This document shows positions 1 to 64,000 of a DNA stretch of 64,000 nucleotides, in pieces; the stretch's first letter is position 1, and every line of letters begins with the position of its first letter. The translations under genes and the position numbers were made by a program. The notes beneath the pieces were generated by a model, which saw only the letters and a program-made list of their open reading frames with translations, was not told the origin of the DNA and did not search any database. Origin of the DNA: Chelativorans salis (lineage in GTDB: Bacteria > Pseudomonadota > Alphaproteobacteria > Rhizobiales > Rhizobiaceae). The stretch spans positions 62,001-126,000 of the forward strand of contig NZ_JAOCZP010000003.1 in NCBI RefSeq assembly GCF_025336525.1, read 5' to 3'.

Positions 1-304
1 CGGCGGAGGGCCGGGCGTGGAAGCGCTCGGCGACCTGGCGGGCAACAGCGGCCATGTCTTGAGCAAAATGCGCGAAGGTGTAGTTGCCGCTTTCAACCCA
101 GGCGCTTTCGCCGTGGCCGCGCTGGTCGACGGCGATCGCCCGCATGCCGCGTTCGGCGATGCTGCGGGCGGTGGCGTCCCAGGCGCGCCGTGTCTGGCCG
201 CCGCCGTGCAGGAAGATGACCGGGTGGCCGCCGCCGTCCCACAGCGTGGCGGCGAGGCGGTTACCCTCGGCGCCGGTGAAAGCGATCTCCCGCGGAGCGT
301 TCAC
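1..304 (-). CDS. alpha/beta hydrolase, partial (C-terminus outside window)
   Basis: N-terminal 101 codons of an alpha/beta-fold hydrolase that runs off the left edge. The visible part holds the oxyanion-loop motif HGGG near residue 33 and the DQRGHGES strand-turn typical of the fold; the nucleophile elbow lies outside the window, so the substrate cannot be guessed. The start is a GTG at 304-302 that overlaps the TGA stop of the upstream hydrolase (GTGA, 4 nt), so the two are probably translationally coupled. Two different alpha/beta hydrolases in tandem suggest a small catabolic or detoxification operon, but no specific reaction is supported. Confidence 0.8.
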   Translation of the reverse strand, partial: MNAPREIAFTGAEGNRLAATLWDGGGHPVIFLHGGGQTRRAWDATARSIAERGMRAIAVDQRGHGESAWVESGNYTFAHFAQDMAAVARQVAERFHARPSA

Positions 305-1056
305 AGAGGGTTCTCCTTCAGGAAATCGAGAACCCGCGCCTTGAAGGTGCGGTCACCGACCGACAGCATGTGGTCGCGGCGTTCGACGGCGAAGGCTTCG
401 CCGTGGGGAAGCATATCAGCGAGCGGCTCGGGCGCCCCGGCGATATCGTCCTTGGTGCCGACGGCGACGAGTGCGGGCTGGGTGATCTTGGCGACATCGT
501 CGGGGGTGAGGAGCTTGCGCGAGGTGGAGATGCAGGCGGCGAGCGCCTCGCGGTCGCTCTCCGTCTGGTCGGCAAACGTGCGGAACATGCGGCCGCGCTC
601 GTGGGTGATGGTGGCGGGGTCTTCGGCGAGCAGCGCGTCAGCGATGTCGTCCCACTCGCCGACACCCTCGACCATGCCGATGCCCAGGCCTCCGAAGACC
701 ACGGTGGCAACACGCTCGGGATTGGTCAGCGCCAGGAAGGCGGTGATGCGGGCGCCCATCGAATAGCCCATGACGTGGGCGCGGGGGATATCGAGATGGT
801 CGAGGAGCGCTGCTGCGTCCGACGCCAGCTTTTCCGGTGTGTAGGCTTCCGGGTCATGGCTTTTGGTGGAGCGGCCGTGGCCGCGGTTGTCGAGGGCGGC
901 GACGCGGTAGCCGGCGTCGCGCAGGGTCTTCACCCAGCCGGTCGCCACCCAGTTGACGAAATGGGTGGAGGCGAAGCCATGGATGAGGAGGACGGGATCG
1001 CCCTCCCCCTCGTCGATGAAGCCGATGTCGAAGCTGTCATGGGAGAAGAACTGCAT
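301..1056 (-). CDS. alpha/beta hydrolase
   Basis: 251-residue cytoplasmic alpha/beta hydrolase, a normal length for a single-domain member. It has the oxyanion HG at residues 26-27, the DNRGHGRS turn near 56-63, a nucleophile elbow GYSMG with Ser99, a candidate acid Asp203/204 and the catalytic His229 in RRDHM. The fold is certain; whether it acts as an esterase, haloperoxidase-like enzyme or C-C hydrolase cannot be told from the sequence. Its stop overlaps the GTG start of the next hydrolase, implying co-transcription. It lies 24 bp downstream of the DUF192 gene on the same strand. Confidence 0.88.
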   Translation of the reverse strand: MQFFSHDSFDIGFIDEGEGDPVLLIHGFASTHFVNWVATGWVKTLRDAGYRVAALDNRGHGRSTKSHDPEAYTPEKLASDAAALLDHLDIPRAHVMGYSMGARITAFLALTNPERVATVVFGGLGIGMVEGVGEWDDIADALLAEDPATITHERGRMFRTFADQTESDREALAACISTSRKLLTPDDVAKITQPALVAVGTKDDIAGAPEPLADMLPHGEAFAVERRDHMLSVGDRTFKARVLDFLKENPL

Positions 1057-1080
1057 GCGCCCCGCAAAGCTCTCGCCGCC

Positions 1081-1554
1081 TCAGTTGTCGCTGGCGACCG
1101 CATCGATAAGCGGATGGCGGAGGCGGTCGCCGATCTCAATCCCGGCTTTCTGCGCGGTTCCCGCTTTCAGTTCAAGCACAAACTGCGCGGCGACCGGCGG
1201 CGCGATACTGTCGGTGGAGAACGGCTCGCCTTCCTCGATTGCCCTCACCTTGCCGTCCTCGCCTATGAAGAGAAGGTCGAGCGGCATGGGCGTGTTCTGC
1301 ATCCAAAAGCCAAGCCGGCGGCTTTTCTCGAAGACGAAGAGCATGCCGTGGTCGTCGCTCATGGACTGGCGGAACATCAGGCCGCGAGCGCGCTTTTCGT
1401 CGGTGTCGGCGATTTCGATGGCGAAACGCTTCTCGCCGTTCGCGGTCTCGGCTACCAACGGATCCGGGTGGAGAGGAAGCAGCATCGGCTCCTGTGCCCG
1501 CGCGGCACCGATGTGGAACGCGAGCACCAGGAGAAACGACAGGATGTAACGCAT
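1081..1554 (-). CDS. DUF192 family secreted protein
   Basis: 157-residue DUF192 protein of unknown function. The N-terminus (MRYILSFLLVLAF...) is a good Sec signal peptide ending near AARAQ, so the protein is probably periplasmic. The conserved core is visible: RARGLMFR, the DDHGMLFVF segment, the FWMQNTPMPLD block and the GTAQKAGIEIGD C-terminal part. I chose the second in-frame ATG (1554) because it places the signal peptide at the N-terminus; a start at 1575 would add seven polar residues. It is followed on the same strand by two alpha/beta hydrolases and preceded by the cold-shock protein gene with a 27-bp gap. Confidence 0.88.
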   Translation of the reverse strand: MRYILSFLLVLAFHIGAARAQEPMLLPLHPDPLVAETANGEKRFAIEIADTDEKRARGLMFRQSMSDDHGMLFVFEKSRRLGFWMQNTPMPLDLLFIGEDGKVRAIEEGEPFSTDSIAPPVAAQFVLELKAGTAQKAGIEIGDRLRHPLIDAVASDN

Positions 1555-1581
1555 GAACTCCTCCGGACAGGGCAAGCCAGC

Positions 1582-2178
1582 TTAATGGGCCACTGGCAAC
1601 GTGCCCATATCCGGGTGAACTTCGGCAGCCATAAGGCCTTTCTCGCCGCGTCCGTACCGCACAAGCACCACTTGGCCAGGGCGCAGCTCCGTGATGCCGT
1701 AGCGGCGCAGGGTCTCCATATGGATGAAGATGTCCTCCGTCCCCTCCCCGCGCGTGAGGAAGCCGAAGCCTTTCGTGCGGTTGAACCACTTCACTAGGGC
1801 TCGCTCGAGCCCGCTTTCGGGCGTCACCGTGACGTGGGTGCGCTGGGCCTGGTCCTCGGCCGGATGCGTGGCGGTCGAAGTGTCCATGGATAAAATCTGG
1901 AAGGCCTGGAGGCCCTTTTCGCCCTGGCGGGCCAGACAGACGACGCGAGAACCGCTGAGCGCGGTTTGGAAACCGTCGCGCCTGAGGCAGGATACATGCA
2001 GGAGCACGTCCCCTACGTCCGGGCCGTCAGGCAGGATGAAGCCGAATCCCTTGGCCACATCGAACCACTTGATCGCGCCAGATATCTCGATGAGATCCGA
2101 CGTTTCTTCAGAATTGCCCGCCCCCCGGGCCTTTTCCTTGCTGGCAAGCCCTCGTGTCGTCGAGGAATTATCCTCCAT
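1582..2178 (-). CDS. double cold-shock-domain protein
   Basis: 198-residue protein with two cold-shock (CSD) nucleic-acid-binding domains. Domain 1 spans about 32-97, with RNP1-like KGFGFI at 43-48 and RNP2-like DVLLHVS at 57-63. Domain 2 spans about 127-193, with KGFGFL at 136-141 and DIFIHM at 149-154. The second copy of the conserved VKWFN start is intact; the first is diverged (IKWFD). Duplicated-CSD proteins are a typical alphaproteobacterial type, unlike the roughly 70-residue CspA of enterics. The N-terminal 30 residues are polar and probably disordered. RNA-chaperone or stress function is inferred from the family. About 225 bp upstream, shared with the divergent gloA, holds the promoter. 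Confidence 0.9.
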
Positions 2179-2404
2179 GCGCTTTGCCTTCCCTCAAGTC
2201 CGCTGGACTGATTCTGTCCGCTGAGGATAGCATCGGTTGTTCAGGCCTTAGCAAGACCTGCGCGGGTATTTTCAACAGCGCCCGTGCATTAGCGCAGCCC
2301 GTTGTGATGCTGCCATAAAAGACAGCTTCATCATTTGGCCATTGCCCGGCGCGCCGCCCGCGCCCTATGTTCGGCTCCTGTCACGACAAGAAGGGAATTG
2401 AAGA

Positions 2405-2845
2405 ATGCGCTATCTGCACACCATGGTCCGCGTCCGCGACATCGACGAATCCCTCGATTTCTACCGCAATAAGCTCGGACTGGTGGAAAAACGGCGCTCG
2501 GAGAACGAGAAGGGCCGCTATACGCTCATCTTCCTGGCAGCGCCCGACGATGTGGACATGGCCGAGGAAACCCAGGCACCGCTGGTGGAACTTACCTACA
2601 ACTGGGATCCGGAGGACTACCAGGGTGGGCGCAATTTCGGCCACCTCGCCTATGAAGTGGACGACATCTACGAGACCTGCCAGCGCCTGATGGACGGCGG
2701 GGTCACCATCAACCGCCCGCCGCGCGACGGCCGCATGGCCTTCGTGCGCTCACCAGACGGCATCTCCATCGAGCTTCTGCAGAAGGGCGAGGCGAAGGCG
2801 AAGGCCGAGCCGTGGGCGTCGATGGAGAACACCGGCGCGTGGTGA
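2405..2845 (+). CDS. gloA: lactoylglutathione lyase (glyoxalase I)
   Basis: 146-residue glyoxalase I, which converts the methylglyoxal-glutathione hemithioacetal to S-lactoylglutathione in the cytosol. Four metal-ligand positions fit the family: His5, Glu62 (VELTYNWD), His80 (GHLAYEVDD) and Glu123 (ISIELLQ). Two beta-alpha-beta-beta-beta units are recognisable. The sequence is closest to the short, Ni-dependent type of gammaproteobacterial GloA by its [10 protein letters not shown] start and lack of insertions. It is followed 94 bp later by the carboxylase beta gene on the same strand, possibly in one transcript. Confidence 0.93.
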
Positions 2846-2939
2846 TTGGGTGAGACAATAGGGATTTGGGCAGCGAGGCAGGCGGCGGCAACAGTATCTC
2901 CAGCTCCTGCTGCCTTGCCGCCCCATCCGAGGGAGGGAT

Positions 2940-4468
<1,529 letters not shown>

Positions 4469-4472
<4 letters not shown>

Positions 4473-4789
4473 GATTGACCTTGCGGCGGCCTAAGTCCGC
4501 GTGGCTGCGTCCGCTTGGGCTTGGCGCGCCTCGGCTCGATTATATTCCCGGTGGTGCCTTGAAAGAAGATTGCAGCACCCATTGCCAGCGCTGCCGTCAT
4601 TACCTGCGCTTCGAGTTCTGCCAGACTAAGGTCCTCGACCGGATGGCGCTCCTTTATCTCCGACGCGACGGCCGGCACGTTGACCGTGCCTTCGCGGTGC
4701 AATGCACGCTTCACGGCAAGCTGGAGTTCCGTTAGCAGACTGTCCGAGTACTGCCTTGCCATTGCCCGCATCCTGTTGATCCGCCGCAT
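4469..4789 (-). CDS. hypothetical protein
   Basis: Up to 106 residues, unrecognised. The central part is helical and mixed-charge ([17 protein letters not shown]..., then a [24 protein letters not shown] segment that is the only hydrophobic stretch). The C-terminus is basic and Pro/Arg rich. Starts at 4789, 4771 or 4762 are possible; the MARQYSD start (4762) looks most natural because the extra residues are Arg-rich. Its TAA stop overlaps the TAG of pccB in a tail-to-tail arrangement. Codon use matches the neighbours, which argues that it is real. No function is proposed. Confidence 0.6.
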
Positions 4790-5009
4790 CCGAACGATCA
4801 GCGGCCGTACAGAATAGGACCTTCCATCTCTCTATTCAAGAACTTTTCTTTTTATTTCAATTATTTAGTAGAATGAGCGCAATGCTTGGACCATACCAGT
4901 GTGGGTTACGAAGCCGATTACTCATTATGCGTTCTTGACTAACTGGCCGGCGCACCCACATATTTCGCACGCACTCAGCGACAATGATTGTTCCTGGTGG
5001 AGGTGAGGC

Positions 5010-5246
5010 TTGTCGACACTCGAGCGACCGGAACGCCTGCAAATCATGCTGAGCCCCGAAGAGCTGCAGGCGCTGGAGGATTTCAGGTTCGAAAACCGCA
5101 TGCCGAGCAGAGCCGCGGCGGTGCGGGAACTGCTGCGGCGCGGCTTGCAGTCAGGGGGATTCCTGAAAGTCGCCGCTGGCGCAAAATCGCAGGATTTCGG
5201 CGTCATAGACAATGATGCGACCGATCTGCCGCAGAACGATTCCTGA
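5010..5246 (+). CDS. ribbon-helix-helix-like small protein
   Basis: 78-residue protein starting at a TTG with a well-placed GGAGG (4999-5003). Residues 9-43 follow the pattern of a ribbon-helix-helix (CopG/Arc-type) DNA-binding motif: an LQIML strand, a first helix SPEELQALEDFRF, an MPSRAA turn and a second helix AVRELLRRGL. The tail is polar. Such proteins usually bind operators as dimers or act as antitoxins; no toxin-like partner is adjacent (the next gene is on the opposite strand and looks secreted), so a solitary regulator is more likely. The assignment rests on pattern only. Confidence 0.65.
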   Translation: MSTLERPERLQIMLSPEELQALEDFRFENRMPSRAAAVRELLRRGLQSGGFLKVAAGAKSQDFGVIDNDATDLPQNDS

Positions 5247-5286
5247 TGTGCGGCGCGCCGCTGGTTCGGCGGCGGTGCCTCCTGCG

Positions 5287-5628
5287 CTAGAAAAGCTTCG
5301 GGGGCACAAACAGGCAGATGGTGCGTGAGTTGTCATCGCCGGCAACGGAGCACCAGTGATAGACGCCGTCGGGCGATTCCTTCACGCGCCGGTCCGTATA
5401 GGCTACCACCTCGCCGGTCGGATTGATGACGTAGCCCTCTGGCCGTTCAGACACCAGCTTGGCAGGTATCTCGCGGCAGTCCTGGTTGGAGCAACAGGCG
5501 TAGGGATATGCCCAACCAGACTTGGCTTGGTGCGCAAAGCTTGAATCGGATAAGGCGGGAAGTATTAGCGGCAGCAGCAGTGTGGCGGCAAATCCGCGAG
5601 AAAGGAAGGTCGAGAGTGAGCCGTTCAT
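5287..5628 (-). CDS. hypothetical secreted Cys-containing protein
   Basis: 113 residues with an N-terminal signal peptide (hydrophobic residues 13-30, cleavage near SSFAHQ). The mature part of about 80 residues contains four cysteines: the CCSNQDC cluster, HWCSVAG and TICLFVPP. It is probably periplasmic with disulfides. The start is supported by GAGGA seven bases upstream. I recognise it as a conserved rhizobial type of small exported protein but not as a named family. It points towards the 78-residue regulator gene (convergent, 40 bp apart). Confidence 0.7.
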   Translation of the reverse strand: MNGSLSTFLSRGFAATLLLPLILPALSDSSFAHQAKSGWAYPYACCSNQDCREIPAKLVSERPEGYVINPTGEVVAYTDRRVKESPDGVYHWCSVAGDDNSRTICLFVPPKLF

Positions 5629-5857
5629 GGCTATTCCTCAAGAGGTTGTTCCTCCCAGGATCAGTCTCCTCCCGGCTCGTTAATCTTTTATTAGTAATGC
5701 CTAACATGATTCCTGGACTCGTGGCGATATAACGCTGCGCCTTGTTGATCGTTCCATTGCGGCACAACCTATTCCCTGCCGCCCGCGTCATTGACATTTT
5801 CGCCTTGGCGGTGTGGGTTCCGGGCAGATTACGCAGAGCGGACGGTGGCGAGGTAAA

Positions 5858-7171
5858 ATGGCTAGCATGACAAAGACCGATCTCGCGCGCCGGGTCTACA
5901 ATCACACATGGAAGCTCGATCCGATCTGCCGCAGCTTGTTGGACACGGATTTCTACAAGCTCTTGATGCTGCAGATGATCCGCGGCCTCTACCCGGATGT
6001 GAACGCCACCTTCTCGTTGATGAACCGCAACAAGAAGGTGCAGCTTGCGGCCGAGATCGACGAGGGGGAGTTGCGCGAGCAACTCGACCATGCACGCACC
6101 ATCCGCTTCACCAAGAAGGAGATGATCTGGCTGGCGGGCAACACCTTCTACGGCCGCAAGCAGATCTTCCAGCCCGATTTTCTCGCCTGGCTCGCTGATT
6201 TCCGATTGCCGGAATATGAGCTTCGGCGTCACAACGGACAGTTCGAGCTGCACTTCCACGGGCGCTGGGAGGAAACCACCATGTGGGAGATTCCGGCGCT
6301 CGCCATTATCAACGAACTGCGCTCGCGCGCAGCCATGCGCTCGCTCGGCCCCTTCGCGCTGGACGTGCTCTACGCGCGCGCCAAGGCCAAGGTATGGTCG
6401 AAGGTGGAGCGGCTGAAGCGGTACCCCGACATCCGCATCTCGGATTTCGGCACCAGGCGGCGCCACTCCTTCCTGTGGCAGCGCTGGTGCGTGGAGGCGC
6501 TGAAGGAGGGGATTGGCGAGGCATTTACCGGTACCTCCAACGTGCTCCTGGCGATGGACACGGATCTGGAGGCGCTGGGTACCAACGCGCACGAGTTGCC
6601 CATGGTGCTGGCAGCGCTTGCCGATACGGAAGAAGAGCTGAGGGCAGCGCCCTACCGAGTGCTCGAGGACTGGCAGACCTACTACGGCGGCAATCTTTTG
6701 ATCGTTCTGCCGGATACCTTCGGCACAGAGGCCTTCCTGCACGCAGCACCCGACTGGGTGGCCGGTTGGACCGGCTTTCGCCCCGACAGCGCACCGCCCG
6801 TCGAGGGCGGGGAACGCATCATCTCGTGGTGGAAGGAGCGCGGCCAGGACCCGCGCGAGAAGCTCCTAATCTTTTCCGACGGGCTGGACGTCGATACTAT
6901 CGAGCGGACGCATCGGCACTTCAAGGGCCGCGTGCGCACGGCCTTCGGCTGGGGCACCAATCTCACCAATGATTTCGAGGACTGCGCGCCGAAGGAGATT
7001 GACAGCCTCAAGGCTATTTCCATGGTCTGCAAGGTAAGCGAGGCGAACGGAAGACCGGCGGTGAAGCTTTCGGACAATCCGGAAAAAGCGACCGGCGATC
7101 CGCAGGCAATAAAGCGGTATCTGGAGATTTTCGGCAGCGAAGAGCGCGTGCGGCGGCCCGTCACAGTCTGA
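5858..7171 (+). CDS. pncB: nicotinate phosphoribosyltransferase
   Basis: 437-residue enzyme of the Preiss-Handler NAD salvage route, forming nicotinate mononucleotide from nicotinate and PRPP with ATP. Diagnostic blocks are [13 protein letters not shown] near the N-terminus, the FGTRRRHSF segment that carries the regulatory phospho-His region, GTSNVLLA, and the C-terminal [11 protein letters not shown] phosphate-binding block. ATG 5858 is preferred because GAGG lies upstream at 5850; ATG 5867 is an alternative, and an upstream extension to 5813 has no ribosome site. Length agrees with the proteobacterial PncB family. Confidence 0.95.
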
Positions 7172-7237
7172 AGCGGTTAACAGAAGTCACCACCTGTCAC
7201 TGCCCCCTGGCCCGGTGGCCGTGCGCAGCGAGCCGGC

Positions 7238-9832
7238 CTAGGCCTCCCCTTCCAGCATTTCCTTCACCACCGTCGCCAACTGCTTGAGCGAGAACGGTTT
7301 TGGCAAGAATCCGAAGGTGGCGTCGGAAGGTAGGTTCTTGGCAAAGGCGTCTTCCGCATAGCCGGAGACGAAGATGAACTTGATATCGGGCTGGACCTTG
7401 CGTAGTTCGCCAAGAAGCGTCGGTCCGTCCATCTCCGGCATAACGACGTCGGAGACGACGATATCGATCTTGCCGTCGAGTTCCTTGAAAATCTCCAGAG
7501 CCTCCGTTCCCGAGCTTGCCTCGTGCACCTCATAGCCGCGTGAAGAGAGCGCGCGCACGCTGCCCATGCGCACGGCGTCCTCGTCCTCCACCAAGAGCAC
7601 GCGAGCGGAGCCGGAAAGATCTCGGTTCTCCTGCTTTGCTTTGTGGGCCGCCTCGGCCGCGCCGTTGGCCACAGCAACTCGCGCCGCCTCCACCTCGGCC
7701 GCACCTGGCACATGCCGTGGCAGGAAGATGTGGAACGTCGTTCCCCTGCCAACTTCCGAATCGCAGAAGATGAAGCCGCCCGTCTGCTTGACGATGCCAT
7801 ACACCATCGATAGGCCCAGCCCCGTTCCCTTACCCACCTCCTTGGTGGTGAAAAAGGGCTCGAAAATCTTCTTCTGCGCCTCCGGTGGGATGCCGGTGCC
7901 GGTGTCCTCCACCTCGACCACCACATAATCGGCCGGCGCCAGCTCGCGATAGGCAAATCCGGCGCAATCATCGGCCGTGATGTTGCGCGTGCGTACGGTG
8001 AGCGTGCCGCCTTCGGGCATGGCATCGCGGGCGTTGACGGCGAGATTCACCACCACCTGCTCGAACTGGCCTATGTCGGCTTTCACCGGCCACAGGTCGC
8101 GGCCGTGCTCGATATCGAGCTTGATATCGTTGCCGACCAGGCGGGAGAGCAGCATGCGCAGATCAGCCAGCACGTCGGTCAGGTTCAGCACCTCGGGACG
8201 CAAGGTCTGGCGGCGCGAGAACGCGAGCAACTGGCGCACCAGAGAGGCGGCGCGGTTCGCGTTCTGCTTGATATTCATGATGTCCGGGAAGGACGGGTCG
8301 GACGGCCGGTGGTTCGTCAAAAGCAGGTCGGAAGCCATGATGATGGCGGTGAGCACGTTGTTGAAGTCGTGCGCGATGCCGCCGGCAAGTTGTCCGACGG
8401 CCTGCATCTTCTGGCTTTGCGCCATCTGCGCCTCGAGTGCCTTCTGCTCCGTGGTCTCCACGGCATAGACGATGGCTGCCTCTTCCGCCCCCTCGCCGCC
8501 GCCCGGATCGGCCACAGCGTTGACGTAGAAGCGCATGTGGCGCTCCTCGTCACCGGGCAGCACGGTGTCGATGGGGGCGATGTCGGCTTGGCGCTGCTTG
8601 GCCTTTTCCAACGCCATAGCGAATGCTTCGCGGTCGCGCTCGTGCATGACCGTGTCGAGGCGGATGCTCCGGTCAACGGCGTCGCGGTCGACGGCACTGG
8701 AAAATAGCGACAGGAAGGGCGCGTTGGTGCGCAGGATACGGCCGTCATGGTCGACACTGGCGATCGCCATGGGAGTCGAGTTGAAGAAGCGAGTGAAGCG
8801 CACCTCGGAGGCACGCAGATCGGCCGAGGCGTCCTCGCCCAACGTGCGGTTGAGCACGATGGTACGGGTTGGACCGGGCAAGCCCTCCCGGGTGGCCGTC
8901 ACCCGGTGCATGAAGCGCACCGGAAGCGCCTCGCCGCGCACGGTGGCGAGATCGAGATCGATAACGGCGTTGCGCGTAGTGCCGTGCTCGGCCTTGACCG
9001 CCTGGATGAGCGCCATGCCGTCGCCGGCGACGATGTTGGGCAGGCTCAAGGCGCCGGGCACGAAATTGGCAAGGTCGATGCCCAGCCATTCGGCCAGTGT
9101 CGCATTGAGGTAGGTGACGCGGCCATCGGCATCCGCCGCGAAAAAACCGGCCGGCGCATGGTCGAGATGATCGATCGCCTTCTGCAGGTCGAGGAAGAAG
9201 CGCTCCTGCTCGGCACGCTCGTCGGAAATGTCGGTAAGAAGCCAGGCGGACAGCGGTCTGCGGTGGCCCGGTACTTTGAAAACGCGCGCCCAGGCGCGGT
9301 ACCAGCGGGCGCCGGGTTCGCCGCCGGGCCGGATTGGCCGGGAAAGACGGAATTCGCCGTCGCCTGGCAGCCCGTCGCGCAAGCTTGCCGCCAGCCGCTC
9401 GGTCACAGGGGCGGCTTCCGGGTTGTCGGACAGAAGTGCCTCGACAGTCTTTACGTCGGTGGCCGAGGTGGCGCCGGTAAGCGCGGCATAGGCGCGGTTG
9501 GCATAGAGGATGTTGCCCCTGGTGTCGGTGACCAGTAGGCCCTCGGCCATGGAATCGATGAAGGAGCGGGAGAGCTCGTCGCCGGTGGATCGCGGGGCGA
9601 TCTGGATAAAGCCGATGGCGCTGGCGAACAGGTATCCCACCCCGATCATGGCCATGACGCCGAGGACGCCGAGCAGAAAACCCTCACCGAGCCTTTCCTG
9701 GAAAAGCGCGAAGATCAGCGCCGATCCGGTCAACACGAGGATGAAGATGATGAGCCGCGTAATCACGCCTGGGCGCGCGCCCTGGTCGATGATGGGTGCC
9801 GTGTCTATTTCGCCGCCACTGATTTTGGCCAT
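7238..9832 (-). CDS. cckA: cell-cycle hybrid histidine kinase CckA
   Basis: 864-residue membrane-bound hybrid kinase. Two transmembrane helices (about 21-44 and 50-76) form a short hairpin without a large periplasmic domain, followed by three PAS-like regions (about 85-210, 220-335 and 345-470). The dimerisation/phosphoacceptor helix contains AGGIAHDFNNVL with His488. The HATPase domain (NLAVNARDAMPEGG, GTGIPPE, GKGTGLGLS) is followed by a C-terminal receiver (VLLVEDEDAVR, DIVVSDVVMPEMDG). This is the architecture of CckA, which feeds the ChpT-CtrA phosphorelay controlling the alphaproteobacterial cell cycle. The start at 9832 has AGGAA seven bases upstream; 9871 is possible. The gene is divergent from the FliO-like gene. 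Confidence 0.93.
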   Translation of the reverse strand: MAKISGGEIDTAPIIDQGARPGVITRLIIFILVLTGSALIFALFQERLGEGFLLGVLGVMAMIGVGYLFASAIGFIQIAPRSTGDELSRSFIDSMAEGLLVTDTRGNILYANRAYAALTGATSATDVKTVEALLSDNPEAAPVTERLAASLRDGLPGDGEFRLSRPIRPGGEPGARWYRAWARVFKVPGHRRPLSAWLLTDISDERAEQERFFLDLQKAIDHLDHAPAGFFAADADGRVTYLNATLAEWLGIDLANFVPGALSLPNIVAGDGMALIQAVKAEHGTTRNAVIDLDLATVRGEALPVRFMHRVTATREGLPGPTRTIVLNRTLGEDASADLRASEVRFTRFFNSTPMAIASVDHDGRILRTNAPFLSLFSSAVDRDAVDRSIRLDTVMHERDREAFAMALEKAKQRQADIAPIDTVLPGDEERHMRFYVNAVADPGGGEGAEEAAIVYAVETTEQKALEAQMAQSQKMQAVGQLAGGIAHDFNNVLTAIIMASDLLLTNHRPSDPSFPDIMNIKQNANRAASLVRQLLAFSRRQTLRPEVLNLTDVLADLRMLLSRLVGNDIKLDIEHGRDLWPVKADIGQFEQVVVNLAVNARDAMPEGGTLTVRTRNITADDCAGFAYRELAPADYVVVEVEDTGTGIPPEAQKKIFEPFFTTKEVGKGTGLGLSMVYGIVKQTGGFIFCDSEVGRGTTFHIFLPRHVPGAAEVEAARVAVANGAAEAAHKAKQENRDLSGSARVLLVEDEDAVRMGSVRALSSRGYEVHEASSGTEALEIFKELDGKIDIVVSDVVMPEMDGPTLLGELRKVQPDIKFIFVSGYAEDAFAKNLPSDATFGFLPKPFSLKQLATVVKEMLEGEA

Positions 9833-10029
9833 CCGTTTCCTGCCCGTCGCGCCGACTGCAAGCGGCCCCATGGTCTCCCCGCCATATATCAGGGCCAGAG
9901 GCATGCGCAAGGTCGGCAACGGTAACCGGCGGGCTCTCGACTATCGTGGCAGGTGGCGGATTCAACCTTGCCGGGGTGCATATCGACGCCTAGTTTGGCT
10001 TCCCTGACAGAAACTTGGCATGGAGCGCG

Positions 10030-10761
10030 ATGATGGGTGAATGGCTGGCAGGTCTGGCGGGGGAAAACTATGTCACGGCGATATTGTGGACCCTTGCCGC
10101 ACTCATCCTGCTCGCGATCGTCCTGATCGTTGTGCGCATGGTCCGCAACCGCGCCTCCGGCACGTTCGTCGCAGGCGGGCGCAACCGGCTGCCGCGCCTT
10201 GCCGTGGTCGATGCAACGGCGGTCGACAGCCAGCGGCGGCTGGTGCTGGTGCGCCGCGATGACGTAGAGCACCTGATTCTGATTGGCGGCCCGAGCGATC
10301 TGGTGATTGAGCCACGGATCGGCGCCCGCGACGGCGAGCCCACCATGATGCAGCGGCCGCCGCGCCGGGAGGCGGTCGCGCCTTCCGTGCCACCGCCCGC
10401 GCCGAGACCGCGCCCTACCCCGAACCTACGTGCCGTCACGCCTGCATCGGCGCCCGCCGCCCAACGACCCGTGCGCAGCGAGCCGGAGCGACCGGCCGCC
10501 CCGCCGATGCGGCACGCGGAGCCGCAGCCTGCGCCGCAAAGCGAACCGAAACCGGCATCCGCCGCGGGTGACGGCGAAGAGGACGCCGCTCTCGCCAGGG
10601 AAATCGATGTCGCGGTCGATGAACCGGTCAAGTTCGATGAACCGGTCAAGAAGGAGGCGGAGGAACCGTCGCCGCAGCCGCAGCGGGCAAACCTCTCCAT
10701 CGAGGACGAGATGAGCCGCCTATTGGACGATCTCGCCGAGGAGCGGAAGAAGGGGGGGTGA
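10030..10761 (+). CDS. FliO/MopB-like flagellar biosynthesis membrane protein
   Basis: 243-residue protein with one N-terminal membrane helix (about 15-38) followed by a basic RRDDVEHLILIGGPSDLVIE segment, the signature of FliO-type proteins that assist the flagellar export apparatus. Residues beyond about 100 form a long Pro/Arg/Glu-rich, presumably disordered tail, including a small direct repeat (DEPVKFDEPVK). A second ATG lies at 10033. No other flagellar gene is in the window, so the role is inferred from the local motif alone; in rhizobia such FliO-like genes are commonly found outside the flagellar cluster. Confidence 0.65.
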   Translation: MMGEWLAGLAGENYVTAILWTLAALILLAIVLIVVRMVRNRASGTFVAGGRNRLPRLAVVDATAVDSQRRLVLVRRDDVEHLILIGGPSDLVIEPRIGARDGEPTMMQRPPRREAVAPSVPPPAPRPRPTPNLRAVTPASAPAAQRPVRSEPERPAAPPMRHAEPQPAPQSEPKPASAAGDGEEDAALAREIDVAVDEPVKFDEPVKKEAEEPSPQPQRANLSIEDEMSRLLDDLAEERKKGG

Positions 10762-10767
10762 GGCCCG

Positions 10768-12126
10768 CTACTTCTTTTTCTGCGCCGCCAGCCTCTCGCG
10801 CAGCAGCTTGCCGCGGCCCTCGCGCGTCGTCTGACGGGCGCGGCCGAAGGCGAGCGCGTCGTCTGGCACATTCTGGGTGATGACGCTACCTGAGGCGATG
10901 TAGGCACCCTCGCCTATCGCAAGCGGTGCGACGAGGGAGGAATTGGTGCCGACAAAGGCGCCGGCGCCGATGTCTGTGCGGTGCTTGTTGAAGCCGTCAT
11001 AGTTGCAGGTGATGGTGCCGGCGCCGATATTTGCCGCAGCCCCCACCGACGCGTCGCCGATATAGGAGAGATGCGGCACCTTGGCGCCGGGTCCAATGCG
11101 CGCCTTCTTGACCTCGCAGAAATTGCCCACCTTGGCATTCTCCATCACCTCCGCCCCGGGCCGCAGCCGGGCGAAGGGGCCGATCGTGGCGCCGCTCTCC
11201 ACCGTCGCCTCCTCGAGATGTGAAAAGGCGTGGATGCGGGCGTTGGCGGCGATCTTCACACCCGAGCCGAACCACACATTCGGCTCGATGACGGTGTCCG
11301 GGCCGATTTCGGTGTCGTGGGAGAAGAAGACGGTCTCGGGCGCAATCAGCGTGACGCCGGCAAACATCATCTCGCGCCGTCGCCTCGCCTGCCAGATCGC
11401 TTCGGCCTCGGCGAGCTGGATGCGGTCATTGATGCCGAGCGCGCTAACGTGATCCGCCTCGGTCGCCACGACCGAAAGCCCCCGGCTGTTGGCGATCTCA
11501 ACAACGTCGGTCAGGTAGAATTCCCCCTTGGCGTTGTCGTTGCTGACGGCGTCCAGCAGGCCGAGCGCGTGCTCGCCCGCGATCGCCATGATGCCGCTGT
11601 TGCAGAAGCCGATACTTCTTTCCGCTTCCGAGCAGTCCTTCTCCTCGCGGATCGCCACGAGCCGTCCGTCCTTTTCAATCAGGCGGCCATAGCCGGCGGG
11701 CACCGGCGGGTGGAAGCCCAGGACGGCCGCCGCCGCGCCCTCCGAAAGCTTCGCACGGGCGTCCAGCAGCACCCTGGGCACGAGCAGCGGATGGTCGCCG
11801 AAGATGACGAGCACGTCGTCATAGCCGCGCGCAATCGCCGCGCGCGCGGCGAGCACCGCGTGCGCCGTGCCCCGCCGCTCCGGCTGGACGAAGAATTCCG
11901 GTGTCGGCGCGCCCACGGAAACACCGGACAGCGCCCCTTGCACCGCCTCGGCGCCGTTGCCGACCACGAGCGCCAGTGCGTCGGCGCCGGCAGCGCCTGC
12001 GGCCGCCATCACGTGGGCGGCCATCGGGAGTCCGCCGATCCTATGCAGCACCTTGGGCAGCGCGCTCTTCATGCGGGTGCCCTCGCCGGCTGCAAGGACA
12101 ATGGCGAGGCAGGTTCGCTTTTTCAT
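10768..12126 (-). CDS. glmU: bifunctional GlcN-1-P acetyltransferase / GlcNAc-1-P uridyltransferase
   Basis: 452-residue cytosolic enzyme making UDP-GlcNAc for peptidoglycan and lipopolysaccharide. The N-terminal pyrophosphorylase domain has [18 protein letters not shown] (residues about 11-28). The C-terminal left-handed beta-helix carries hexapeptide repeats, and the acetyltransferase signature [20 protein letters not shown] is intact. The ATG at 12126 opens directly on the family N-terminus; the upstream in-frame extension is non-homologous. It lies 75 bp downstream of ccdA and is convergent with the FliO-like gene (6 bp between stops). Confidence 0.95.
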
Positions 12127-12201
12127 GGAAGAAATCCGCTCGTTACTCTGGAATCGGGCGATGTGTAGCACCCTGAAGGGCAAGCTCCAATGCGCCGGCT
12201 T

Positions 12202-12939
12202 TTATCCGAGCCGGCCGAGGGTCGGGAAGGTCTCCAGAAGCCAATAGGCCATGGTCTGCATACCGCCCGTCAGGAACAGGACGCCGGCAACGACCAGCAG
12301 CCCGCCGATGGCCTTTTCCACGCGGCCCAGATGCATGCGGAAGCGCTGCAGGAAGCGCATGAAGGCTTCGGAGAAGAGCGCGGCGATGAGGAAGGGAATG
12401 CCGAGCCCCGCCGAATAGACGCCGAGCATCAAAGCGCCCTCTCCCACCGTCTCGCGCCCGCCGGCAAGTGTCAGGATCGGCCCCAGCACCGGGCCGATAC
12501 AGGGTGTCCAGCCGAAACCGAAGGCAAGGCCCATCACATAGGCCGCCCCCAGGCTCGCCGGCTTGCCGCCGGCATGGAAACGGGCCTCGCGTGACAGGAA
12601 TGGGATGCGCACGATGCCCAGGAAATTCAAGCCCATGAGGATGATGACAAGCCCGGCCGCCATGGCCAATTCCTGCTGCCAGGCCCGCAGCACCGCCCCG
12701 ATGGTCGAAGCGCCCGCCCCCAATGCAACGAAGACGGTGGAAAAGCCGAGCACGAAGGCGAGTGCCGCCGTCATCAGCGAAAGCCGGGCGCTCGGGCTGC
12801 CCTCGGGCCGTCGGAAATCCTCCACCGAGACGCCGGCCATGTAGCACAGATAGGGCGGCACGAGCGGCAGAACGCAAGGCGATAGGAACGAGATCGCCCC
12901 CGCCAACAACGCGCTTGCGTAGCCTATATCGATGGCCAT
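12202..12939 (-). CDS. ccdA: cytochrome c biogenesis protein CcdA
   Basis: 245-residue inner-membrane protein with about six transmembrane helices that passes reducing equivalents from cytoplasmic thioredoxin to the periplasm for cytochrome c maturation. The two redox cysteines are in the conserved sites SPCVLPLVPPY (TM1) and GWTPCIGPVLGP (TM4). I start it at 12939, where the helix-bearing N-terminus begins; the upstream extension to 13044 is polar and unlike the family. It is probably co-transcribed with glmU. Confidence 0.93.
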   Translation of the reverse strand: MAIDIGYASALLAGAISFLSPCVLPLVPPYLCYMAGVSVEDFRRPEGSPSARLSLMTAALAFVLGFSTVFVALGAGASTIGAVLRAWQQELAMAAGLVIILMGLNFLGIVRIPFLSREARFHAGGKPASLGAAYVMGLAFGFGWTPCIGPVLGPILTLAGGRETVGEGALMLGVYSAGLGIPFLIAALFSEAFMRFLQRFRMHLGRVEKAIGGLLVVAGVLFLTGGMQTMAYWLLETFPTLGRLG

Positions 12940-13143
12940 GCCCTTTCCTGATCCCTCGCGGTTTCGCGTCCAGCCAGCATATAACCGCCAACCGACACAC
13001 GCTCCAATCACCATCTCGTGGCAAACCGCCGCAGCTTCACGCATGATAAGAGCACTACAGCCGCTCCCTTTTGCGGTTGACCGGCGAAACCCGCCTGACT
13101 ATGTTCCGCCGCACTCCCGCAAGCGGCCCTGCCGCTATCGCGC

Positions 13144-13219
13144 GAGCGCGTAGCTCAGCTGGTAGAGCAACTGACTTTTAATCAGTAGGTCCAGGGTTCG
13201 AGCCCCTGCGCGCTCACCA
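13144..13219 (+). tRNA. tRNA-Lys (UUU)
   Basis: 76-nt cloverleaf with CCA encoded. Acceptor arms GAGCGCG (13144-13150) and CGCGCTC (13209-13215) pair fully. The D arm is GCTC/GAGC, the anticodon stem is ACTGA/TCAGT with loop CTTTTAA and anticodon TTT at 13177-13179, and the T arm contains GGTTCGAGCCCC. The accessory island begins immediately downstream, as expected if the tRNA 3' end was an integration target, but no second copy of the 3' end was found in the window. Confidence 0.97.
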
Positions 13220-13405
13220 AAATATCCAAAGAAATCAATAAGATATAGACAAGTGTCTACTTACTATTTTGCCGAAACGCCACTTGGGTGCCGTATGGGT
13301 TCCTGGTAGAAAAATTTGCCGTGAGGGGCGAATCTAGGTTCCGGGGTACCGATTGCGCCAGCTCGCGATTTCTCGCAGACTGCAGCAAGGCAAAGGGGGA
13401 AGCAG

Positions 13406-13627
13406 ATGGCTGAAGAGAACACGAAGCGAAGTGCGGTGGTGAGGGTCTACTGTGACGACACAAAAGACGATCTGCTCGCAGAGATGCCGATAACCGATCT
13501 TGGAATACAGACCGGCGGAGCTACGCAGCCGACCAGCGACGAAGGCTTGATCCGCATCGCCAAGCTTCAGGTTCGGAATACGCGGAGCGAGGATCCCGAA
13601 AGCCTGTACTATGAGGTCGCCCGGTAG
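13406..13627 (+). CDS. hypothetical protein
   Basis: 73-residue protein of unknown function, the first gene after the tRNA-Lys. A good ribosome site (AGGGGGA) precedes ATG 13406. The sequence is soluble and mixed-charge, without membrane segments or recognisable motif; strands of the type AVVRVYCDD and IRIAKLQVRN suggest a small beta-containing domain. It lies 101 bp before another unrecognised gene on the same strand, so the pair may be one transcript. Confidence 0.55.
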   Translation: MAEENTKRSAVVRVYCDDTKDDLLAEMPITDLGIQTGGATQPTSDEGLIRIAKLQVRNTRSEDPESLYYEVAR

Positions 13628-13728
13628 GCCGGGCAGCGTACCGATTTGAAACTCGCCCGTGACATGGGAAGACGTCGCCACGGCAGGTCCACGCGACATG
13701 GATGCGACAGGCGGAGGAGCATAATCCA

Positions 13729-14256
13729 ATGGAAATTCTGCGCAATGTTGACGTCAAACGCTTAGCCGAGTGTGCTCCAGGCGAGCTGATTAGAGTTGGC
13801 AATGACGACGAGCACGCCCTCGGCATATTGGAAGCAATCGACGCCGCTCGGGACAGAGCATACCTTATCGTCCTTCGAGGAGTAGGCATCGACGCCGATG
13901 CACCTCACCGCTATTCTTGGCCCGACACAGACGGCGCATGCGTGAGCTACGGTCCAGCCTGGGCCTTGGAGCTATTGGATGCGGAAGAGTCCTGGCCCGG
14001 GAATCGGACCCTCCACAGCCGTGGCACTGTCCTTCTGCGCCAGGATCAGCCACTGCTTATCGTGGGCTATGCTGATGGCAACAATCCGGCGCTTGAGATG
14101 ACGTTTAGTCTCCAAAGGCACAGCCGAGTAAGGGAGCAAAGTGCGGAAGATGTTCCCTTCGCGCGTTGGAGAATTTGGGCCAAGGCGGAGGACCGAGGCG
14201 TTATCGGCATCCGACCAGTGTTTGAGTGGCCTCCGCAGCAAATTGATCCTGAGTGA
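13729..14256 (+). CDS. hypothetical protein
   Basis: 175-residue soluble protein, not recognised. The ATG at 13729 has GGAGGAG eight bases upstream and is preferred over 13702. The protein is acidic, rich in Trp and Asp, with predicted beta strands (AYLIVLRGVGI, TVLLRQDQPLLIVGYAD) and a C-terminal RWRIWAKAEDRGVIGIRP segment. It lies in the accessory island between the 73-residue gene and the broken ClpP-like gene. No catalytic motif is visible. Confidence 0.55.
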   Translation: MEILRNVDVKRLAECAPGELIRVGNDDEHALGILEAIDAARDRAYLIVLRGVGIDADAPHRYSWPDTDGACVSYGPAWALELLDAEESWPGNRTLHSRGTVLLRQDQPLLIVGYADGNNPALEMTFSLQRHSRVREQSAEDVPFARWRIWAKAEDRGVIGIRPVFEWPPQQIDPE

Positions 14257-14269
14257 AGGAATTCGGCCG

Positions 14270-15284
14270 CTAGTTGCGATGCATCACTTCGCTCGTCTCT
14301 CCAACGATCCGCATACTTTGCGAAGTGTCGATCACGAATGTAAACGTCGCCGTTCCTGAGGCTTGTCGGTTGCGCGGTTCGCTACGGACATGCCAGTCAT
14401 AGATGCCGGACACGGAACAGATGTTATCCTCGCACTTGACGGTGGTGGAACGCGGACGAACCGCATAGAAGCGCTCGGGCCAACGTCGAAAGTAGTTGCG
14501 CTTATCGTTCAGGACCGACGAAAGCTCATGAAATTTTCCGTAGTAGAAAACTTGGCTTGCATAGGCGCCGCCAACCGCAGCGATCGCTTGCACCTCAGTC
14601 ATCGTGTGAGCGGCAATCACCGACTCTACAAAACTTTTCAGTGCGGCGTCCTCAGGACGACTGGCAACGATTGGAGCAGTGTTTTCCCGTGCTGCCGCCG
14701 GCGGCGCCGCATCTTCCACCGTCACTACTCGGAACTGCTCCATTTCGCTGCGCGACAGGTAACGGACATCGTCGCTGCCATAAGACAGCGCTAACTGGAG
14801 AAGCGTGGGGTCAACCCCCATTTCGACCATATAAGCGATCACTTCAGCGGTAATCGCCTGGACGGCTTCGACTGCCTCAGTAGAGGAGAACCCAGCGTCC
14901 CTTTCGAAGGATGATCGATGCACGCCAATTGCGCCGGGCTCGGCAAATCGGGCCACGCACCCATAAAGGCGAGCGCACAGGCGGAGGAGCATTCGAGCCC
15001 GCGCGGCTGGAGGGTCGTCAGTTCAAAGGCTCGTATGATGCGGCGAGTTCCATCGCCTTCGCGATATTCCCGCCGCTTGAGTGGAACGCGACCACAGATG
15101 CGCCTTGGTCGGAAAGCTCGCTACGGAACCTCGTCAAGTCATCGCTGTATTCGAATTCCCCCTGGACGAGGACGACGACATAGCCGCCGTCCGTCTTCTC
15201 CGTCGTGTATTCGAGTGTGGCATGCGCAGGGACGCAGTAGAGCGACGCTGCAAGTAATGATGCCCCTGTACGCATAACGTTCAT
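14270..15284 (-). pseudogene. periplasmic ClpP-like (COG3904-type) protein, broken by two frameshifts
   Basis: Three adjoining reading frames together make one protein. Frame 1 (15284 down to about 15045) encodes a signal peptide (MNVMRTGASLLAASLYCVPAHA) and the start of a ClpP-like fold ending SSGGNIAKAMEL. A second frame, about 15045 to 14972, continues with RIIRAFELTTLQPRGLECSS and ACALAFMG, carrying the expected SSAC nucleophile region. A third frame from about 14970 to 14270 continues with RFAEPGAIGVHRSSF and the C-terminal half. Each break is explained by one missing base (near 15045 and near 14970). The family is a periplasmic, ClpP/crotonase-related predicted protease. Start 15284 has GGAG six bases upstream. 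A sequencing error is the alternative to real decay. Confidence 0.72.
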
Positions 15285-15404
15285 CGTTGCTCCACCCGCG
15301 TCACCATTGAGCCATCAGCGAATGGATTTTTCAAGCAGCAGCAATAACCCGGCCACCGCAGCAGCCGGGCTATGTGTGCCAACTTGGTGGGCTCAAGCTA
15401 AGGA

Positions 15405-15430
15405 GCCCGCCACCGTTTCCAGTGGCGGGC
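15405..15430 (-). terminator. hairpin terminator after the small membrane protein gene
   Basis: Perfect 9-bp stem GCCCGCCAC/GTGGCGGGC with an 8-nt loop, located 10 bp beyond the stop of the leftward gene at 15441. The tract behind it on the minus strand is only weakly T-rich (TCCTTAG), so its strength is uncertain. Confidence 0.55.
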
Positions 15431-15440
15431 GCTTACGGAC

Positions 15441-15590
15441 CTAGTCCGCCGCTTCCGGCTCGGCAGGTTCCTCCGTCGCTGGTTCTTCTTGAGATGCGGT
15501 CGGCTCGTCGCCTGTGGGCCAATACATGAATCCGAAAACCACAATGATCAGAACCGCAATGGCCACGATGGCCCAGTTTCGCCTGTCCAT
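15441..15590 (-). CDS. small single-pass membrane protein
   Basis: 49-residue protein: MDRRNW, one membrane helix (about 7-23, AIVAIAVLIIVVFGFMY) and a highly acidic tail rich in Glu, Pro and Ala. Start 15590 has GGGAGG seven bases upstream; the longer in-frame form starting at 15647 would put a non-homologous basic leader in front. Topology is probably N-in with the acidic tail in the periplasm. It lies in the island between two hairpin terminators, so it is likely its own transcription unit. Function unknown. Confidence 0.6.
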   Translation of the reverse strand: MDRRNWAIVAIAVLIIVVFGFMYWPTGDEPTASQEEPATEEPAEPEAAD

Positions 15591-15654
15591 GGGCTGCCTC
15601 CCTTCCAAGGCCCCGCCCTTGGGAGAGGATGGCACGCCGACACGCAATGAGAAA

Positions 15655-15678
15655 GCCCGCCACAGTGAGGCAGCGGGC
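15655..15678 (-). terminator. hairpin terminator after the island gene 15713-16642
   Basis: GCCCGC/GCGGGC arms (15655-15660 and 15673-15678) followed on the minus strand by TTTCTC, 34 bp past the stop of the leftward gene. It resembles the hairpins at 15405 and 19641 in sequence and size. Confidence 0.6.
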
Positions 15679-15712
15679 CAAGTCTGTTGCCAGGGGTCTC
15701 AGCTTCAGCTTT

Positions 15713-16642
15713 TTAGGCACGAATCGGAGGGCGCCGATCACCTACCACACGGCCAAGGACGCGCAGGGTCTTATTGTCTTCACTGAAGTCGTAGTGGATA
15801 AAGCCGTCCAAAAGGCCCATTTTTTTTCCCTTTGCGGCAAACCTGCCGTCACTGTCGCGGCGTGTCGGCTCCCAGGACACCAAATGTACGCCCCCGCCCC
15901 TGAACTGGAACACTACGAGACAGGGCTCATCGAGCTTCCCACGGGGGTCGACCAGAACTTTCTCGCTCCGATAATGTCGGTCGCACACCGTGCCGCCGAT
16001 GCAATCGGTAAAGGCTGTGACATAGAATGGCGAGTCGTGCCGCTTCTCGAACCGCTCCTTGGCGGCTTCTTTATTAGCCTTGCTCTTCTCGAAGTATTTG
16101 AACTTTTTCAAATCGGCGGCCACTGAGAGCAATACATCGTTCAATCGCTTTAGAAACGCCATCTCGATACCCGTAAGCATCCCCTTGCGCTGAACTTCCG
16201 GCCGCTGAAACATGCCTTCAACGATACAATGAAGCAAATTTGCGTTGCCGTTAGTGGGGTGGGCGCCGACGTAGGCAAGATATTCATCAGCGAGGATAGC
16301 CCCCGCCTCCCATTCCCCCGAATAGCTATCGGCTCCGTGGATTCTCCAGTAGTCCACGCCACGTCCGATGGGTTTGCGCCTCGCCATGAACGACAAATCG
16401 TCGGCGGGATGGCCTTTGTGGCCCACCTGCGCCACGCGCATTTTAGCGACGGTTTCGATAGTCGTGTCGCGGAATTGTTCCTGATGATTGATCATGTTCA
16501 TAGGGGTGTCCTCCTTTCCCTCCAGGAAGCCCCCCGCATTCGGCAGTCCAGCTGATTCGGCTTTACCAAGCGTTAACGCTGTTGCTGTGGCGGCGCCGAC
16601 GCCGGTCAGCATGTGTCGGCGGTTGATCTTGGCAGCGGGCAT
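15713..16642 (-). CDS. hypothetical protein with Tat-like leader
   Basis: 309 residues, not assigned to a family. The N-terminus has a paired Arg followed by a small-residue hydrophobic stretch (NRRHMLTGVGAATATALTLG), resembling a Tat or 'anchor' signal and suggesting export. The rest is soluble, with KADQ-poor mixed-charge helices (ADLKKFKYFEKSKANKEAAK) and a C-terminal beta-rich part ending LRVLGRVVGDRRPP. The start is uncertain: 16642 has only a weak ribosome site and the frame is open to 16759, inside the inverted-repeat operator. It is divergent from the ribbon-helix-helix-like gene at 16775 and probably shares its control region. Confidence 0.55.
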   Translation of the reverse strand: MPAAKINRRHMLTGVGAATATALTLGKAESAGLPNAGGFLEGKEDTPMNMINHQEQFRDTTIETVAKMRVAQVGHKGHPADDLSFMARRKPIGRGVDYWRIHGADSYSGEWEAGAILADEYLAYVGAHPTNGNANLLHCIVEGMFQRPEVQRKGMLTGIEMAFLKRLNDVLLSVAADLKKFKYFEKSKANKEAAKERFEKRHDSPFYVTAFTDCIGGTVCDRHYRSEKVLVDPRGKLDEPCLVVFQFRGGGVHLVSWEPTRRDSDGRFAAKGKKMGLLDGFIHYDFSEDNKTLRVLGRVVGDRRPPIRA

Positions 16643-16700
16643 AGCTTCGCCGGCAGCCGGTTCTTCGGCATGGTTTTTCTCCCAAAAGAGTGCTATCAAC

Positions 16701-16751
16701 GTTAGCAGAGGTAACACATTGTTAGTGCCTGCGCAACTAACATCTGCTAAC
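16701..16751. promoter_or_regulatory. inverted-repeat operator between divergent genes
   Basis: Nested palindrome: outer arms GTTAGCAGA (16701-16709) and TCTGCTAAC (16743-16751), inner arms GTTAG (16721-16725) and CTAAC (16737-16741), giving four GTTAG-type half-sites, two per strand, with spacings of 20 and 10 bp, that is, whole helical turns. It sits 24 bp before the ATG of a ribbon-helix-helix-like gene and upstream of the divergent leftward gene. The geometry fits cooperative binding by a small dimeric repressor controlling both genes; that link is inferred. Confidence 0.6.
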
Positions 16752-16774
16752 ATTTGCAATCAGAGGACAGAAGA

Positions 16775-16939
16775 ATGGCACGCACCGCCGCACTTGGTCT
16801 CAGGATCGAGCCCATCGTGAAGGAGGCTTTAGAGAAGGCTGCGAAGGCTGATCGCAGGACGGTGGCGTCCTATGTCGAGATGCTGATCGTCGCCGATCTA
16901 GAAGCCAAGGGATTCCTGCCCAAGGGCGCAGCGGAATAG
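16775..16939 (+). CDS. ribbon-helix-helix-like regulator
   Basis: 54-residue protein (MARTAALGLRIEP...). The pattern fits an Arc/CopG-type ribbon-helix-helix domain: a short strand (AALGLRI), helix 1 (PIVKEALEKAAKAD), a turn with RRT, then helix 2 (VASYVEMLIVADLEAKG). Start 16775 is preceded by GAGGACAG. The inverted-repeat array immediately upstream is a plausible autoregulatory operator. No toxin gene follows, so an antitoxin role is not supported; a phage or island regulator is more likely. Confidence 0.65.
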   Translation: MARTAALGLRIEPIVKEALEKAAKADRRTVASYVEMLIVADLEAKGFLPKGAAE

Positions 16940-17291
16940 GGTCTCGGAGGAAGAGACTCTCCTATGCCTGCTCGTCTTTCCAGACCGGTCGACGTAAAAT
17001 CTTGATGGCCACCAAGCGCCGTATCGTCTGTGCGCTGGGTGCGTCGGCACGGGATAGGGAGCCAGCTCCACGCCCATGCTCCATGGCGGATCGATCCGCT
17101 CGGCCTTCAAATTGTCGTGGCCGGCGATTTCGCTGCCTTGGCGGCGTATCAGCGAGGCGAACTCGATAGTCCAGCAATTGCACCATATGTCAGCAGTTAG
17201 GGAGATCCAGCGTTTTGTAGCAAGGGATCATTACCTGAACCGGCTACACCTCTCGTCTGTGCCGCATGGCTGGAGGATCACCGTCGCCGCG
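16940..17291. other. 350-bp gap, no convincing gene
   Basis: Between the ribbon-helix-helix-like gene and the Ser/Gly lipoprotein. Overlapping leftward frames of 70-74 codons exist (16962-17186, 16898-17110) but are Arg/Pro-rich without a ribosome site or domain pattern. The region may be remnant DNA; I see no RNA gene, repeat or clear promoter. Confidence 0.4.
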
Positions 17292-17702
17292 TTAGCCCCA
17301 TCCTCCGGCGTCACCGCCACCGCTATCGTCTCCCCCGCTGTCATCTCCTCCGGTGCTGCCTCCGGAGCCGCTGTCTGAACCGCCAGAATCACTTGACCCA
17401 TCCGATCCGGATCCCGAGCCTGATGAACCGCCTGACCCTGAAGAACCGGAGGAACCGCCAGACCCGGACGAGGAGTTGGTGCCTGAACTCGACGATCCAG
17501 ATGTGGACCCCCCTCTAGAAGACGAGTTGGACGAATACGATCCGCCACCGTCGCTTGTACTATAGGCTGGCCCGACGGGAGCCGCTGGCAATACTCGCGG
17601 ATCCTCTGCGCTCTGATACTGAGGGTTCGGTTGAAGCATGGCGCACGCCGGCAGAGTGATTGACGCTGCCGAAACAACCAGCGATGAAACCAGAATCCGC
17701 AT
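17292..17702 (-). CDS. Ser/Gly-rich lipoprotein
   Basis: 136-residue protein with an N-terminal lipoprotein signal: MRILVSSLVVSAASI then lipobox LPAC with the modified Cys at 20. After about 30 ordinary residues the remaining 75 are almost only Ser, Gly, Asp and Thr, a low-complexity flexible tail. The start at 17702 has GGAAGG seven bases upstream; the longer frame to 17771 adds a non-signal leader. It should sit in the outer membrane or periplasmic face. The low-complexity tract could be a linker, adhesin-like coat or simple slippage product; function unknown. Confidence 0.6.
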   Translation of the reverse strand: MRILVSSLVVSAASITLPACAMLQPNPQYQSAEDPRVLPAAPVGPAYSTSDGGGSYSSNSSSRGGSTSGSSSSGTNSSSGSGGSSGSSGSGGSSGSGSGSDGSSDSGGSDSGSGGSTGGDDSGGDDSGGGDAGGWG

Positions 17703-18121
17703 CGCAGCCTTCCCATGATCTGGACCCTCGGCAAAGGTATGCGTGCTCCCGATCGGCGCACAGCTGACCAATTGGCTGGCGAAGCCGCCGAAAGGTGCGA
17801 CGCTACTTCAAAAGTAGCAGGGTCCCGGGATCAGTTTCGCGTGCAATGGTTCGTGCGATCACTCTGGGTGGCTGCCAAGCCAGCCATTGCAATGCCCGAT
17901 TTCATGCCGGCGAACATCTGCCCCTCACAGCCTGGGGTGGAGAAGTCATCCGAGCGCATCGCCTCCCCAATAAGGTGGGCCAGAAACCAAGCCGTATTGT
18001 AAGGTGACCTCCAGAACGCAGTGAAGCTGATGCGCGCTAATGCCCTTCTTGTTGGAGCACATCAGGTGAATGGCCTGTAGCCAATTGTGCGGCGTTGGAG
18101 GGGCTCTCTGATCTCGGCCAG
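17703..18121. other. gap of about 420 bp without supported gene
   Basis: Only short overlapping frames, with mixed codon use and no domain pattern. It probably contains the promoter of the leftward lipoprotein gene. The first visible possible gene downstream is the weak rightward frame ending at 18277. Confidence 0.35.
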
Positions 18122-18277
18122 ATGAAAGCGCTCGTGGATCTTACGCTGCTCTTCATGTTGCGGAACATGCCGAATGAACGCGATGCCCTCGCCTGGACGG
18201 AGCATTTTCACAGGCAGCTCGACCTTGGCGTGAAGGCGGTATTTTCGCAGCGGGATGGGCCGAGCACCAAGCAGTGA
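18122..18277 (+). CDS. possible small hypothetical protein
   Basis: 51-codon frame from ATG 18122 (MKALVDLTLLFMLRNMPN...). It has a protein-like helical pattern with a FHRQLDLGVKAVF segment but no good ribosome site at the right distance; a GGAGGGG lies about 25 bases upstream, closer to a TTG at 18095. Its stop abuts the stop of the leftward 63-residue gene (tail to tail). Offered at low confidence. Confidence 0.3.
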   Translation: MKALVDLTLLFMLRNMPNERDALAWTEHFHRQLDLGVKAVFSQRDGPSTKQ

Positions 18278-18469
18278 TTAGTTGCGCAAGCGATTGAAGA
18301 TGCCGAACCAGAATCCGTATTCCTCCTGATTGCCCTCGGCGCGCGCCTCAAGGGCACAGTAAGCAACAGCCGTCGGCGCATCGGCACCATAGATTGCTCT
18401 CGCCCATTCAACGATTCTGGTTTCGTCGACGTCTTCGAGAGCGTTCTTGTCGCCACCGTCCCGGCCCAT
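18278..18469 (-). CDS. small hypothetical protein
   Basis: 63-residue protein starting at an ATG with an excellent AGGAGG five bases upstream, which settles the start against the longer open frame to 18760. It is acidic at the N-terminus, then helical (TRIVEWARAIYGADAPTAVAYCALEARAEG) with an aromatic end (EEYGFWFGIFNRLRN). The codon pattern and ribosome site suggest it is real. Family not recognised; position in the island suggests a phage or accessory protein. Confidence 0.6.
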   Translation of the reverse strand: MGRDGGDKNALEDVDETRIVEWARAIYGADAPTAVAYCALEARAEGNQEEYGFWFGIFNRLRN

Positions 18470-18711
18470 AGATCCTCCTGCTTGCTGGCATCGGCAGTCT
18501 ATGGAGATGGAACGGAAAATGCAAAAAGCCCCGCCAGCCATAGAGGCCAGCACGTAGGCGTGGCTCAGCACCGCCTTATTCCACTCGACCTGTAGTTTCT
18601 TACAATACCAGCTCCTCTCCCTTTTGCTTAACCTCAAATGGTTGGCGCGGATCTCGGCGCATCCAGAGCGACGTGCCGAGTTCACCGAGTTATCTTCGAA
18701 AGGAGCGACCG

Positions 18712-19434
18712 ATGTGGCATGGGAAACTTGACGCCAGTGCGGAACAGGGGAAAGCAACAAGTGTGCACCTCAAAGAAGACGACGTGATCACGATCACCGT
18801 CACGGGGTCGGCAAAAAACGGGCCGGCCGCTCCGGAGGAAGGCCCTGACGGAGACCCTCAAAATAAAGACCCAAAAGCAATTCTGCCCGGAACGAATGTC
18901 GGTGCAGTTCTGATGCGGATTGGCAAGAACGGCGAGCTGAAGGAGATCGGCACCGGAGTGTCCCATCACCACTTTCAGGAGGAGGGCGAAATCACATTCC
19001 TGTACAACGATGTGCCGGGTGAGTATGGCAACAATTCGGGCACTTTCGACGTCACCGTCGAGAGAGTAACACCGGCGGTCGTGTGGAAAGGCACGCTCGA
19101 AGCGACGAATGAACCGGGCGTGCGAACTGGCCACACCGTCAGCAGGGGAGATGTGATCTCGATCACGGTTACAGGGACAGCAAACGCTGGAGGGCCGAAC
19201 AACCCGGACACCGGTCCTGACGGGGCACTTCACTGGGCCAAAGCACTTCTGCCCAGTGCTAATGTCGGTGCATGTCTGATGAAGATTGGTAACGGCGACA
19301 CTTGCACGGTCGTCGGGAGCGGACTGTCCCATTACACAGTGCAAGAGGACGGCGAAATTGCATTCCTCTACAATGATCAACCGGGTCAATATGGCGACAA
19401 TTCTGGCTCCTATGAGATAACGCTCACAGCATAA
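18712..19434 (+). CDS. tandem LecA/PA-IL-type lectin-domain protein
   Basis: 240 residues made of two homologous domains (about 1-117 and 122-240) that match the PA-I galactophilic lectin (LecA) fold family. Each has the pattern W-x-G-x-L, a GDVI-like strand, GPDG, L-P-x-x-N-V-G-A, MKIG-like and the calcium loop. Domain 1 reads YNDVPGEYGNNSG with Asp100, Val101, Asn107 and Asn108; domain 2 reads YNDQPGQYGDNSG with Asp222, Asp229 and Asn230. In LecA the same loop binds Ca2+ and galactose. LecA's Tyr36, His50, Pro51 and Gln53 are not conserved in domain 1, so sugar specificity may differ. No signal peptide, as in LecA. AAGGAG lies upstream of ATG 18712. It is a single-gene unit in the island. 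Confidence 0.8.
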   Translation: MWHGKLDASAEQGKATSVHLKEDDVITITVTGSAKNGPAAPEEGPDGDPQNKDPKAILPGTNVGAVLMRIGKNGELKEIGTGVSHHHFQEEGEITFLYNDVPGEYGNNSGTFDVTVERVTPAVVWKGTLEATNEPGVRTGHTVSRGDVISITVTGTANAGGPNNPDTGPDGALHWAKALLPSANVGACLMKIGNGDTCTVVGSGLSHYTVQEDGEIAFLYNDQPGQYGDNSGSYEITLTA

Positions 19435-19532
19435 CTGCTGGCCAACGCACCAACTTCGGTGCCCGCCTCACAGAACCCCCGTGGCTTGGGGTCTGCCCCC
19501 GACGGGGTCAGGGAAAGCCACACTCCCCTGTC

Positions 19533-19556
19533 GAGCCCGGGCCTCCCACCGGGCTC
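19533..19556. terminator. hairpin downstream of the lectin gene
   Basis: GAGCCCGG/CCGGGCTC arms (19533-19540 and 19549-19556) with an 8-nt loop, about 100 bp after the lectin stop. The following bases (GGCACCTTTCG) hold only a short T run, so termination is likely but not certain. Confidence 0.45.
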
Positions 19557-19640
19557 GGCACCTTTCGCCGATTGGCCGGCTCTGTGACAATCTCGGCTCG
19601 CTATACGAGCGAAGGGGGGCGGGAACGGGCAAAAAAATGA

Positions 19641-19668
19641 GCCCCGCCAGCCGTGAGGCCAGCGGGGC
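19641..19668 (-). terminator. rho-independent terminator of the lysis cassette
   Basis: GCCCCGC/GCGGGGC arms (19641-19647 and 19662-19668) with an imperfect inner stem. On the minus strand the hairpin is followed by TCATTTTTTT. It lies 37 bp past the last gene of the leftward cassette. Confidence 0.75.
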
Positions 19669-19704
19669 ATGTTAATTTTCTCGACCAGATTGGAGGCGCG
19701 ATCT

Positions 19705-20088
19705 CTACGGCGGCGGCCGGCCGGTCAGCCAGGTATACGCCGCCATGAAGCCGGCAGCGGCGCCGATGACCCATCCGCCGATCTTCCAAAGCCAGACGCC
19801 CAGCGTTCCGGCGCCCACGGCCTGTTGGCGCATCTGCTTGATATCGTCGGTCACGGTCTGGACGCTTTCGACCTTGCCCTTGACGCTCATCATGTCGCTT
19901 TCCAGATGAGTCGTGCGCATCACCACCTCGTCGAGGCGTCGGTGCACGTTGGCGCGGCTCTGGTCGGCCTTGCGGATGCTCTCCGCGTTGCGTTTCTCGT
20001 TGCCCTCGATCTGTCGCTGAAGCCCCTGCACAGCGTTGGTGAGTTCGCCGACGGCCTTGTAGATTTCATTCAGGCTGGTTTGTGCCAA
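19705..20088 (-). CDS. DUF1515-like coiled-coil membrane protein
   Basis: 127 residues from a TTG at 20088 (AGGAG eight bases upstream; 12 bases after the stop of the preceding gene). Residues about 5-90 form a heptad-patterned coiled coil (VGELTNAVQGLQRQIEGNEKR, ... RRLDEVVMRTTHLESDM), and a C-terminal membrane helix (about 93-119) ends near TWLTGRPPP. This layout resembles DUF1515 proteins found in rhizobial prophages. It is the last gene of the leftward lysis cassette. Role not known; C-terminal tail anchoring in the inner membrane is predicted. Confidence 0.65.
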   Translation of the reverse strand: MAQTSLNEIYKAVGELTNAVQGLQRQIEGNEKRNAESIRKADQSRANVHRRLDEVVMRTTHLESDMMSVKGKVESVQTVTDDIKQMRQQAVGAGTLGVWLWKIGGWVIGAAAGFMAAYTWLTGRPPP

Positions 20089-20099
20089 GTTCCCCGCTC

Positions 20100-20375
20100 C
20101 TATCGCTGCGCCAGTTCCGCGCGCCGCTCCGCGCTTGCCTTCGTGTGACGCTCGCATTCGAGCGACGTATAGACCCCGGTGACGCAACCGCCGGCGACAG
20201 TGTCGTCTATGCGATCCTGGTCGGCGACGCCCAAGCCCTTCGCCCCCGGCAGGCTGTTACCGATCGCCAGACGCAGCCCCGGTGCACTTGCCGGCTCGGA
20301 AGTCCCACACGCCGCCAGCGTCGACACAATCACGGCGAGACAGGCGAGCCTCACTCCCTTTGAGACCAGCTTCAT
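20100..20375 (-). CDS. o-spanin-like (Rz1-type) lipoprotein
   Basis: 91-residue protein starting at ATG 20375 (AAAGG seven bases upstream) with a lipoprotein signal ending in lipobox LAAC (Cys23). The mature part is short, with two further cysteines (GGCVTGVYTSLEC). Its first 119 bases overlap the end of the i-spanin-like gene in another frame, the classic Rz/Rz1 arrangement in which an outer-membrane lipoprotein pairs with an inner-membrane coiled-coil protein to fuse the membranes at lysis. Assignment rests on architecture and position next to a muramidase, not on sequence identity. Confidence 0.6.
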   Translation of the reverse strand: MKLVSKGVRLACLAVIVSTLAACGTSEPASAPGLRLAIGNSLPGAKGLGVADQDRIDDTVAGGCVTGVYTSLECERHTKASAERRAELAQR

Positions 20376-20529
20376 TGTTCTGCCTTTCGATTTCGGTGCG
20401 CACCTCGTCGGCGCCCTGGTGTTTGACGAACTCATAGACGCCCCAGATCGCGCCGGCCGCGAGCACGGCCGCGCCGATCCAGGCGAAGATCCGGCTGATG
20501 CCAAGCGCACTGGCTATGACGGAAAACAT
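20257..20529 (-). CDS. i-spanin-like (Rz-type) inner-membrane protein
   Basis: 90 residues: one N-terminal membrane helix (about 10-35, IFAWIGAAVLAAGAIWGVYEF), then a polar helical segment (ADEVRTEIERQNNEAGLKG) and a Cys-containing end (RDCVDAGGVWDFRAGKC). The N-in membrane anchor with periplasmic coil fits an i-spanin, though it is shorter than lambda Rz (153 residues). The 3' third overlaps the o-spanin-like gene in another frame. It follows the 44-residue membrane protein by 11 bp in the lysis cassette. Confidence 0.6.
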   Translation of the reverse strand: MFSVIASALGISRIFAWIGAAVLAAGAIWGVYEFVKHQGADEVRTEIERQNNEAGLKGSEARLSRRDCVDAGGVWDFRAGKCTGAASGDR

Positions 20530-20540
20530 CACCAGCACCC

Positions 20541-20675
20541 TCAGATCAGCCGCGCGATGGCGCCAAGGCCGAGCAACGTCACCGGCCAGCAATGGAGCGC
20601 CAGGCGCCAGGCGGGGCCGAGCGCGATGCGCCAGATGAGCGCCTGCCAGAAGGCGGTGTCATTGCCGCCAGCCAT
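20541..20675 (-). CDS. tiny membrane protein of lysis cassette
   Basis: 44 residues (MAGGNDTAFWQALIW...), mostly one amphipathic or membrane helix with basic residues spaced through it (RIALGPAWRLALHCWPVTLLGLG). ATG 20675 shares its A with the TGA of the preceding frame (TGATG), indicating translational coupling. The position between muramidase and spanin-like genes makes a holin or holin-accessory role plausible, but the single-helix length gives no proof. Confidence 0.55.
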   Translation of the reverse strand: MAGGNDTAFWQALIWRIALGPAWRLALHCWPVTLLGLGAIARLI

Positions 20676-20818
20676 CAGACAATCCCTGCGACCAGGTTAA
20701 AGGCCAGGTCGATCAGCGCCGCTGCATCGGCGATTGTCAGGCCTCCAACCCAGGCCCCGCCACCTGCCACGAAAACAAGCGCGATGGCCCAGACGGACTT
20801 GCGTTTCCAGATCGGGCG
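20675..20818 (-). CDS. small membrane protein frame without normal start
   Basis: 47-codon frame directly behind the muramidase stop, in the same frame as the muramidase (its TGA at 20821-20819 precedes the first codon). It encodes RPIWKRKSVW followed by a membrane helix (AIALVFVAGGGAWVGG) and ends NLVAGIV, with its TGA overlapping the next ATG. There is no ATG, GTG or TTG at the beginning; the bases ATGACGCCC at the junction suggest that a start of the type ATG-ACN-CGC lost two bases. It is either a recent frameshift or uses a non-standard start. Holin-like topology is possible. Confidence 0.4.
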   Translation of the reverse strand, partial: RPIWKRKSVWAIALVFVAGGGAWVGGLTIADAAALIDLAFNLVAGIV

Positions 20819-21904
20819 TCATACGCGCACATCCCCCTCCTCCGTTTGCCGGCTCCTCCACCAGCCATAGAGGCCGTAGACGGCCAGCCCCGCGCCGATC
20901 AGGCCCGAGACCGCCAAAAGCCCGTTGGCGACCGTCTGCGCCGTCTCGATCTCGATCCCGAAGAGCGAGTAGCCAAGCTCTGCGATCTGGTCCCGGATCG
21001 ACATGACGATGGCGACGGGCCCGAGACCCTTGGCCGCGTCGCGCACTTCCGGCACCTCCGTCACCCGCGGCTCACCAGGTCGCTCGTCGGGCGCCTTCCT
21101 GAAAGCCTGCAGCGCGCGCATCGTCTCCGGGCCCGCTACGCCGTCGACGGCAAGTCCGCCGGCGCGCTGGAAGGCCATCACGGCGTCCTTGGTGGCCGGT
21201 CCATAATCTCCGTCGACCTCCACCGCATGGCCCGCACGGCGGAGCAGCACCTGCAGCTCCAGCACACGCGCACCTTTGGAACCCATGCGCAGCATTCCCG
21301 TGGCCGCCGAGACGGGCTTTGCTCCGGACAGCCGCTCGTAGGCCCGCGCCATCTTCGTGTGATAGCCGTGCTTGGCGAAGCCCGGCCCGTTGTAGCCGCG
21401 GGCGAAGGCGGAGAAGTCCTTGCGCTGCAATTCGTCGACGAGGCCGGCCTTTTCCACATAGCGCGCCATCAATTCGATCTGCCCGGCGGCATCCTTGCGC
21501 GCCAGGCCCACGAGGCCCTTGACCGTCTTGAAGCCGAGCCACTGCCAGTGCGCCCCCATCACCTGGCCGAGGCCCCATGAGGTCGATTCCAGCGCGGCCT
21601 CGGCGTCGATCTCCATGGCGCGCGCGAGCAGCCGCCAGCGCGCCGCCTGCCCGGCCGGGTTCTTCACGGCGCCCGCATTGGGATGCGCCAGCCCCTCGCG
21701 CCGCGCCCGGTCGCGCTTCTCGCCCGTCAGGCGCCGGTCAAAATAGTGCCCCTCGAACCGGATCAGCGGCTCGTGCTTGCCGCCCACGACAGCGAAGACG
21801 CGGCCGGCGCTTTCCACCTCGGCCACGGCCAGCCATGCGGCAGGCTCCGTCTTTGTGCGCGCGGCAATGCGCTCGACCGCGCGAACGGTCGCTTCGTCGA
21901 ACAT
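20819..21904 (-). CDS. N-acetylmuramidase (DUF3380-type) phage endolysin with PG-binding domain
   Basis: 361 residues. The N-terminal domain (about 1-180) matches the DUF3380/muramidase family: a VAEVESAGR segment with the candidate catalytic Glu, RFEGHYFDRRL, the ESTSWGLGQVMG block and ARGYNGPGF. A peptidoglycan-binding-1 domain follows (about 205-268; KGARVLELQVLLRRAG, DGDYGPATKDAVMAFQ). A C-terminal membrane helix (about 325-345) precedes WWRSRQ. No signal peptide, so release should depend on a holin-like pore or on the C-terminal anchor. AAAGGA precedes ATG 21904. First gene of the leftward lysis cassette. Confidence 0.85.
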   Translation of the reverse strand: MFDEATVRAVERIAARTKTEPAAWLAVAEVESAGRVFAVVGGKHEPLIRFEGHYFDRRLTGEKRDRARREGLAHPNAGAVKNPAGQAARWRLLARAMEIDAEAALESTSWGLGQVMGAHWQWLGFKTVKGLVGLARKDAAGQIELMARYVEKAGLVDELQRKDFSAFARGYNGPGFAKHGYHTKMARAYERLSGAKPVSAATGMLRMGSKGARVLELQVLLRRAGHAVEVDGDYGPATKDAVMAFQRAGGLAVDGVAGPETMRALQAFRKAPDERPGEPRVTEVPEVRDAAKGLGPVAIVMSIRDQIAELGYSLFGIEIETAQTVANGLLAVSGLIGAGLAVYGLYGWWRSRQTEEGDVRV

Positions 21905-22003
21905 GGTTGTTCCTTTCGGTTTTTCGGATTGGGTCAGGGAGTAAGCAGGAACTACCGGCACCGACGCGCGTTTGAGTGCACCAGATCAATCAGGAGCAAT
22001 CAG

Positions 22004-22081
22004 ATGTTGCGCGGCCTACTTCTTTGGCTTCTCGGTGTACCGCTAGTCGTAATAGTTCTGCTCTATATTTTTGTACTCTAA
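22004..22081 (+). CDS. 25-residue hydrophobic micro-protein
   Basis: ATG 22004 with AGGAG eight bases upstream opens a frame of 25 residues that is a single membrane helix (MLRGLLLWLLGVPLV... ending YIFVL). Such tiny hydrophobic proteins with an MLRGLLLWLLG-like start are frequent in rhizobial genomes, often near phage genes, and are usually missed by gene callers. It lies 99 bp from, and divergent to, the muramidase gene. Function unknown. Confidence 0.5.
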   Translation: MLRGLLLWLLGVPLVVIVLLYIFVL

Positions 22082-22345
22082 GGAATGCAGATTCTGACGC
22101 GCCCACCAGGTGGCCCCGACTAGGGAGCGGAACGCTGCAACCTTTGTTCCCCACAGCAACTGGCCTGCCGCTCTTTCGTGAGACGCAGGTTTAATCACAT
22201 CAAGCGCCGCCCGTGCTACGATGCGATCGGTGGCGGGCGGTGACCCGACTGTGGTCAATGACCACGCCCAAACCCGCTGTCCGTCACTGCCTTTGTGATT
22301 TGCAGGGAGATGCTTGCTCGTCTCATCGCACAGACGAATTCACGA

Positions 22346-22464
22346 AGGATCGCCGCGCCCTTGGGCACGGTGCGATCCATGGTCTTTCCTTTCGACGTTG
22401 GTTATGGTGCCTATCGGTGGCGGGCGGTGGGCATCTCAGGCAACATCATTCGGCGCACTGGCTG
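22346..22464 (+). repeat. imperfect direct repeat, copy A, with 41-codon frame
   Basis: About 119 bp that recurs in diverged form at 22591-22701. Conserved blocks are GGATCGCCGCGCCCT, the CCATGGTC start region and a near-identical 20-mer-plus stretch around 22438-22464 (TCAGGCAACATCATTCGGCG). Each copy holds a frame starting ATGGTC; here 22379-22504, encoding MVFPFDVGYGAYRWRAVG and then SGNIIRRTG. The same frame beginning and end are kept in copy B, which suggests a duplicated small gene, although indels blur the middle. Confidence 0.5.
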
Positions 22465-22491
22465 CCACCGCCATGATCGGAAGGTCGAAAC

Positions 22492-22575
22492 GTGGGCGAA
22501 TTGACAACCTCGGCTGCGGCATTTGCTGGCTATGTCGCTATCTTCATTCTTATCTACTGGGCTTGGCCACGGTAG
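22492..22575 (+). CDS. 27-residue membrane micro-protein
   Basis: GTG 22492 with GGAAGG eight bases upstream. It encodes a short polar start (GELTTSAAAFAG) and one membrane helix (YVAIFILIYWAWP) ending in Arg. It overlaps the end of the 41-codon frame of repeat copy A in another frame. Too short for family assignment; reported because of the good ribosome site and the clear helix. Confidence 0.4.
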   Translation: MGELTTSAAAFAGYVAIFILIYWAWPR

Positions 22576-22590
22576 CTAGGTCTGACGCGC

Positions 22591-22701
22591 AGGATCGCCG
22601 CGCCCTGTGCGGTCCATGGTCATCCCCTTCAAGTTTGGCTATAAGTGCGAGCGGTGTCGGCCGATGGGAACTTCAGGCAACATCATTCGGCGCGCTGGCT
22701 G
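22591..22701 (+). repeat. imperfect direct repeat, copy B, with 28-codon frame
   Basis: Second copy of the 22346-22464 sequence. Its frame (ATG 22616 to TGA 22702) encodes MVIPFKFGYKCERCRPMG then SGNIIRRAG, sharing start, GY and SGNIIRR with copy A and ending early. The copy contains two Cys spaced CERC not present in A. It lies just upstream of the sulfotransferase-like gene. Confidence 0.5.
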
Positions 22702-22753
22702 AAGGTGCGAAGTATTTTCCACTTCGTGAGGGGCAATCGCGGGGAGGCGCAGG

Positions 22754-23836
22754 GTGCGAAAGCTTTATCTTCACATTGGACACGGAAAGACCGGTTCCAG
22801 TTATATCCAGTCAAGCTTGGCGGGAAGCATCACAGCGATCGAGCAGACGGGAATAAGCTATCCAGTCCAAGACCACATGTTGGCGGCTAAAGAAGGCCGC
22901 GTCTCGTCTGGTAACGGCGTACTCTTTCTCGATAGCTTGAATAATGGCGCGAAACTCGACTGCCGCCAGCCAAGCGTACTCTATAGCGCTGAGAGATTGT
23001 TTCAGGAATTCACGAAGCCTGACATACAAGAGAAGTTCAGGGCATTCCTTCAGAGGGGAGAATTTGATTGCGCTGAAGTCCTTCTCTTTGTCCGCGACCC
23101 CGTTTCCAATGCATGCTCCAGCTATCAGCAGTGGGTCAAGCGAGGCGGATACACTGCCGACATCGTCCGTGGATTGCGGTCGTTCAACCGCCCCCAACAA
23201 GTGAATGAGGTTCTGGACTTCTTCGAGACGGTTCCTGAAGTTTCGGTCACCGTCAAAAACTACTCTGCATGCGCCGGCAACCTCCTTCAGGTCGTGGAGC
23301 ACTGGTTGGATCTGACACCGGGCGTGCTCGCGACGCCCCCCATAAAGAACGTTAACCGGCCCCTTTCCATCGGTGAGGCCGAGCTGCAGCGTCACCTCAA
23401 TCGCCACTTTCGAGGTCCCGGATATCTCCTCGCTGAGCAATTTGCGCTCCGGCTCCCCGAAATAGACGCAGAGCAAATCCGGCCTTCTCTTAAGGTGCAG
23501 CACTCGCTTTGGGAGCGGCTTAGTCCGGAAATCGAAAGGGTGAATGCCCGCATTCCCGCGTCCGCTCGATATGACCGCGAGAGGGATATTCGAGACGGCT
23601 CGGCCAAGATCAATGGACCATATACCTTCACGGCGGCTCATCTATCGATTGTAGCAGAGAGCATCGCCCAAGAGGCCAGGCGGGGAGATCGCTTGCAAAG
23701 CAGGTTGGACGAGGTGTTGCCGCTATTGGAATCCGCACGCAGTGAAGCGGCCCTCTTAAGAGAGGCAAACGAGGCAAACGAGCGGCCTCGGTGGTTCAAC
23801 CCCATACGACGCCTGTTAGGGTTTACGCTACTCTGA
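22754..23836 (+). CDS. sulfotransferase-like P-loop protein
   Basis: 360-residue protein. The N-terminus KLYLHIGHGKTGSSYIQ (3-19) is a 5'-phosphosulfate-binding loop of the sulfotransferase type, and LLFVRDPVSNACSSY (near 110-124) fits the 3'-phosphate-binding RxPxx-S motif of PAPS-dependent sulfotransferases. The C-terminal 60 residues are charged and helical. Start is GTG with GGGAGG eight bases upstream. Bacterial proteins of this type often modify surface glycans; here the acceptor is unknown. It sits in the island between micro-ORF repeats and tail-type genes, so it may be cargo that alters the host surface. Confidence 0.7.
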   Translation: MRKLYLHIGHGKTGSSYIQSSLAGSITAIEQTGISYPVQDHMLAAKEGRVSSGNGVLFLDSLNNGAKLDCRQPSVLYSAERLFQEFTKPDIQEKFRAFLQRGEFDCAEVLLFVRDPVSNACSSYQQWVKRGGYTADIVRGLRSFNRPQQVNEVLDFFETVPEVSVTVKNYSACAGNLLQVVEHWLDLTPGVLATPPIKNVNRPLSIGEAELQRHLNRHFRGPGYLLAEQFALRLPEIDAEQIRPSLKVQHSLWERLSPEIERVNARIPASARYDRERDIRDGSAKINGPYTFTAAHLSIVAESIAQEARRGDRLQSRLDEVLPLLESARSEAALLREANEANERPRWFNPIRRLLGFTLL

Positions 23837-23901
23837 TTTATTGGGCGGTCCCGATATAGATAGCCATTCCCCGGCAACCATGCCGCCCACCTCCCAGAGG
23901 T

Positions 23902-24690
23902 CTAGAGCGCAATTAATGGCTTCACTCTCGCGAACGTATCAGTCCTTATGCAGCGCAGGATTGGGCGCCCCGACGCATTGTTCTTCACGAACTGGCCTGG
24001 GTTGGCGGCATCGATCTCCAACAGATCGCCAAAGACGAGCGCGGGCGCACCGTTAACGATGATATCGTTGATGCCGTAATAGCCAGCATGCTTGATGCGG
24101 CCCATCTCATCAGGATACAGATCGTTGCCGAAGGCGCAGCCCGCCGCGAGAGTGTCTGCATCGGCGCTGGTCATAAGGCGCACCTTGTTCACCGATCCGT
24201 CATAGGCGCACCAAGACCATATCGGGATGGCATCCGCCGTGGAATTCATCAGCCGACGCTCGCAATCCATGAAGATCGGCCGGTGGCGCCCGATGATGTC
24301 ATATTCGGATGCGACGCCGGCTGCCCCGAGAGCGGAATTGATCAGCCCGAGGATGGTCGAGTTCGAGTCTGCAGTATAGTCGCCGTCAAAATCGACATTG
24401 ATCGGTGCGCCGCCATCAATCGACATCGCTAATGTCCAGGTTTCGAGCGTACGGTTGCCGAGCCGCTTGCCGAGAGCCGTGATCTGAAAGCCGCCCCCCG
24501 TGCCAACTGTCATCTCGGCGATGTTCTCATGGCTCCAGACATACCCTGGCAGTCCACCGCCTCCGGTTTGTGTATGCACCTCTCCGAAGAGCGCGTCGAG
24601 AAGAGCCGGGGTCGAATCGCTGGCGTCTACTGATGAGCTTGGGCCTGTCGTGGAACTTTCGATCCTTAACGCCCGCTGCGGTCCGGACAC
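23902..24690 (-). CDS. phage tail-type protein of unknown function
   Basis: 262 residues from a GTG at 24690. The frame is open and protein-like further upstream (WQFQIRGYACAPLVSKVSGP reads through to about 24757) but contains no start codon before the stop at the upstream end, so the true N-terminus may have been lost by a frameshift at the junction with the tail-fibre-like gene. The protein is beta-rich and Gly/Asp/Asn-rich (VDFDGDYTADSN, MDCERRLMN), like phage structural proteins. It follows the broken tail-fibre-like gene on the same strand. No enzymatic motif seen. Confidence 0.5.
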   Translation of the reverse strand: MSGPQRALRIESSTTGPSSSVDASDSTPALLDALFGEVHTQTGGGGLPGYVWSHENIAEMTVGTGGGFQITALGKRLGNRTLETWTLAMSIDGGAPINVDFDGDYTADSNSTILGLINSALGAAGVASEYDIIGRHRPIFMDCERRLMNSTADAIPIWSWCAYDGSVNKVRLMTSADADTLAAGCAFGNDLYPDEMGRIKHAGYYGINDIIVNGAPALVFGDLLEIDAANPGQFVKNNASGRPILRCIRTDTFARVKPLIAL

Positions 24691-24760
24691 TTTGGAGACG
24701 AGCGGCGCGCATGCATACCCTCTGATCTGGAACTGCCATGAGGGGTCGGCGGGCTGATTT

Positions 24761-26280
24761 TCAGGATCGCTCGAATAGCCACGGGTTGAACCTCAGGTCG
24801 AGGTCGCCGGTCGAACTGACGCCGTAGAGTGTCACAGAGCCCGGCTGCCCCGAACCGAGACCAGCGAACCAGAACGCATAGGTCTCGTCGTCATCGGTCC
24901 AGGTAAGCGCGAGCTCAGTGTTTTTGATCTCCAGAGAGAACGGCTTGTCGTTGTCGTTCGTGTCATGGAGACCGAAGCCGCGCTGGTATCCCTGAACATA
25001 GCATTGATCGAGGAAGACTTGCTGGCCAGAGCTCGTCCCATATCCGAATGGCCGGTCGAGCATCCACACGGCGCCCGGATCACCCGCGCCGCCGAGGCTA
25101 ACCTGATAGTCATAGGCGCCCTGGTTGCCAAGATGAATGGCGCGTACGCGCTCGAAATTCTGAACATTGTCCGGGTGCGATCCGCCGGCATCGTTGTGGA
25201 ACGTATAGCGGACGTTCTTGCCAATCGCAGTGAAGTCGCTGAACTTGTTGGTATACCACGCCCTGAGCGGCTCGTTGGTCGCCGTGTCGGCAGGTGCCTG
25301 TAGGTTCTGAATAACTGAGGGGACGGAATCGCGCCCAACAATATCCAAGAAATTAGGAATGATGTAGCTCACATCGCCCACCACTGCGGCGTCGTGAGTG
25401 TATGTGCCTGGCTCTATCTTGACCGCATGCGGCTCCGTGATCGTGCCGGAACCAAGGGTATTGTAGGCAGTTCGGAAATCGGTTGTATCGCCAGACCCGT
25501 CCTCAGCGAGAATGGTTTCCTGCGCATACAATATCGGTGTTAGCGCGGTGCCGACCGCCTCGTCGACTGAAACCTTGCGCGTCCGCTGCAATGCAGCTGC
25601 GAGCGCTTGCTCCGGCAGGGCGCTTGTGCTGCTCACGACCGTGGCAACAACCAGCCTGTGCGACAAGTAGGTGATCGTCTCTGTGCCAGCGGCATTCGCA
25701 CCGCTTGGGCGCACAAATGGCCTGATCTCGCTCTCTCCCCCCGTGAGCACAAAGCTGACATCGCGATAGAGATTGTTCCCGATGCGCTCTGATCGATCGA
25801 GCGAAAAGGTCGTCGTCGACGCAGAGCCGGAGGACAACGGGACGGCGACGCCACCACGGATCACCGTTACGAATGCCGTGATTGTGGGATTGAACGTTTC
25901 CGAGACCTCAAAGATCATCTGGCATGTCACTTTGACGCCGGCCAGTTTGGAGATATCTCCCGTCTTCTCCCTGATCTGAATGAAGGCCGAAGTCGATCCA
26001 TCGACGCCGTTCTGACCGGCGGCGAATGAAAGGCCGATTCTGCTGCCATCCGCATCGGTGATCGCCGTTGAGTCGAATGGAGCCACGCCAAGTGCATAGA
26101 AGTCTTGGAAGCCGTTGGCGAAGGCGCTAAGGCTTCCCTGGTGATGGCGGCGGTGTTGGTGACAGCCCACGCGGTGTTGGCATATTGGGTGCCCTCACGC
26201 ACCAGGACACGGGCGCGCAGTTCCGTCGCCGGGTTACAAGTTCTCGTCAATTTCGCCGCGGTGGAGACTAGAGAGTACAA
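24761..26280 (-). pseudogene. tail-fibre/tail-spike-like protein, 5'-truncated and frameshifted
   Basis: The main frame (about 26140 to 24761) encodes some 455 residues beginning near SLSAFANGFQDFYALGVAP, with a beta-rich body that includes a pectate-lyase-like run (EPHAVKIEPGTYTHDAA, IHLGNQGAYDY). The missing N-terminal part is in another frame from about 26275: RVLVREGTQYANTAWAVTNTAAIT, a module common in phage tail fibres. One missing base near 26145 joins the two frames. Upstream of 26280 the homology stops at a junction with a gene fragment on the other strand. It is thus both truncated and frameshifted, or a sequencing error adds to a truncation. Confidence 0.6.
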
Positions 26281-28236
26281 TCAAGAGCCGGCTCGAGAAG
26301 CGCTGTCTTCCCTTTTTCACATTATCTATTCAGGTACCCATTCGCCACTCGAAGTGCGCCGAGCGGCGGTCATTAATCTTTTGCAGGAAAAGGAGGACAG
26401 GTGCAGAGACTTGGGATTCGAAGCCTTGGCCGCCGCGCTGAAGGCCGATCACTTCACAACACATTTTGGGAGCGATTTTGGTTCTCGGTCTCGCGATTAC
26501 GGCTGGCGTCCGAAGACAGCGGAGGAAGTTCGATCATGGTTCGTATCGTGGTTTGACCTATGCCGCGAAATCGACAGTGCCAAAGGTGACGACGCGAATC
26601 GCATCCGCATCATAATTGCCGATGCGTTTAGGGGCCTTTGGGGCGTTCGAGAAATTAGAAGCAATCTCGTGGCTCTGAGTGAAGATTTGATCGCTGAACA
26701 AAGCTGGCCCGAGGGTTGGCTTGCAATCAAACGTGTACTGAGATGGGATATCTCCAAGGACGACGTTTCTGCACTAAAACTTGCAACGTGTTTGGAGAAG
26801 CAGCTTCGACCTATCGATTTGGTGACTGAGGTTAAGGCGCGGATTTTCGCAAAGGGAATTGCTGCATTCGATGTTGCAGATGAGGATGATGAAGAATCCG
26901 CGTCTTCGGCACACGAGAAGGCAAGTCGTTATGCGGAGAAATTAGGCGAGAAGGTTGCCAACGATACTGATGCCCTCGGGCAAGTTGAGAATTACCTGAT
27001 AAGTCGAGAATACAGTCAAACAGCTTATGCGTTTGGGAGAGGGCTTGGAAAGTCCTATCCAAACGTGGCTGCATTGCTGTCGCGTATTCGTGATCTGATT
27101 GCTCAGAGCGCGAGCGATAAAATATCACTTATTCCTGTTCGTGGCCTTATCTCGGGTTGGAGCTCTGTTGATCCTGAAGCCGCTGAGGAATTCTTCGAAA
27201 ACGCAATCTCCGATGAGGTCTGGTCGGCCTGGTTCGTTGAGCTACAGGTCCAACAAGACATGAATGATACCGCCTTCGAGCGGTTGATGTGCGCTATTCG
27301 AGATGGACGCACGCCCTTGTGGCAGTTTCGTTATCTCGCGGGTGGTCGTGCGACAGACCCCTTTTCCCCCGATCAGATCGGGGCGCTGGTGTCTGAATTG
27401 AACAAGCTGGACAGGATGGCTGCTTTGTCGCCTTTGATTTGATGGCTATGGCAATCCACTGCGCAAGCGAAAAGAGTGAAGGCTACCGACGAGAGTTGCG
27501 ATCGGTCGCACTTGCTTTCCTCGCGGAGGTCGATTGGTCACAAACAAAGCGTGATCATGGGATGTTTGACCACGATATCGATGTGGTGCTCCGCTTTGCG
27601 ATATCATCCGGCGGATCGGCGAATGCGATTGGCGCAGTTCTCGCGAGCGTATTAAGCAGTGAAAGAAAACCGGAACGATATTTCAGCTATGGACGTTCGA
27701 AAATGCTCGCACCATTCTTCGAGTTTTTCTCACGTCAGACGTTAGATGCCATCTATCAGCCAGATGAAGATGGAAGCTACTCCAGTGCGTATCAGCTTGT
27801 AACAGACAGTTTCTCCGAGCACCGAGAATCTGCGATTGCTAAGGTACCTTCCGACATTCTTATTGAATGGTGCAATCTATCACCTTCAGATCGATACCCA
27901 TTTGCCGCTGCTACTTGCCGCTTGTTCGAAAACCGTCATGAATCGAATAACAAGCTATGCATTTCGGAAACTGCAAAATCTCTGTTGAATAATGCGCCTG
28001 TAAAGCTTGAAGTCGTTCGTGAGTACATAAGTCGCTTCCAGCCGAGGTCGGGGAGCGGATCACTTGCGGATACTCTCGAACAACGGATACCTCTGTTGGA
28101 CCAACTAAACCCAGAGAATAACCATGACATTGCCAAGGCAGTGTCGAGAGCTGAGGCTGAGCTAAGGCGATGGGTTGATGCCGAGAGAAAACGCGAAGCC
28201 GACGATGAGCGCAGAGACGCAGGAAGCTTTGAATAG
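26281..28236 (+). pseudogene. C-terminal remnant of a very large helical-repeat protein, frameshifted
   Basis: Two frames make one continuous protein of about 650 residues: frame 1 runs from about 26281 to 27420 (EALSSLFHIIYSGT..., FGSRSRDYGWRPKTAEEV..., SELNKLDRM), frame 2 from about 27418 to 28236 (GCFVAFDLMAMAIHCASEK..., ending DDERRDAGSFE). A one-base change near 27418 accounts for the switch. The sequence is almost all alpha-helical, and I recall the C-terminal motif and FQPRSGSGSL block from very large bacterial proteins, some of them NTPase-type and found in defence-like islands; that link is from memory only. The 5' end is cut at the junction with the tail-fibre remnant. GC content is visibly lower than in flanking genes. 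Confidence 0.55.
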
Positions 28237-28314
28237 TCATTAGGGTGCGTGCGGCGGCGGCAGATCGTGATTCTAAATCAAATGGTTATAAGTTCAGCTT
28301 ATAGCTGACCCGAC

Positions 28315-29976
28315 CTATTCGCCTTCCCGCCGCGCCCGCTCGCGGAAGATGCGGCGGATGATTTTGCCGGTGGTTGTCAGCGGCATGGAATCGACGAATT
28401 CGACCTCGCGCGGATATTCATGCGCCGAGAGGCGGTTGCGCACCCATGATTTGATCTCCTCCGCCAAGGCAGCATTGGCTGCGGAGGCATCCTTGAGCAC
28501 CACGTAGGCCTTTACGATCTCCGTTCGGAGAGGATCGGGTTTGCCGACGGCGGCGGCGAGCGCGACTGCGGGGTGGCCCGTCAGGCAGTCCTCGATCTCG
28601 GTCGGGCCGATCCGGTAGCCCGCCGATGTGATGACGTCGTCGTCGCGGCCGACGAAATGGAAATAGCCGTCCTCGTCCACGAGGCCCTGGTCGCCGGTCG
28701 TCATCCAGTCGCCGATGAACTTTTGCCTCGTCGCCTCTTCGTTCCGCCAGTATTCGAGGAACATCACCGGGTCGGGGCGCCGGACCGCGACCTGCCCCAC
28801 CTCGCCTTGCGCAACCGGCTCTCCTTCCGCGTCGATCACCGCGACCTGGTGGCCTGGTACGGGCAAGCCGATGGCGCCGGCGCGGCTCACGCCGATTTCA
28901 CCGCAGGAGGAAAGCACGAGGTTGCACTCGGTCTGGCCGTAGAACTCGTTGATGGTGAGGCCCAGTTCGGCGCGCGCCCAGTCATAGGTCTCGCGGCCCA
29001 GCGCCTCGCCGCCGGAGCCGACGGTTCTCAAGCTCAGGCGGAAGCGCCTGGCGATGTCCGGCACGCCCTTCAGCATCCTGAGTGCGGTGGGCGGGATGAA
29101 GGCGTTGCGCACCTTCATCTTTTCCATCAGGCCGAACGCCGCCTCCGGGTCGAACTTGTCGAAACGACCTGCCACCACCGGCACGCCCAGATAAAGCCCG
29201 GGCAGGAGCACGTTAAGGAGGCCGCCGGCCCAGGCCCAGTCGGCTGGCGTCCACAGGAGGTCGCCCGGCTGCGGCAGGAATTCGTGATGCATCCCGACGC
29301 CCGGAAGGTGGCCGAGCAGCACGCGGTGGCCATGAAGAGCGCCCTTCGGCGGCCCCGTGGTGCCGGAGGTGAAGATCATCATCGCCGGATCGTCCGGTCC
29401 GGTCGCCTCGGCTGTGAACGCGTCGGAGTTGTCGGCGACGAGTTGGTGGAAGTCGTCGGCGCCCGCGTCGGCGCCGTCAGTCGAGATAGTCGTCTCCAGC
29501 GCCGTCAGCCGGCCGTTGACCGCCTTCAGTTTGTCCAGTCCCGCCCCATTGGTGATGACCGCTTTCACGCCGGCCGTCTGCAGTCGATATTCCAGCGCTT
29601 CAGTGCCGAAGAGCAGCGCCAGCGGCACGGCGATCGCGCCGAGCTTGTAGATTGCCGCATGGCTGATCGCCGTCTCGAAGCATTGCGGCAGCAGTAAAGC
29701 GACGCGGTCGCCCCGCTTGACGCCGGCTGTCCGCAGCGCGTTCGCCAGCGCATTGGAGCGCGCGGTCAGTTCACCGTAGGTAAGTTGTTCGACCGTGCCG
29801 TCGGCGCGAAACTCGAAGAGAGCCACGCGCTCCGGCTCGCGCCCGCCCCACGCATCGGCGACCGCCGTGCCGATGTTGAAGGATTGCGGGATGTTCCAGC
29901 GAAAGTCGCGATAGAGCGCCGCATAGCTGTCGCGCCTTTCAAGCATGGGCGGGCCCCGCCGTGAGAAATCTGTCAT
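28315..29976 (-). CDS. AMP-forming acyl-CoA synthetase
   Basis: 553-residue member of the ANL adenylating superfamily. Motifs are MIFTSGTTGPPKGALHGH (A3, about 203-220), NEFYGQTECN (A5), TGDQGLVDEDGYFHFVGRDDD (A7/A8 hinge) and the C-terminal catalytic Lys in TTTGKIIRR. It resembles medium-chain acyl-CoA or acetate-type synthetases, so acyl activation to acyl-AMP and then acyl-CoA is certain at superfamily level but chain length is not. First clear core gene after the island. Start 29976 is taken; 29946 is an alternative. Confidence 0.9.
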   Translation of the reverse strand: MTDFSRRGPPMLERRDSYAALYRDFRWNIPQSFNIGTAVADAWGGREPERVALFEFRADGTVEQLTYGELTARSNALANALRTAGVKRGDRVALLLPQCFETAISHAAIYKLGAIAVPLALLFGTEALEYRLQTAGVKAVITNGAGLDKLKAVNGRLTALETTISTDGADAGADDFHQLVADNSDAFTAEATGPDDPAMMIFTSGTTGPPKGALHGHRVLLGHLPGVGMHHEFLPQPGDLLWTPADWAWAGGLLNVLLPGLYLGVPVVAGRFDKFDPEAAFGLMEKMKVRNAFIPPTALRMLKGVPDIARRFRLSLRTVGSGGEALGRETYDWARAELGLTINEFYGQTECNLVLSSCGEIGVSRAGAIGLPVPGHQVAVIDAEGEPVAQGEVGQVAVRRPDPVMFLEYWRNEEATRQKFIGDWMTTGDQGLVDEDGYFHFVGRDDDVITSAGYRIGPTEIEDCLTGHPAVALAAAVGKPDPLRTEIVKAYVVLKDASAANAALAEEIKSWVRNRLSAHEYPREVEFVDSMPLTTTGKIIRRIFRERARREGE

Positions 29977-30134
29977 TACGAAAGCCCCGCGGCATGCATA
30001 AAAGCACCAGTCATGGAACGAATGTATTCGCCCTGCGGGGGCGGAGCAATCCGCCCGTTCGCTCGGGCCGGACGAGGAACGATCGATCTGCGGTCGAAAT
30101 GGCGGCGTCTTGCGAAAAGGTTCGCCGTGAGGCC

Positions 30135-30359
30135 TCAGAATTTCCGTATCGTTCCAACGACGTCGATCACGACATCAAGACCGTCGAACGTCCGCGGCAG
30201 CTTGGCTGCCTCCTCGTCGCGGGAGACATAGACGTTCAGCGCGAGGTCATCGGCGTTCGGGCTGAGACATATTCCGACGCCGGTCACGCCTTCTGATTGG
30301 CCGAACTGCGCCTCGAAGGCCTTTCGGATCTCGACCGCCTGCTCCATCGAATGCTTCAT
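30135..30359 (-). CDS. small protein paired with trypsin-like protease
   Basis: 74 residues, soluble. The pattern GVTGVGICLSPNADDLALNVYVS followed by the FDGLDVVIDVVGTIR end is that of a small alpha/beta domain seen at the N-termini of some bacterial trypsin-like proteins and as separate genes next to them. It lies 101 bp downstream of the protease gene, with a palindromic repeat between. A propeptide, inhibitor or accessory role is inferred only from this association. Start could also be Met5 (30347). Confidence 0.55.
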   Translation of the reverse strand: MKHSMEQAVEIRKAFEAQFGQSEGVTGVGICLSPNADDLALNVYVSRDEEAAKLPRTFDGLDVVIDVVGTIRKF

Positions 30360-30415
30360 TCCGGCCGTCTCGTTGTCTCCTGGATCGAAGATCCGATCCG
30401 ACTCCTTGTTCCGCC

Positions 30416-30462
30416 GGAATTCCGGCCGGAAAACCGGTTCCCACTTTTCCTGGAATTGCTTT
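30416..30462. repeat. rhizobial palindromic intergenic repeat, copy 1
   Basis: Palindrome with outer arms of the type GGAATTCCGGCCGGAAAACC and CTTTTCCTGGAATTGC and a short centre. It is the reverse complement, with small differences, of 43173-43220. It touches the TAA stop of the protease gene at its right end. Elements with AGCAATTCCAGGAAAAGTGG and TTTTCCG...GGAATTGC arms are, as I recall, scattered through rhizobial genomes and may act as transcript 3' ends. Confidence 0.75.
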
Positions 30463-31528
30463 AAATCAGCGTCACTCCAAGGTGCTGAACGACGGATGAT
30501 ATAGGGTTCGCCCCGGTTATTCCAACACCGCCGGCGCCTCCGGAGGCGGAGCCTGAGAACAGGAGCCCGACGGGCCGGCCTTCTTCGTCCACGATCAGTG
30601 ATCCGCTGTCGCCCGGCCTGCTGAAGGGCCGCGTCGGCGACATGTCCATTTCGATGACGATCTGGTCATCGAACCTCGCCAGGCCGTCGCCCATGTCGAC
30701 GAGAAAATTATTGACGCTGACGGCCCGCACGCGCCCGCGCGTGAAACTGGTCGTGCGGCCGGACTTGAATACCGTCATGCCCGGGAGGGCTTCCGCAAGC
30801 GGTTCAGGCTTCAGCGTCATCGCGGGTTCGGGCTTATGCTCGCCGCTGTAAAGCGTGTGGGGATCCTCTTCGCGCTCATGCTCCGAGAGCGTCGCGACCG
30901 CCGCGTCGACGAAATTCGGGACGCCCTCATATTGAATGGGAACCAAGCGGGTGAGCGCGGCAATGTCGTCGGATCCCGGCCTGCCGCCGTCTCGCGCGCC
31001 CGGCTGCATGATGGGCGTCGGCGGTGCCACCTTGTTGACGTCCGCCAGCACATGATTGTTGGAAAGGATCGCCCTTTGGCCCGTCTCATTGTCGCTGCAG
31101 AAGCAGCCGAGCGTACCGGCATATTCCACCGTGATGGGCGAAATGCTTGAGCCAAGCCGGAGCGGATCGTGGCGAGCGGTCGTCCATAGCGGCCGCTGGC
31201 GGCCGATATAAAGCACCTCCGCCTCACCCTTCGCGAAACTGACGATGTCCTCCACGACGGTGCTGCGCACCTTGCGGCGATCCTGGACCAGTACCGCGAG
31301 CCTGGCGTCGGCAGATGCGGTATCCCGAGTGACGACACCGAGGGCAATATCCTCGACCGCCCGCTTCTTCGCCGTTTTGCGGTAAACCCGCCCTCTCTCC
31401 AGAAGAAGGGGATCGAGGTAAAGGCTCGAGGGCGGCCGTCCGACGTAAGCGGTCGTGGGCGCTTCAACGAAATCGAAAACCCTCGAAAATATCTGTGCTT
31501 GGAGTTCAAGCGCGGAATCGAAATTCAT
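30461..31528 (-). CDS. trypsin-like serine protease, probably cytoplasmic
   Basis: 355 residues from ATG 31528, with GGAGG five bases upstream; the frame to 31576 is longer but less well supported. The chymotrypsin-fold triad is visible: His in LSNNHVLA, Asp in NFVDAAVA, Ser in RPGDSGSLI. About 130 residues precede the protease domain, with a helical start, and no signal peptide is present, which is unusual for a trypsin-like enzyme. A small gene of the kind that pairs with such proteases follows on the same strand. Substrate unknown. Confidence 0.75.
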   Translation of the reverse strand: MNFDSALELQAQIFSRVFDFVEAPTTAYVGRPPSSLYLDPLLLERGRVYRKTAKKRAVEDIALGVVTRDTASADARLAVLVQDRRKVRSTVVEDIVSFAKGEAEVLYIGRQRPLWTTARHDPLRLGSSISPITVEYAGTLGCFCSDNETGQRAILSNNHVLADVNKVAPPTPIMQPGARDGGRPGSDDIAALTRLVPIQYEGVPNFVDAAVATLSEHEREEDPHTLYSGEHKPEPAMTLKPEPLAEALPGMTVFKSGRTTSFTRGRVRAVSVNNFLVDMGDGLARFDDQIVIEMDMSPTRPFSRPGDSGSLIVDEEGRPVGLLFSGSASGGAGGVGITGANPISSVVQHLGVTLI

Positions 31529-31615
31529 CCTGCCTCCAGCGTCCGTCCCCGCGAATCGAATCTTAGCACGGCGCACGGACGGTATGGGTGGCGCAACCGC
31601 GACGGGCGTTGACCA

Positions 31616-32524
31616 TCACCGGGAAGCCAGGTCGGACGCGGCCGACCGCCGATTGAGCATCCAGACAAACACGCCCCCGGTGATGTACGCGATGACGCCG
31701 TAAAGCGCGGGGGGAATGGCCATCTCGGGGTTGTTCAGCATGTATTGGCTAAGCGCCAGCGTGATGACGAGGGCGGCGTTGTGGATGCCGATCGACATGG
31801 CTAGCGCGATCGTCTGGCGCCGCTCGACACCGAGTGCCAGCGGCGCGAAGTACCCCACCGCGAAGCTCACCAGATTGAAGACAAGTGCCGTGGCGCCGAT
31901 GACGGGACCCCACGCCACCACCAGGCCCCAATGGCTGACCAGCGCGAATATCACGATCGCCGCCAGAAAGAATGTCGCCAGGGCCTTTACCGGCCGGTCG
32001 AGGCGGCGCGCTATCGCCGGATATCGGCTATGGATGAACATGCCGATCATGGCCGGTACGACGGCAAGCGCGAAAATCTGCAGTATGTGGTCGATCCCGA
32101 CGGAAACGGTTTCCGTTTCTCCGTAGAACAACAGCAGCGAGACGTTGGCGACGATCGGCAGGCTGATCAGCACGAGAACGGAGGTGACGGCGGCGAAGGT
32201 GATGCTGAGGGCGACGTCACCGCGGGCGAGATGGGTGTAGAGCGTGGCCGAGGTGGCGCCGGGGCTCGCCGAAAGGAGCATCATGCCGACGGAGATCGCG
32301 GGCGGCAGATCGGACAGATAGACCAGTACCAGGCAAAATGCCGGCAGGATCACCGCCTGGCAGACAATGCCGATCAGGATCGGCTTCGGCCTCGAGAGTA
32401 TGCGCTTGAAATCCTCGAGCTTGAGCGAGAGGCCGAGGCCCAGCATGATGATGACGAGCGCTATCGGGAGCCCCAAGTTCAGCGCCGGGTTCGACTGCAT
32501 GCTGCCGATTTCTTCCGCCCCCAT
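31616..32524 (-). CDS. bile acid:sodium symporter family transporter
   Basis: 302-residue inner-membrane protein with about nine to ten transmembrane helices and the family hallmarks: an early SLKLEDFKRIL segment, the SASPGATSATLYTHLA motif in the fourth helix region and a GIHNAALVITLALS motif near the C-terminal Na+ site. Family members move organic anions such as bile acids, pantoate or glycolate-type solutes with Na+; the substrate here is not known. Start 32524 has AGGAG seven bases upstream. It follows the NAD(P)HX repair gene with a gap of about 76 bp on the same strand. Confidence 0.85.
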   Translation of the reverse strand: MGAEEIGSMQSNPALNLGLPIALVIIMLGLGLSLKLEDFKRILSRPKPILIGIVCQAVILPAFCLVLVYLSDLPPAISVGMMLLSASPGATSATLYTHLARGDVALSITFAAVTSVLVLISLPIVANVSLLLFYGETETVSVGIDHILQIFALAVVPAMIGMFIHSRYPAIARRLDRPVKALATFFLAAIVIFALVSHWGLVVAWGPVIGATALVFNLVSFAVGYFAPLALGVERRQTIALAMSIGIHNAALVITLALSQYMLNNPEMAIPPALYGVIAYITGGVFVWMLNRRSAASDLASR

Positions 32525-32600
32525 GATGCCTTCTCCTGTCGATGGATGTACCAGCCGCGCGGCCGGAGCGCGGACAATCTCTCCTACCTGCGTTACTTTT

Positions 32601-34106
32601 TTATTTTTCTTCGCCGAGACAGGCGCACAACACTTCCGGTAGCCGCTCCGGCAGATCCTCTGCAATCAGCCCGGGACCGACCCGCCGCCCGGCCTCGGCA
32701 TGCAGATGGACGGCCGCGCACGCCGCCTCGAAGCCGGGCATCCCCTGGCCCAGCAGTCCGGCGATCATCCCGGCGAGCACATCGCCGGAGCCGGCGGTGG
32801 CGAGATAGGGCGTGGCATCGGTGTTAATGGCAGCTCGGCCGTCGGGGGCGGCGATGACGGTGTCGGCACCCTTGAGCACGAGAACGGCATGGGCGCGGAC
32901 GGCAGCCTGGCGGGCCCTTTCCAGCTTGGAGAGAAGCGCGTCCTCGGCGAGATCGGGGAAAAGCCGCGCGAATTCGCCCTCATGGGGGGTAAGCACCAGG
33001 GTTGCACGGCTTACCCCGGCGGCGGCGAAGAGACGGTCGGGCACCTCGGCGAAAGCGGTAACAGCGTCGGCATCAAGGACGAGGTGGGCTGCAGCGGTGC
33101 CGGAGGCGGGGTGCAGCACGATCTCAGTGAAGAGGCGAGCAGTTGCGCCAACGCCGAAACCGGGGCCGATCACGAAGGCTGCAGGGTGACGCCGTTCGAT
33201 GAAGGCGGCAAGCTCGGCCTCCTCTTCCACGCGGTGAAGCATGATGGCGGTGAGATGCATGGCATTGACCGCCAACGCCGCGGCGGGTGAAAGCACTGTC
33301 ACCGCCCCTGCCCCGATACGCGCCGCGCCTCGTGCGGCGAGCCTGGCCGCGCCGGTCGCCGTCGGCGGGCCGGAGAAGACGGCGACATGGCCGCGCTTGT
33401 ATTTGTGCGTGTCCCGCTCGGGGCGCGGCAGCAGCGTTTGCCAGAGCGCCGGCGTGTTCTCACGACAGGTCGGACGGATCGTTTGGAGAACGGCGGCGGG
33501 GATTCCGACATCGGCAACGACCGTCTCACCGCATAGCTTGCGGCCTGGAAAGAGCAGATGGCCGGGTTTCTTGCGGAAGAAGGTGACAGTGAGGTCGGCG
33601 GTCAGCGTCGTACCCAACACCCTGCCGCTGTCGCCGGCCACGCCGGACGGCAGATCGACAGCGATGACGGGGGCCTTCGCTGTCGCTGCCTTCTCCAGCG
33701 CCTCGGCGTAAGGCCCCTCCACAGGCTTGGAAAGGCCGGCACCGAAGAGGGCATCGACGACCGCCCAGCCGGGTTCAGGCGCGAACCTGTCGAGGGGACG
33801 GGCTTCCAGCGGACACTCGTCGGCCGCTCGCGCGCCGTCGGTGCCGGCCGGCGGCACCTCTTGGCGCCAGAGGCGTACGGCAAGTCCCCGTTCGTGAAGC
33901 AGGCGAGCGATCACATAGCCGTCGCCGCCATTGTTGCCGGGGCCGCACAGTACGTCGTAGCCGGCCGCATCGGCGAAACGGGTCAGAAGCTCCGCTACCA
34001 CTGCCGCCCCCGCGTTGAGCATCAGCGGATAGCTCCCGGCGCCCCCGGCCTCTGCGGCCAGCCGATCCGCCTCCCCCATTTCCTGCGGCGAAAGGATTTC
34101 GTGCAT
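32601..34106 (-). CDS. nnr: bifunctional NAD(P)HX epimerase / ADP-dependent dehydratase
   Basis: 501-residue metabolite-repair enzyme that restores hydrated NADH and NADPH. The N-terminal epimerase domain (about 1-215) holds LCGPGNNGGDGYVIARLL and the AVDLPSGVAGDSG motif. The C-terminal dehydratase domain contains GHVAVFSGPPTATGAARLAA, VLTPHEGEFARLFP and LATAGSGDVLAGMIAGLL, the conserved ADP-binding and catalytic blocks. The domain order is that of E. coli Nnr (YjeF). The gene is divergent from glnB across 299 bp. Confidence 0.93.
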   Translation of the reverse strand: MHEILSPQEMGEADRLAAEAGGAGSYPLMLNAGAAVVAELLTRFADAAGYDVLCGPGNNGGDGYVIARLLHERGLAVRLWRQEVPPAGTDGARAADECPLEARPLDRFAPEPGWAVVDALFGAGLSKPVEGPYAEALEKAATAKAPVIAVDLPSGVAGDSGRVLGTTLTADLTVTFFRKKPGHLLFPGRKLCGETVVADVGIPAAVLQTIRPTCRENTPALWQTLLPRPERDTHKYKRGHVAVFSGPPTATGAARLAARGAARIGAGAVTVLSPAAALAVNAMHLTAIMLHRVEEEAELAAFIERRHPAAFVIGPGFGVGATARLFTEIVLHPASGTAAAHLVLDADAVTAFAEVPDRLFAAAGVSRATLVLTPHEGEFARLFPDLAEDALLSKLERARQAAVRAHAVLVLKGADTVIAAPDGRAAINTDATPYLATAGSGDVLAGMIAGLLGQGMPGFEAACAAVHLHAEAGRRVGPGLIAEDLPERLPEVLCACLGEEK

Positions 34107-34162
34107 GAAACGTCCCTCGATATGGGCGCGATATTGGCCTCTGCGGGCGCCGGCGTAAATGA

Positions 34163-34744
<582 letters not shown>

Positions 34745-34791
34745 GCCGACCGATTGTTAGAATAGTTGTCATAGACAGGGGTTTGAAAAGC

Positions 34792-36201
34792 ATGACGACA
34801 GCACAGGATATCCTGAAGCAGATCAAGGACAATGACGTGAAATTCGTCGATCTGCGCTTTACCGATCCGAAGGGCAAGCTGCAGCACGTGACGATGGACG
34901 TCAGCGCTGTCGATGAGGACATGTTCGCCGACGGCGTCATGTTCGACGGCTCCTCGATCGCCGGCTGGAAGGCCATCAACGAGTCCGACATGGTCCTGAT
35001 GCCCGATACGGAAACTGCCCATCTGGACCCGTTCTTTGCACAGTCGACGATGGCCATCATCTGCGACATCCTGGACCCGATCTCCGGCGAGGCCTACAAC
35101 CGCGATCCGCGCGGCACCGCCAAGAAGGCAGAAGCCTATGTGCGGTCGGAAGGCTTTGGCGACGAGGTCTATGTCGGGCCGGAAGCCGAGTTCTTCGTTT
35201 TCGACGACGTGAAGTACAAGGCCGACCCGTACAACACCGGCTTCAAGCTCGATTCGACGGAGCTGCCCTCCAATGACGACACGGACTACGAGACAGGCAA
35301 TCTCGGCCACCGGCCGCGCGTTAAGGGCGGCTACTTCCCGGTGCCGCCGGTTGATTCGGCTCAGGACATGCGTTCAGAGATGCTGACTGTGATGGCCGAG
35401 ATGGGCGTTACGGTCGAGAAGCATCACCACGAGGTGGGTGCGGCCCAGCACGAGCTCGGCATGAAGTTCGACACGCTGACACGCAACGCTGACAAGCTGT
35501 TGATCTACAAGTACGTCGTGCAGCAGGTGGCCAACGCCTACGGCAAGACGGCCACCTTCATGCCCAAGCCCATCTATGGCGACAACGGTTCGGGCATGCA
35601 CGTGCACCAGTCGATATGGAAGGAAGGCAAGCCGACCTTCGCCGGCAACGAGTATGCGGGCCTCTCGGAAAGCTGTCTCTTCTACATCGGCGGCGTCATC
35701 AAGCACGCCAAGGCTATCAACGCCTTCACCAACCCGACCACCAACTCCTATAAGCGTCTGGTGCCGGGCTTTGAGGCGCCGGTTCTGCTCGCCTACTCGG
35801 CGCGCAACCGCTCGGCCTCCTGCCGCATCCCCTTCGGCTCCTCGCCGAAGTCGAAGCGCGTCGAGGTGCGCTTCCCGGATGCGATGGCCAACCCGTACCT
35901 CGCCTTCGCGGCGATGCTGATGGCAGGCCTCGACGGCATCAAGAACAAGATCCATCCCGGTCAGGCCATGGACAAGGATCTCTACGACCTGCCGGCGAAG
36001 GAGCTGAAGCGGGTGCCGACTGTCTGCGGCAGCCTGCGCGAGGCTCTGATGAGCCTCGACAAGGACCGCAGCTTCCTGAAGGCGGGCGGTGTGTTCGACG
36101 ACGACCAGATCGACGCCTACATCGAACTGAAGATGGCCGAAGTGCTGCGTTACGAGATGACGCCGCACCCGGTCGAGTTCGACATGTACTATTCCGCGTA
36201 A
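34792..36201 (+). CDS. glnA: glutamine synthetase type I
   Basis: 469-residue dodecameric GSI-beta enzyme that makes glutamine from glutamate, ammonia and ATP. Visible are the N-terminal [13 protein letters not shown], the SSIAGW latch, the metal site in VGPEAEFF and the [10 protein letters not shown] block, and the adenylylation site Tyr398 in LYDLPAKE, exactly at the canonical position. ATG 34792 is chosen; an upstream TTG would add three residues. It ends before a strong terminator. Confidence 0.97.
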
Positions 36202-36230
36202 GGGATAGCGCGGGCGCCGGATGCAAAGAA

Positions 36231-36258
36231 AACCCCGGGTCATCGGCCCGGGGTTTTT
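36231..36258 (+). terminator. rho-independent terminator of glnBA
   Basis: Perfect 9-bp stem AACCCCGGG/CCCGGGGTT (36231-36239 and 36247-36255), loop TCATCGG, T run to 36258. It lies 29 bp after glnA. The A-rich left flank lets it also serve the convergent leftward lipoprotein gene, whose stop lies 22 bp further right. Confidence 0.9.
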
Positions 36259-36280
36259 CCTTGTCCGGTGAGATGATCGC

Positions 36281-36880
36281 TCACATCACGCCGATAGACC
36301 AGTCGACGATCTCTGCCGCGGTGTGCTGGAAGGCCCGGTCGAGGGCGGCGACGAGTGCCGCCGTGCCACTGCCGGTGACGGGGGCGATGGCGGTGAAGTC
36401 GCGCGAGGCGCGCACTACGCCATTGCGGTCGTTCAAGACGCGAGCGTTGAGCTCGACATAGGCGCGGTCGCCGCCGCCTGGGCGAATCTCGAAGGCACGG
36501 ATATCGACGATGACCTGATAATCGATGGCGAGGCCCTCCCCGGGCCTGCCGACGCCGCCGACGCGGCCTGAGCGCTGATAGGCTTCGACCAGCCGCGCCT
36601 GCACCAGGCGGGGAAGGCGGTCGGACCAGCGCGCACCGCCAAGCAACTGCACGGCCCCGCTCGATGTGCGCACAACCATGTCCTGGCCGTCGAGCACCTT
36701 GAGGGCAGACGGCTCGGGGACGAGAACCTGTGTTCGTGAGAGACGACGGCCGGTGTCGGGCAGCACTGGTGCACCGATATCGTAGGCGTCCACCGGCGGC
36801 GGCCCGAATCCCGGAATAGCGGCGCATCCGCCGAGAAGCAGCGCGGCCAAAGCAAGCCCCCCCACTGAAGAACCCCTCAT
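36281..36880 (-). CDS. ABC-transport auxiliary lipoprotein (PqiC/DUF330-like)
   Basis: 199 residues with a lipoprotein signal: MRGSSVGGLALAALL then lipobox LGGC (Cys19). Mature part has the pattern of the ABC_trans_aux family (AYDIGAP, SRTQVLVPEPSALKVLDGQDMVVR, WSDRLPRLVQARLVEAYQ), outer-membrane partners of MCE/MlaD systems. It is the last gene of the leftward Mla-type operon, 77 bp after the MlaD-like gene. Predicted to link the periplasmic lipid shuttle to the outer membrane. Confidence 0.85.
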   Translation of the reverse strand: MRGSSVGGLALAALLLGGCAAIPGFGPPPVDAYDIGAPVLPDTGRRLSRTQVLVPEPSALKVLDGQDMVVRTSSGAVQLLGGARWSDRLPRLVQARLVEAYQRSGRVGGVGRPGEGLAIDYQVIVDIRAFEIRPGGGDRAYVELNARVLNDRNGVVRASRDFTAIAPVTGSGTAALVAALDRAFQHTAAEIVDWSIGVM

Positions 36881-36957
36881 ATCCAATCAAAAGCTCCCAG
36901 ACTGGAAGGACTGCCCCCGCACGTTCGGCCTCTTCTTGCGGGGCCTGTTCACGCTTG

Positions 36958-38337
36958 TCAACGCCGTGAGCGCCCGTCATAGCGGCGGATGGACCCCTCG
37001 CCGCCGGTTATGATGCGCTGCGGATTCTGCTCGAAATCGCTGACGGCCTGCTCAATTCGGTTGATGGAGCGGCGCGCATCATTGACCAGCGCCTCGACAT
37101 CGCGCAGGCCCTGTCCCGAAAAACGCGCCAGCCCCTCGGTGATGGTGCCGACGCGGGCGTTGAGCGTATCGGCGACCTCGCGGAAGGACTGCAGCGTGGC
37201 GCGCGCCTCGGCCATCAACCCCTCCCCGTCTCCCTCCTCCAACATTCCGTCGAGCTTCGCCAGAACCCCATCGATGCGCACGGATGCCTGGTTGAGCCGG
37301 CTTGCCAGCGAGCTGGCGTCGGTGATGAACTGGTCGATGTCCTCGTTTCGCTGGCCGATCGTTTCGCTCACTCTGGCGATGTCGTTGGAGGCGCGGTCGA
37401 GCTCTGCGCTGGCCTGGGCAAAATTGTCCACGGCGCTCGCCACCGCGTCCGCATCCACGCCGGCGACTATCTCGTCCACCTTGCTGAGCGTCCGGTTGGC
37501 GTTTTCGGAGAAGGTGCCGAGAGAGGCGACCGCCTCGTCCACACCGGTGGCGATCCCGTCCAATCGTTCGCCCGCATCGGCAAGCTGCTGGGTGAACCGA
37601 TCAACGTTGTCCACGACGTCGGCGACCTGCTGCTTATCCACAGAATTGATGAGTTCCTCGGTCGCCCGCAGGGTCGAATTGAGCTGCCCGGAGATATCGG
37701 AGATGGTCTGCGAGAGCTCGCCCACGCTGGCAAGGAATTGGTCGACGCCGTCCGCATTGTCGGCCAGCGCTTTGGTAAAGGTCTCCACATTGTTCAGCGT
37801 TTCCGTCAGCGGTCCACGCGCGTCGGATACAAAGTCCTCCAGTTCCCCGATCATCGAATCGGCGCGGGTGAGAACGCTTTGGGTCGTCTGCAAAAGGTTC
37901 GTTACTGCTGACGGGCTGGCACTGATCGTAGCGATCTCTCCCCGTTCTCGGGCCTGATCTAGGAGGTTCGGCTCGTCCGGGTCGCCCCCCGTCAGCTCGA
38001 TGGCCGCCTGGCCGGTCGTAAGAGTGGCCAACCCAACCTCCGCGCGGGTGGATGCGGTGATGGGCGTTTGCTCCCGATTCACCTCCGCATCGGCTATGGC
38101 AAATCGCGGATTTTCGGGGTCGACATAGACACGACGTACATTGCCCACCCTCACACCATTGAAAAGCACTGCACTGTCGGGCCCGAGCCCCAAGGCGGAG
38201 CCGGGGATGCGGAAACGCATCGGCGTCATCTCGCCCCGGCCGCCGATGCCCGCCGTCCAGTAGATGAAGCCGAAGGCGGCGAGCACGGCGAGGACCGTGA
38301 AGATCCCCACAATGACGTAATTGGCTTTTGTTTCCAT
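36958..38337 (-). CDS. MlaD/MCE-domain lipid transport protein
   Basis: 459 residues: an N-terminal membrane helix (about 6-28, YVIVGIFTVLAVLAAFGFIYW), one MCE domain (about 38-118, including GLGPDSAVLFNGVRVGNVRRV) and a long periplasmic helical region with many Val/Asp/Asn heptads to about 430. This is longer than E. coli MlaD (183 residues) and fits the alphaproteobacterial type with extended coils that form a tunnel or bridge. It acts with the adjacent ATPase and permease in phospholipid transport between the membranes. Confidence 0.9.
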   Translation of the reverse strand: METKANYVIVGIFTVLAVLAAFGFIYWTAGIGGRGEMTPMRFRIPGSALGLGPDSAVLFNGVRVGNVRRVYVDPENPRFAIADAEVNREQTPITASTRAEVGLATLTTGQAAIELTGGDPDEPNLLDQARERGEIATISASPSAVTNLLQTTQSVLTRADSMIGELEDFVSDARGPLTETLNNVETFTKALADNADGVDQFLASVGELSQTISDISGQLNSTLRATEELINSVDKQQVADVVDNVDRFTQQLADAGERLDGIATGVDEAVASLGTFSENANRTLSKVDEIVAGVDADAVASAVDNFAQASAELDRASNDIARVSETIGQRNEDIDQFITDASSLASRLNQASVRIDGVLAKLDGMLEEGDGEGLMAEARATLQSFREVADTLNARVGTITEGLARFSGQGLRDVEALVNDARRSINRIEQAVSDFEQNPQRIITGGEGSIRRYDGRSRR

Positions 38338-38354
38338 AATCTACGGCTCTTTTC

Positions 38355-39179
38355 TTATTCGTCCTGTGAGGGAACGATACGCCGCGCCCGCTTACCTCTG
38401 AAGTAGGATTTTACCCACGGCTCTTCGCTCTCCATCATATGCTGCACCGTGCCCTCCACGAGTACACGTTTCTTGCCGAGCACTGCAATGCGGTCGCATG
38501 CGGTGAGCAGGCTGTCCAGGTCGTGGGTAACCATATAGACGGTCAGGCCCATCGTATCGCGCATCTTCACCACCAGTTCGTCGAACTCGGCTGCGCCGAT
38601 AGGGTCAAGGCCGGAGGTAGGCTCATCGAGGAAGACGATGTCCGGATCGAGCGCCAGTGCGCGGGCAAGTCCGGCGCGCTTGATCATGCCGCCGGAAAGC
38701 TCGGAGGGGTATTTATTGGCCGCGTCGCGCGACAGGCCCACAAGCTCCACCTTGAGCAGGGCCAGTTCGTCCATCAGCTTCTTCGGCAGATCGATATATT
38801 CGCGCATGGGAACCTGGATGTTCTCCAGCACCGTCAGTGCGGAAAACAGCGCGCCGTGCTGGAACAGCACACCTTGGCGCATGTCGATCAGCAAGCGCCC
38901 GGCCTCATCGAGCTCGGCCAGGTCCCGGCCGAAGAGCCGGATGGACCCGCTGGCCCTCGGGACCAGCCCGAGGATGGCCCGCAGGAGCACGGATTTGCCG
39001 GATCCCGATGCACCGACGAAGCCGAGAATCTCGCCGCTATAGACATCGAGCGACAGGTTCTCCAATACCGTCTTGGTGCCGAATTGCACCGTCACGTCCC
39101 GCGCCTCGAGAATAACGTTCCCCTGACCGGCTTCGCCGGCGGCACGCGCTTCCCCATTCGTTTGCTGGTTTCCGGCCAT
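38355..39179 (-). CDS. MlaF-like ABC transporter ATPase
   Basis: 274-residue ATP-binding protein with Walker A GASGSGKS, signature LSGGM, Walker B IVFLDEP and the switch His in MVTHDLDS. The QHGALFSALTV segment is typical of the MlaF/Ttg2A type. ATG 39179 overlaps the TGA of the permease gene by one base (TGATG), indicating coupling; the longer open frame to 39497 lies inside the permease gene in another frame. It energises the MlaE-type permease. Confidence 0.93.
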   Translation of the reverse strand: MAGNQQTNGEARAAGEAGQGNVILEARDVTVQFGTKTVLENLSLDVYSGEILGFVGASGSGKSVLLRAILGLVPRASGSIRLFGRDLAELDEAGRLLIDMRQGVLFQHGALFSALTVLENIQVPMREYIDLPKKLMDELALLKVELVGLSRDAANKYPSELSGGMIKRAGLARALALDPDIVFLDEPTSGLDPIGAAEFDELVVKMRDTMGLTVYMVTHDLDSLLTACDRIAVLGKKRVLVEGTVQHMMESEEPWVKSYFRGKRARRIVPSQDE

Positions 39180-40366
39180 CAGAAATCGATCGCTGCATAG
39201 AACATGGCGAACATGCCGTCGACGACGATGACGATGAAGATCGCCTTCACGACGGAGGCGGTAACGTGCCGGCCGAGCGATTCGGCGCTGCCGCCCACCT
39301 TCATGCCCTCGACGGAGGCGATGATGCCGATGATCATGGCCATGAAGGGAGCCTTTATAAGACCGGAGAAGATGCTGGTCAGGTCGATTGCCTCCCGCAA
39401 GCGGTCGATGAAGGCCGATGGCGAGATATCGGAATAAATCCATGCTACCATCATGGCCCCGCCAAGGGCGGCAAAATTGGCGACGATGGTCAGGCACGGC
39501 ACTGCGATGACGAGGGCGACGAGGCGCGGAAAGACCAGCACGCCAACCGGGTTCAACCCGATCACGGTGAGCGCGTCGACCTCCTCGCGCATCTTCATGG
39601 AGCCGATCTCGGCGGTGATCGCGCTGCCCGAGCGGCCGGCGATCATGATGGCTGTCATGAGTACGCCGAGTTCGCGCATGATGAGGATGCTCACTAGGTC
39701 GACGACGAGGATCTCGGCGCCGAAATAGCGCAGCTGAAAGGCGCCCTGCTGGGCAATGATGGCGCCGACGATGGCCGACATCAGGACGATGATCGGGATC
39801 GCGCCCACGCCCATGCGGTCGATCTGGCTGACGATCGCCGTCGGATTGACCGCGTGCTTGCGGCCCAGCTTCATCTGAGCCCCGCTGATCGTGGCGCCCA
39901 GGATGTGCATGCCGTAGAGGATGTCGTCGCGCGCGTCGTAGACGGAGCGGCCGATGGCGGCCAGGAGATTGACAATCCAGGAGCCGCGGCGTCCGCCACC
40001 CGGGAGTGTGGGCTCCTCAGCGACGGGCATGACTTCCGCCAGCAAAATGGAGGCAGATTCCGACTGGCCCGTCATCTCAACCGCTGCTCCGCGCTGCTCG
40101 TAGTCGACAACCAGCCGTCCCACCAGCCATGCGCCGGCGGTATCGAGATGCCGCACACCGCTCAAGTCGAGGTGAAGCCGCGCGATGCCCTCTTTGTTCC
40201 GAAGGTCCCGCATCTCGCCGTCGATATGGCCCACCGTGCGCGTCGTCCAGTCGCCGGCGAGGCGGCAGGTGAGCGTGCCGCCGTCTTCCGACCGGTCGAG
40301 ATGCGCAGGCGCCGCATCGTCCTCGGCGGCCTTTTCGTCTTCTTGCCTCATTGCCCTGAACACCAT
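39179..40366 (-). CDS. STAS-MlaE fusion permease
   Basis: 395 residues. The N-terminal 115 residues are a STAS-like domain (LTCRLAGDWTTRTVGHID, LHLDLSGVRHLDTAGAWLVGRLV), followed by an MlaE-type permease with about five to six helices (GVGAIPIIVLMSAIVGAIIAQQGAFQL, ELGVLMTAIMIAGRSGSAI). In E. coli the STAS protein MlaB is separate and binds MlaF; here it is fused to the permease, a common alphaproteobacterial arrangement. Start 40366 has AAGGA about eight bases upstream; 40375 and 40351 are alternatives. First gene of the operon. Confidence 0.9.
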   Translation of the reverse strand: MVFRAMRQEDEKAAEDDAAPAHLDRSEDGGTLTCRLAGDWTTRTVGHIDGEMRDLRNKEGIARLHLDLSGVRHLDTAGAWLVGRLVVDYEQRGAAVEMTGQSESASILLAEVMPVAEEPTLPGGGRRGSWIVNLLAAIGRSVYDARDDILYGMHILGATISGAQMKLGRKHAVNPTAIVSQIDRMGVGAIPIIVLMSAIVGAIIAQQGAFQLRYFGAEILVVDLVSILIMRELGVLMTAIMIAGRSGSAITAEIGSMKMREEVDALTVIGLNPVGVLVFPRLVALVIAVPCLTIVANFAALGGAMMVAWIYSDISPSAFIDRLREAIDLTSIFSGLIKAPFMAMIIGIIASVEGMKVGGSAESLGRHVTASVVKAIFIVIVVDGMFAMFYAAIDF

Positions 40367-40455
40367 AAGCACCATCCTTAGAGCGGAGATGTGGCGAAGA
40401 AAACTGCTTTACCATGTGAAAACGGTGCATAGCAGGGCGACAGATCGAGGAACCA

Positions 40456-41439
40456 ATGGCGCGTACGATGACCGTCGAGATCGAAAACTTCCCGATCGCC
40501 GGGGTTTTTCGCATCGCCCGCGGCGCCAAGACACAGGCGCAGGTGGTGACGTGCATCCTGACTGAGGACGGCGCGGCGGGCCGCGGCGAATGCGTGCCCT
40601 ATGCGCGCTACGGCGAGAGCGTGGAAAGCGTGGTCGAGCAGATCGAGGAGATGCGCCGCGAGATCGCCGAAGGCATCGACCGTCAGGCGCTCATGGCGCG
40701 TATGCCCGCTGGGGCGGCACGCAATGCCGTCGACTGCGCATTGTGGGATATGGAGGCGAAGCGGACGGGCAAGCGCGTGGCGGACATGATCTGCCGGACA
40801 CGGCCACACTCTGTCACCACGGCGCAAACCATCTCGCTCGGCACACCGGAAGAAATGGCGGCGCATGCACGCGCCAACGCCGACAAGCCGCTGCTGAAGA
40901 TCAAGGTCGGCGCCGAGGACGACGCCGCGCGACTGCGCGCGGTCGCTGAAGCCGTGCCCGACAGCCGGCTGATCATTGACGCCAACGAGGGCTGGACGGA
41001 AGCGAATCTCGAGGAGAACCTGCGCGCGGCGGCCGAGTGCCGCGTGGCGCTGATCGAGCAGCCGCTGCCGGCGGGCAAGGATGCGATGCTGCGCGACGTT
41101 CCGCACCCCGTTCCCATTTGCGCCGATGAGAGCCTGCACACCGCCGAGGACCTTGCGGCGCTGAAGGGGCTCTACGACGCGGTGAACATAAAGCTCGACA
41201 AGACCGGCGGATTGACGGCTGCGCTCATCCTGCGCGAGCGGGCGCGCGAGATGGGTCTTTCGGTGATGGTGGGGTGCATGGTGGGCACGTCGCTCGCCAT
41301 GGCGCCGGCGGTGCTCCTGGCGCAGGAGGCGGATTTCGTCGATCTTGACGGCCCTTTGCTGCTTCAGCACGACCGTGTGCCGGGGCTCGATTACGCCGGC
41401 GCGCGGGTTTCGCCACCGGAGGCGGCGCTGTGGGGGTGA
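40456..41439 (+). CDS. enolase-superfamily dipeptide epimerase / N-acyl-Glu racemase
   Basis: 327-residue member of the mandelate racemase/enolase superfamily, closest to L-Ala-D/L-Glu epimerase and DgcA-type N-acetyl-D-glutamate racemases. Catalytic Lys in LKIKVG, metal ligands Asp in IDANEGW, Glu in IEQPLP, Asp in CADESL, and the second catalytic Lys in NIKLDKTGG are all present. It would racemise an alpha carbon next to a carboxylate, for example in murein peptide recycling. Divergent from the Mla-type operon, 89 bp away. Confidence 0.88.
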   Translation: MARTMTVEIENFPIAGVFRIARGAKTQAQVVTCILTEDGAAGRGECVPYARYGESVESVVEQIEEMRREIAEGIDRQALMARMPAGAARNAVDCALWDMEAKRTGKRVADMICRTRPHSVTTAQTISLGTPEEMAAHARANADKPLLKIKVGAEDDAARLRAVAEAVPDSRLIIDANEGWTEANLEENLRAAAECRVALIEQPLPAGKDAMLRDVPHPVPICADESLHTAEDLAALKGLYDAVNIKLDKTGGLTAALILRERAREMGLSVMVGCMVGTSLAMAPAVLLAQEADFVDLDGPLLLQHDRVPGLDYAGARVSPPEAALWG

Positions 41440-41457
41440 ATTTGCGGAAGGGCGGAG

Positions 41458-42267
41458 CTATGCCGCCTCGGCAGCTTCTTCCTCGACAACCGCGCGCCGA
41501 GGCTCCGCGGCCGGGGCGGCGACCCGAGTCCAGCGAATGATCTCGAAGCGGCCGTTGAAATCCTCGACAAGAGCCGTGCAGCTTTCCACCCAATCGCCCG
41601 TGTTCATGTAGAGGACGCCCATGATCTCCTCCATGGCCGCATGATGGATGTGGCCGCAAATGACGCCGTCCACGTCGGCGCGGGCGGCTTCCTGGGCCAG
41701 CACGTTCTGGAAAGAGCTGATGAACTTCACCGCCTTCTTCACCTTCACCTTGGCCCAGGAGGAGAAGGACCAGTAGGGCCGGCCAAAGAGGCGGCGGAAG
41801 ACACCGATCACCCGATTGACGACGATTGCCGCGTCATAGGCTTTGTCGCCGAGATAGGCGAGCCAACGGGCGTTGTGGACGACGGCGTCGAACTGGTCGC
41901 CGTGGACGATGAGGAACCGCCGCCCGTCGGCCGCCTCGTGGACGGCACGGTCGGCCACCACGATGCCGCCGAAATGCACGCCCTGAAATGAGCGCAGGAA
42001 CTCGTCGTGGTTGCCGGCGATATAGAAGATGTTCGTGCCCTTGCGCGCCTTGCGCAAAAGCTTCTGCACCACGTCGTTATGGGCCTGTGGCCAGTGCCAG
42101 GAGCGCTTCAGCCGCCAGCCGTCGACGATGTCGCCGACGAGATAGATCGTCTCGGCGTCATGATGGCGCAGGAAGTCGACGAGGAACTCGGCCTTCGCCG
42201 GCCTGGAGCCCAGATGGACGTCGGAGATGAAGATAGTGCGGAAGGTGCGGGGCGCGGCGGCGGGCAT
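41458..42267 (-). CDS. LpxH-like metallophosphoesterase
   Basis: 269-residue calcineurin-like phosphoesterase. The metal-binding motifs are in order: ISDVHLGS (D-x-H), LVGDIVDGW (GDxxD), AGNHDE (GNHD), VHGDQFD and GHIHHAA (GHxH). It is annotated in rhizobia as UDP-2,3-diacylglucosamine diphosphatase, the fourth step of lipid A synthesis; the LpxH assignment is by similarity of motif spacing and YbbF-like core. The C-terminal 20 residues are Ala/Glu-rich. Convergent with the epimerase gene. Confidence 0.85.
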   Translation of the reverse strand: MPAAAPRTFRTIFISDVHLGSRPAKAEFLVDFLRHHDAETIYLVGDIVDGWRLKRSWHWPQAHNDVVQKLLRKARKGTNIFYIAGNHDEFLRSFQGVHFGGIVVADRAVHEAADGRRFLIVHGDQFDAVVHNARWLAYLGDKAYDAAIVVNRVIGVFRRLFGRPYWSFSSWAKVKVKKAVKFISSFQNVLAQEAARADVDGVICGHIHHAAMEEIMGVLYMNTGDWVESCTALVEDFNGRFEIIRWTRVAAPAAEPRRAVVEEEAAEAA

Positions 42268-42394
42268 GATATCGTCCGATGCGGTGTGCGGTCGCGCTTC
42301 CTATGCCCCGATTCCTGTCACAGCCATGTGACGGTTGCCACGCGGTGACGCTGCGGGTAGACGATCAGGCAGTCTGAACAATTCGGGGCATGCA

Positions 42395-43174
42395 ATGGAT
42401 CTCGGCATCAAAGGCAAGAACGCCATCGTCTGCGCATCGAGCCGCGGGCTCGGGCGGGGCTGTGCCATGGCGCTGGCGGCGGCCGGCTGCAATCTCGTCG
42501 TCAACGGGCGTGATCCGCAGGCGCTGAAGGCGACGGCGACGGAGATACGCGACCGCTTCGGCGTCTCCGTAGAGGAGGTGGCGGCGGATGTTTCCACGCA
42601 CGAAGGCCAGAAGGCATTGCTCGCCGCCTGCCCCGCGCCCGATATTCTGGTGAACAACAACGGCGGCCCGCCGCGCCGCGATTTCCGGGAGCTTTCGCGA
42701 CAGGCGATGCTCGACGGGGTGACGCAGAACATGGTGACGCCGCTGGAGCTTATCCAAGCGACCATCGACGGCATGACCGAGCGCGGCTTCGGCCGTATCG
42801 TCAACATCACCTCGCTTTCCGTCTATATGCCCATTCAGGGCCTCGACCTTTCGTCCGGCGCGCGGGCGGGTCTGACGGCGTTCCTGGCCGGTGTGGCGCG
42901 CGGCGTGGCCGGCAAGAACGTCACCATCAATAACCTACTGCCCGGCAAGATGGATACCGAACGCCTGCAGAGCGGCATCCGCTTCGGCGCCGAGAAGGCG
43001 GGCACGACCTATGAAGAGCAGGCCGAGCGCCAGGCTGCGGAAATACCCGCCGGCCGCTTCGGCACGGCGGATGAGTTCGGCAGCGCCTGCGCCTTCCTGT
43101 GCTCGGCTCACGCGGGCTACATCACGGGCCAGAACCTCGTGCTTGACGGCGGGCTCTACACGAGCGCCTTCTAA
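42395..43174 (+). CDS. SDR-family protein lacking the usual catalytic Tyr-Lys
   Basis: 259-residue short-chain dehydrogenase/reductase-type protein. The cofactor motif is ASSRGLGRG (about 13-21), followed by VVNGRD and the NNNGGPP motif near 88. The usual YxxxK active site is replaced: the aligned segment reads LSSGARAGL, with Ser at the Tyr position and Arg at the Lys position, though the upstream Ser of NITSLS is kept. Such FabG-like members are known but their reaction is unclear, so calling it an oxoacyl-ACP reductase would overstate the evidence. Palindromic repeats follow directly behind its stop. Confidence 0.8.
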   Translation: MDLGIKGKNAIVCASSRGLGRGCAMALAAAGCNLVVNGRDPQALKATATEIRDRFGVSVEEVAADVSTHEGQKALLAACPAPDILVNNNGGPPRRDFRELSRQAMLDGVTQNMVTPLELIQATIDGMTERGFGRIVNITSLSVYMPIQGLDLSSGARAGLTAFLAGVARGVAGKNVTINNLLPGKMDTERLQSGIRFGAEKAGTTYEEQAERQAAEIPAGRFGTADEFGSACAFLCSAHAGYITGQNLVLDGGLYTSAF

Positions 43175-43220
43175 AGCAATTCCAGGAAAAGTGGAAACCG
43201 GTTTTCCGTCCGGAATTGCG
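43173..43220. repeat. rhizobial palindromic intergenic repeat, copy 2
   Basis: AAAGCAATTCCAGGAAAAG ... TTTTCCGTCCGGAATTGC, overlapping the TAA stop of the SDR gene. Same element as 30416-30462 in the opposite orientation. Both copies touch the stop codon of a gene, suggesting a function as 3' end or an insertion preference there. Confidence 0.75.
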
Positions 43221-43233
43221 ACAAAACAAAGAG

Positions 43234-43276
43234 TTAGACCAGTTCATCGATTCCATGAAACGCTGAACTGGTCTAA
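43234..43276. repeat. 13-bp inverted repeat behind the palindromic element
   Basis: Perfect arms TTAGACCAGTTCA (43234-43246) and TGAACTGGTCTAA (43264-43276) with a 17-nt spacer. It lies between the SDR gene and the FAH-family gene, next to the dispersed repeat, and may be a second module of the same mosaic element. Confidence 0.7.
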
Positions 43277-43334
43277 GACAACCTTCCCGCCGCATCCCGC
43301 GGCAATTCACCCAAGGAATGAGGGAGAGAAGACT

Positions 43335-44177
43335 TTGAAACTCTTGCGTTTTGGCAACAAGGGCGCGGAAAAGCCGGCCGTTCTGCACGATGATGGGACC
43401 ATCCGAGACGTCTCCTCGCTGGTCGCCGATTTCACGCCTGAGACCCTGTCGCCGGCGCTCGCGCGCATTCTTGCCTCCGCCGAGATCGGCTCCCTGCCCG
43501 AAGTGCCGTCGTCGGTGCGAATCGGTGCGCCGATTTCGCGCATCGGCCACTTCATCGCCATCGGGCTGAACTACGCAGACCATGCCGCCGAATCCGGCCT
43601 GCCTGTGCCGAGCGAGCCGGTGGTCTTCTCCAAGGCGCCGAGTTCGCTTTCGGGCCCCTATGACGACGTGATGCTGCCGAAGGAGTCCCAGAAGTCCGAC
43701 TGGGAAGTGGAGCTCGCCGTCATCATCGGTGAGCGCTGCGATTATGTCGAAGAGAAGGATGCGCTGTCGCATGTCTTCGGCTATGCCGTGTGCAACGACG
43801 TTTCCGAGCGCGAATACCAGGCCGAGCGTGGCGGTCAGTGGGTGAAGGGCAAGAGCGCCCCGACCTTCGGCCCGCTGGGGCCGTGGCTGGTCACGACGGA
43901 CGAGATCCCCGATCCGCAGAACCTCGACATGTTCCTCGACATCAATGGCGAGCGTCGGCAGACCGGTACTACCAAGACGATGATCTTCACCGTCGCCCAC
44001 ATCGTCTCCTATCTGTCGCAGTTCATGGTGCTGGAGCCGGGTGATGTCATCACCACCGGCACGCCGCCCGGCGTCGGGCTCGGCATGAAGCCGCCGGTCT
44101 ATCTGAAGGCCGGTGACGAGATGCGGCTGGGCATCGCCGGCCTCGGTGAGCAGCACCAGCGCGTCGTCGCGCGCTAA
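43335..44177 (+). CDS. fumarylacetoacetate hydrolase family protein
   Basis: 280-residue FAH-fold protein starting at TTG 43335, with GGGAGA about eight bases upstream. Family core: IGLNYADHAAE, EPVVFSKAPSSLSGP, DWEVELAVIIG with metal-ligand Glu residues, GKSAPTFGPLGPWLVTTDEI and TGTPPGVGLGMKPP. Members act on C-C bonds of beta-diketones or as 2-keto-3-deoxy-sugar-acid hydratases or oxaloacetate decarboxylases; the substrate is undetermined. Same strand as the SDR gene and maeB (28-bp gap to maeB). Confidence 0.88.
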   Translation: MKLLRFGNKGAEKPAVLHDDGTIRDVSSLVADFTPETLSPALARILASAEIGSLPEVPSSVRIGAPISRIGHFIAIGLNYADHAAESGLPVPSEPVVFSKAPSSLSGPYDDVMLPKESQKSDWEVELAVIIGERCDYVEEKDALSHVFGYAVCNDVSEREYQAERGGQWVKGKSAPTFGPLGPWLVTTDEIPDPQNLDMFLDINGERRQTGTTKTMIFTVAHIVSYLSQFMVLEPGDVITTGTPPGVGLGMKPPVYLKAGDEMRLGIAGLGEQHQRVVAR

Positions 44178-44205
44178 AGGCGTAACAGGCAGGGCGTTGG
44201 CAGAG

Positions 44206-46560
<2,355 letters not shown>

Positions 46561-46648
46561 CCTGCGTTTAACCCATCGTTGTTACGCGGTAGACTGTTTT
46601 CACGCATCATGCACCGGCCGCCGTGCCGGAGTCTGGCAGGTAAAGGGC

Positions 46649-47671
46649 ATGGGGGGCAGGAAATCCGTCTGCGCGTGCATGTGCGGCGCCGCGCTTCTCG
46701 CCTTTTCAGTAATGACGGGCGAGGCAGCAGCCCAGTCGCGCATCTGCCGCAACCTCGAAGCGCAGCTTTCCGTCGTCCCACGCGCGGCGAGCCGCGCCCA
46801 AATCGACCAATACGACCGCGCCATCGCCAGGCAGGAGACCGAACTTGCGCGGGCGCGGGAGAGTGCCCGCCGTGCCCGCTGCGGCGGCGTCTTTGGCGGG
46901 CGCAACGCACAATGCCCCGCTTTGACTTCCACCATACGCCGCATGACCGACAATCTTGCGGACCTCAAGCGCAAGCGCAGCGCGATGGGCGGCGGCAACG
47001 GCAGACAGCAACGGGCGCGGCTGCTTGCAGCGCTCGAGCAGAATGGCTGCCGCGGCGCGGCAACCGCCACAAAGCCGCCCCGACAGCGCAGGGAATCAGC
47101 AGACCGCACGGCGCCGAAAGCCCCCTTGCCACCCGCCGGCGCCACGTACCGCACCATGTGCGTGCGGCTGTGCGACGGCTATTACTTCCCCATCTCCTTC
47201 TCTGTACCGCCAAGCCTCTTCCAGCGCGACACCAAGACATGTCGAGCGCGCTGCCCGCAGGCCGATACGGCGCTTTACGTGCACAGGGTGCCGCAGGAAG
47301 AGAGCGATGAGATGGTCTCGGCCCGCGACGGCACGCCCTACCGCGACCTCGGCACGGCCTTCGCCTATCGCACGGCCTCCTCCAACGGCCCGGCATGCGG
47401 CTGCAAGGTGCGAAAGCCGGAGGGCTATACAGTCGTCGCCGGAGAGAACGAAGGGCTCACCGACGAGCCGGAGGAGGACGCTGTTCTTTCTTCGCCTGCC
47501 CAGACGCAGGGAAGCATCGTGTCGTTTGGACGCGAAGAACAGCCGGTGGAGAAGGCGCCCGTTACCGCCGATACGGGCGAGCGGCGCGTCAGGGTTGTCG
47601 GGCCAGAATTTTTTCCCGATCTAGAAGAGGCAATAGATCTGCGAGCTCCGGCCCCGACTCCCGCCCCGTGA
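46649..47671 (+). CDS. DUF2865-containing exported protein
   Basis: 340 residues with a signal peptide ([23 protein letters not shown]). A helical region (about 25-120) with many Arg and Glu is followed by the DUF2865 core: [39 protein letters not shown] and the [14 protein letters not shown] block, with paired cysteines. The C-terminus is acidic. DUF2865 is of unknown function and typical of Rhizobiales. Its last 83 bases overlap the 3' end of the convergent gltX in the opposite orientation. Confidence 0.85.
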
Positions 47672-48962
47672 GTGCCAGCCGCAGGGGCTTGAACAGCGCC
47701 CTGCCCTTGCGCCCCGTCTGCGCCTTCACGCGGTCCGTCCACTCATGCCAGGACTCGCTGCCCCAGGGTTCGGGCGGCAGGAGCTCGAACGCGGTGCGCA
47801 CAAAGGCGCGGTCCTCGTCTGATAGTGCGGCCGTTTCCGGTGGCCCCTCGGTGACGACGCGCCACCAGTCCGCCGCCTCCTCCAGAACCTCGATATTGCC
47901 ACGCACGGCGTTCCAGAAGGCTTCGGCCTTTGGTCCGGAAATGCCGAGCTTGTCGAGCCTGGGCGCTGCCTCTTCGAAGGGCATGGCGTGGATCAGGCTG
48001 CGGCTCAAGGCCTGAAGTTCCACGGGATCGAACTTCGCCGGTGAGCGCGAGCTTGACGCGGGGTCGAAGCGCGCGGCCAGCGCCGCCATGTCGCGGCAAG
48101 CCGTCACCGCTTCCGAGGTGCCGATAAGGACGGCCAGCGACGCAACGGCCATGGGCTCGATGCCGGCTTCTCGCAGGCCGGCGATGGAGAGCGCGCCGGA
48201 GCGCTTGGAAAGTCCCTCGCCGGTGGTGGTGGTGAGCTGGTTATGATGGCCGAAGGCAGGTGCTTCCGCGCCCAGTGCCTTGAACAGGGCGATCTGGGCG
48301 CCGGTGTTCGTCACGTGGTCGTCGCCGCGGATGATATGCGTTACGCCCAGTTCGATGTCGTCGACCACCGACGGCAGGGTATAGAGGAACGTGCCATCCT
48401 CACGCACCAGCACGGGGTCGGACATGGAGGCCAGATCGACAGTCTGCGGCCCGCGTACGACGTCCTCCCAGTGGATTTCGGTACGCTGCGACGACAGGGG
48501 GTCGGCGTCGAAATTAGGCAACAGGAAGCGCCAGTGCGGCCTTCGGCCTTCCGCCTCCAGCCGCGCCCTCTCCTCCTCATCGAGCTTCAGCGCCTCACGG
48601 CCATAGACCGGCGGCAGACGACGCGACAGCCTGACCTTACGCCGCCGATCCAGCTCTTCCGCCGTCTCGTAGCAGGGATAGAGAAGCCCGGCCTCCTTGA
48701 GCTTGCCGACGGCGCTCTCGTAGCTCGGAAAACGGTCCGACTGGCGCACAACCAGATCCGGCTCGATGCCCAGCCAGCGCAGGTCCGTTTCAATCTGTTC
48801 GGCGAACTCCCGTCGCGATCGTGCGGTATCAGTATCGTCGAAGCGCAGGATGAAACGCCCACCCGCCTTCAGCGCGAACAGGTAATTGAACAGCGCGGGG
48901 CGCGCGTTGCCTATGTGGATCTGCCCCGTCGGGGACGGCGCGAAGCGGACGGTGACACTCAT
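47589..48962 (-). CDS. gltX: glutamate-tRNA ligase
   Basis: 457-residue class I tRNA synthetase that charges tRNA-Glu. The HIGH-type motif is in [18 protein letters not shown] (about 7-24) and the KMSKS-type motif reads GLSKRSG. The [11 protein letters not shown] segment binds the adenylate. Many alphaproteobacteria carry two GltX copies, and this version ([11 protein letters not shown]) looks like the second, possibly with tRNA-Gln preference; the other copy is not in the window. Start 48962 shares ATGA with the stop of the MFS gene. The longer open frame to 50303 lies antiparallel in frame to the MFS gene and is not coding. Confidence 0.92.
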
Positions 48963-50203
48963 GGCGCGGAGGTAGCCGAGGCCTCGCCGGTTTGCAAGGC
49001 ACGTGCCGTCAGGCGCCGCGAGACTGCGAGCATGAGGAGTGCTGCGCCGAAGCAATAGAAGCCCATTGTTGCGACCTGCAGAGGATATGAAACACCCAGA
49101 TCGATCAGATAACCCGTCAGCCCCGGCCCCACCGCAGTGGCAAAGACCATGATGGCGACGATGGAAGCCCTTACCGCGCCAAGATGGCGTGTGCCGTAGA
49201 TTTCCGGCCACAGCGCGCCGAAAAGTGTCGACGAAAAGCCGTAGGACACGCCCAGCAATCCCATGAAGACGAACGCCGTCAACTGAGCTTCGAACGAAGC
49301 CAGCACCAAACAGGCAACCGCCAGCGGCAGCAGGAAGGATGGCAGCAGAGACACCGCCGAGAAACGGTCCACCAACTGACCCGCCACCAGGGCGCAGATG
49401 ACGGTCATCGCCGCCATGAAAGTGAAGGAAGAGGCAAAGACCTCGAGCGACCAGCCGCGCAGCTCGACAAGGTAGATTTGGTGGAAGGCGATGGTCGTGC
49501 CGATGAAGCCCGGCGCCATGACGCCGAGGAGCAGCGCATAGAACAGCGGATCGCGCATCACCTCGCCGCGCGTCCAGTCGCGCGACGTCGCAACGCGCGG
49601 GGCGGGATCGCTGGAGCGTGGCGCCCGCTCGACCGCCATCAGCCCCGAAATCACCGGCAGCGCGACGATCACCAAGAAAGCGGCGGCGATCAGCCAGCCA
49701 TTGCGCCAGCCGACAAGGCCGGCGACGGTGACGAAGACGATCGGAAAGACCGCCTCTCCCACATTGTGGCCCAGAATGGTGATGGAGACGGCACGACCGC
49801 GCTGGGCGGCATACCAGCGGCCCATGGCCGTCAGCGCGTTCTGCGTCATCATGCCCTGCCCGAACAGGCGCAGGAGATAGATCGTCACGCACAGGAGGAC
49901 GACGGAGGTGGACAGGGCCATCAGGATGCAGGCCATCGCCAGAATGGGCACGATAATGAACGTGACCGTCTTTACCGTATAGCGATCCACGATCTGGCCG
50001 AAGCGCGGCATGGTAAGGGCGCTGGCGAGCGTGGCCAGCATATAGATCATGCCGAAGGCGCCGTGGGACAGGGCGTATTCCTGGCGAATGTGACCGGCCG
50101 ACAGCGAGATGAAGAAGGTTTGTCCGAAAGAAGAGAAGAAGGTGAGGAGGAACCCGCCGGCGAGCCAGCGCGCGTTCTCGCGGAGAAAAAGCAAAAAGGA
50201 CAT
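48959..50203 (-). CDS. MFS transporter
   Basis: 414-residue protein with twelve predicted transmembrane helices. Family features include the [13 protein letters not shown] loop 2-3 motif, [11 protein letters not shown] and a central hydrophilic loop ([20 protein letters not shown]). No substrate can be deduced. Its stop overlaps the gltX start (ATGA), so the two are co-transcribed, an odd pairing of a transporter with a tRNA synthetase. Start 50203 has a weak ribosome site; the frame is open to 50374. Confidence 0.85.
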
Positions 50204-50400
50204 CAGAATCTCTGCTGAGGGCGCGCCGCGCTCCAACCCGCTTCGCGCATTGCCGGATTCGGCAGGAATGGACCCATCGTAAAAGCTTGTGCCTGCGATG
50301 CAAGTCTCAGCCGCCCCTGCCACATCGGCTTTTGGCCGCTGGTGCAACAAAATCTCGGCATGGTCTTGCTCCACAGATAAGTATCTGCTTATCTATAACC

Positions 50401-50715
50401 ATGAACGAGTCGGATGTCTTTCGTGCCCTGGCCGATCCGAACCGGCGCGCCGTGCTGGAGCGCCTTTTGGACGGCGAGAAGAATGCGACCGAACTGCGCG
50501 AGCGCTTGCGCATTTCGCAGCCGGCGGTGTCTCAGCATGTGGCGGTGCTGCGTGGCGCTGGGCTGATCGCAGAGAAGAAAGAGGGTCGCCACGTGCGCTA
50601 CAGCCTGGCGCCGGAAGGGCTGACGCCGGTGCTCGACTGGCTGACCCGCTACCGTGCCTTCTGGCCCGCACGGGTCGAGCGGCTGAAGGCGCTTTTGAAG
50701 GAGATGGACCAATGA
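50401..50715 (+). CDS. ArsR-family transcriptional regulator
   Basis: 104-residue winged-helix regulator. The DNA-binding region RISQPAVSQHVAVLRGAGLI (about 41-60) and wing KKEGRHVRYSL are clear, but no metal-binding cysteines are present, so it belongs to the ArsR group that pairs with SRPBCC proteins rather than to metal sensors. It overlaps the next gene (ATGA) and probably controls it and itself. A run of TATCTGCTTATCTATAA-type sequence before the ATG may contain its operator. Confidence 0.9.
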   Translation: MNESDVFRALADPNRRAVLERLLDGEKNATELRERLRISQPAVSQHVAVLRGAGLIAEKKEGRHVRYSLAPEGLTPVLDWLTRYRAFWPARVERLKALLKEMDQ

Positions 50716-51098
50716 CACCCACCGACGAGGCTGAAACGAAGCCAGAGGAAGTCGTCGTGGAATGCGAGATGGAGGCTTCGCCCCAAACGCTCTGGCGCGC
50801 CCTGACGGAGGAAGAGCTTCTCGCCGATTGGCTTGGCGCCCGCCCGGCCGCAGCGGAGGGAGAAGATGCCGTGGAAGGACCGAGTTATCGCATCGTCGAA
50901 GCTGAGCCCTACGATCGGCTCCGCTATGCCTGGCACGACCCCTCCTGCCCCGATGCGCCACCCATGGTGACCGTTGAGCTTGAGCCGATTAGTGGCGGGC
51001 GCACGTGGTTCCGCCTGACCCATGGGCAGGTGGTGGCGAACGCACCGGCCATTCGCGCCGCCAATTCGAACTGCCCGCCGCTGGCGCGGGCCGCCTGA
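50712..51098 (+). CDS. SRPBCC (AHSA1-type) domain protein
   Basis: 128-residue START-like protein: [29 protein letters not shown] (about 14-42) and [30 protein letters not shown]. The family binds hydrophobic ligands in a deep cavity. Its start overlaps the ArsR stop by 4 nt, and ArsR/SRPBCC pairs are widespread; the ligand is unknown. The C-terminus ([11 protein letters not shown]) is shortened relative to typical members, which usually extend into a final long helix, so truncation or divergence is possible. Confidence 0.8.
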
Positions 51099-51144
51099 CA
51101 GACACACGCGAACTCCAAGACCGGGCAATACAGGAGGTTGCGCC

Positions 51145-51768
51145 ATGCGCGACACAATGAATCTCGTCCCTATGGTGGTTGAACAGTCGGCGCGCGGCGA
51201 GCGTTCGTTCGACATCTTCTCGCGGCTCCTGCGCGAGCGCATCGTCTTCCTCAACGGCCAGGTGGACGACAATTCAGCGGCCTTGATCTGCGCCCAGATG
51301 CTGCATCTGGAGGCGGAGAACCCGAACAAGGAGATTTCCTTCTACATCAACTCGCCGGGCGGCGTGGTCTCCAGCGGCTTCGCCATCTACGACACCATGC
51401 AGTTCATCAAATGCCCGGTCGCCACGCTGTGCTTTGGCACCGCGGCCTCTATGGGTTCGTTCCTCCTGATGGCAGGCGCCAAGGGACGTCGCGTCGCGCT
51501 CCCCAATGCGCGGATCATCCTGCACCAGCCCTTAGGCGGGTTTCAGGGACAGGCCTCGGACATAGAGCGGCACGCCGCGGACATCCTGAAACTGAAGCGG
51601 CACATGATCAAGCTCTACGCCGAGCATTGCGGGCGCCCCAAGGACGAAGTGGAACGCACACTCGACCGCGACTTCTTCATGACAGCCGAGGAGGCGCGAG
51701 AGTGGGGGCTGGTGGACCATGTCTACCACCGGCGGGAAATGCTGGAGGGGCCGGCCTTTTCGCCATGA
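51145..51768 (+). CDS. clpP: ATP-dependent Clp protease proteolytic subunit
   Basis: 207-residue serine protease subunit that forms the tetradecameric chamber serving ClpA/ClpX. Catalytic Ser102 (TAASMGS), His127 (LHQPLGG) and Asp176 (RDFFM) are in place. CAGGAGG lies upstream. It has no clpX or lon neighbour here, unlike the canonical clpP-clpX-lon locus, so it is probably one of the extra ClpP copies of rhizobia. [14 protein letters not shown] is retained as in normal ClpP. Confidence 0.94.
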
Positions 51769-51782
51769 CGGCCGGTTATGTC

Positions 51783-52217
51783 CTATCCCCGAACCTGTTG
51801 GTGATCGTGCAGTACTGGTCGATCGAGTCGCATCTCGTTGCCATCGGTCGCTGGCTTGAAACCGAAATGTGCGTAGAAACTATGCGCATCAGACGTGTTC
51901 AGCATCCACGTCGACACCGAAGCCAGCTCCGGATGATCAAGCAGCGCCTGCACCAGTGCCTTGCCGACGCCCTGGCCGCGGTGCTCTGGCCAGACGATTA
52001 CGTCGGAGATGCGCGCGAACACGGCGCGGTCGCCGGAGGCGCGGGCGAAGCCTACCTGCCGTCCGTCGATAAGTGCGATGGCGCAAACTGAATTCTCGAA
52101 GGCGCGTCGGTGGATTTCGTCTGTACGAAGGCCGCCCCAATAGGACTGCCGGATCAGCGCAGACGTTCCTTCGAAGTCGATGCGCGAAAGATCAAAGCTG
52201 ATTTCAAGCCAAGCCAC
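51783..52217 (-). CDS. GNAT-family N-acetyltransferase
   Basis: 144-residue single-domain acetyltransferase. The acetyl-CoA-binding motif A is visible as ISDVIVWPEHRGQGVGKALVQALL (Q/RxxGxG/A type), and the fold ends with SFYAHFGFKPA. Acceptor unknown. It lies 3 bp from the stop of nadE on the same strand and is convergent with clpP. Confidence 0.88.
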   Translation of the reverse strand: MAWLEISFDLSRIDFEGTSALIRQSYWGGLRTDEIHRRAFENSVCAIALIDGRQVGFARASGDRAVFARISDVIVWPEHRGQGVGKALVQALLDHPELASVSTWMLNTSDAHSFYAHFGFKPATDGNEMRLDRPVLHDHQQVRG

Positions 52218-52220
52218 GCT

Positions 52221-53897
52221 TCAGCTCCGATCGCGGAACTTGTTCGTGATCGGATAACGCCGGTCGCGGCCAAAGTTCTTCTTGGTGATCTTCACGCCCG
52301 GTGCCGCCTGCCGGCGCTTGTACTCAGCAATATAGAGCAGGTGCTCGATACGGTGGACGGTTTCGCGGCTGTGGCCGCGCGCGACGATGTCGTCGACGGC
52401 CATGTCATTTTCCACCAGGCATTCGAGGATGTCGTCGAGGACGGGATAGGGCGGCAGGGAATCCTGATCCGTCTGGTTCTCGCGCAATTCCGCCGAGGGT
52501 GCCTTGTCGATGATCGACGCCGGGATCACCTCGCCGGAAGGACCCAGCGCACCGGGTGGCACGTGGTCGTTGCGCCAGCGGCAGAGCGCGTAGACCTGCA
52601 GCTTGTAGAGGTCCTTGATCGGATTGAAGCCGCCGTTCATGTCTCCGTAGAGAGTGGCGTAGCCGACGGACATCTCGGACTTGTTGCCGGTGGTGACCAC
52701 CATTGAGCCGAACTTATTGGAAATCGCCATAAGGAGCGTACCGCGGGTGCGGCTTTGCAGGTTTTCCTCCGTCACCCCCTCCTGCGTGCCCTCGAAAAGC
52801 TGGGTGAGCGCATGGTTGAAACCTTCGACGGGCTCGAAGATCGGCACGATGTCGTAGCGGCAGCCGAGTGCGCGGGCGCAGTCTTCGGCATCCTTCAGCG
52901 ATTCCGGCGATGTGTAGCGGTAGGGCATCATGACCGCCCTCACCCGCTCCTCGCCGAGCGCGTCAACGGCAAGTGCCGCGCAAAGGGCTGAGTCGACACC
53001 GCCGGAGAGGCCGAGGACGACGTTCTTGAAGCCGTTCTTGTTCACATAATCGCGCAGGCCCAGCATGCAGGCGCGATAGTCGGCCTCCTCCATCTCGGGG
53101 ATAAGGGACATGGGCCCATCCGCGCAGACCCAGCCGTCAGCCTCGCGCCGCCAGGTGGTGACGGCGACAGCCTCCTCGAACTGGCTCATCTGGAACGCCA
53201 GCGACTTGTCGGCCTGGATGGCGAAGGAGGCGCCGTCGAAGACGAGCTCGTCCTGGCCGCCCAGCATGTTGGCGTATAGAAGCGGCAGATCGCTGTCGAT
53301 GACCTGGACGATCGCCACCTGCTGTCGCACCTCCACCTTGCCGCGATAGTAGGGCGAGCCGTTGGGGACCAGCAGGATCTCGGCGCCCGATTCGGCCAGG
53401 CTCTCGCACACGTCGAGCTTGCCCCAAATGTCCTCGCAAATGGGAATGCCGAGCCGCACGCCGCGGAAATTGACGGGGCCGGGCATGCTCGGGCCCGGCT
53501 GAAAGACGCGCTTTTCGTCGAACTCGCCGTAGTTCGGTAGGTCGAGCTTGTGACGCTCGGCGACCGGCGTGCCGCCGTCGAGCACCATCACGGAATTATG
53601 GACGCCGCTTTCACGCGCAAGCGGCGTACCCATGATGACGCCCGGACCGCCGTCAGCCGTATCTCCGGCAAGTTCGGCAACCGCCTTTTCGCACGCCTCC
53701 ACGAAAGCCGGTTTCATCACCAGGTCCTCCGGCGGATAGCCGGCGATGAAGAGCTCGGTAAAGAGCACGAGGTCGGCGCCCTGGCGGGCGGCGTCGGCGC
53801 GCGCCTCGCGCGCCTTGGCAAGGTTGCCGGCGATGTCGCCCACAGTTGGATTGAGCTGGGCGACGGCGATGCGGAGGATGTCGGGAGCAGCGTTCAT
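52221..53897 (-). CDS. nadE: glutamine-dependent NAD+ synthetase
   Basis: 558-residue two-domain enzyme. The N-terminal nitrilase-type glutaminase domain (about 8-260) has the Glu-Lys-Cys triad in LFTELFIAGYP, HKLDLPNYGEF and GIPICEDIW. The C-terminal synthetase domain has the P-loop LGLSGGVDSALCAALA and FNPIKDLYKLQVYALC. It amidates nicotinate adenine dinucleotide, the step downstream of pncB elsewhere in the window. Start 53897 is chosen on the family N-terminus. Confidence 0.95.
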   Translation of the reverse strand: MNAAPDILRIAVAQLNPTVGDIAGNLAKAREARADAARQGADLVLFTELFIAGYPPEDLVMKPAFVEACEKAVAELAGDTADGGPGVIMGTPLARESGVHNSVMVLDGGTPVAERHKLDLPNYGEFDEKRVFQPGPSMPGPVNFRGVRLGIPICEDIWGKLDVCESLAESGAEILLVPNGSPYYRGKVEVRQQVAIVQVIDSDLPLLYANMLGGQDELVFDGASFAIQADKSLAFQMSQFEEAVAVTTWRREADGWVCADGPMSLIPEMEEADYRACMLGLRDYVNKNGFKNVVLGLSGGVDSALCAALAVDALGEERVRAVMMPYRYTSPESLKDAEDCARALGCRYDIVPIFEPVEGFNHALTQLFEGTQEGVTEENLQSRTRGTLLMAISNKFGSMVVTTGNKSEMSVGYATLYGDMNGGFNPIKDLYKLQVYALCRWRNDHVPPGALGPSGEVIPASIIDKAPSAELRENQTDQDSLPPYPVLDDILECLVENDMAVDDIVARGHSRETVHRIEHLLYIAEYKRRQAAPGVKITKKNFGRDRRYPITNKFRDRS

Positions 53898-53948
53898 GGG
53901 CAGTCCTCTAGCCTGCGGCCCGAAGGCTTGCAACAAGTGGGAGGCCGA

Positions 53949-54536
53949 TCAGCCGGTGAAGCTGCCCTCGCCACGGTCCAGCATGAGCGGGATGATCAGG
54001 TCTTCCTCGTCGTGGAGGTGGCGGGTGAGCATACCGATCAGGCGCTCGTTTTCATCGGCATAGGCGTCTGCGGCGAAAAGCTGACGGTCGGCATTCTCCT
54101 GCAGGGCCAGAAGGAGCTCTCGCGCCTTCTCGCCATTGCGTTCCAGCGCGTCGTGGATGATGTGGTGGTCGCTGTCGAGGATGTCGAAGCCGCGTTGAAG
54201 CTGCCGCTCGGCCCTGGCGAAAGCGGGAAAGTAGTGCAGGTCCTCCACCTGGTGGTGGCCATGAAGCTGCTGCAGGAAGAAGCGCAGGCGCGGAGCAAAA
54301 AATTGCGCGAAGGCGGCAGGCGGGAGGTGGCCTTCGCGATAGTCAGTGACGCTCTTCTGCAGCATGCCGCCCAGTTCGCGGAACATGTCGTGCCGCTGCA
54401 GCCAGAACTGCGCCATCTCGCCCAGATTGGCGTGACCGGCCCAAGTCTCGCGCGGGTATTTTTCCACGAGGAACCGCAGGTCCTCGGGCAGTTCCTTGCG
54501 GTTCTCGATGCGCAGGCCGCTCGGCAGGTCGGTCAT
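53949..54536 (-). CDS. hemerythrin-like domain protein
   Basis: 195-residue all-helical protein with the di-iron ligand pattern of hemerythrin HHE domains: HDMFRELGG, HGHHQVEDLHYFP, DSDHHIIHDAL and RHLHDEEDLIIP. It probably binds O2, NO or iron in the cytoplasm; there is no export signal. It precedes nadE on the same strand and follows the GFA gene with 6 bp between. Confidence 0.85.
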   Translation of the reverse strand: MTDLPSGLRIENRKELPEDLRFLVEKYPRETWAGHANLGEMAQFWLQRHDMFRELGGMLQKSVTDYREGHLPPAAFAQFFAPRLRFFLQQLHGHHQVEDLHYFPAFARAERQLQRGFDILDSDHHIIHDALERNGEKARELLLALQENADRQLFAADAYADENERLIGMLTRHLHDEEDLIIPLMLDRGEGSFTG

Positions 54537-54542
54537 GTACGG

Positions 54543-54980
54543 CTATTTCCGCGCTTTTTGCGGCTCGTCGGCCACCAGGATCGAGTCGCTTGAACGCGCG
54601 TATTGCGGCAGGCCGTCGGCGATTTCGTAGTAATCGCCCTTGTCGGCAACGAAGATATGCGCTTCCGCCTTCAGCCCGCTCGGCTGCTCGAAACTGCCGG
54701 CCATGATCGACGTCACGTCAGCCCCATTGCGCTTCCAGAAAAGAACCGAGCCGCAGGTGCGGCAGAAACCGCGCCTGGCGAAATCGGAAGCAGCGTACCA
54801 GGTGAGGTTGTCGCCGCCCGATATTTCGAGGCGGGCGTCGTCCACATCGGTTGCGGCGTAGACGTGCCCACTCTGCTTGCGGCATTGCGAGCAGTGGCAA
54901 TAGACGACGCCGCGCATGCTGCCGTGTGTGCGAAAGCGGACGGCGCCGCACAAGCACGCGCCTTCTCTTGTCTGCGACAT
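54543..54980 (-). CDS. GFA family (glutathione-dependent formaldehyde-activating-like) protein
   Basis: 145-residue zinc-binding protein. Ligand cysteines are in CLCGAVRF, YCHCSQCRKQSG and RGFCRTCGSVLFW, the classic GFA pattern. Members were once linked to formaldehyde-glutathione condensation but most have no proven reaction. It lies between a terminator and the hemerythrin-like gene, in the same direction. Confidence 0.88.
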   Translation of the reverse strand: MSQTREGACLCGAVRFRTHGSMRGVVYCHCSQCRKQSGHVYAATDVDDARLEISGGDNLTWYAASDFARRGFCRTCGSVLFWKRNGADVTSIMAGSFEQPSGLKAEAHIFVADKGDYYEIADGLPQYARSSDSILVADEPQKARK

Positions 54981-54999
54981 GAATTACCTCCAACGAAAA

Positions 55000-55025
55000 C
55001 CCCCGCCACTATGCCATGGCGAGGG
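55000..55025 (-). terminator. rho-independent terminator of the DAHP synthase gene
   Basis: CCCCCGCCA/TGGCGAGGG arms (55000-55008 and 55017-55025; one mismatch), loop CTATGCCA, followed on the minus strand by TTTTCG. It lies 64 bp after the DAHP synthase stop and before the GFA gene. Confidence 0.75.
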
Positions 55026-55088
55026 TGTCGGCTGTATCGCAAAGCGTTGAACGCTGTGGTCAATGGAAGCGCACCGTGGTGCGCCTCT

Positions 55089-56477
55089 TCACAGCGCCGC
55101 GACCTTCTTCTGCGGATGCGCGGCCGCGTCCTTCTTGAGCAGTTCGGCCACCAGAAAAGCAAGCTCCAGCGCCTGGTCGGCATTGAGGCGCGGGTCGCAG
55201 TGAGTGTGGTAGCGGTCGTGCAGATCGTCGGCCGAGATAGCGCGAGCGCCGCCCGTGCATTCGGTGACGTTCTTGCCTGTCATCTCGATATGAATGCCGC
55301 CGGGATGCGTGCCTTCCGCGCGATGCACCGCGAAGAAGCCCTCCACCTCCTGCAAGATGCGGTCGAAGGGGCGCGTCTTGTAGCCGTTGAGCGAGATGGT
55401 GTTGCCGTGCATGGGGTCGCACGACCAGACCACTTTGCGGCCTTCCTTCTCGACGGCGCGGATCAGCTTCGGCAGGTTGTCCTCCACCATGTCGGCGCCG
55501 AAACGGGCGATCAGCGTCAGCCGGCCTGCCTCGTTCTCAGGGTTGAGCGCATCGATCAACCGGAGGAGCCCATCGGGCTCCAGCGAGGGCCCGCATTTAA
55601 GGCCGAGCGGGTTCTTCACGCCGCGGCAGTATTCCACATGCGCATGGTCGGGCTGGCGCGTGCGGTCGCCGATCCAGATCATATGGCCGGAGGTGGCGTA
55701 CCACTCGCCGGACGTGGAATCGACGCGCGTCAGCGCCTCCTCGTAGCCGAGAAGCAGCGCCTCGTGGCTGGTGTAGAAGTCGGTCTCGCGGAGCGAGGGG
55801 TGGCTCTCCGCATTGATACCGATGGCACGCATGAAATCCATCGTCTCGGAGATGCGGTCGGCTAGGGCCTGATAGCGCTCGCCCTGCGGGCTGTCGGCGA
55901 TGAAGCCGACCATCCACTTGTGCACGTTCTCCAGATTGGCGAAGCCGCCCTGTGCGAAGGCGCGCAGCAGGTTCAGCGTCGCCGCCGACTGGCGGTAGGC
56001 CATGTCCTGGCGCGCCGGATCCGGCGTGCGCGAGCCTTCCGTGAAGTCGATGCCGTTGATGATGTCGCCGCGGTAGGAGGGCAGCGACACCTCGCCCTTC
56101 GCCTCGATGTCGGAGGAGCGCGGCTTGGCGAACTGGCCGGCGATGCGGCCGACCTTCACCACCGGCTGGGCGCCGCCGAATGTCAGCACCACCGCCATCT
56201 GCAGGAAGACGCGGAAGAAATCGCGGATATTGTCGGCGCCGTGCTCGGCGAAGCTTTCGGCGCAATCGCCACCCTGCAGGAGAAAGCCTTCGCCGTCGGC
56301 GACGGTCGCCAGCTGTCTCTTCAGCTTGCGCGCCTCACCTGCAAAAACCAGCGGTGGATAGGTCGCCATCCGCGCTTCGACCTCGGCCAGCGCGGCCTGG
56401 TCCGGATAGGCCGGAACCTGCTCGATTGGCTTGTTTCTCCACGAATTCGGCGACCATTTCGTCATGTCTACACCCAT
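55089..56477 (-). CDS. 3-deoxy-7-phosphoheptulonate synthase, class II
   Basis: 462-residue class II (plant/mycobacterial type) DAHP synthase, first step of the shikimate pathway. Diagnostic are [11 protein letters not shown], the [12 protein letters not shown] loop, [12 protein letters not shown] (metal and PEP site) and [13 protein letters not shown] with [11 protein letters not shown]. Start 56477 is preferred because GGAGG lies nine bases upstream; 56465 is an alternative and the upstream extension to 56555 is not family-like. Followed by a terminator. Confidence 0.95.
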
Positions 56478-56622
56478 AGGCTCTACCTCCGGCCGGCGTC
56501 TGCCAGCCGGAAAGCGGCTATTTAGCGGAAGCTTTAACCGGATACTACCCCGCATTTGCCCGCAACGCGACGCAAAAGAGCCCTGCGAATGTCATCCGGA
56601 ACGTGAGAAGATGCGACAGTGC

Positions 56623-58005
56623 CTAAACCCGCTCTCCGTTCCGCACCCGGTAAGTCGGCTGATACATCGTCACCAGCTCTTCCGCCGCCGTGGGATGGAC
56701 GGCCATCGTGCGGTCGAAGGCGTCCTTCGTCAGCCCCGCCTTGATGGGAATGGCCAGCAACTGCGCCATCTCGCCGGCGTCCGGTCCCAGGATGTGAGCA
56801 CCGACGACGCGGCACGAGCCAGCGTCGACGACCAGTTTCATAATCATCTTTTCCTGGCGCCCTGAAAGCGTGTGACGCATGGGCCGGAAGCTGGCGCGGT
56901 AGATTTCCAGCGTATCGTAGCGCCTGGCCGCGGCCTCCTCGCTCAGGCCGACGGTGCCGATCTCCGGCTGCGAGAAAACGGCGGTGGCGATGTCCTCGTG
57001 GTCGACCTGCGTTGGATTGTCCTTGAAGACGGTCTCGATGAAGCACATGGCCTCGTGGATGGCGACGGGGGTGAGCTGCACGCGATCGGTAACGTCGCCG
57101 ATCGCCCAGATGTTGTCGACGTTGGTGCGCGAATAGTCGTCGACCAGTATCTCGCCCTTAACACCCGTTTCCACGCCGGCTGCATCCAGGCCAAGGCCTT
57201 CGGTGTTGGGAAGGCGGCCGATGGCCAGCATCACCATGTCGAAGGTCATCTTGCCGCCCGACTTCATCTGCGTGTCGAGCCGACCGTCGGCGCGCTTCTC
57301 GACCGCCTCAAAGATATCCTGGCACAGGATGCGGATCCCCTTGGCCTCCATGGCCTCATGTAAGCCGCGGCGGACGTCGCTGTCGAACCGGCCGAGAATC
57401 TCCTTGCCGCGGTAGATGAGTGTCGTCTCGACGCCCAGCCCATGAAAGATATTGGCGAATTCCACCGCGATATAGCCGCCGCCCTCGATGGCAATGGAAC
57501 GCGGCAGCTTTTCGAGGTGGAACGCTTCGTTGGAGAAGATGCAGTGCTCATGGCCGGGCAGCGCCTCATGCGGGTTCGGGCGGCCGCCGGTGGCGATGAG
57601 GATATTCTCCGCAGTCAGCGTCTCGCTTCCAACGCGCACCGTGTGCCGGTCGAGGAGGACTGCTCTTTCATCGAAGATGCGCGCATCAGCGTTTTCAAGG
57701 CCTTTTCGGTAGAGCCTCTCGAGCCGGGCGATCTCGCGATCCTTGTTAGCGACGAGCGTCGGCCAGTCAAAGCGGGCTTCGCCCAGCGTCCAGCCGTAGC
57801 CGACCGAATCCGCGAAATGCTCTGGAAACTGCGATGCATAGACGAACAGCTTCTTCGGCACGCAGCCGCGGATGACGCAGGTGCCGCCGAAACGGTATTC
57901 CTCGGCTATGGCGACGCGCTTTCCCATGGCTGCGGCCAGACGCCCTGCCCTGACACCGCCCGAGCCGCCGCCGATAACAAAAAGGTCGAGATCGAAGTCC
58001 GCCAT
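56623..58005 (-). CDS. gor: glutathione-disulfide reductase
   Basis: 460-residue FAD/NADPH flavoprotein reducing GSSG. FAD motif GGGSGGVRAG (12-21), redox disulfide GGTCVIRGC (Cys43/Cys48), the NAD(P)-binding IEGGGYIAVEFA segment and the C-terminal His in HPTAAEE are all intact. The Arg residues that define NADPH preference follow the second Gly motif (YRGKEILGRFD). A 123-bp spacer with a terminator separates it from the DUF2059 gene. Confidence 0.93.
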   Translation of the reverse strand: MADFDLDLFVIGGGSGGVRAGRLAAAMGKRVAIAEEYRFGGTCVIRGCVPKKLFVYASQFPEHFADSVGYGWTLGEARFDWPTLVANKDREIARLERLYRKGLENADARIFDERAVLLDRHTVRVGSETLTAENILIATGGRPNPHEALPGHEHCIFSNEAFHLEKLPRSIAIEGGGYIAVEFANIFHGLGVETTLIYRGKEILGRFDSDVRRGLHEAMEAKGIRILCQDIFEAVEKRADGRLDTQMKSGGKMTFDMVMLAIGRLPNTEGLGLDAAGVETGVKGEILVDDYSRTNVDNIWAIGDVTDRVQLTPVAIHEAMCFIETVFKDNPTQVDHEDIATAVFSQPEIGTVGLSEEAAARRYDTLEIYRASFRPMRHTLSGRQEKMIMKLVVDAGSCRVVGAHILGPDAGEMAQLLAIPIKAGLTKDAFDRTMAVHPTAAEELVTMYQPTYRVRNGERV

Positions 58006-58071
58006 ATGCTGCCTGTGTCCTATGCTCGCGCTTTCGTGCCTTCTTCAGCTATGCTGCGGGCGCTGAAAATA

Positions 58072-58097
58072 AAAGCCCGGCGTTAAAGCCGGGCTTT
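58072..58097. terminator. bidirectional terminator between DUF2059 gene and gor
   Basis: Perfect 10-bp stem AAAGCCCGGC/GCCGGGCTTT with loop GTTAAA. On the minus strand it is followed by TATTTTC. It ends the leftward transcript of the DUF2059 gene 32 bp past its stop. Confidence 0.9.
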
Positions 58098-58128
58098 GAA
58101 TTCTATTCACTAATCCGTTTTCAGGTGT

Positions 58129-58668
58129 TTATTGGCCGCTCTCGGCCTCGTTCCCGGAGGGCGCCTGGGCATTGGTGGCAGCCTCGAGCTGTTCGGTCAC
58201 GCTGTTGGACAGGTCGCGCTCGATGCCGCGGCGCCAGACACTGGCGGCCCTGAGCACCTCGCGGGTGACGATCGGGCCGTCGGCCAGAAGCTTCTGCCCC
58301 GTGGGCGAGTTGTAGAACTCGGTGATGTTGTTGAGGTCCTCCTCGCTGAACACGCGCGCATAGGCATGCGCCGCCTCGTTTTCCAGGTCAGCGCGGCGGC
58401 TCGCCAGGTCCAGCGCCTTCTCGTCTACGGTGGCATTGATGAGGTCCACCATGTTCGGGCTCTGCTGGATGAGTTCGGCCTTCAGCGTCTGCGCTGCCAG
58501 CGGTAGATAATTGTCGAAATCGTCGGTGGCGGCGATCGCATCGATCGCGGCGCGCGCTGCCTTCAGGTGCGACTCCGAGATCTCCTGGGCGCTGGCCGGC
58601 AGCGAAAACGCTGCAAAGGTCATAGCGGCGGTGAGCGCAAAAAGGCGGGCGCGTTTAGCCAATGTCAT
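58129..58668 (-). CDS. DUF2059 exported protein
   Basis: 179 residues with a signal peptide (ARLFALTAAMTFAAFSLPASAQ), then a helical DUF2059 domain. Conserved elements are AAQTLKAELIQQSPN, the ARVFSEEDLNNITEFYNSPTGQKLL block and a C-terminal helix (WRRGIERDL). Probably periplasmic; function unknown. It lies 31 bp downstream of rpiA on the same strand. The longer frame to 58791 overlaps rpiA and is not supported. Confidence 0.88.
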   Translation of the reverse strand: MTLAKRARLFALTAAMTFAAFSLPASAQEISESHLKAARAAIDAIAATDDFDNYLPLAAQTLKAELIQQSPNMVDLINATVDEKALDLASRRADLENEAAHAYARVFSEEDLNNITEFYNSPTGQKLLADGPIVTREVLRAASVWRRGIERDLSNSVTEQLEAATNAQAPSGNEAESGQ

Positions 58669-58699
58669 TTTCAGTCCTACTCCGTTTCTGGGGTCCGTA

Positions 58700-59404
58700 T
58701 CAGCTGTGCGCATCGATCGTTCTAATGCCGTTCTTGCCGGCAAGTATCGCCAGGCTGGCAAGGCCGATGAACAAGCCATGCTCCACGACACCGGGTATCG
58801 CGTTCAACTCGTCAGCAAATGCTCTTGTCGCGGGAATACGGCCAAATGATGCATCAACGATAACATGGCCGCCGTCGGTGAGGAAAGGCCTGGCTTCCGT
58901 CCCGCGTATGGCGATTTCCCCCGTCAGGCCGAAGCGCCGGCCGGCCGCTCCGATGGCGAGCATCGTTGCGCGCAGTCCGAAAGTATTCACTTCGATGGGC
59001 AGGGGAAAGCGGCCGAGGGTTTCGACCAGCTTGCTCTCGTCGGCGATGACGATCATGCGCTCCGACGCTGCGGCAACAATCTTCTCGCGCAACAGCGCGC
59101 CGCCCCCGCCCTTGATGAGGGCGAGGCCGGGGCCGACTTCATCGGCGCCGTCCACGGTGAGGTCGAGCTCGGGCGTCTCGTCCAGGGTTGTAAGCGGCAC
59201 CGAGAGTTCCCGACACAGCGCCTCCGTGCGCTCTGACGTCGGCACGCCCACGACATCGAGCCCTTCCGCCACCCCTGCGGCAAGCAGCCGCACGAACTCC
59301 TCGGCGGTCGAGCCCGTGCCGATGCCGAGTTTCATACCGCTCTCGACGTGCCCAAGTGCCGCCCGCGCGGCCTCTTTTTTCAATGTCTTGGCGTCCGCTG
59401 CCAT
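58700..59404 (-). CDS. rpiA: ribose-5-phosphate isomerase A
   Basis: 234-residue isomerase of the pentose phosphate pathway. Motifs are [12 protein letters not shown] (phosphate site), [29 protein letters not shown] with catalytic Asp/Glu/Lys, and [12 protein letters not shown]. Start 59404 follows GGGGGTG. It is divergent from gph across 132 bp; the pairing of rpiA with gph is common in rhizobia. Confidence 0.95.
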
Positions 59405-59536
59405 TTCACCCCCAAACAGTTTGGGATGCTTCCTAACTTTTTTCGCCACGCCCGGCAAATACCTTCGTACTGCGTCGACTTCCTTGCAGACCGCACCATG
59501 GCGCGGTATCCGCCCTTGGTACGAAGGGGAATATCA

Positions 59537-60232
59537 ATGACCAAGCCTATCATCGTATTCGACTTGGACGGAACGCTCGTCGACACCGCGCCGGACCTGC
59601 TCGACAGCCTCAACCACTGCCTGCGCGGCGTCGGCCTGCCTCCGGTCGACGAAGTGCAGATCCGCCGTTTCATAGGAGCCGGCAGCCGCACCATGATCGA
59701 GCGCGCTTTCGCCGCCGATGGACGGCGGCTTGCGAACGGCCAGCTCGACGCGCTGCAGGACCTTTTCATTGAGCACTATACGGCGGGAATGCCTGGCCGC
59801 TCGCAGCCCTTCCCGGGCGCACTTGATGCCGTGGCGCGCTTTCGGCAGGCGGGCTTCGTCACCGCCGTCTGCACCAACAAGCTCGAACACCTGTCGCGGC
59901 ATCTTTTGGAGGCTCTGGAGATCGCCGGACTGTTCGAAGCAATCTGCGGCGGCGATAGCTTCAGCCACAAAAAGCCTGACCCGCGCCACCTGTTCGATAC
60001 GATTGCGCGTGCCGGCGGCGATCCGGAGCGCGCCGTCATGATCGGTGATTCGCGTACTGATATCGATACCGCCAAGGCGGCAGACATCCCGGTGGTGGCC
60101 GTCGATTTCGGCTATACGGACCAGCCGGTGCATATGTTCGAGCCCAGTCGCGTCATCTCACATTTCGATGCGTTGACGTTGGAACTCGCCGAAAAGCTCA
60201 TGGCCGCCGCTGCCGATCAGCCGGCGTCTTGA
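59537..60232 (+). CDS. gph: phosphoglycolate phosphatase
   Basis: 231-residue HAD-superfamily phosphatase. Motif I is FDLDGTLVDTAPD (8-20), motif II Thr in CTNK, motif III Lys in HKKPDP and motif IV GDSRTDIDTAKAA. The helical cap (about 20-85) fits the Gph subgroup that hydrolyses 2-phosphoglycolate. Start 59537 gives the family N-terminus; the frame is open upstream to 59348 through the rpiA promoter. It ends 55 bp before tRNA-Val. Confidence 0.9.
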   Translation: MTKPIIVFDLDGTLVDTAPDLLDSLNHCLRGVGLPPVDEVQIRRFIGAGSRTMIERAFAADGRRLANGQLDALQDLFIEHYTAGMPGRSQPFPGALDAVARFRQAGFVTAVCTNKLEHLSRHLLEALEIAGLFEAICGGDSFSHKKPDPRHLFDTIARAGGDPERAVMIGDSRTDIDTAKAADIPVVAVDFGYTDQPVHMFEPSRVISHFDALTLELAEKLMAAAADQPAS

Positions 60233-60287
60233 CTTCACAGCCGGCCACCCCTTATATCCCCGCGCGCTCGGCATTGACCGGTCGGGC

Positions 60288-60362
60288 GGGCGCGTAGCTC
60301 AGCGGGAGAGCACACCCTTCACACGGGTGGGGTCGTAGGTTCAATCCCTACCGCGCCCACCA
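60288..60362 (+). tRNA. tRNA-Val (CAC)
   Basis: 75-nt cloverleaf with CCA encoded. Acceptor arms GGGCGCG (60288-60294) and CGCGCCC (60352-60358); anticodon stem CACCC/GGGTG, loop TTCACAC, anticodon CAC at 60320-60322; T arm with GGTTCAATCCC. No island-like DNA follows; the next gene is TrkH. Confidence 0.96.
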
Positions 60363-60461
60363 TCCCGATAGAAAGGAGCGCAGCGGACGAGCCTTTGTTC
60401 CACGGGTCCAAGCTGCTGTTTCGCGAGCCATTGTCGATGCAATCCTGAGAGCGATCCCAAC

Positions 60462-61916
60462 GTGCACGCTTCCATCGTCAGGGCGGCCGCCTTCGTGGCT
60501 TCCATCTTTGCGCTCTACATCGCCGCAGCGATGCTCGTGCCGGCGGCGGTCGATCTGTATTACGGTCACAGGGACTGGCAGGTCTTCGCCATCTGCGCCT
60601 TCACGACCGCCGCGGTGGCGCTGACGGTTGCTGCTGCCACGCGAGACCACGCGCCCATCCGCTCGACGCGGCTTGCGTTCTTCATCGTCATGGTGCTGTG
60701 GCTGACGGTCGGCCTCATCGGCGCATTTCCACTCTATACGGCTTCGCTGAAACTCGATTTCGCCAGCGCCGTATTCGAATCAGTCTCGGCGGTCACCACC
60801 ACCGGCTCCACCGTCATTTCGGGGCTCGACGGCCTGCCGCCCGGCATCCTCCTGTGGCGTTCGCTTCTGCAGTGGATCGGCGGCCTCGGCGTCATTGCGC
60901 TCGGCCTGTTCTTCCTACCGCTTCTGAACGTCGGCGGCTTTTCCTATTTCCGCATCGAATCGTCGGATATCGAGGATCGGCCCTTCGAGCGCCTGTCCAG
61001 CTTCCTTCAAGCTCTCGTCGGCATCTATGTGGTGCTCACGGCGCTCTGCGCCATCTCCTACGCTGCGGTCGGGATGACCACCTTCGATGCGGTCAACCAT
61101 GCCATGACGACGCTCGCCACCGGCGGCTTCTCCACCCACGACGCCTCCTTCGGCTATTTCGAGAGCACCGCGGTGTTGTGGGTCAGCACGGTCTTCATGA
61201 TTCTCGGCGCCCTGCCCTTCTCGATCCTCATCCTGCTTGTCGTACGCGGCCGGCTGGACGCTTTGCGAGACCCGCAGATCCGGCTTTTCCTGGCCTACGT
61301 GGTCAGCATCGTCCTGGCGCTCGCCATCCATAGGCGCATCGTCAGCGATACGACCTTTGGCGAAGCCTTGACGAGTTCGACCTTCAACCTCGTCTCGATC
61401 ATCACCACGACAGGCTATGCGAGCGAGGACTACTCGTTATGGAGCCCGTTCGCCGTTACGGTGTTCTTCTTCGCCACCTTTCTCGGCGGCTGTTCGGGCT
61501 CGACGTCCGGTGGCGTGAAATCCTACCGGTTCCTCATCCTCGCGCGCATGCTGCAGAACGGCTTGCGCACCCTGGTCTATGGACGCTCGGTGCAGCCGCT
61601 GCGCTACGGCAACCGCACCGTGGACGAGGAGATGCAGCGCTCCATAACGCTTTTCGTGGTCGGCTTCATCGTCGTGTGGGTGAGCGGGACGCTGGCGCTC
61701 TCAGCGGGCAACGTCGACCTCGTCACCTCGATGACGGCCACACTGACCGCGGTGACGAATGTCGGCCCGGGCCTCGGGCCGATTGTCGGTCCGGCAGGCA
61801 ATTTCGCTTCGCTCAGCGACTATGCGAAGTGGATATTGGCCGCGACCATGCTGCTCGGTCGCCTGGAAATCCTGGCCGTCCTCGTGATCCTGACACCGAC
61901 CTTCTGGCGAGCCTGA
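60462..61916 (+). CDS. trkH: Trk-type potassium uptake protein TrkH
   Basis: 484-residue membrane protein with four pore-loop repeats. Filter-like segments are SAVTTTGSTVI, TTLATGGFSTHDASF, SIITTTGYASED and TATLTAVTNVGPGLGP. It works as K+-translocating subunit with TrkA, which is not in the window. GTG 60462 is the start; the ribosome site is weak, so the N-terminus is provisional. It is convergent with the L,D-transpeptidase gene with one base between stops. Confidence 0.92.
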   Translation: MHASIVRAAAFVASIFALYIAAAMLVPAAVDLYYGHRDWQVFAICAFTTAAVALTVAAATRDHAPIRSTRLAFFIVMVLWLTVGLIGAFPLYTASLKLDFASAVFESVSAVTTTGSTVISGLDGLPPGILLWRSLLQWIGGLGVIALGLFFLPLLNVGGFSYFRIESSDIEDRPFERLSSFLQALVGIYVVLTALCAISYAAVGMTTFDAVNHAMTTLATGGFSTHDASFGYFESTAVLWVSTVFMILGALPFSILILLVVRGRLDALRDPQIRLFLAYVVSIVLALAIHRRIVSDTTFGEALTSSTFNLVSIITTTGYASEDYSLWSPFAVTVFFFATFLGGCSGSTSGGVKSYRFLILARMLQNGLRTLVYGRSVQPLRYGNRTVDEEMQRSITLFVVGFIVVWVSGTLALSAGNVDLVTSMTATLTAVTNVGPGLGPIVGPAGNFASLSDYAKWILAATMLLGRLEILAVLVILTPTFWRA

Positions 61917-61917
61917 T

Positions 61918-63780
61918 TCAGCTGCCCGGCGCGCGGGTTTCCTCCACTTTGGCCAGTGCCTTCCTCAGGTTGTCGTCGCGGCCATAAATGTCGGCGTGAT
62001 AGGTGACCTCGCCCGCCGCCTCCGGCCAGGCGGTGAAGTAGCCGACATAGACCGGGATCTTCTGCGGGGCGTCGCGCCTTGCGTTGCGCCCCTTGCCGAC
62101 CTCCCGGCCGATCTCGTCCACCGATGTGCCAAGCACTGCGGCGGCCATGGCGCGCGGGTCCTGCAGGCGCACACAGCCATGGCTGTAGGCGCGGGTATCG
62201 CGGCTGAACAGGTCCTTCGCCGGGGTATCGTGCATGTAGATGCTATGCTTGTTGGGAAACATGATCTTCAGTTCGCCCAGCGCGTTCTTCGGTCCGGGCG
62301 GTTGGCGCACGCTGAAAGGAATGTTGGTGCCGTAGCGGTTCCAATTGACGGAGGCGGAGGAGACACGCCGGCCGCGCGAATCCGTCACCTCATAGCCGGC
62401 CCGATCAAGATAGCCCGGATCGCGCCTCAGCTTCGGCAGCTTCTCGTTGACGAGAATGGAACGCGGCACGCCCCAATAGGGGTTGAATTCCACATACTCG
62501 ATCTCGTCGTGGAAAAAGCTCGTCTGGTTGGACGGCTTGCCCACCACGACGCGCATGGAAAGCGTTTCCCTGTCGCCCTCCAGATATGTAGCGGTGAAGG
62601 AGGCGGCGTTGATCATCACCCGCCTGCTGCCGAGATGGGAGGGATGCCAGCGCAGGCGCTCGAGCGCCAGAAGCACCTTCTCAATGCGGGCCTGCTTCGA
62701 TTCACCGGCCAATGCGCCCACCGTGCGGCGGCCGATGATGCCGTCGGGGTTGAGGTCGTGCAGCTTCTGGGCCGCCTTGACGACCGGCACCAGCTCCTGC
62801 GCATAGGTTTCGCTGCCGGCATGGGCGACCAGCACCTCGCCGTGCTCGGCACGGAAGGCCGGGTTGGCGTCACGCTCGATAATCTGCAGGATCTTGGGGA
62901 ATTCCGGATGGCTGGAACCGGGCCGGACAAAGGTGTCGGTGTCGACGACGATCTCCTTCTCCGCGCTCGCCCTCAGCGCTTTCAATTCTTTGCGAAGGGC
63001 GGCGTAGAGCGTGTTCTGCGGGTGCAGCGATTCGAGGTAGTCCGCAGGCTTCTTCGCACCCGCCAGCACCTCGAGCACGGCCGCCTCCACCAGCGGCTTC
63101 TTCGGAAAATCGTGGTAGCCCGACAGCTTGTTGGGGTCGACGCGGCCCAGGCGGGCGTCGCGTGCATAGCGCAGCGCGCGCGCCGAAAGCGCCATCTCCA
63201 AGCGGATGAGCGCCTGCCGCCGCCCCGCGGGCGTATCGAGGACGGCTGACGCGGCGAGCGGCACGTTGACAGCGTAGTCTGTCTCCGAAAGCCCAAAAGC
63301 GGCGGCATCATTGAGGACGCGCAGCACCGCATCGGCCTTGCCGTTCGGCCCCGTCCCTTCGACCCAGATGAAAGCGGGGTTGCGCTCGTAATGCGTGACA
63401 AGCGCCTCGGCGATTTCCTTCTCCGCGAGCAACTCGAACCCGGCAAGGCCGTCAAGCGCCTCGACGAAAGGCGACGACGCGGCGCGCTTTTCCCCGTCCT
63501 CCTGTTCCAAGGCGACCGTGAGAGCCGCGAAATCCACCTTTACAGGCGCCTCCGGCCGGTAGTTGTAGAAGGAGGGTGCGGAGATCTTCGGCGCTGCCAC
63601 CCGCGGCGCGGGTGCGGTGGCCTGGCGGGGTGGCTCCTGGACGCGCTGCCTGGTGGCGCGATTGCCGAACAGTATGTCGAACAGGTTTTGCTCGGCGCTG
63701 GCCGACGACGCTGTCCCGGTGAGCGCGACCGCAAGCGCCAGGATTGAAAGGCCGCCGCGTTTCGCAAGCTTCATCGTCAT
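61918..63780 (-). CDS. L,D-transpeptidase (YcbB-like)
   Basis: 620 residues with a signal peptide (LSILALAVALTGTASSASA). The YkuD catalytic domain lies near 420-570, with the catalytic Cys in YSHGCVRLQDP. The scaffold region and a peptidoglycan-binding-like segment (HDLNPDGIIGRRTVGALAG) precede it, as in E. coli YcbB/LdtD. It makes 3-3 cross-links in the rhizobial cell wall, where L,D-cross-links are abundant. Start 63780 has GGGGTG five bases upstream. Confidence 0.93.
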   Translation of the reverse strand: MTMKLAKRGGLSILALAVALTGTASSASAEQNLFDILFGNRATRQRVQEPPRQATAPAPRVAAPKISAPSFYNYRPEAPVKVDFAALTVALEQEDGEKRAASSPFVEALDGLAGFELLAEKEIAEALVTHYERNPAFIWVEGTGPNGKADAVLRVLNDAAAFGLSETDYAVNVPLAASAVLDTPAGRRQALIRLEMALSARALRYARDARLGRVDPNKLSGYHDFPKKPLVEAAVLEVLAGAKKPADYLESLHPQNTLYAALRKELKALRASAEKEIVVDTDTFVRPGSSHPEFPKILQIIERDANPAFRAEHGEVLVAHAGSETYAQELVPVVKAAQKLHDLNPDGIIGRRTVGALAGESKQARIEKVLLALERLRWHPSHLGSRRVMINAASFTATYLEGDRETLSMRVVVGKPSNQTSFFHDEIEYVEFNPYWGVPRSILVNEKLPKLRRDPGYLDRAGYEVTDSRGRRVSSASVNWNRYGTNIPFSVRQPPGPKNALGELKIMFPNKHSIYMHDTPAKDLFSRDTRAYSHGCVRLQDPRAMAAAVLGTSVDEIGREVGKGRNARRDAPQKIPVYVGYFTAWPEAAGEVTYHADIYGRDDNLRKALAKVEETRAPGS

Positions 63781-64000
63781 CAAATCACCCCGCAATTATC
63801 CTGCGTCTTTTTTACAACGCTTTTCAGCAACGGATCGTTCGCCACCCGGCTCCACAAGCCGACTGAAAGAGAATCTCTTCGACCGCGAAACTTATAGCCG
63901 TTTGGTGAACCAAGCGTAACCGCAGCCATCTCGACCCCGGATTCGCGCATCTTCACGAGATCGTGACCGAACGTCCTACTGCGCGGCGGCGAGGAAGAAA
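63781..64000. other. right-end gap; possible C-terminus of a leftward gene at the edge
   Basis: About 195 bp without a gene upstream of the L,D-transpeptidase; it includes a TTTTTTACAAC stretch and probably its promoter. A TAG on the minus strand at 63978-63976 could end a leftward gene (final residues FFLAAAQ), but only eight codons are in the window, so it cannot be supported. Confidence 0.3.

Follow-up and report, generated by a model that had tools for sequence, protein, structure and literature searches.

The tandem lectin gene and its product

The window (the whole stretch of DNA analyzed, 64,000 nt of the Chelativorans salis genome) contains a gene for a tandem PA-IL (LecA-type) lectin at 18712 to 19434 on the forward strand. 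It was recognized from its open reading frame together with profile and structure matches. The gene starts with an ATG at 18712, its stop codon ends at 19434, and it encodes 240 residues. A Shine-Dalgarno sequence, AAAGGAG, is located at 18699 to 18705 (+). It is of the TTCGA(A/G)AGGA type that is carried by 12 PA-IL leaders. A hairpin with few T residues after it lies 3' of the gene at 19529 to 19560 (+; -25.9 kcal/mol, z -4.24). It may be a terminator; the terminator scan did not flag it.

The whole protein matched the PA-IL profile PF07828 in two stretches with an E value of 7.7e-43 and 145.8 bits (cut-off, 22.5). Each half also exceeded the cut-off alone. Domain 1 (residues 2 to 117; 18715 to 19062, +) scored 82.1 bits with an E value of 4.3e-23, and domain 2 (19084 to 19425, +) scored 71.8 bits with an E value of 6.5e-20. 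The nearest solved protein was LecA for domain 1 (1l7l/3zyb, E 4.5e-19) and the PA-IL chain 30ew for domain 2 (E 4.2e-17). An AlphaFold2 model was built from six tandem proteins: the window protein, three proteins of locus L045, and one each of L046 and L047. The model had a pLDDT of 88.6 and a pTM of 0.59, and at this pTM it does not fix the arrangement of the two domains. Foldseek with the model returned LecA first (1l7l, E 1.6e-11, target TM 0.85; 2vxj_C, TM 0.92), which gives the protein the LecA beta-sandwich fold of the PA-IL family. The preliminary description of this locus had proposed two PA-IL-type domains in one chain, and the profile search and fold prediction that it suggested both bear this out.

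In LecA, the calcium-ligand side chains are Asp100, Asn107, and Asn108. The calcium loop of domain 1 (D100 to N108; 19009 to 19035, +) aligned with LecA D100, V101, N107, and N108, and all four residues are kept at identical numbers. The loop of domain 2 (D222 to N230; 19375 to 19401, +) contains D222, Q223, D229, and N230, with Asp in place of LecA N107. The alignment thus agrees with the earlier reading that domain 1 keeps these residues and domain 2 keeps most of them. At the three ligand positions, domain 1 has D/N/N and domain 2 has D/D/N, and both domains carry the ligand set that marks the family. The Asp in the domain 2 loop is compatible with calcium, because EclA, also D/D/N, holds its calcium through the Asp114, Asp121, and Asn122 side chains, one of which is an Asp at the matching place (PMC11875179). 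From these residues, calcium binding by the lectin is likely.

The sugar site differs. At the positions of LecA Tyr36, His50, Pro51, and Gln53, which had been described as unconserved, domain 1 has N, N, K, and P. Domain 2 has W at the position of His50, and Gln53 falls in a two-residue gap. Position 50 is N or Y and position 53 is P in eight of the nine rhizobial domains of our domain alignment (A1); the exception is domain 2 of the window protein. The LecA galactose contacts His50 and Gln53 are absent, and these are a trait of LecA specificity, not of the family. Since both are replaced, the sugar of the window lectin is probably not that of LecA. No hydrophobic or signal-like N-terminus was seen by eye, in line with the signal peptide reported as absent. 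LecA is likewise not known to have a signal peptide.

A lux-box-like element at the promoter

An inverted repeat that resembles a lux box, ACCTGTAG-TTTC-TTACAATACC, lies upstream of the gene at 18588 to 18609 (+). Its 18-base core, used in the genome scans, is at 18590 to 18607. The sequence of the lux box is ACCTGTAGGATCGTACAGGT (PMC4444344). The window box agrees with this 20-base sequence at 14 of 20 places, and the spacing is identical; across the 16 sites of the PA-IL-bearing genomes the agreement is 12 to 14 places. The form ACCTGTA-R-N4-Y-TACAATACC, or one near it, occurs upstream of the intact lectin genes of the window, of contig C1 of the same genome, and of Paramesorhizobium deserti, and also upstream of luxI. 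The repeat of about 20 bases is therefore at a promoter and recurs before its presumed target genes, as in a lux-box regulon.

A putative -10-like element, CTTAAC, is located at 18627 to 18632 (+), 32 nt from the box center by hand count, with no consensus -35. It is partly conserved in 16 aligned promoters. No sigma-70-like site with a consensus pair was found in 18450 to 19750. In the window gene and in a gene on contig C2, the -10-like element is 32 to 33 nt from the box center (hand count), which would place the box near -42. LuxR-activated promoters have the box near -42. The gap between core and start codon is 93 to 104 nt in the 12 PA-IL leaders (11 intact genes and one remnant). It is 184 nt for a gene encoding 105 residues, 33 nt for luxI, and 166 and 122 nt for two PA-IIL-type genes.

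Lectin, luxR, and luxI genes on contig C1 and in relatives

The same genome (G000) has further PA-IL sequences on contig C1. Two are intact genes, a second tandem PA-IL gene (L016:7654-8382, -) and a gene that joins PA-IL to a DUF4751-like part (L016:14308-15009, -), and a third is a PA-IL fragment. The DUF4751 match scored 24.9 bits, just under the cut-off of 25. A LuxR-type regulator is encoded near these lectins (L016:15124-15867, -; Autoind_bind 9.9e-29, GerE 9.5e-18), as is a LuxI-type synthase (L016:16828-17523, +; Autoind_synth 2.6e-25). The cluster of lectin, luxR, and luxI genes seems to be on a repABC-type replicon, because the same contig carries repC (C1:106870-107382). A second, partial LuxI-type match of 59.6 bits was present at C3:73876-74181.

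Three PA-IL genes adjoin a LuxR gene in P. deserti A-3-E (G206). A LuxR gene also adjoins PA-IL genes in Mesorhizobium sp. RMAD-H1 (G685) and Phyllobacterium phragmitis (G723). The habitats of these three bacteria are soil and root. Our PA-IL surveys (2/297 and 1/397) were sampled without G685, G723, and a further genome, G701, which holds a PA-IL remnant only, and their counts therefore understate PA-IL in the family.

The LuxR proteins of the lectin loci were 52 to 81% identical in the five comparisons made. All four exceeded the cut-offs for PF03472 and PF00196. All four also keep W, Y, DP, W, and G by eye, which we take to be the lactone-binding or key LuxR residues. We searched 394 genomes of the family with the P. 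deserti LuxR protein at an E value of 1e-50 or lower, scoring up to six candidates per genome. Relatives were found in five genomes: G737 and all four that carry intact PA-IL genes. The G737 relative was the most distant, at 46%; that genome had no box, and no lectin was found within the 19.9 kb fetched. G701 had no LuxR relative at this threshold. G000 alone has a luxI in its lectin locus; the loci fetched from P. deserti, RMAD-H1, and P. phragmitis showed none. P. deserti encodes two luxI genes elsewhere, both without the box. Its LuxR may therefore answer those synthases or signals from outside.

It is unlikely that the box is bound by some regulator other than the LuxR protein adjoining the lectin genes. 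Such a regulator could be sought among the further LuxI-type genes and additional LuxR-type candidates of G000 and P. deserti, and the window gene and this LuxR are indeed on different contigs. Yet the inverted repeat has the form and spacing of a lux box, luxI itself bears it, and this LuxR lineage follows the lectins, with intact PA-IL genes in four of its five genomes (again with no more than six candidates per genome scored).

Specificity of the box

The 18-base core, CTGTARNNNNYTACAATA, was written from the window, G000 C1, and P. deserti sequences. The whole own genome (5.66 Mb) contained six zero-mismatch sites, against 0.003 to 0.024 expected by composition. These sites belong to the window gene, two other PA-IL genes, the 105-residue gene, luxI, and a gene encoding hemopexin repeats and PA-IIL. 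Five of them had been used to write the core. The sixth (C2:18837) was found by the motif only. It is 166 nt before a 354-residue gene (L040:5607-6671, -) that encodes hemopexin repeats (7.3e-14) and a PA-IIL domain (PF07472, 24.3 bits, over the cut-off of 21). One box therefore joins LecA-type and LecB-type lectin genes. A transposase-like ORF (by eye; L040:3900-5369) adjoins this C2 gene. With one mismatch, the own genome had a single site, C3:22483, inside a long open frame. At up to two mismatches the pattern was no commoner than its reversed control (9 + 9 versus 13 + 7).

The 105-residue protein has a weak, subthreshold match to H-type lectins (E 0.028). Its box probably once served a PA-IL gene, judging from a PA-IL fragment with stops (C1:79022-79162) between the box and the gene. 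A trefoil domain guessed by eye in the C-terminus of L017:8406-9347 had no Pfam or PDB support. The lectin status of the 105-residue protein and of the C-terminal part of L017:8406-9347 is not established.

P. deserti had three sites at up to one mismatch, and these lie in the leaders of its three PA-IL genes (reversed control, 2). Among the fetched loci of genomes that were not used for the motif, the box was present before all four PA-IL genes of RMAD-H1 and the single PA-IL gene of P. phragmitis. The other 25 loci from the PA-IL searches (15 from genomes, some of which are weak PA-IL matches, and 10 from viral contigs) contained no box within one mismatch and no LuxR relative at an E value of 1e-4. 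Every intact PA-IL gene found in the family (11/11) has the box.

A scan of 394 family genomes retrieved 22 zero-mismatch core sites in 11 genomes. Six were in G000, five in G685, three in G206, and one each in G723 and G701, and six further genomes had one each. The five PA-IL-bearing genomes, with G701 counted for its remnant, thus hold 16 of the 22. The reversed pattern matched 29 times in 28 of the 394 genomes, never more than twice per genome, so single box sites mean little. The 16 sites precede 11 intact PA-IL genes, one PA-IL remnant, two PA-IIL-type genes, luxI, and the 105-residue gene. The box is thus linked almost exclusively to lectin genes.

Eight sites were new in the family scan, and two of these lead to lectin genes, one of them decayed. 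The site on C13 of RMAD-H1 precedes a gene for 344 residues, the first part of which shares 60% identity with the PA-IIL domain of C2 over 131 residues; this RMAD-H1 domain alone scored 17.7 bits, where the Pfam cut-off is 21. The site on C45 of G701 (L091:5293-5595) precedes a PA-IL gene that decayed after about 35 residues (PF07828, 1e-7). Two decayed PA-IL genes, this one and the C1:79022-79162 fragment of G000, hence stand behind intact boxes. The single sites in G745, G109, G168, G766, G184, and G084 were not in the leader of a lectin gene, with ORFs read by eye. An AATACC/AATAAC end is present in all 16 sites of the PA-IL-bearing genomes and absent from these six. G084, G109, G168, and G184 had no PA-IL in the sample surveyed, and PA-IIL was listed for none of them in a like sample; G745 and G766 were outside the PA-IL and PA-IIL survey samples.

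Another genus of the family, represented by G170, encodes a hemopexin and PA-IIL protein (L122:5350-6423, PA-IIL domain 72.3 bits) without the box. Two tandem near-boxes (CTGTGG-N4-CCACAATA, two mismatches) are present in G170 about 2.8 kb from the lectin gene. They precede a gene for a TRAP-type transporter (by eye), not its lectin gene.

Part of the promoter likeness among the PA-IL paralogues is common descent, since blastn aligned window positions 18565 to 19066 with a C1 copy at 85%. The box could be no more than a relic of gene duplication, carried along in the leaders of the copied lectin genes and without function in regulation. The window and C1 PA-IL genes share a leader of about 147 nt in blastn matches of 85% and 77%. 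On C1, moreover, the luxR stop codon (GACCTGTAG) is within the box of the next PA-IL gene (L016:15095-15135), and about 30 nt resembling the end of luxR recur 5' of the box, both at the window gene and in some other copies. From this resemblance, the flank of the box may descend from a luxR 3' end. A relic with no role is nevertheless quite unlikely, because luxI and two PA-IIL-type genes, with leaders that otherwise look unlike, have the box upstream too, and because two of the genera sampled in the family (g1 and g51) retain it. Better evidence for the box comes from the luxI and PA-IIL leaders, which have little in common except the box.

Surroundings of the gene

The lectin gene sits 3' of a tRNA-Lys gene (13144 to 13219) in a stretch with a lower GC content than that of 10 to 12 kb. 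A lysis cassette, convergent with the lectin gene, starts 270 nt downstream and is outside the proposed regulon. It contains a DUF1515 protein (19705 to 20187, -; PF07439 1.1e-11, phrog_5211 8.9e-22) and two overlapping small phage-type ORFs at 20100 to 20592 (-), namely, 20100 to 20510 and 20257 to 20592 (phrog_19660 4.4e-17 and phrog_23603 8.7e-18). The layout of the two overlapping ORFs resembles that of paired spanin genes. The cassette also contains an N-acetylmuramidase endolysin (20819 to 21961, -; PF11860 3.5e-50, phrog_1224 4.1e-86). A 100-nt direct repeat, 76% identical and with a spacing of 237 nt, is present at 22365 to 22701.

The list of ORFs between 13,702 and 28,240 has 57 with a length of 80 residues or more, and each of them was compared with PHROGs. 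Clear matches were found in four ORFs only, the overlapping or neighboring ones at 19705 to 21961. The ORF at 17292 to 17771 had a marginal match (0.0056) to a family of unknown function. None of the 57 ORFs matched a head or integrase family, and the sole tail match was a secondary one (0.0071), between the DUF1515 ORF and a tape-measure family. The preliminary description had placed the gene in a prophage-type island beside a lysis cassette; the cassette is there, and the island around it is not supported by any head or integrase match. Relatives of the endolysin were present in 16 of the 16 genus genomes sampled, and tail-fibre-like genes were less than 20 kb from them in both neighborhoods examined (G090 and G778). 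On these grounds, we read the cassette as a prophage relic.

The lectin ORF had no PHROGs match at an E value of 0.01. A tblastn search with the lectin (E <= 0.01) returned no match in 50,697 phage or 72,556 plasmid records, and these searches may omit records of the own genome. A search for close relatives in viral and genome contigs with the lectin protein alone returned nothing; alignment A1 was needed as the query to reach PA-IL relatives there. With A1, ten viral-contig matches were LecA-like genes, at 40% identity and 18 nt from the contig end. The ten IMG/VR contigs (L063 to L072) have an identical layout, each ending 18 nt past the gene, as if lecA borders a prophage. In P. phragmitis, a phage-type endolysin gene (L047:7901-8659; phrog_315, 6.1e-52) adjoins the luxR of the lectin locus.

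Despite the convergent cassette, the lower GC content after tRNA-Lys, the P. phragmitis endolysin gene, and the N-terminus that is not signal-like, it is very unlikely that the lectin is prophage cargo or a tail-borne glycan binder freed through the adjacent cassette, because there is no clear phage match beyond the cassette among the 57 ORFs, the lectin has no relatives in the phage and viral collections other than contig-edge genes, its rhizobial relatives adjoin luxR, and its promoter box links it to the C1 and C2 genes. We rejected phage cargo on the PHROGs scan and on the phage, plasmid, and viral collections. The co-occurrence of double-domain homologues with rhizobial prophages that had been suggested holds instead with luxR and a common promoter box. 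The cassette as an exit route for the window lectin is possible and unsupported.

A probable quorum-sensing lectin regulon

We consider it probable that the double LecA-type lectin of the window is a member of a quorum-sensing regulon under a LuxR-type protein, in which multivalent lectins would be induced at high density in parallel with Pseudomonas LecA and LecB. Acyl-homoserine lactone from the C1 LuxI would load the adjoining LuxR at high cell density. LuxR would then bind the box, centered about 42 bases before the transcription start, and activate lectin genes on three contigs. Control would be in trans, because the window gene and the LuxR and LuxI genes are on different contigs. LuxR would also activate luxI, and the box before luxI is as expected for such a feedback loop.

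Each lectin chain would carry two calcium-dependent sugar sites. If the chains pair as those of LecA do, the product would be a four-site cross-linker. The lectins would be made with no visible secretion signal. After leaving the cell, the lectin could bind cells to one another, to exopolysaccharide, or to the surface of a host.

More tentatively, and with somewhat more doubt than confidence, we suggest a regulon dedicated to lectins. In it, a small LuxR lineage, with a box almost only before lectin genes and the synthase gene, may have brought together sugar-binding folds that are unrelated to each other (LecA-type, LecB-type, hemopexin, DUF4751-like, and possibly others) on several contigs, including a repABC-type replicon, in soil and root bacteria.

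Comparison with known lectin systems

Quorum control of PA-IL and PA-IIL in Pseudomonas and of PA-IIL in Burkholderia is already known. The window lectin shares its domain family, fold, and calcium loop with LecA (PA-IL) of P. aeruginosa. It differs from LecA in having two domains per chain and in the replacement of His50 and Gln53, and the LuxR that presumably regulates it is rhizobial and encoded on another contig. LecA and LecB of P. aeruginosa have been described as dependent on quorum sensing, with an influence on biofilm formation (PMC5750575). Psl, a polysaccharide of the matrix, is a ligand of LecB (PMC6522473).

In Burkholderia cenocepacia, BclACB are CepR-induced PA-IIL lectins that are needed for biofilm structure; BclB and BclC have extra N-terminal domains, BclB is associated with the cell surface, and no obvious lux box was seen upstream of bclA (PMC3426421). 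LecB and BclACB are thus PA-IIL lectins under quorum sensing, as we propose for the boxed PA-IIL genes here. Unlike bclA, the hemopexin and PA-IIL gene and the PA-IIL-like gene with a linker have a lux-box-like site here. Also, in contrast to both LecB and BclACB, the box precedes PA-IL genes and luxI as well.

PllA of Photorhabdus and EclA of Enterobacter have the PA-IL domain in common with the window protein. The fetched Photorhabdus and Xenorhabdus loci contained no box at up to one mismatch. EclA is called a "superlectin" and has a LecA domain joined to a second, different domain (PMC11875179). This architecture resembles that of the PA-IL and DUF4751-like genes here, whereas the window protein fuses two PA-IL domains.

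Novelty and meaning

Our literature search, which covered only a minority of subscription papers, returned no report of PA-IL or PA-IIL quorum control in rhizobia or of tandem PA-IL proteins. The main text of a 2026 survey of Rhizobium quorum sensing has no word starting with "lectin" (PMC13133039). Three observations appear new: tandem PA-IL lectins in this family whose genes have lux-box-like promoters, a single box common to LecA-type genes, LecB-type genes, and luxI, and a box that pointed blind to lectin genes. For this last reason, the box may serve to find new sugar-binding domains.

LecA and LecB have been studied mostly as the lectins of one opportunist, and here both families are present in rhizobial relatives. 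If the lectin regulon is real, quorum control of LecA and LecB would be no peculiarity of a pathogen, and the Pseudomonas system would be one case of a recurrent or anciently linked module. Quorum-controlled multivalent lectins would then be a more general means by which a dense population sticks together or to a surface.
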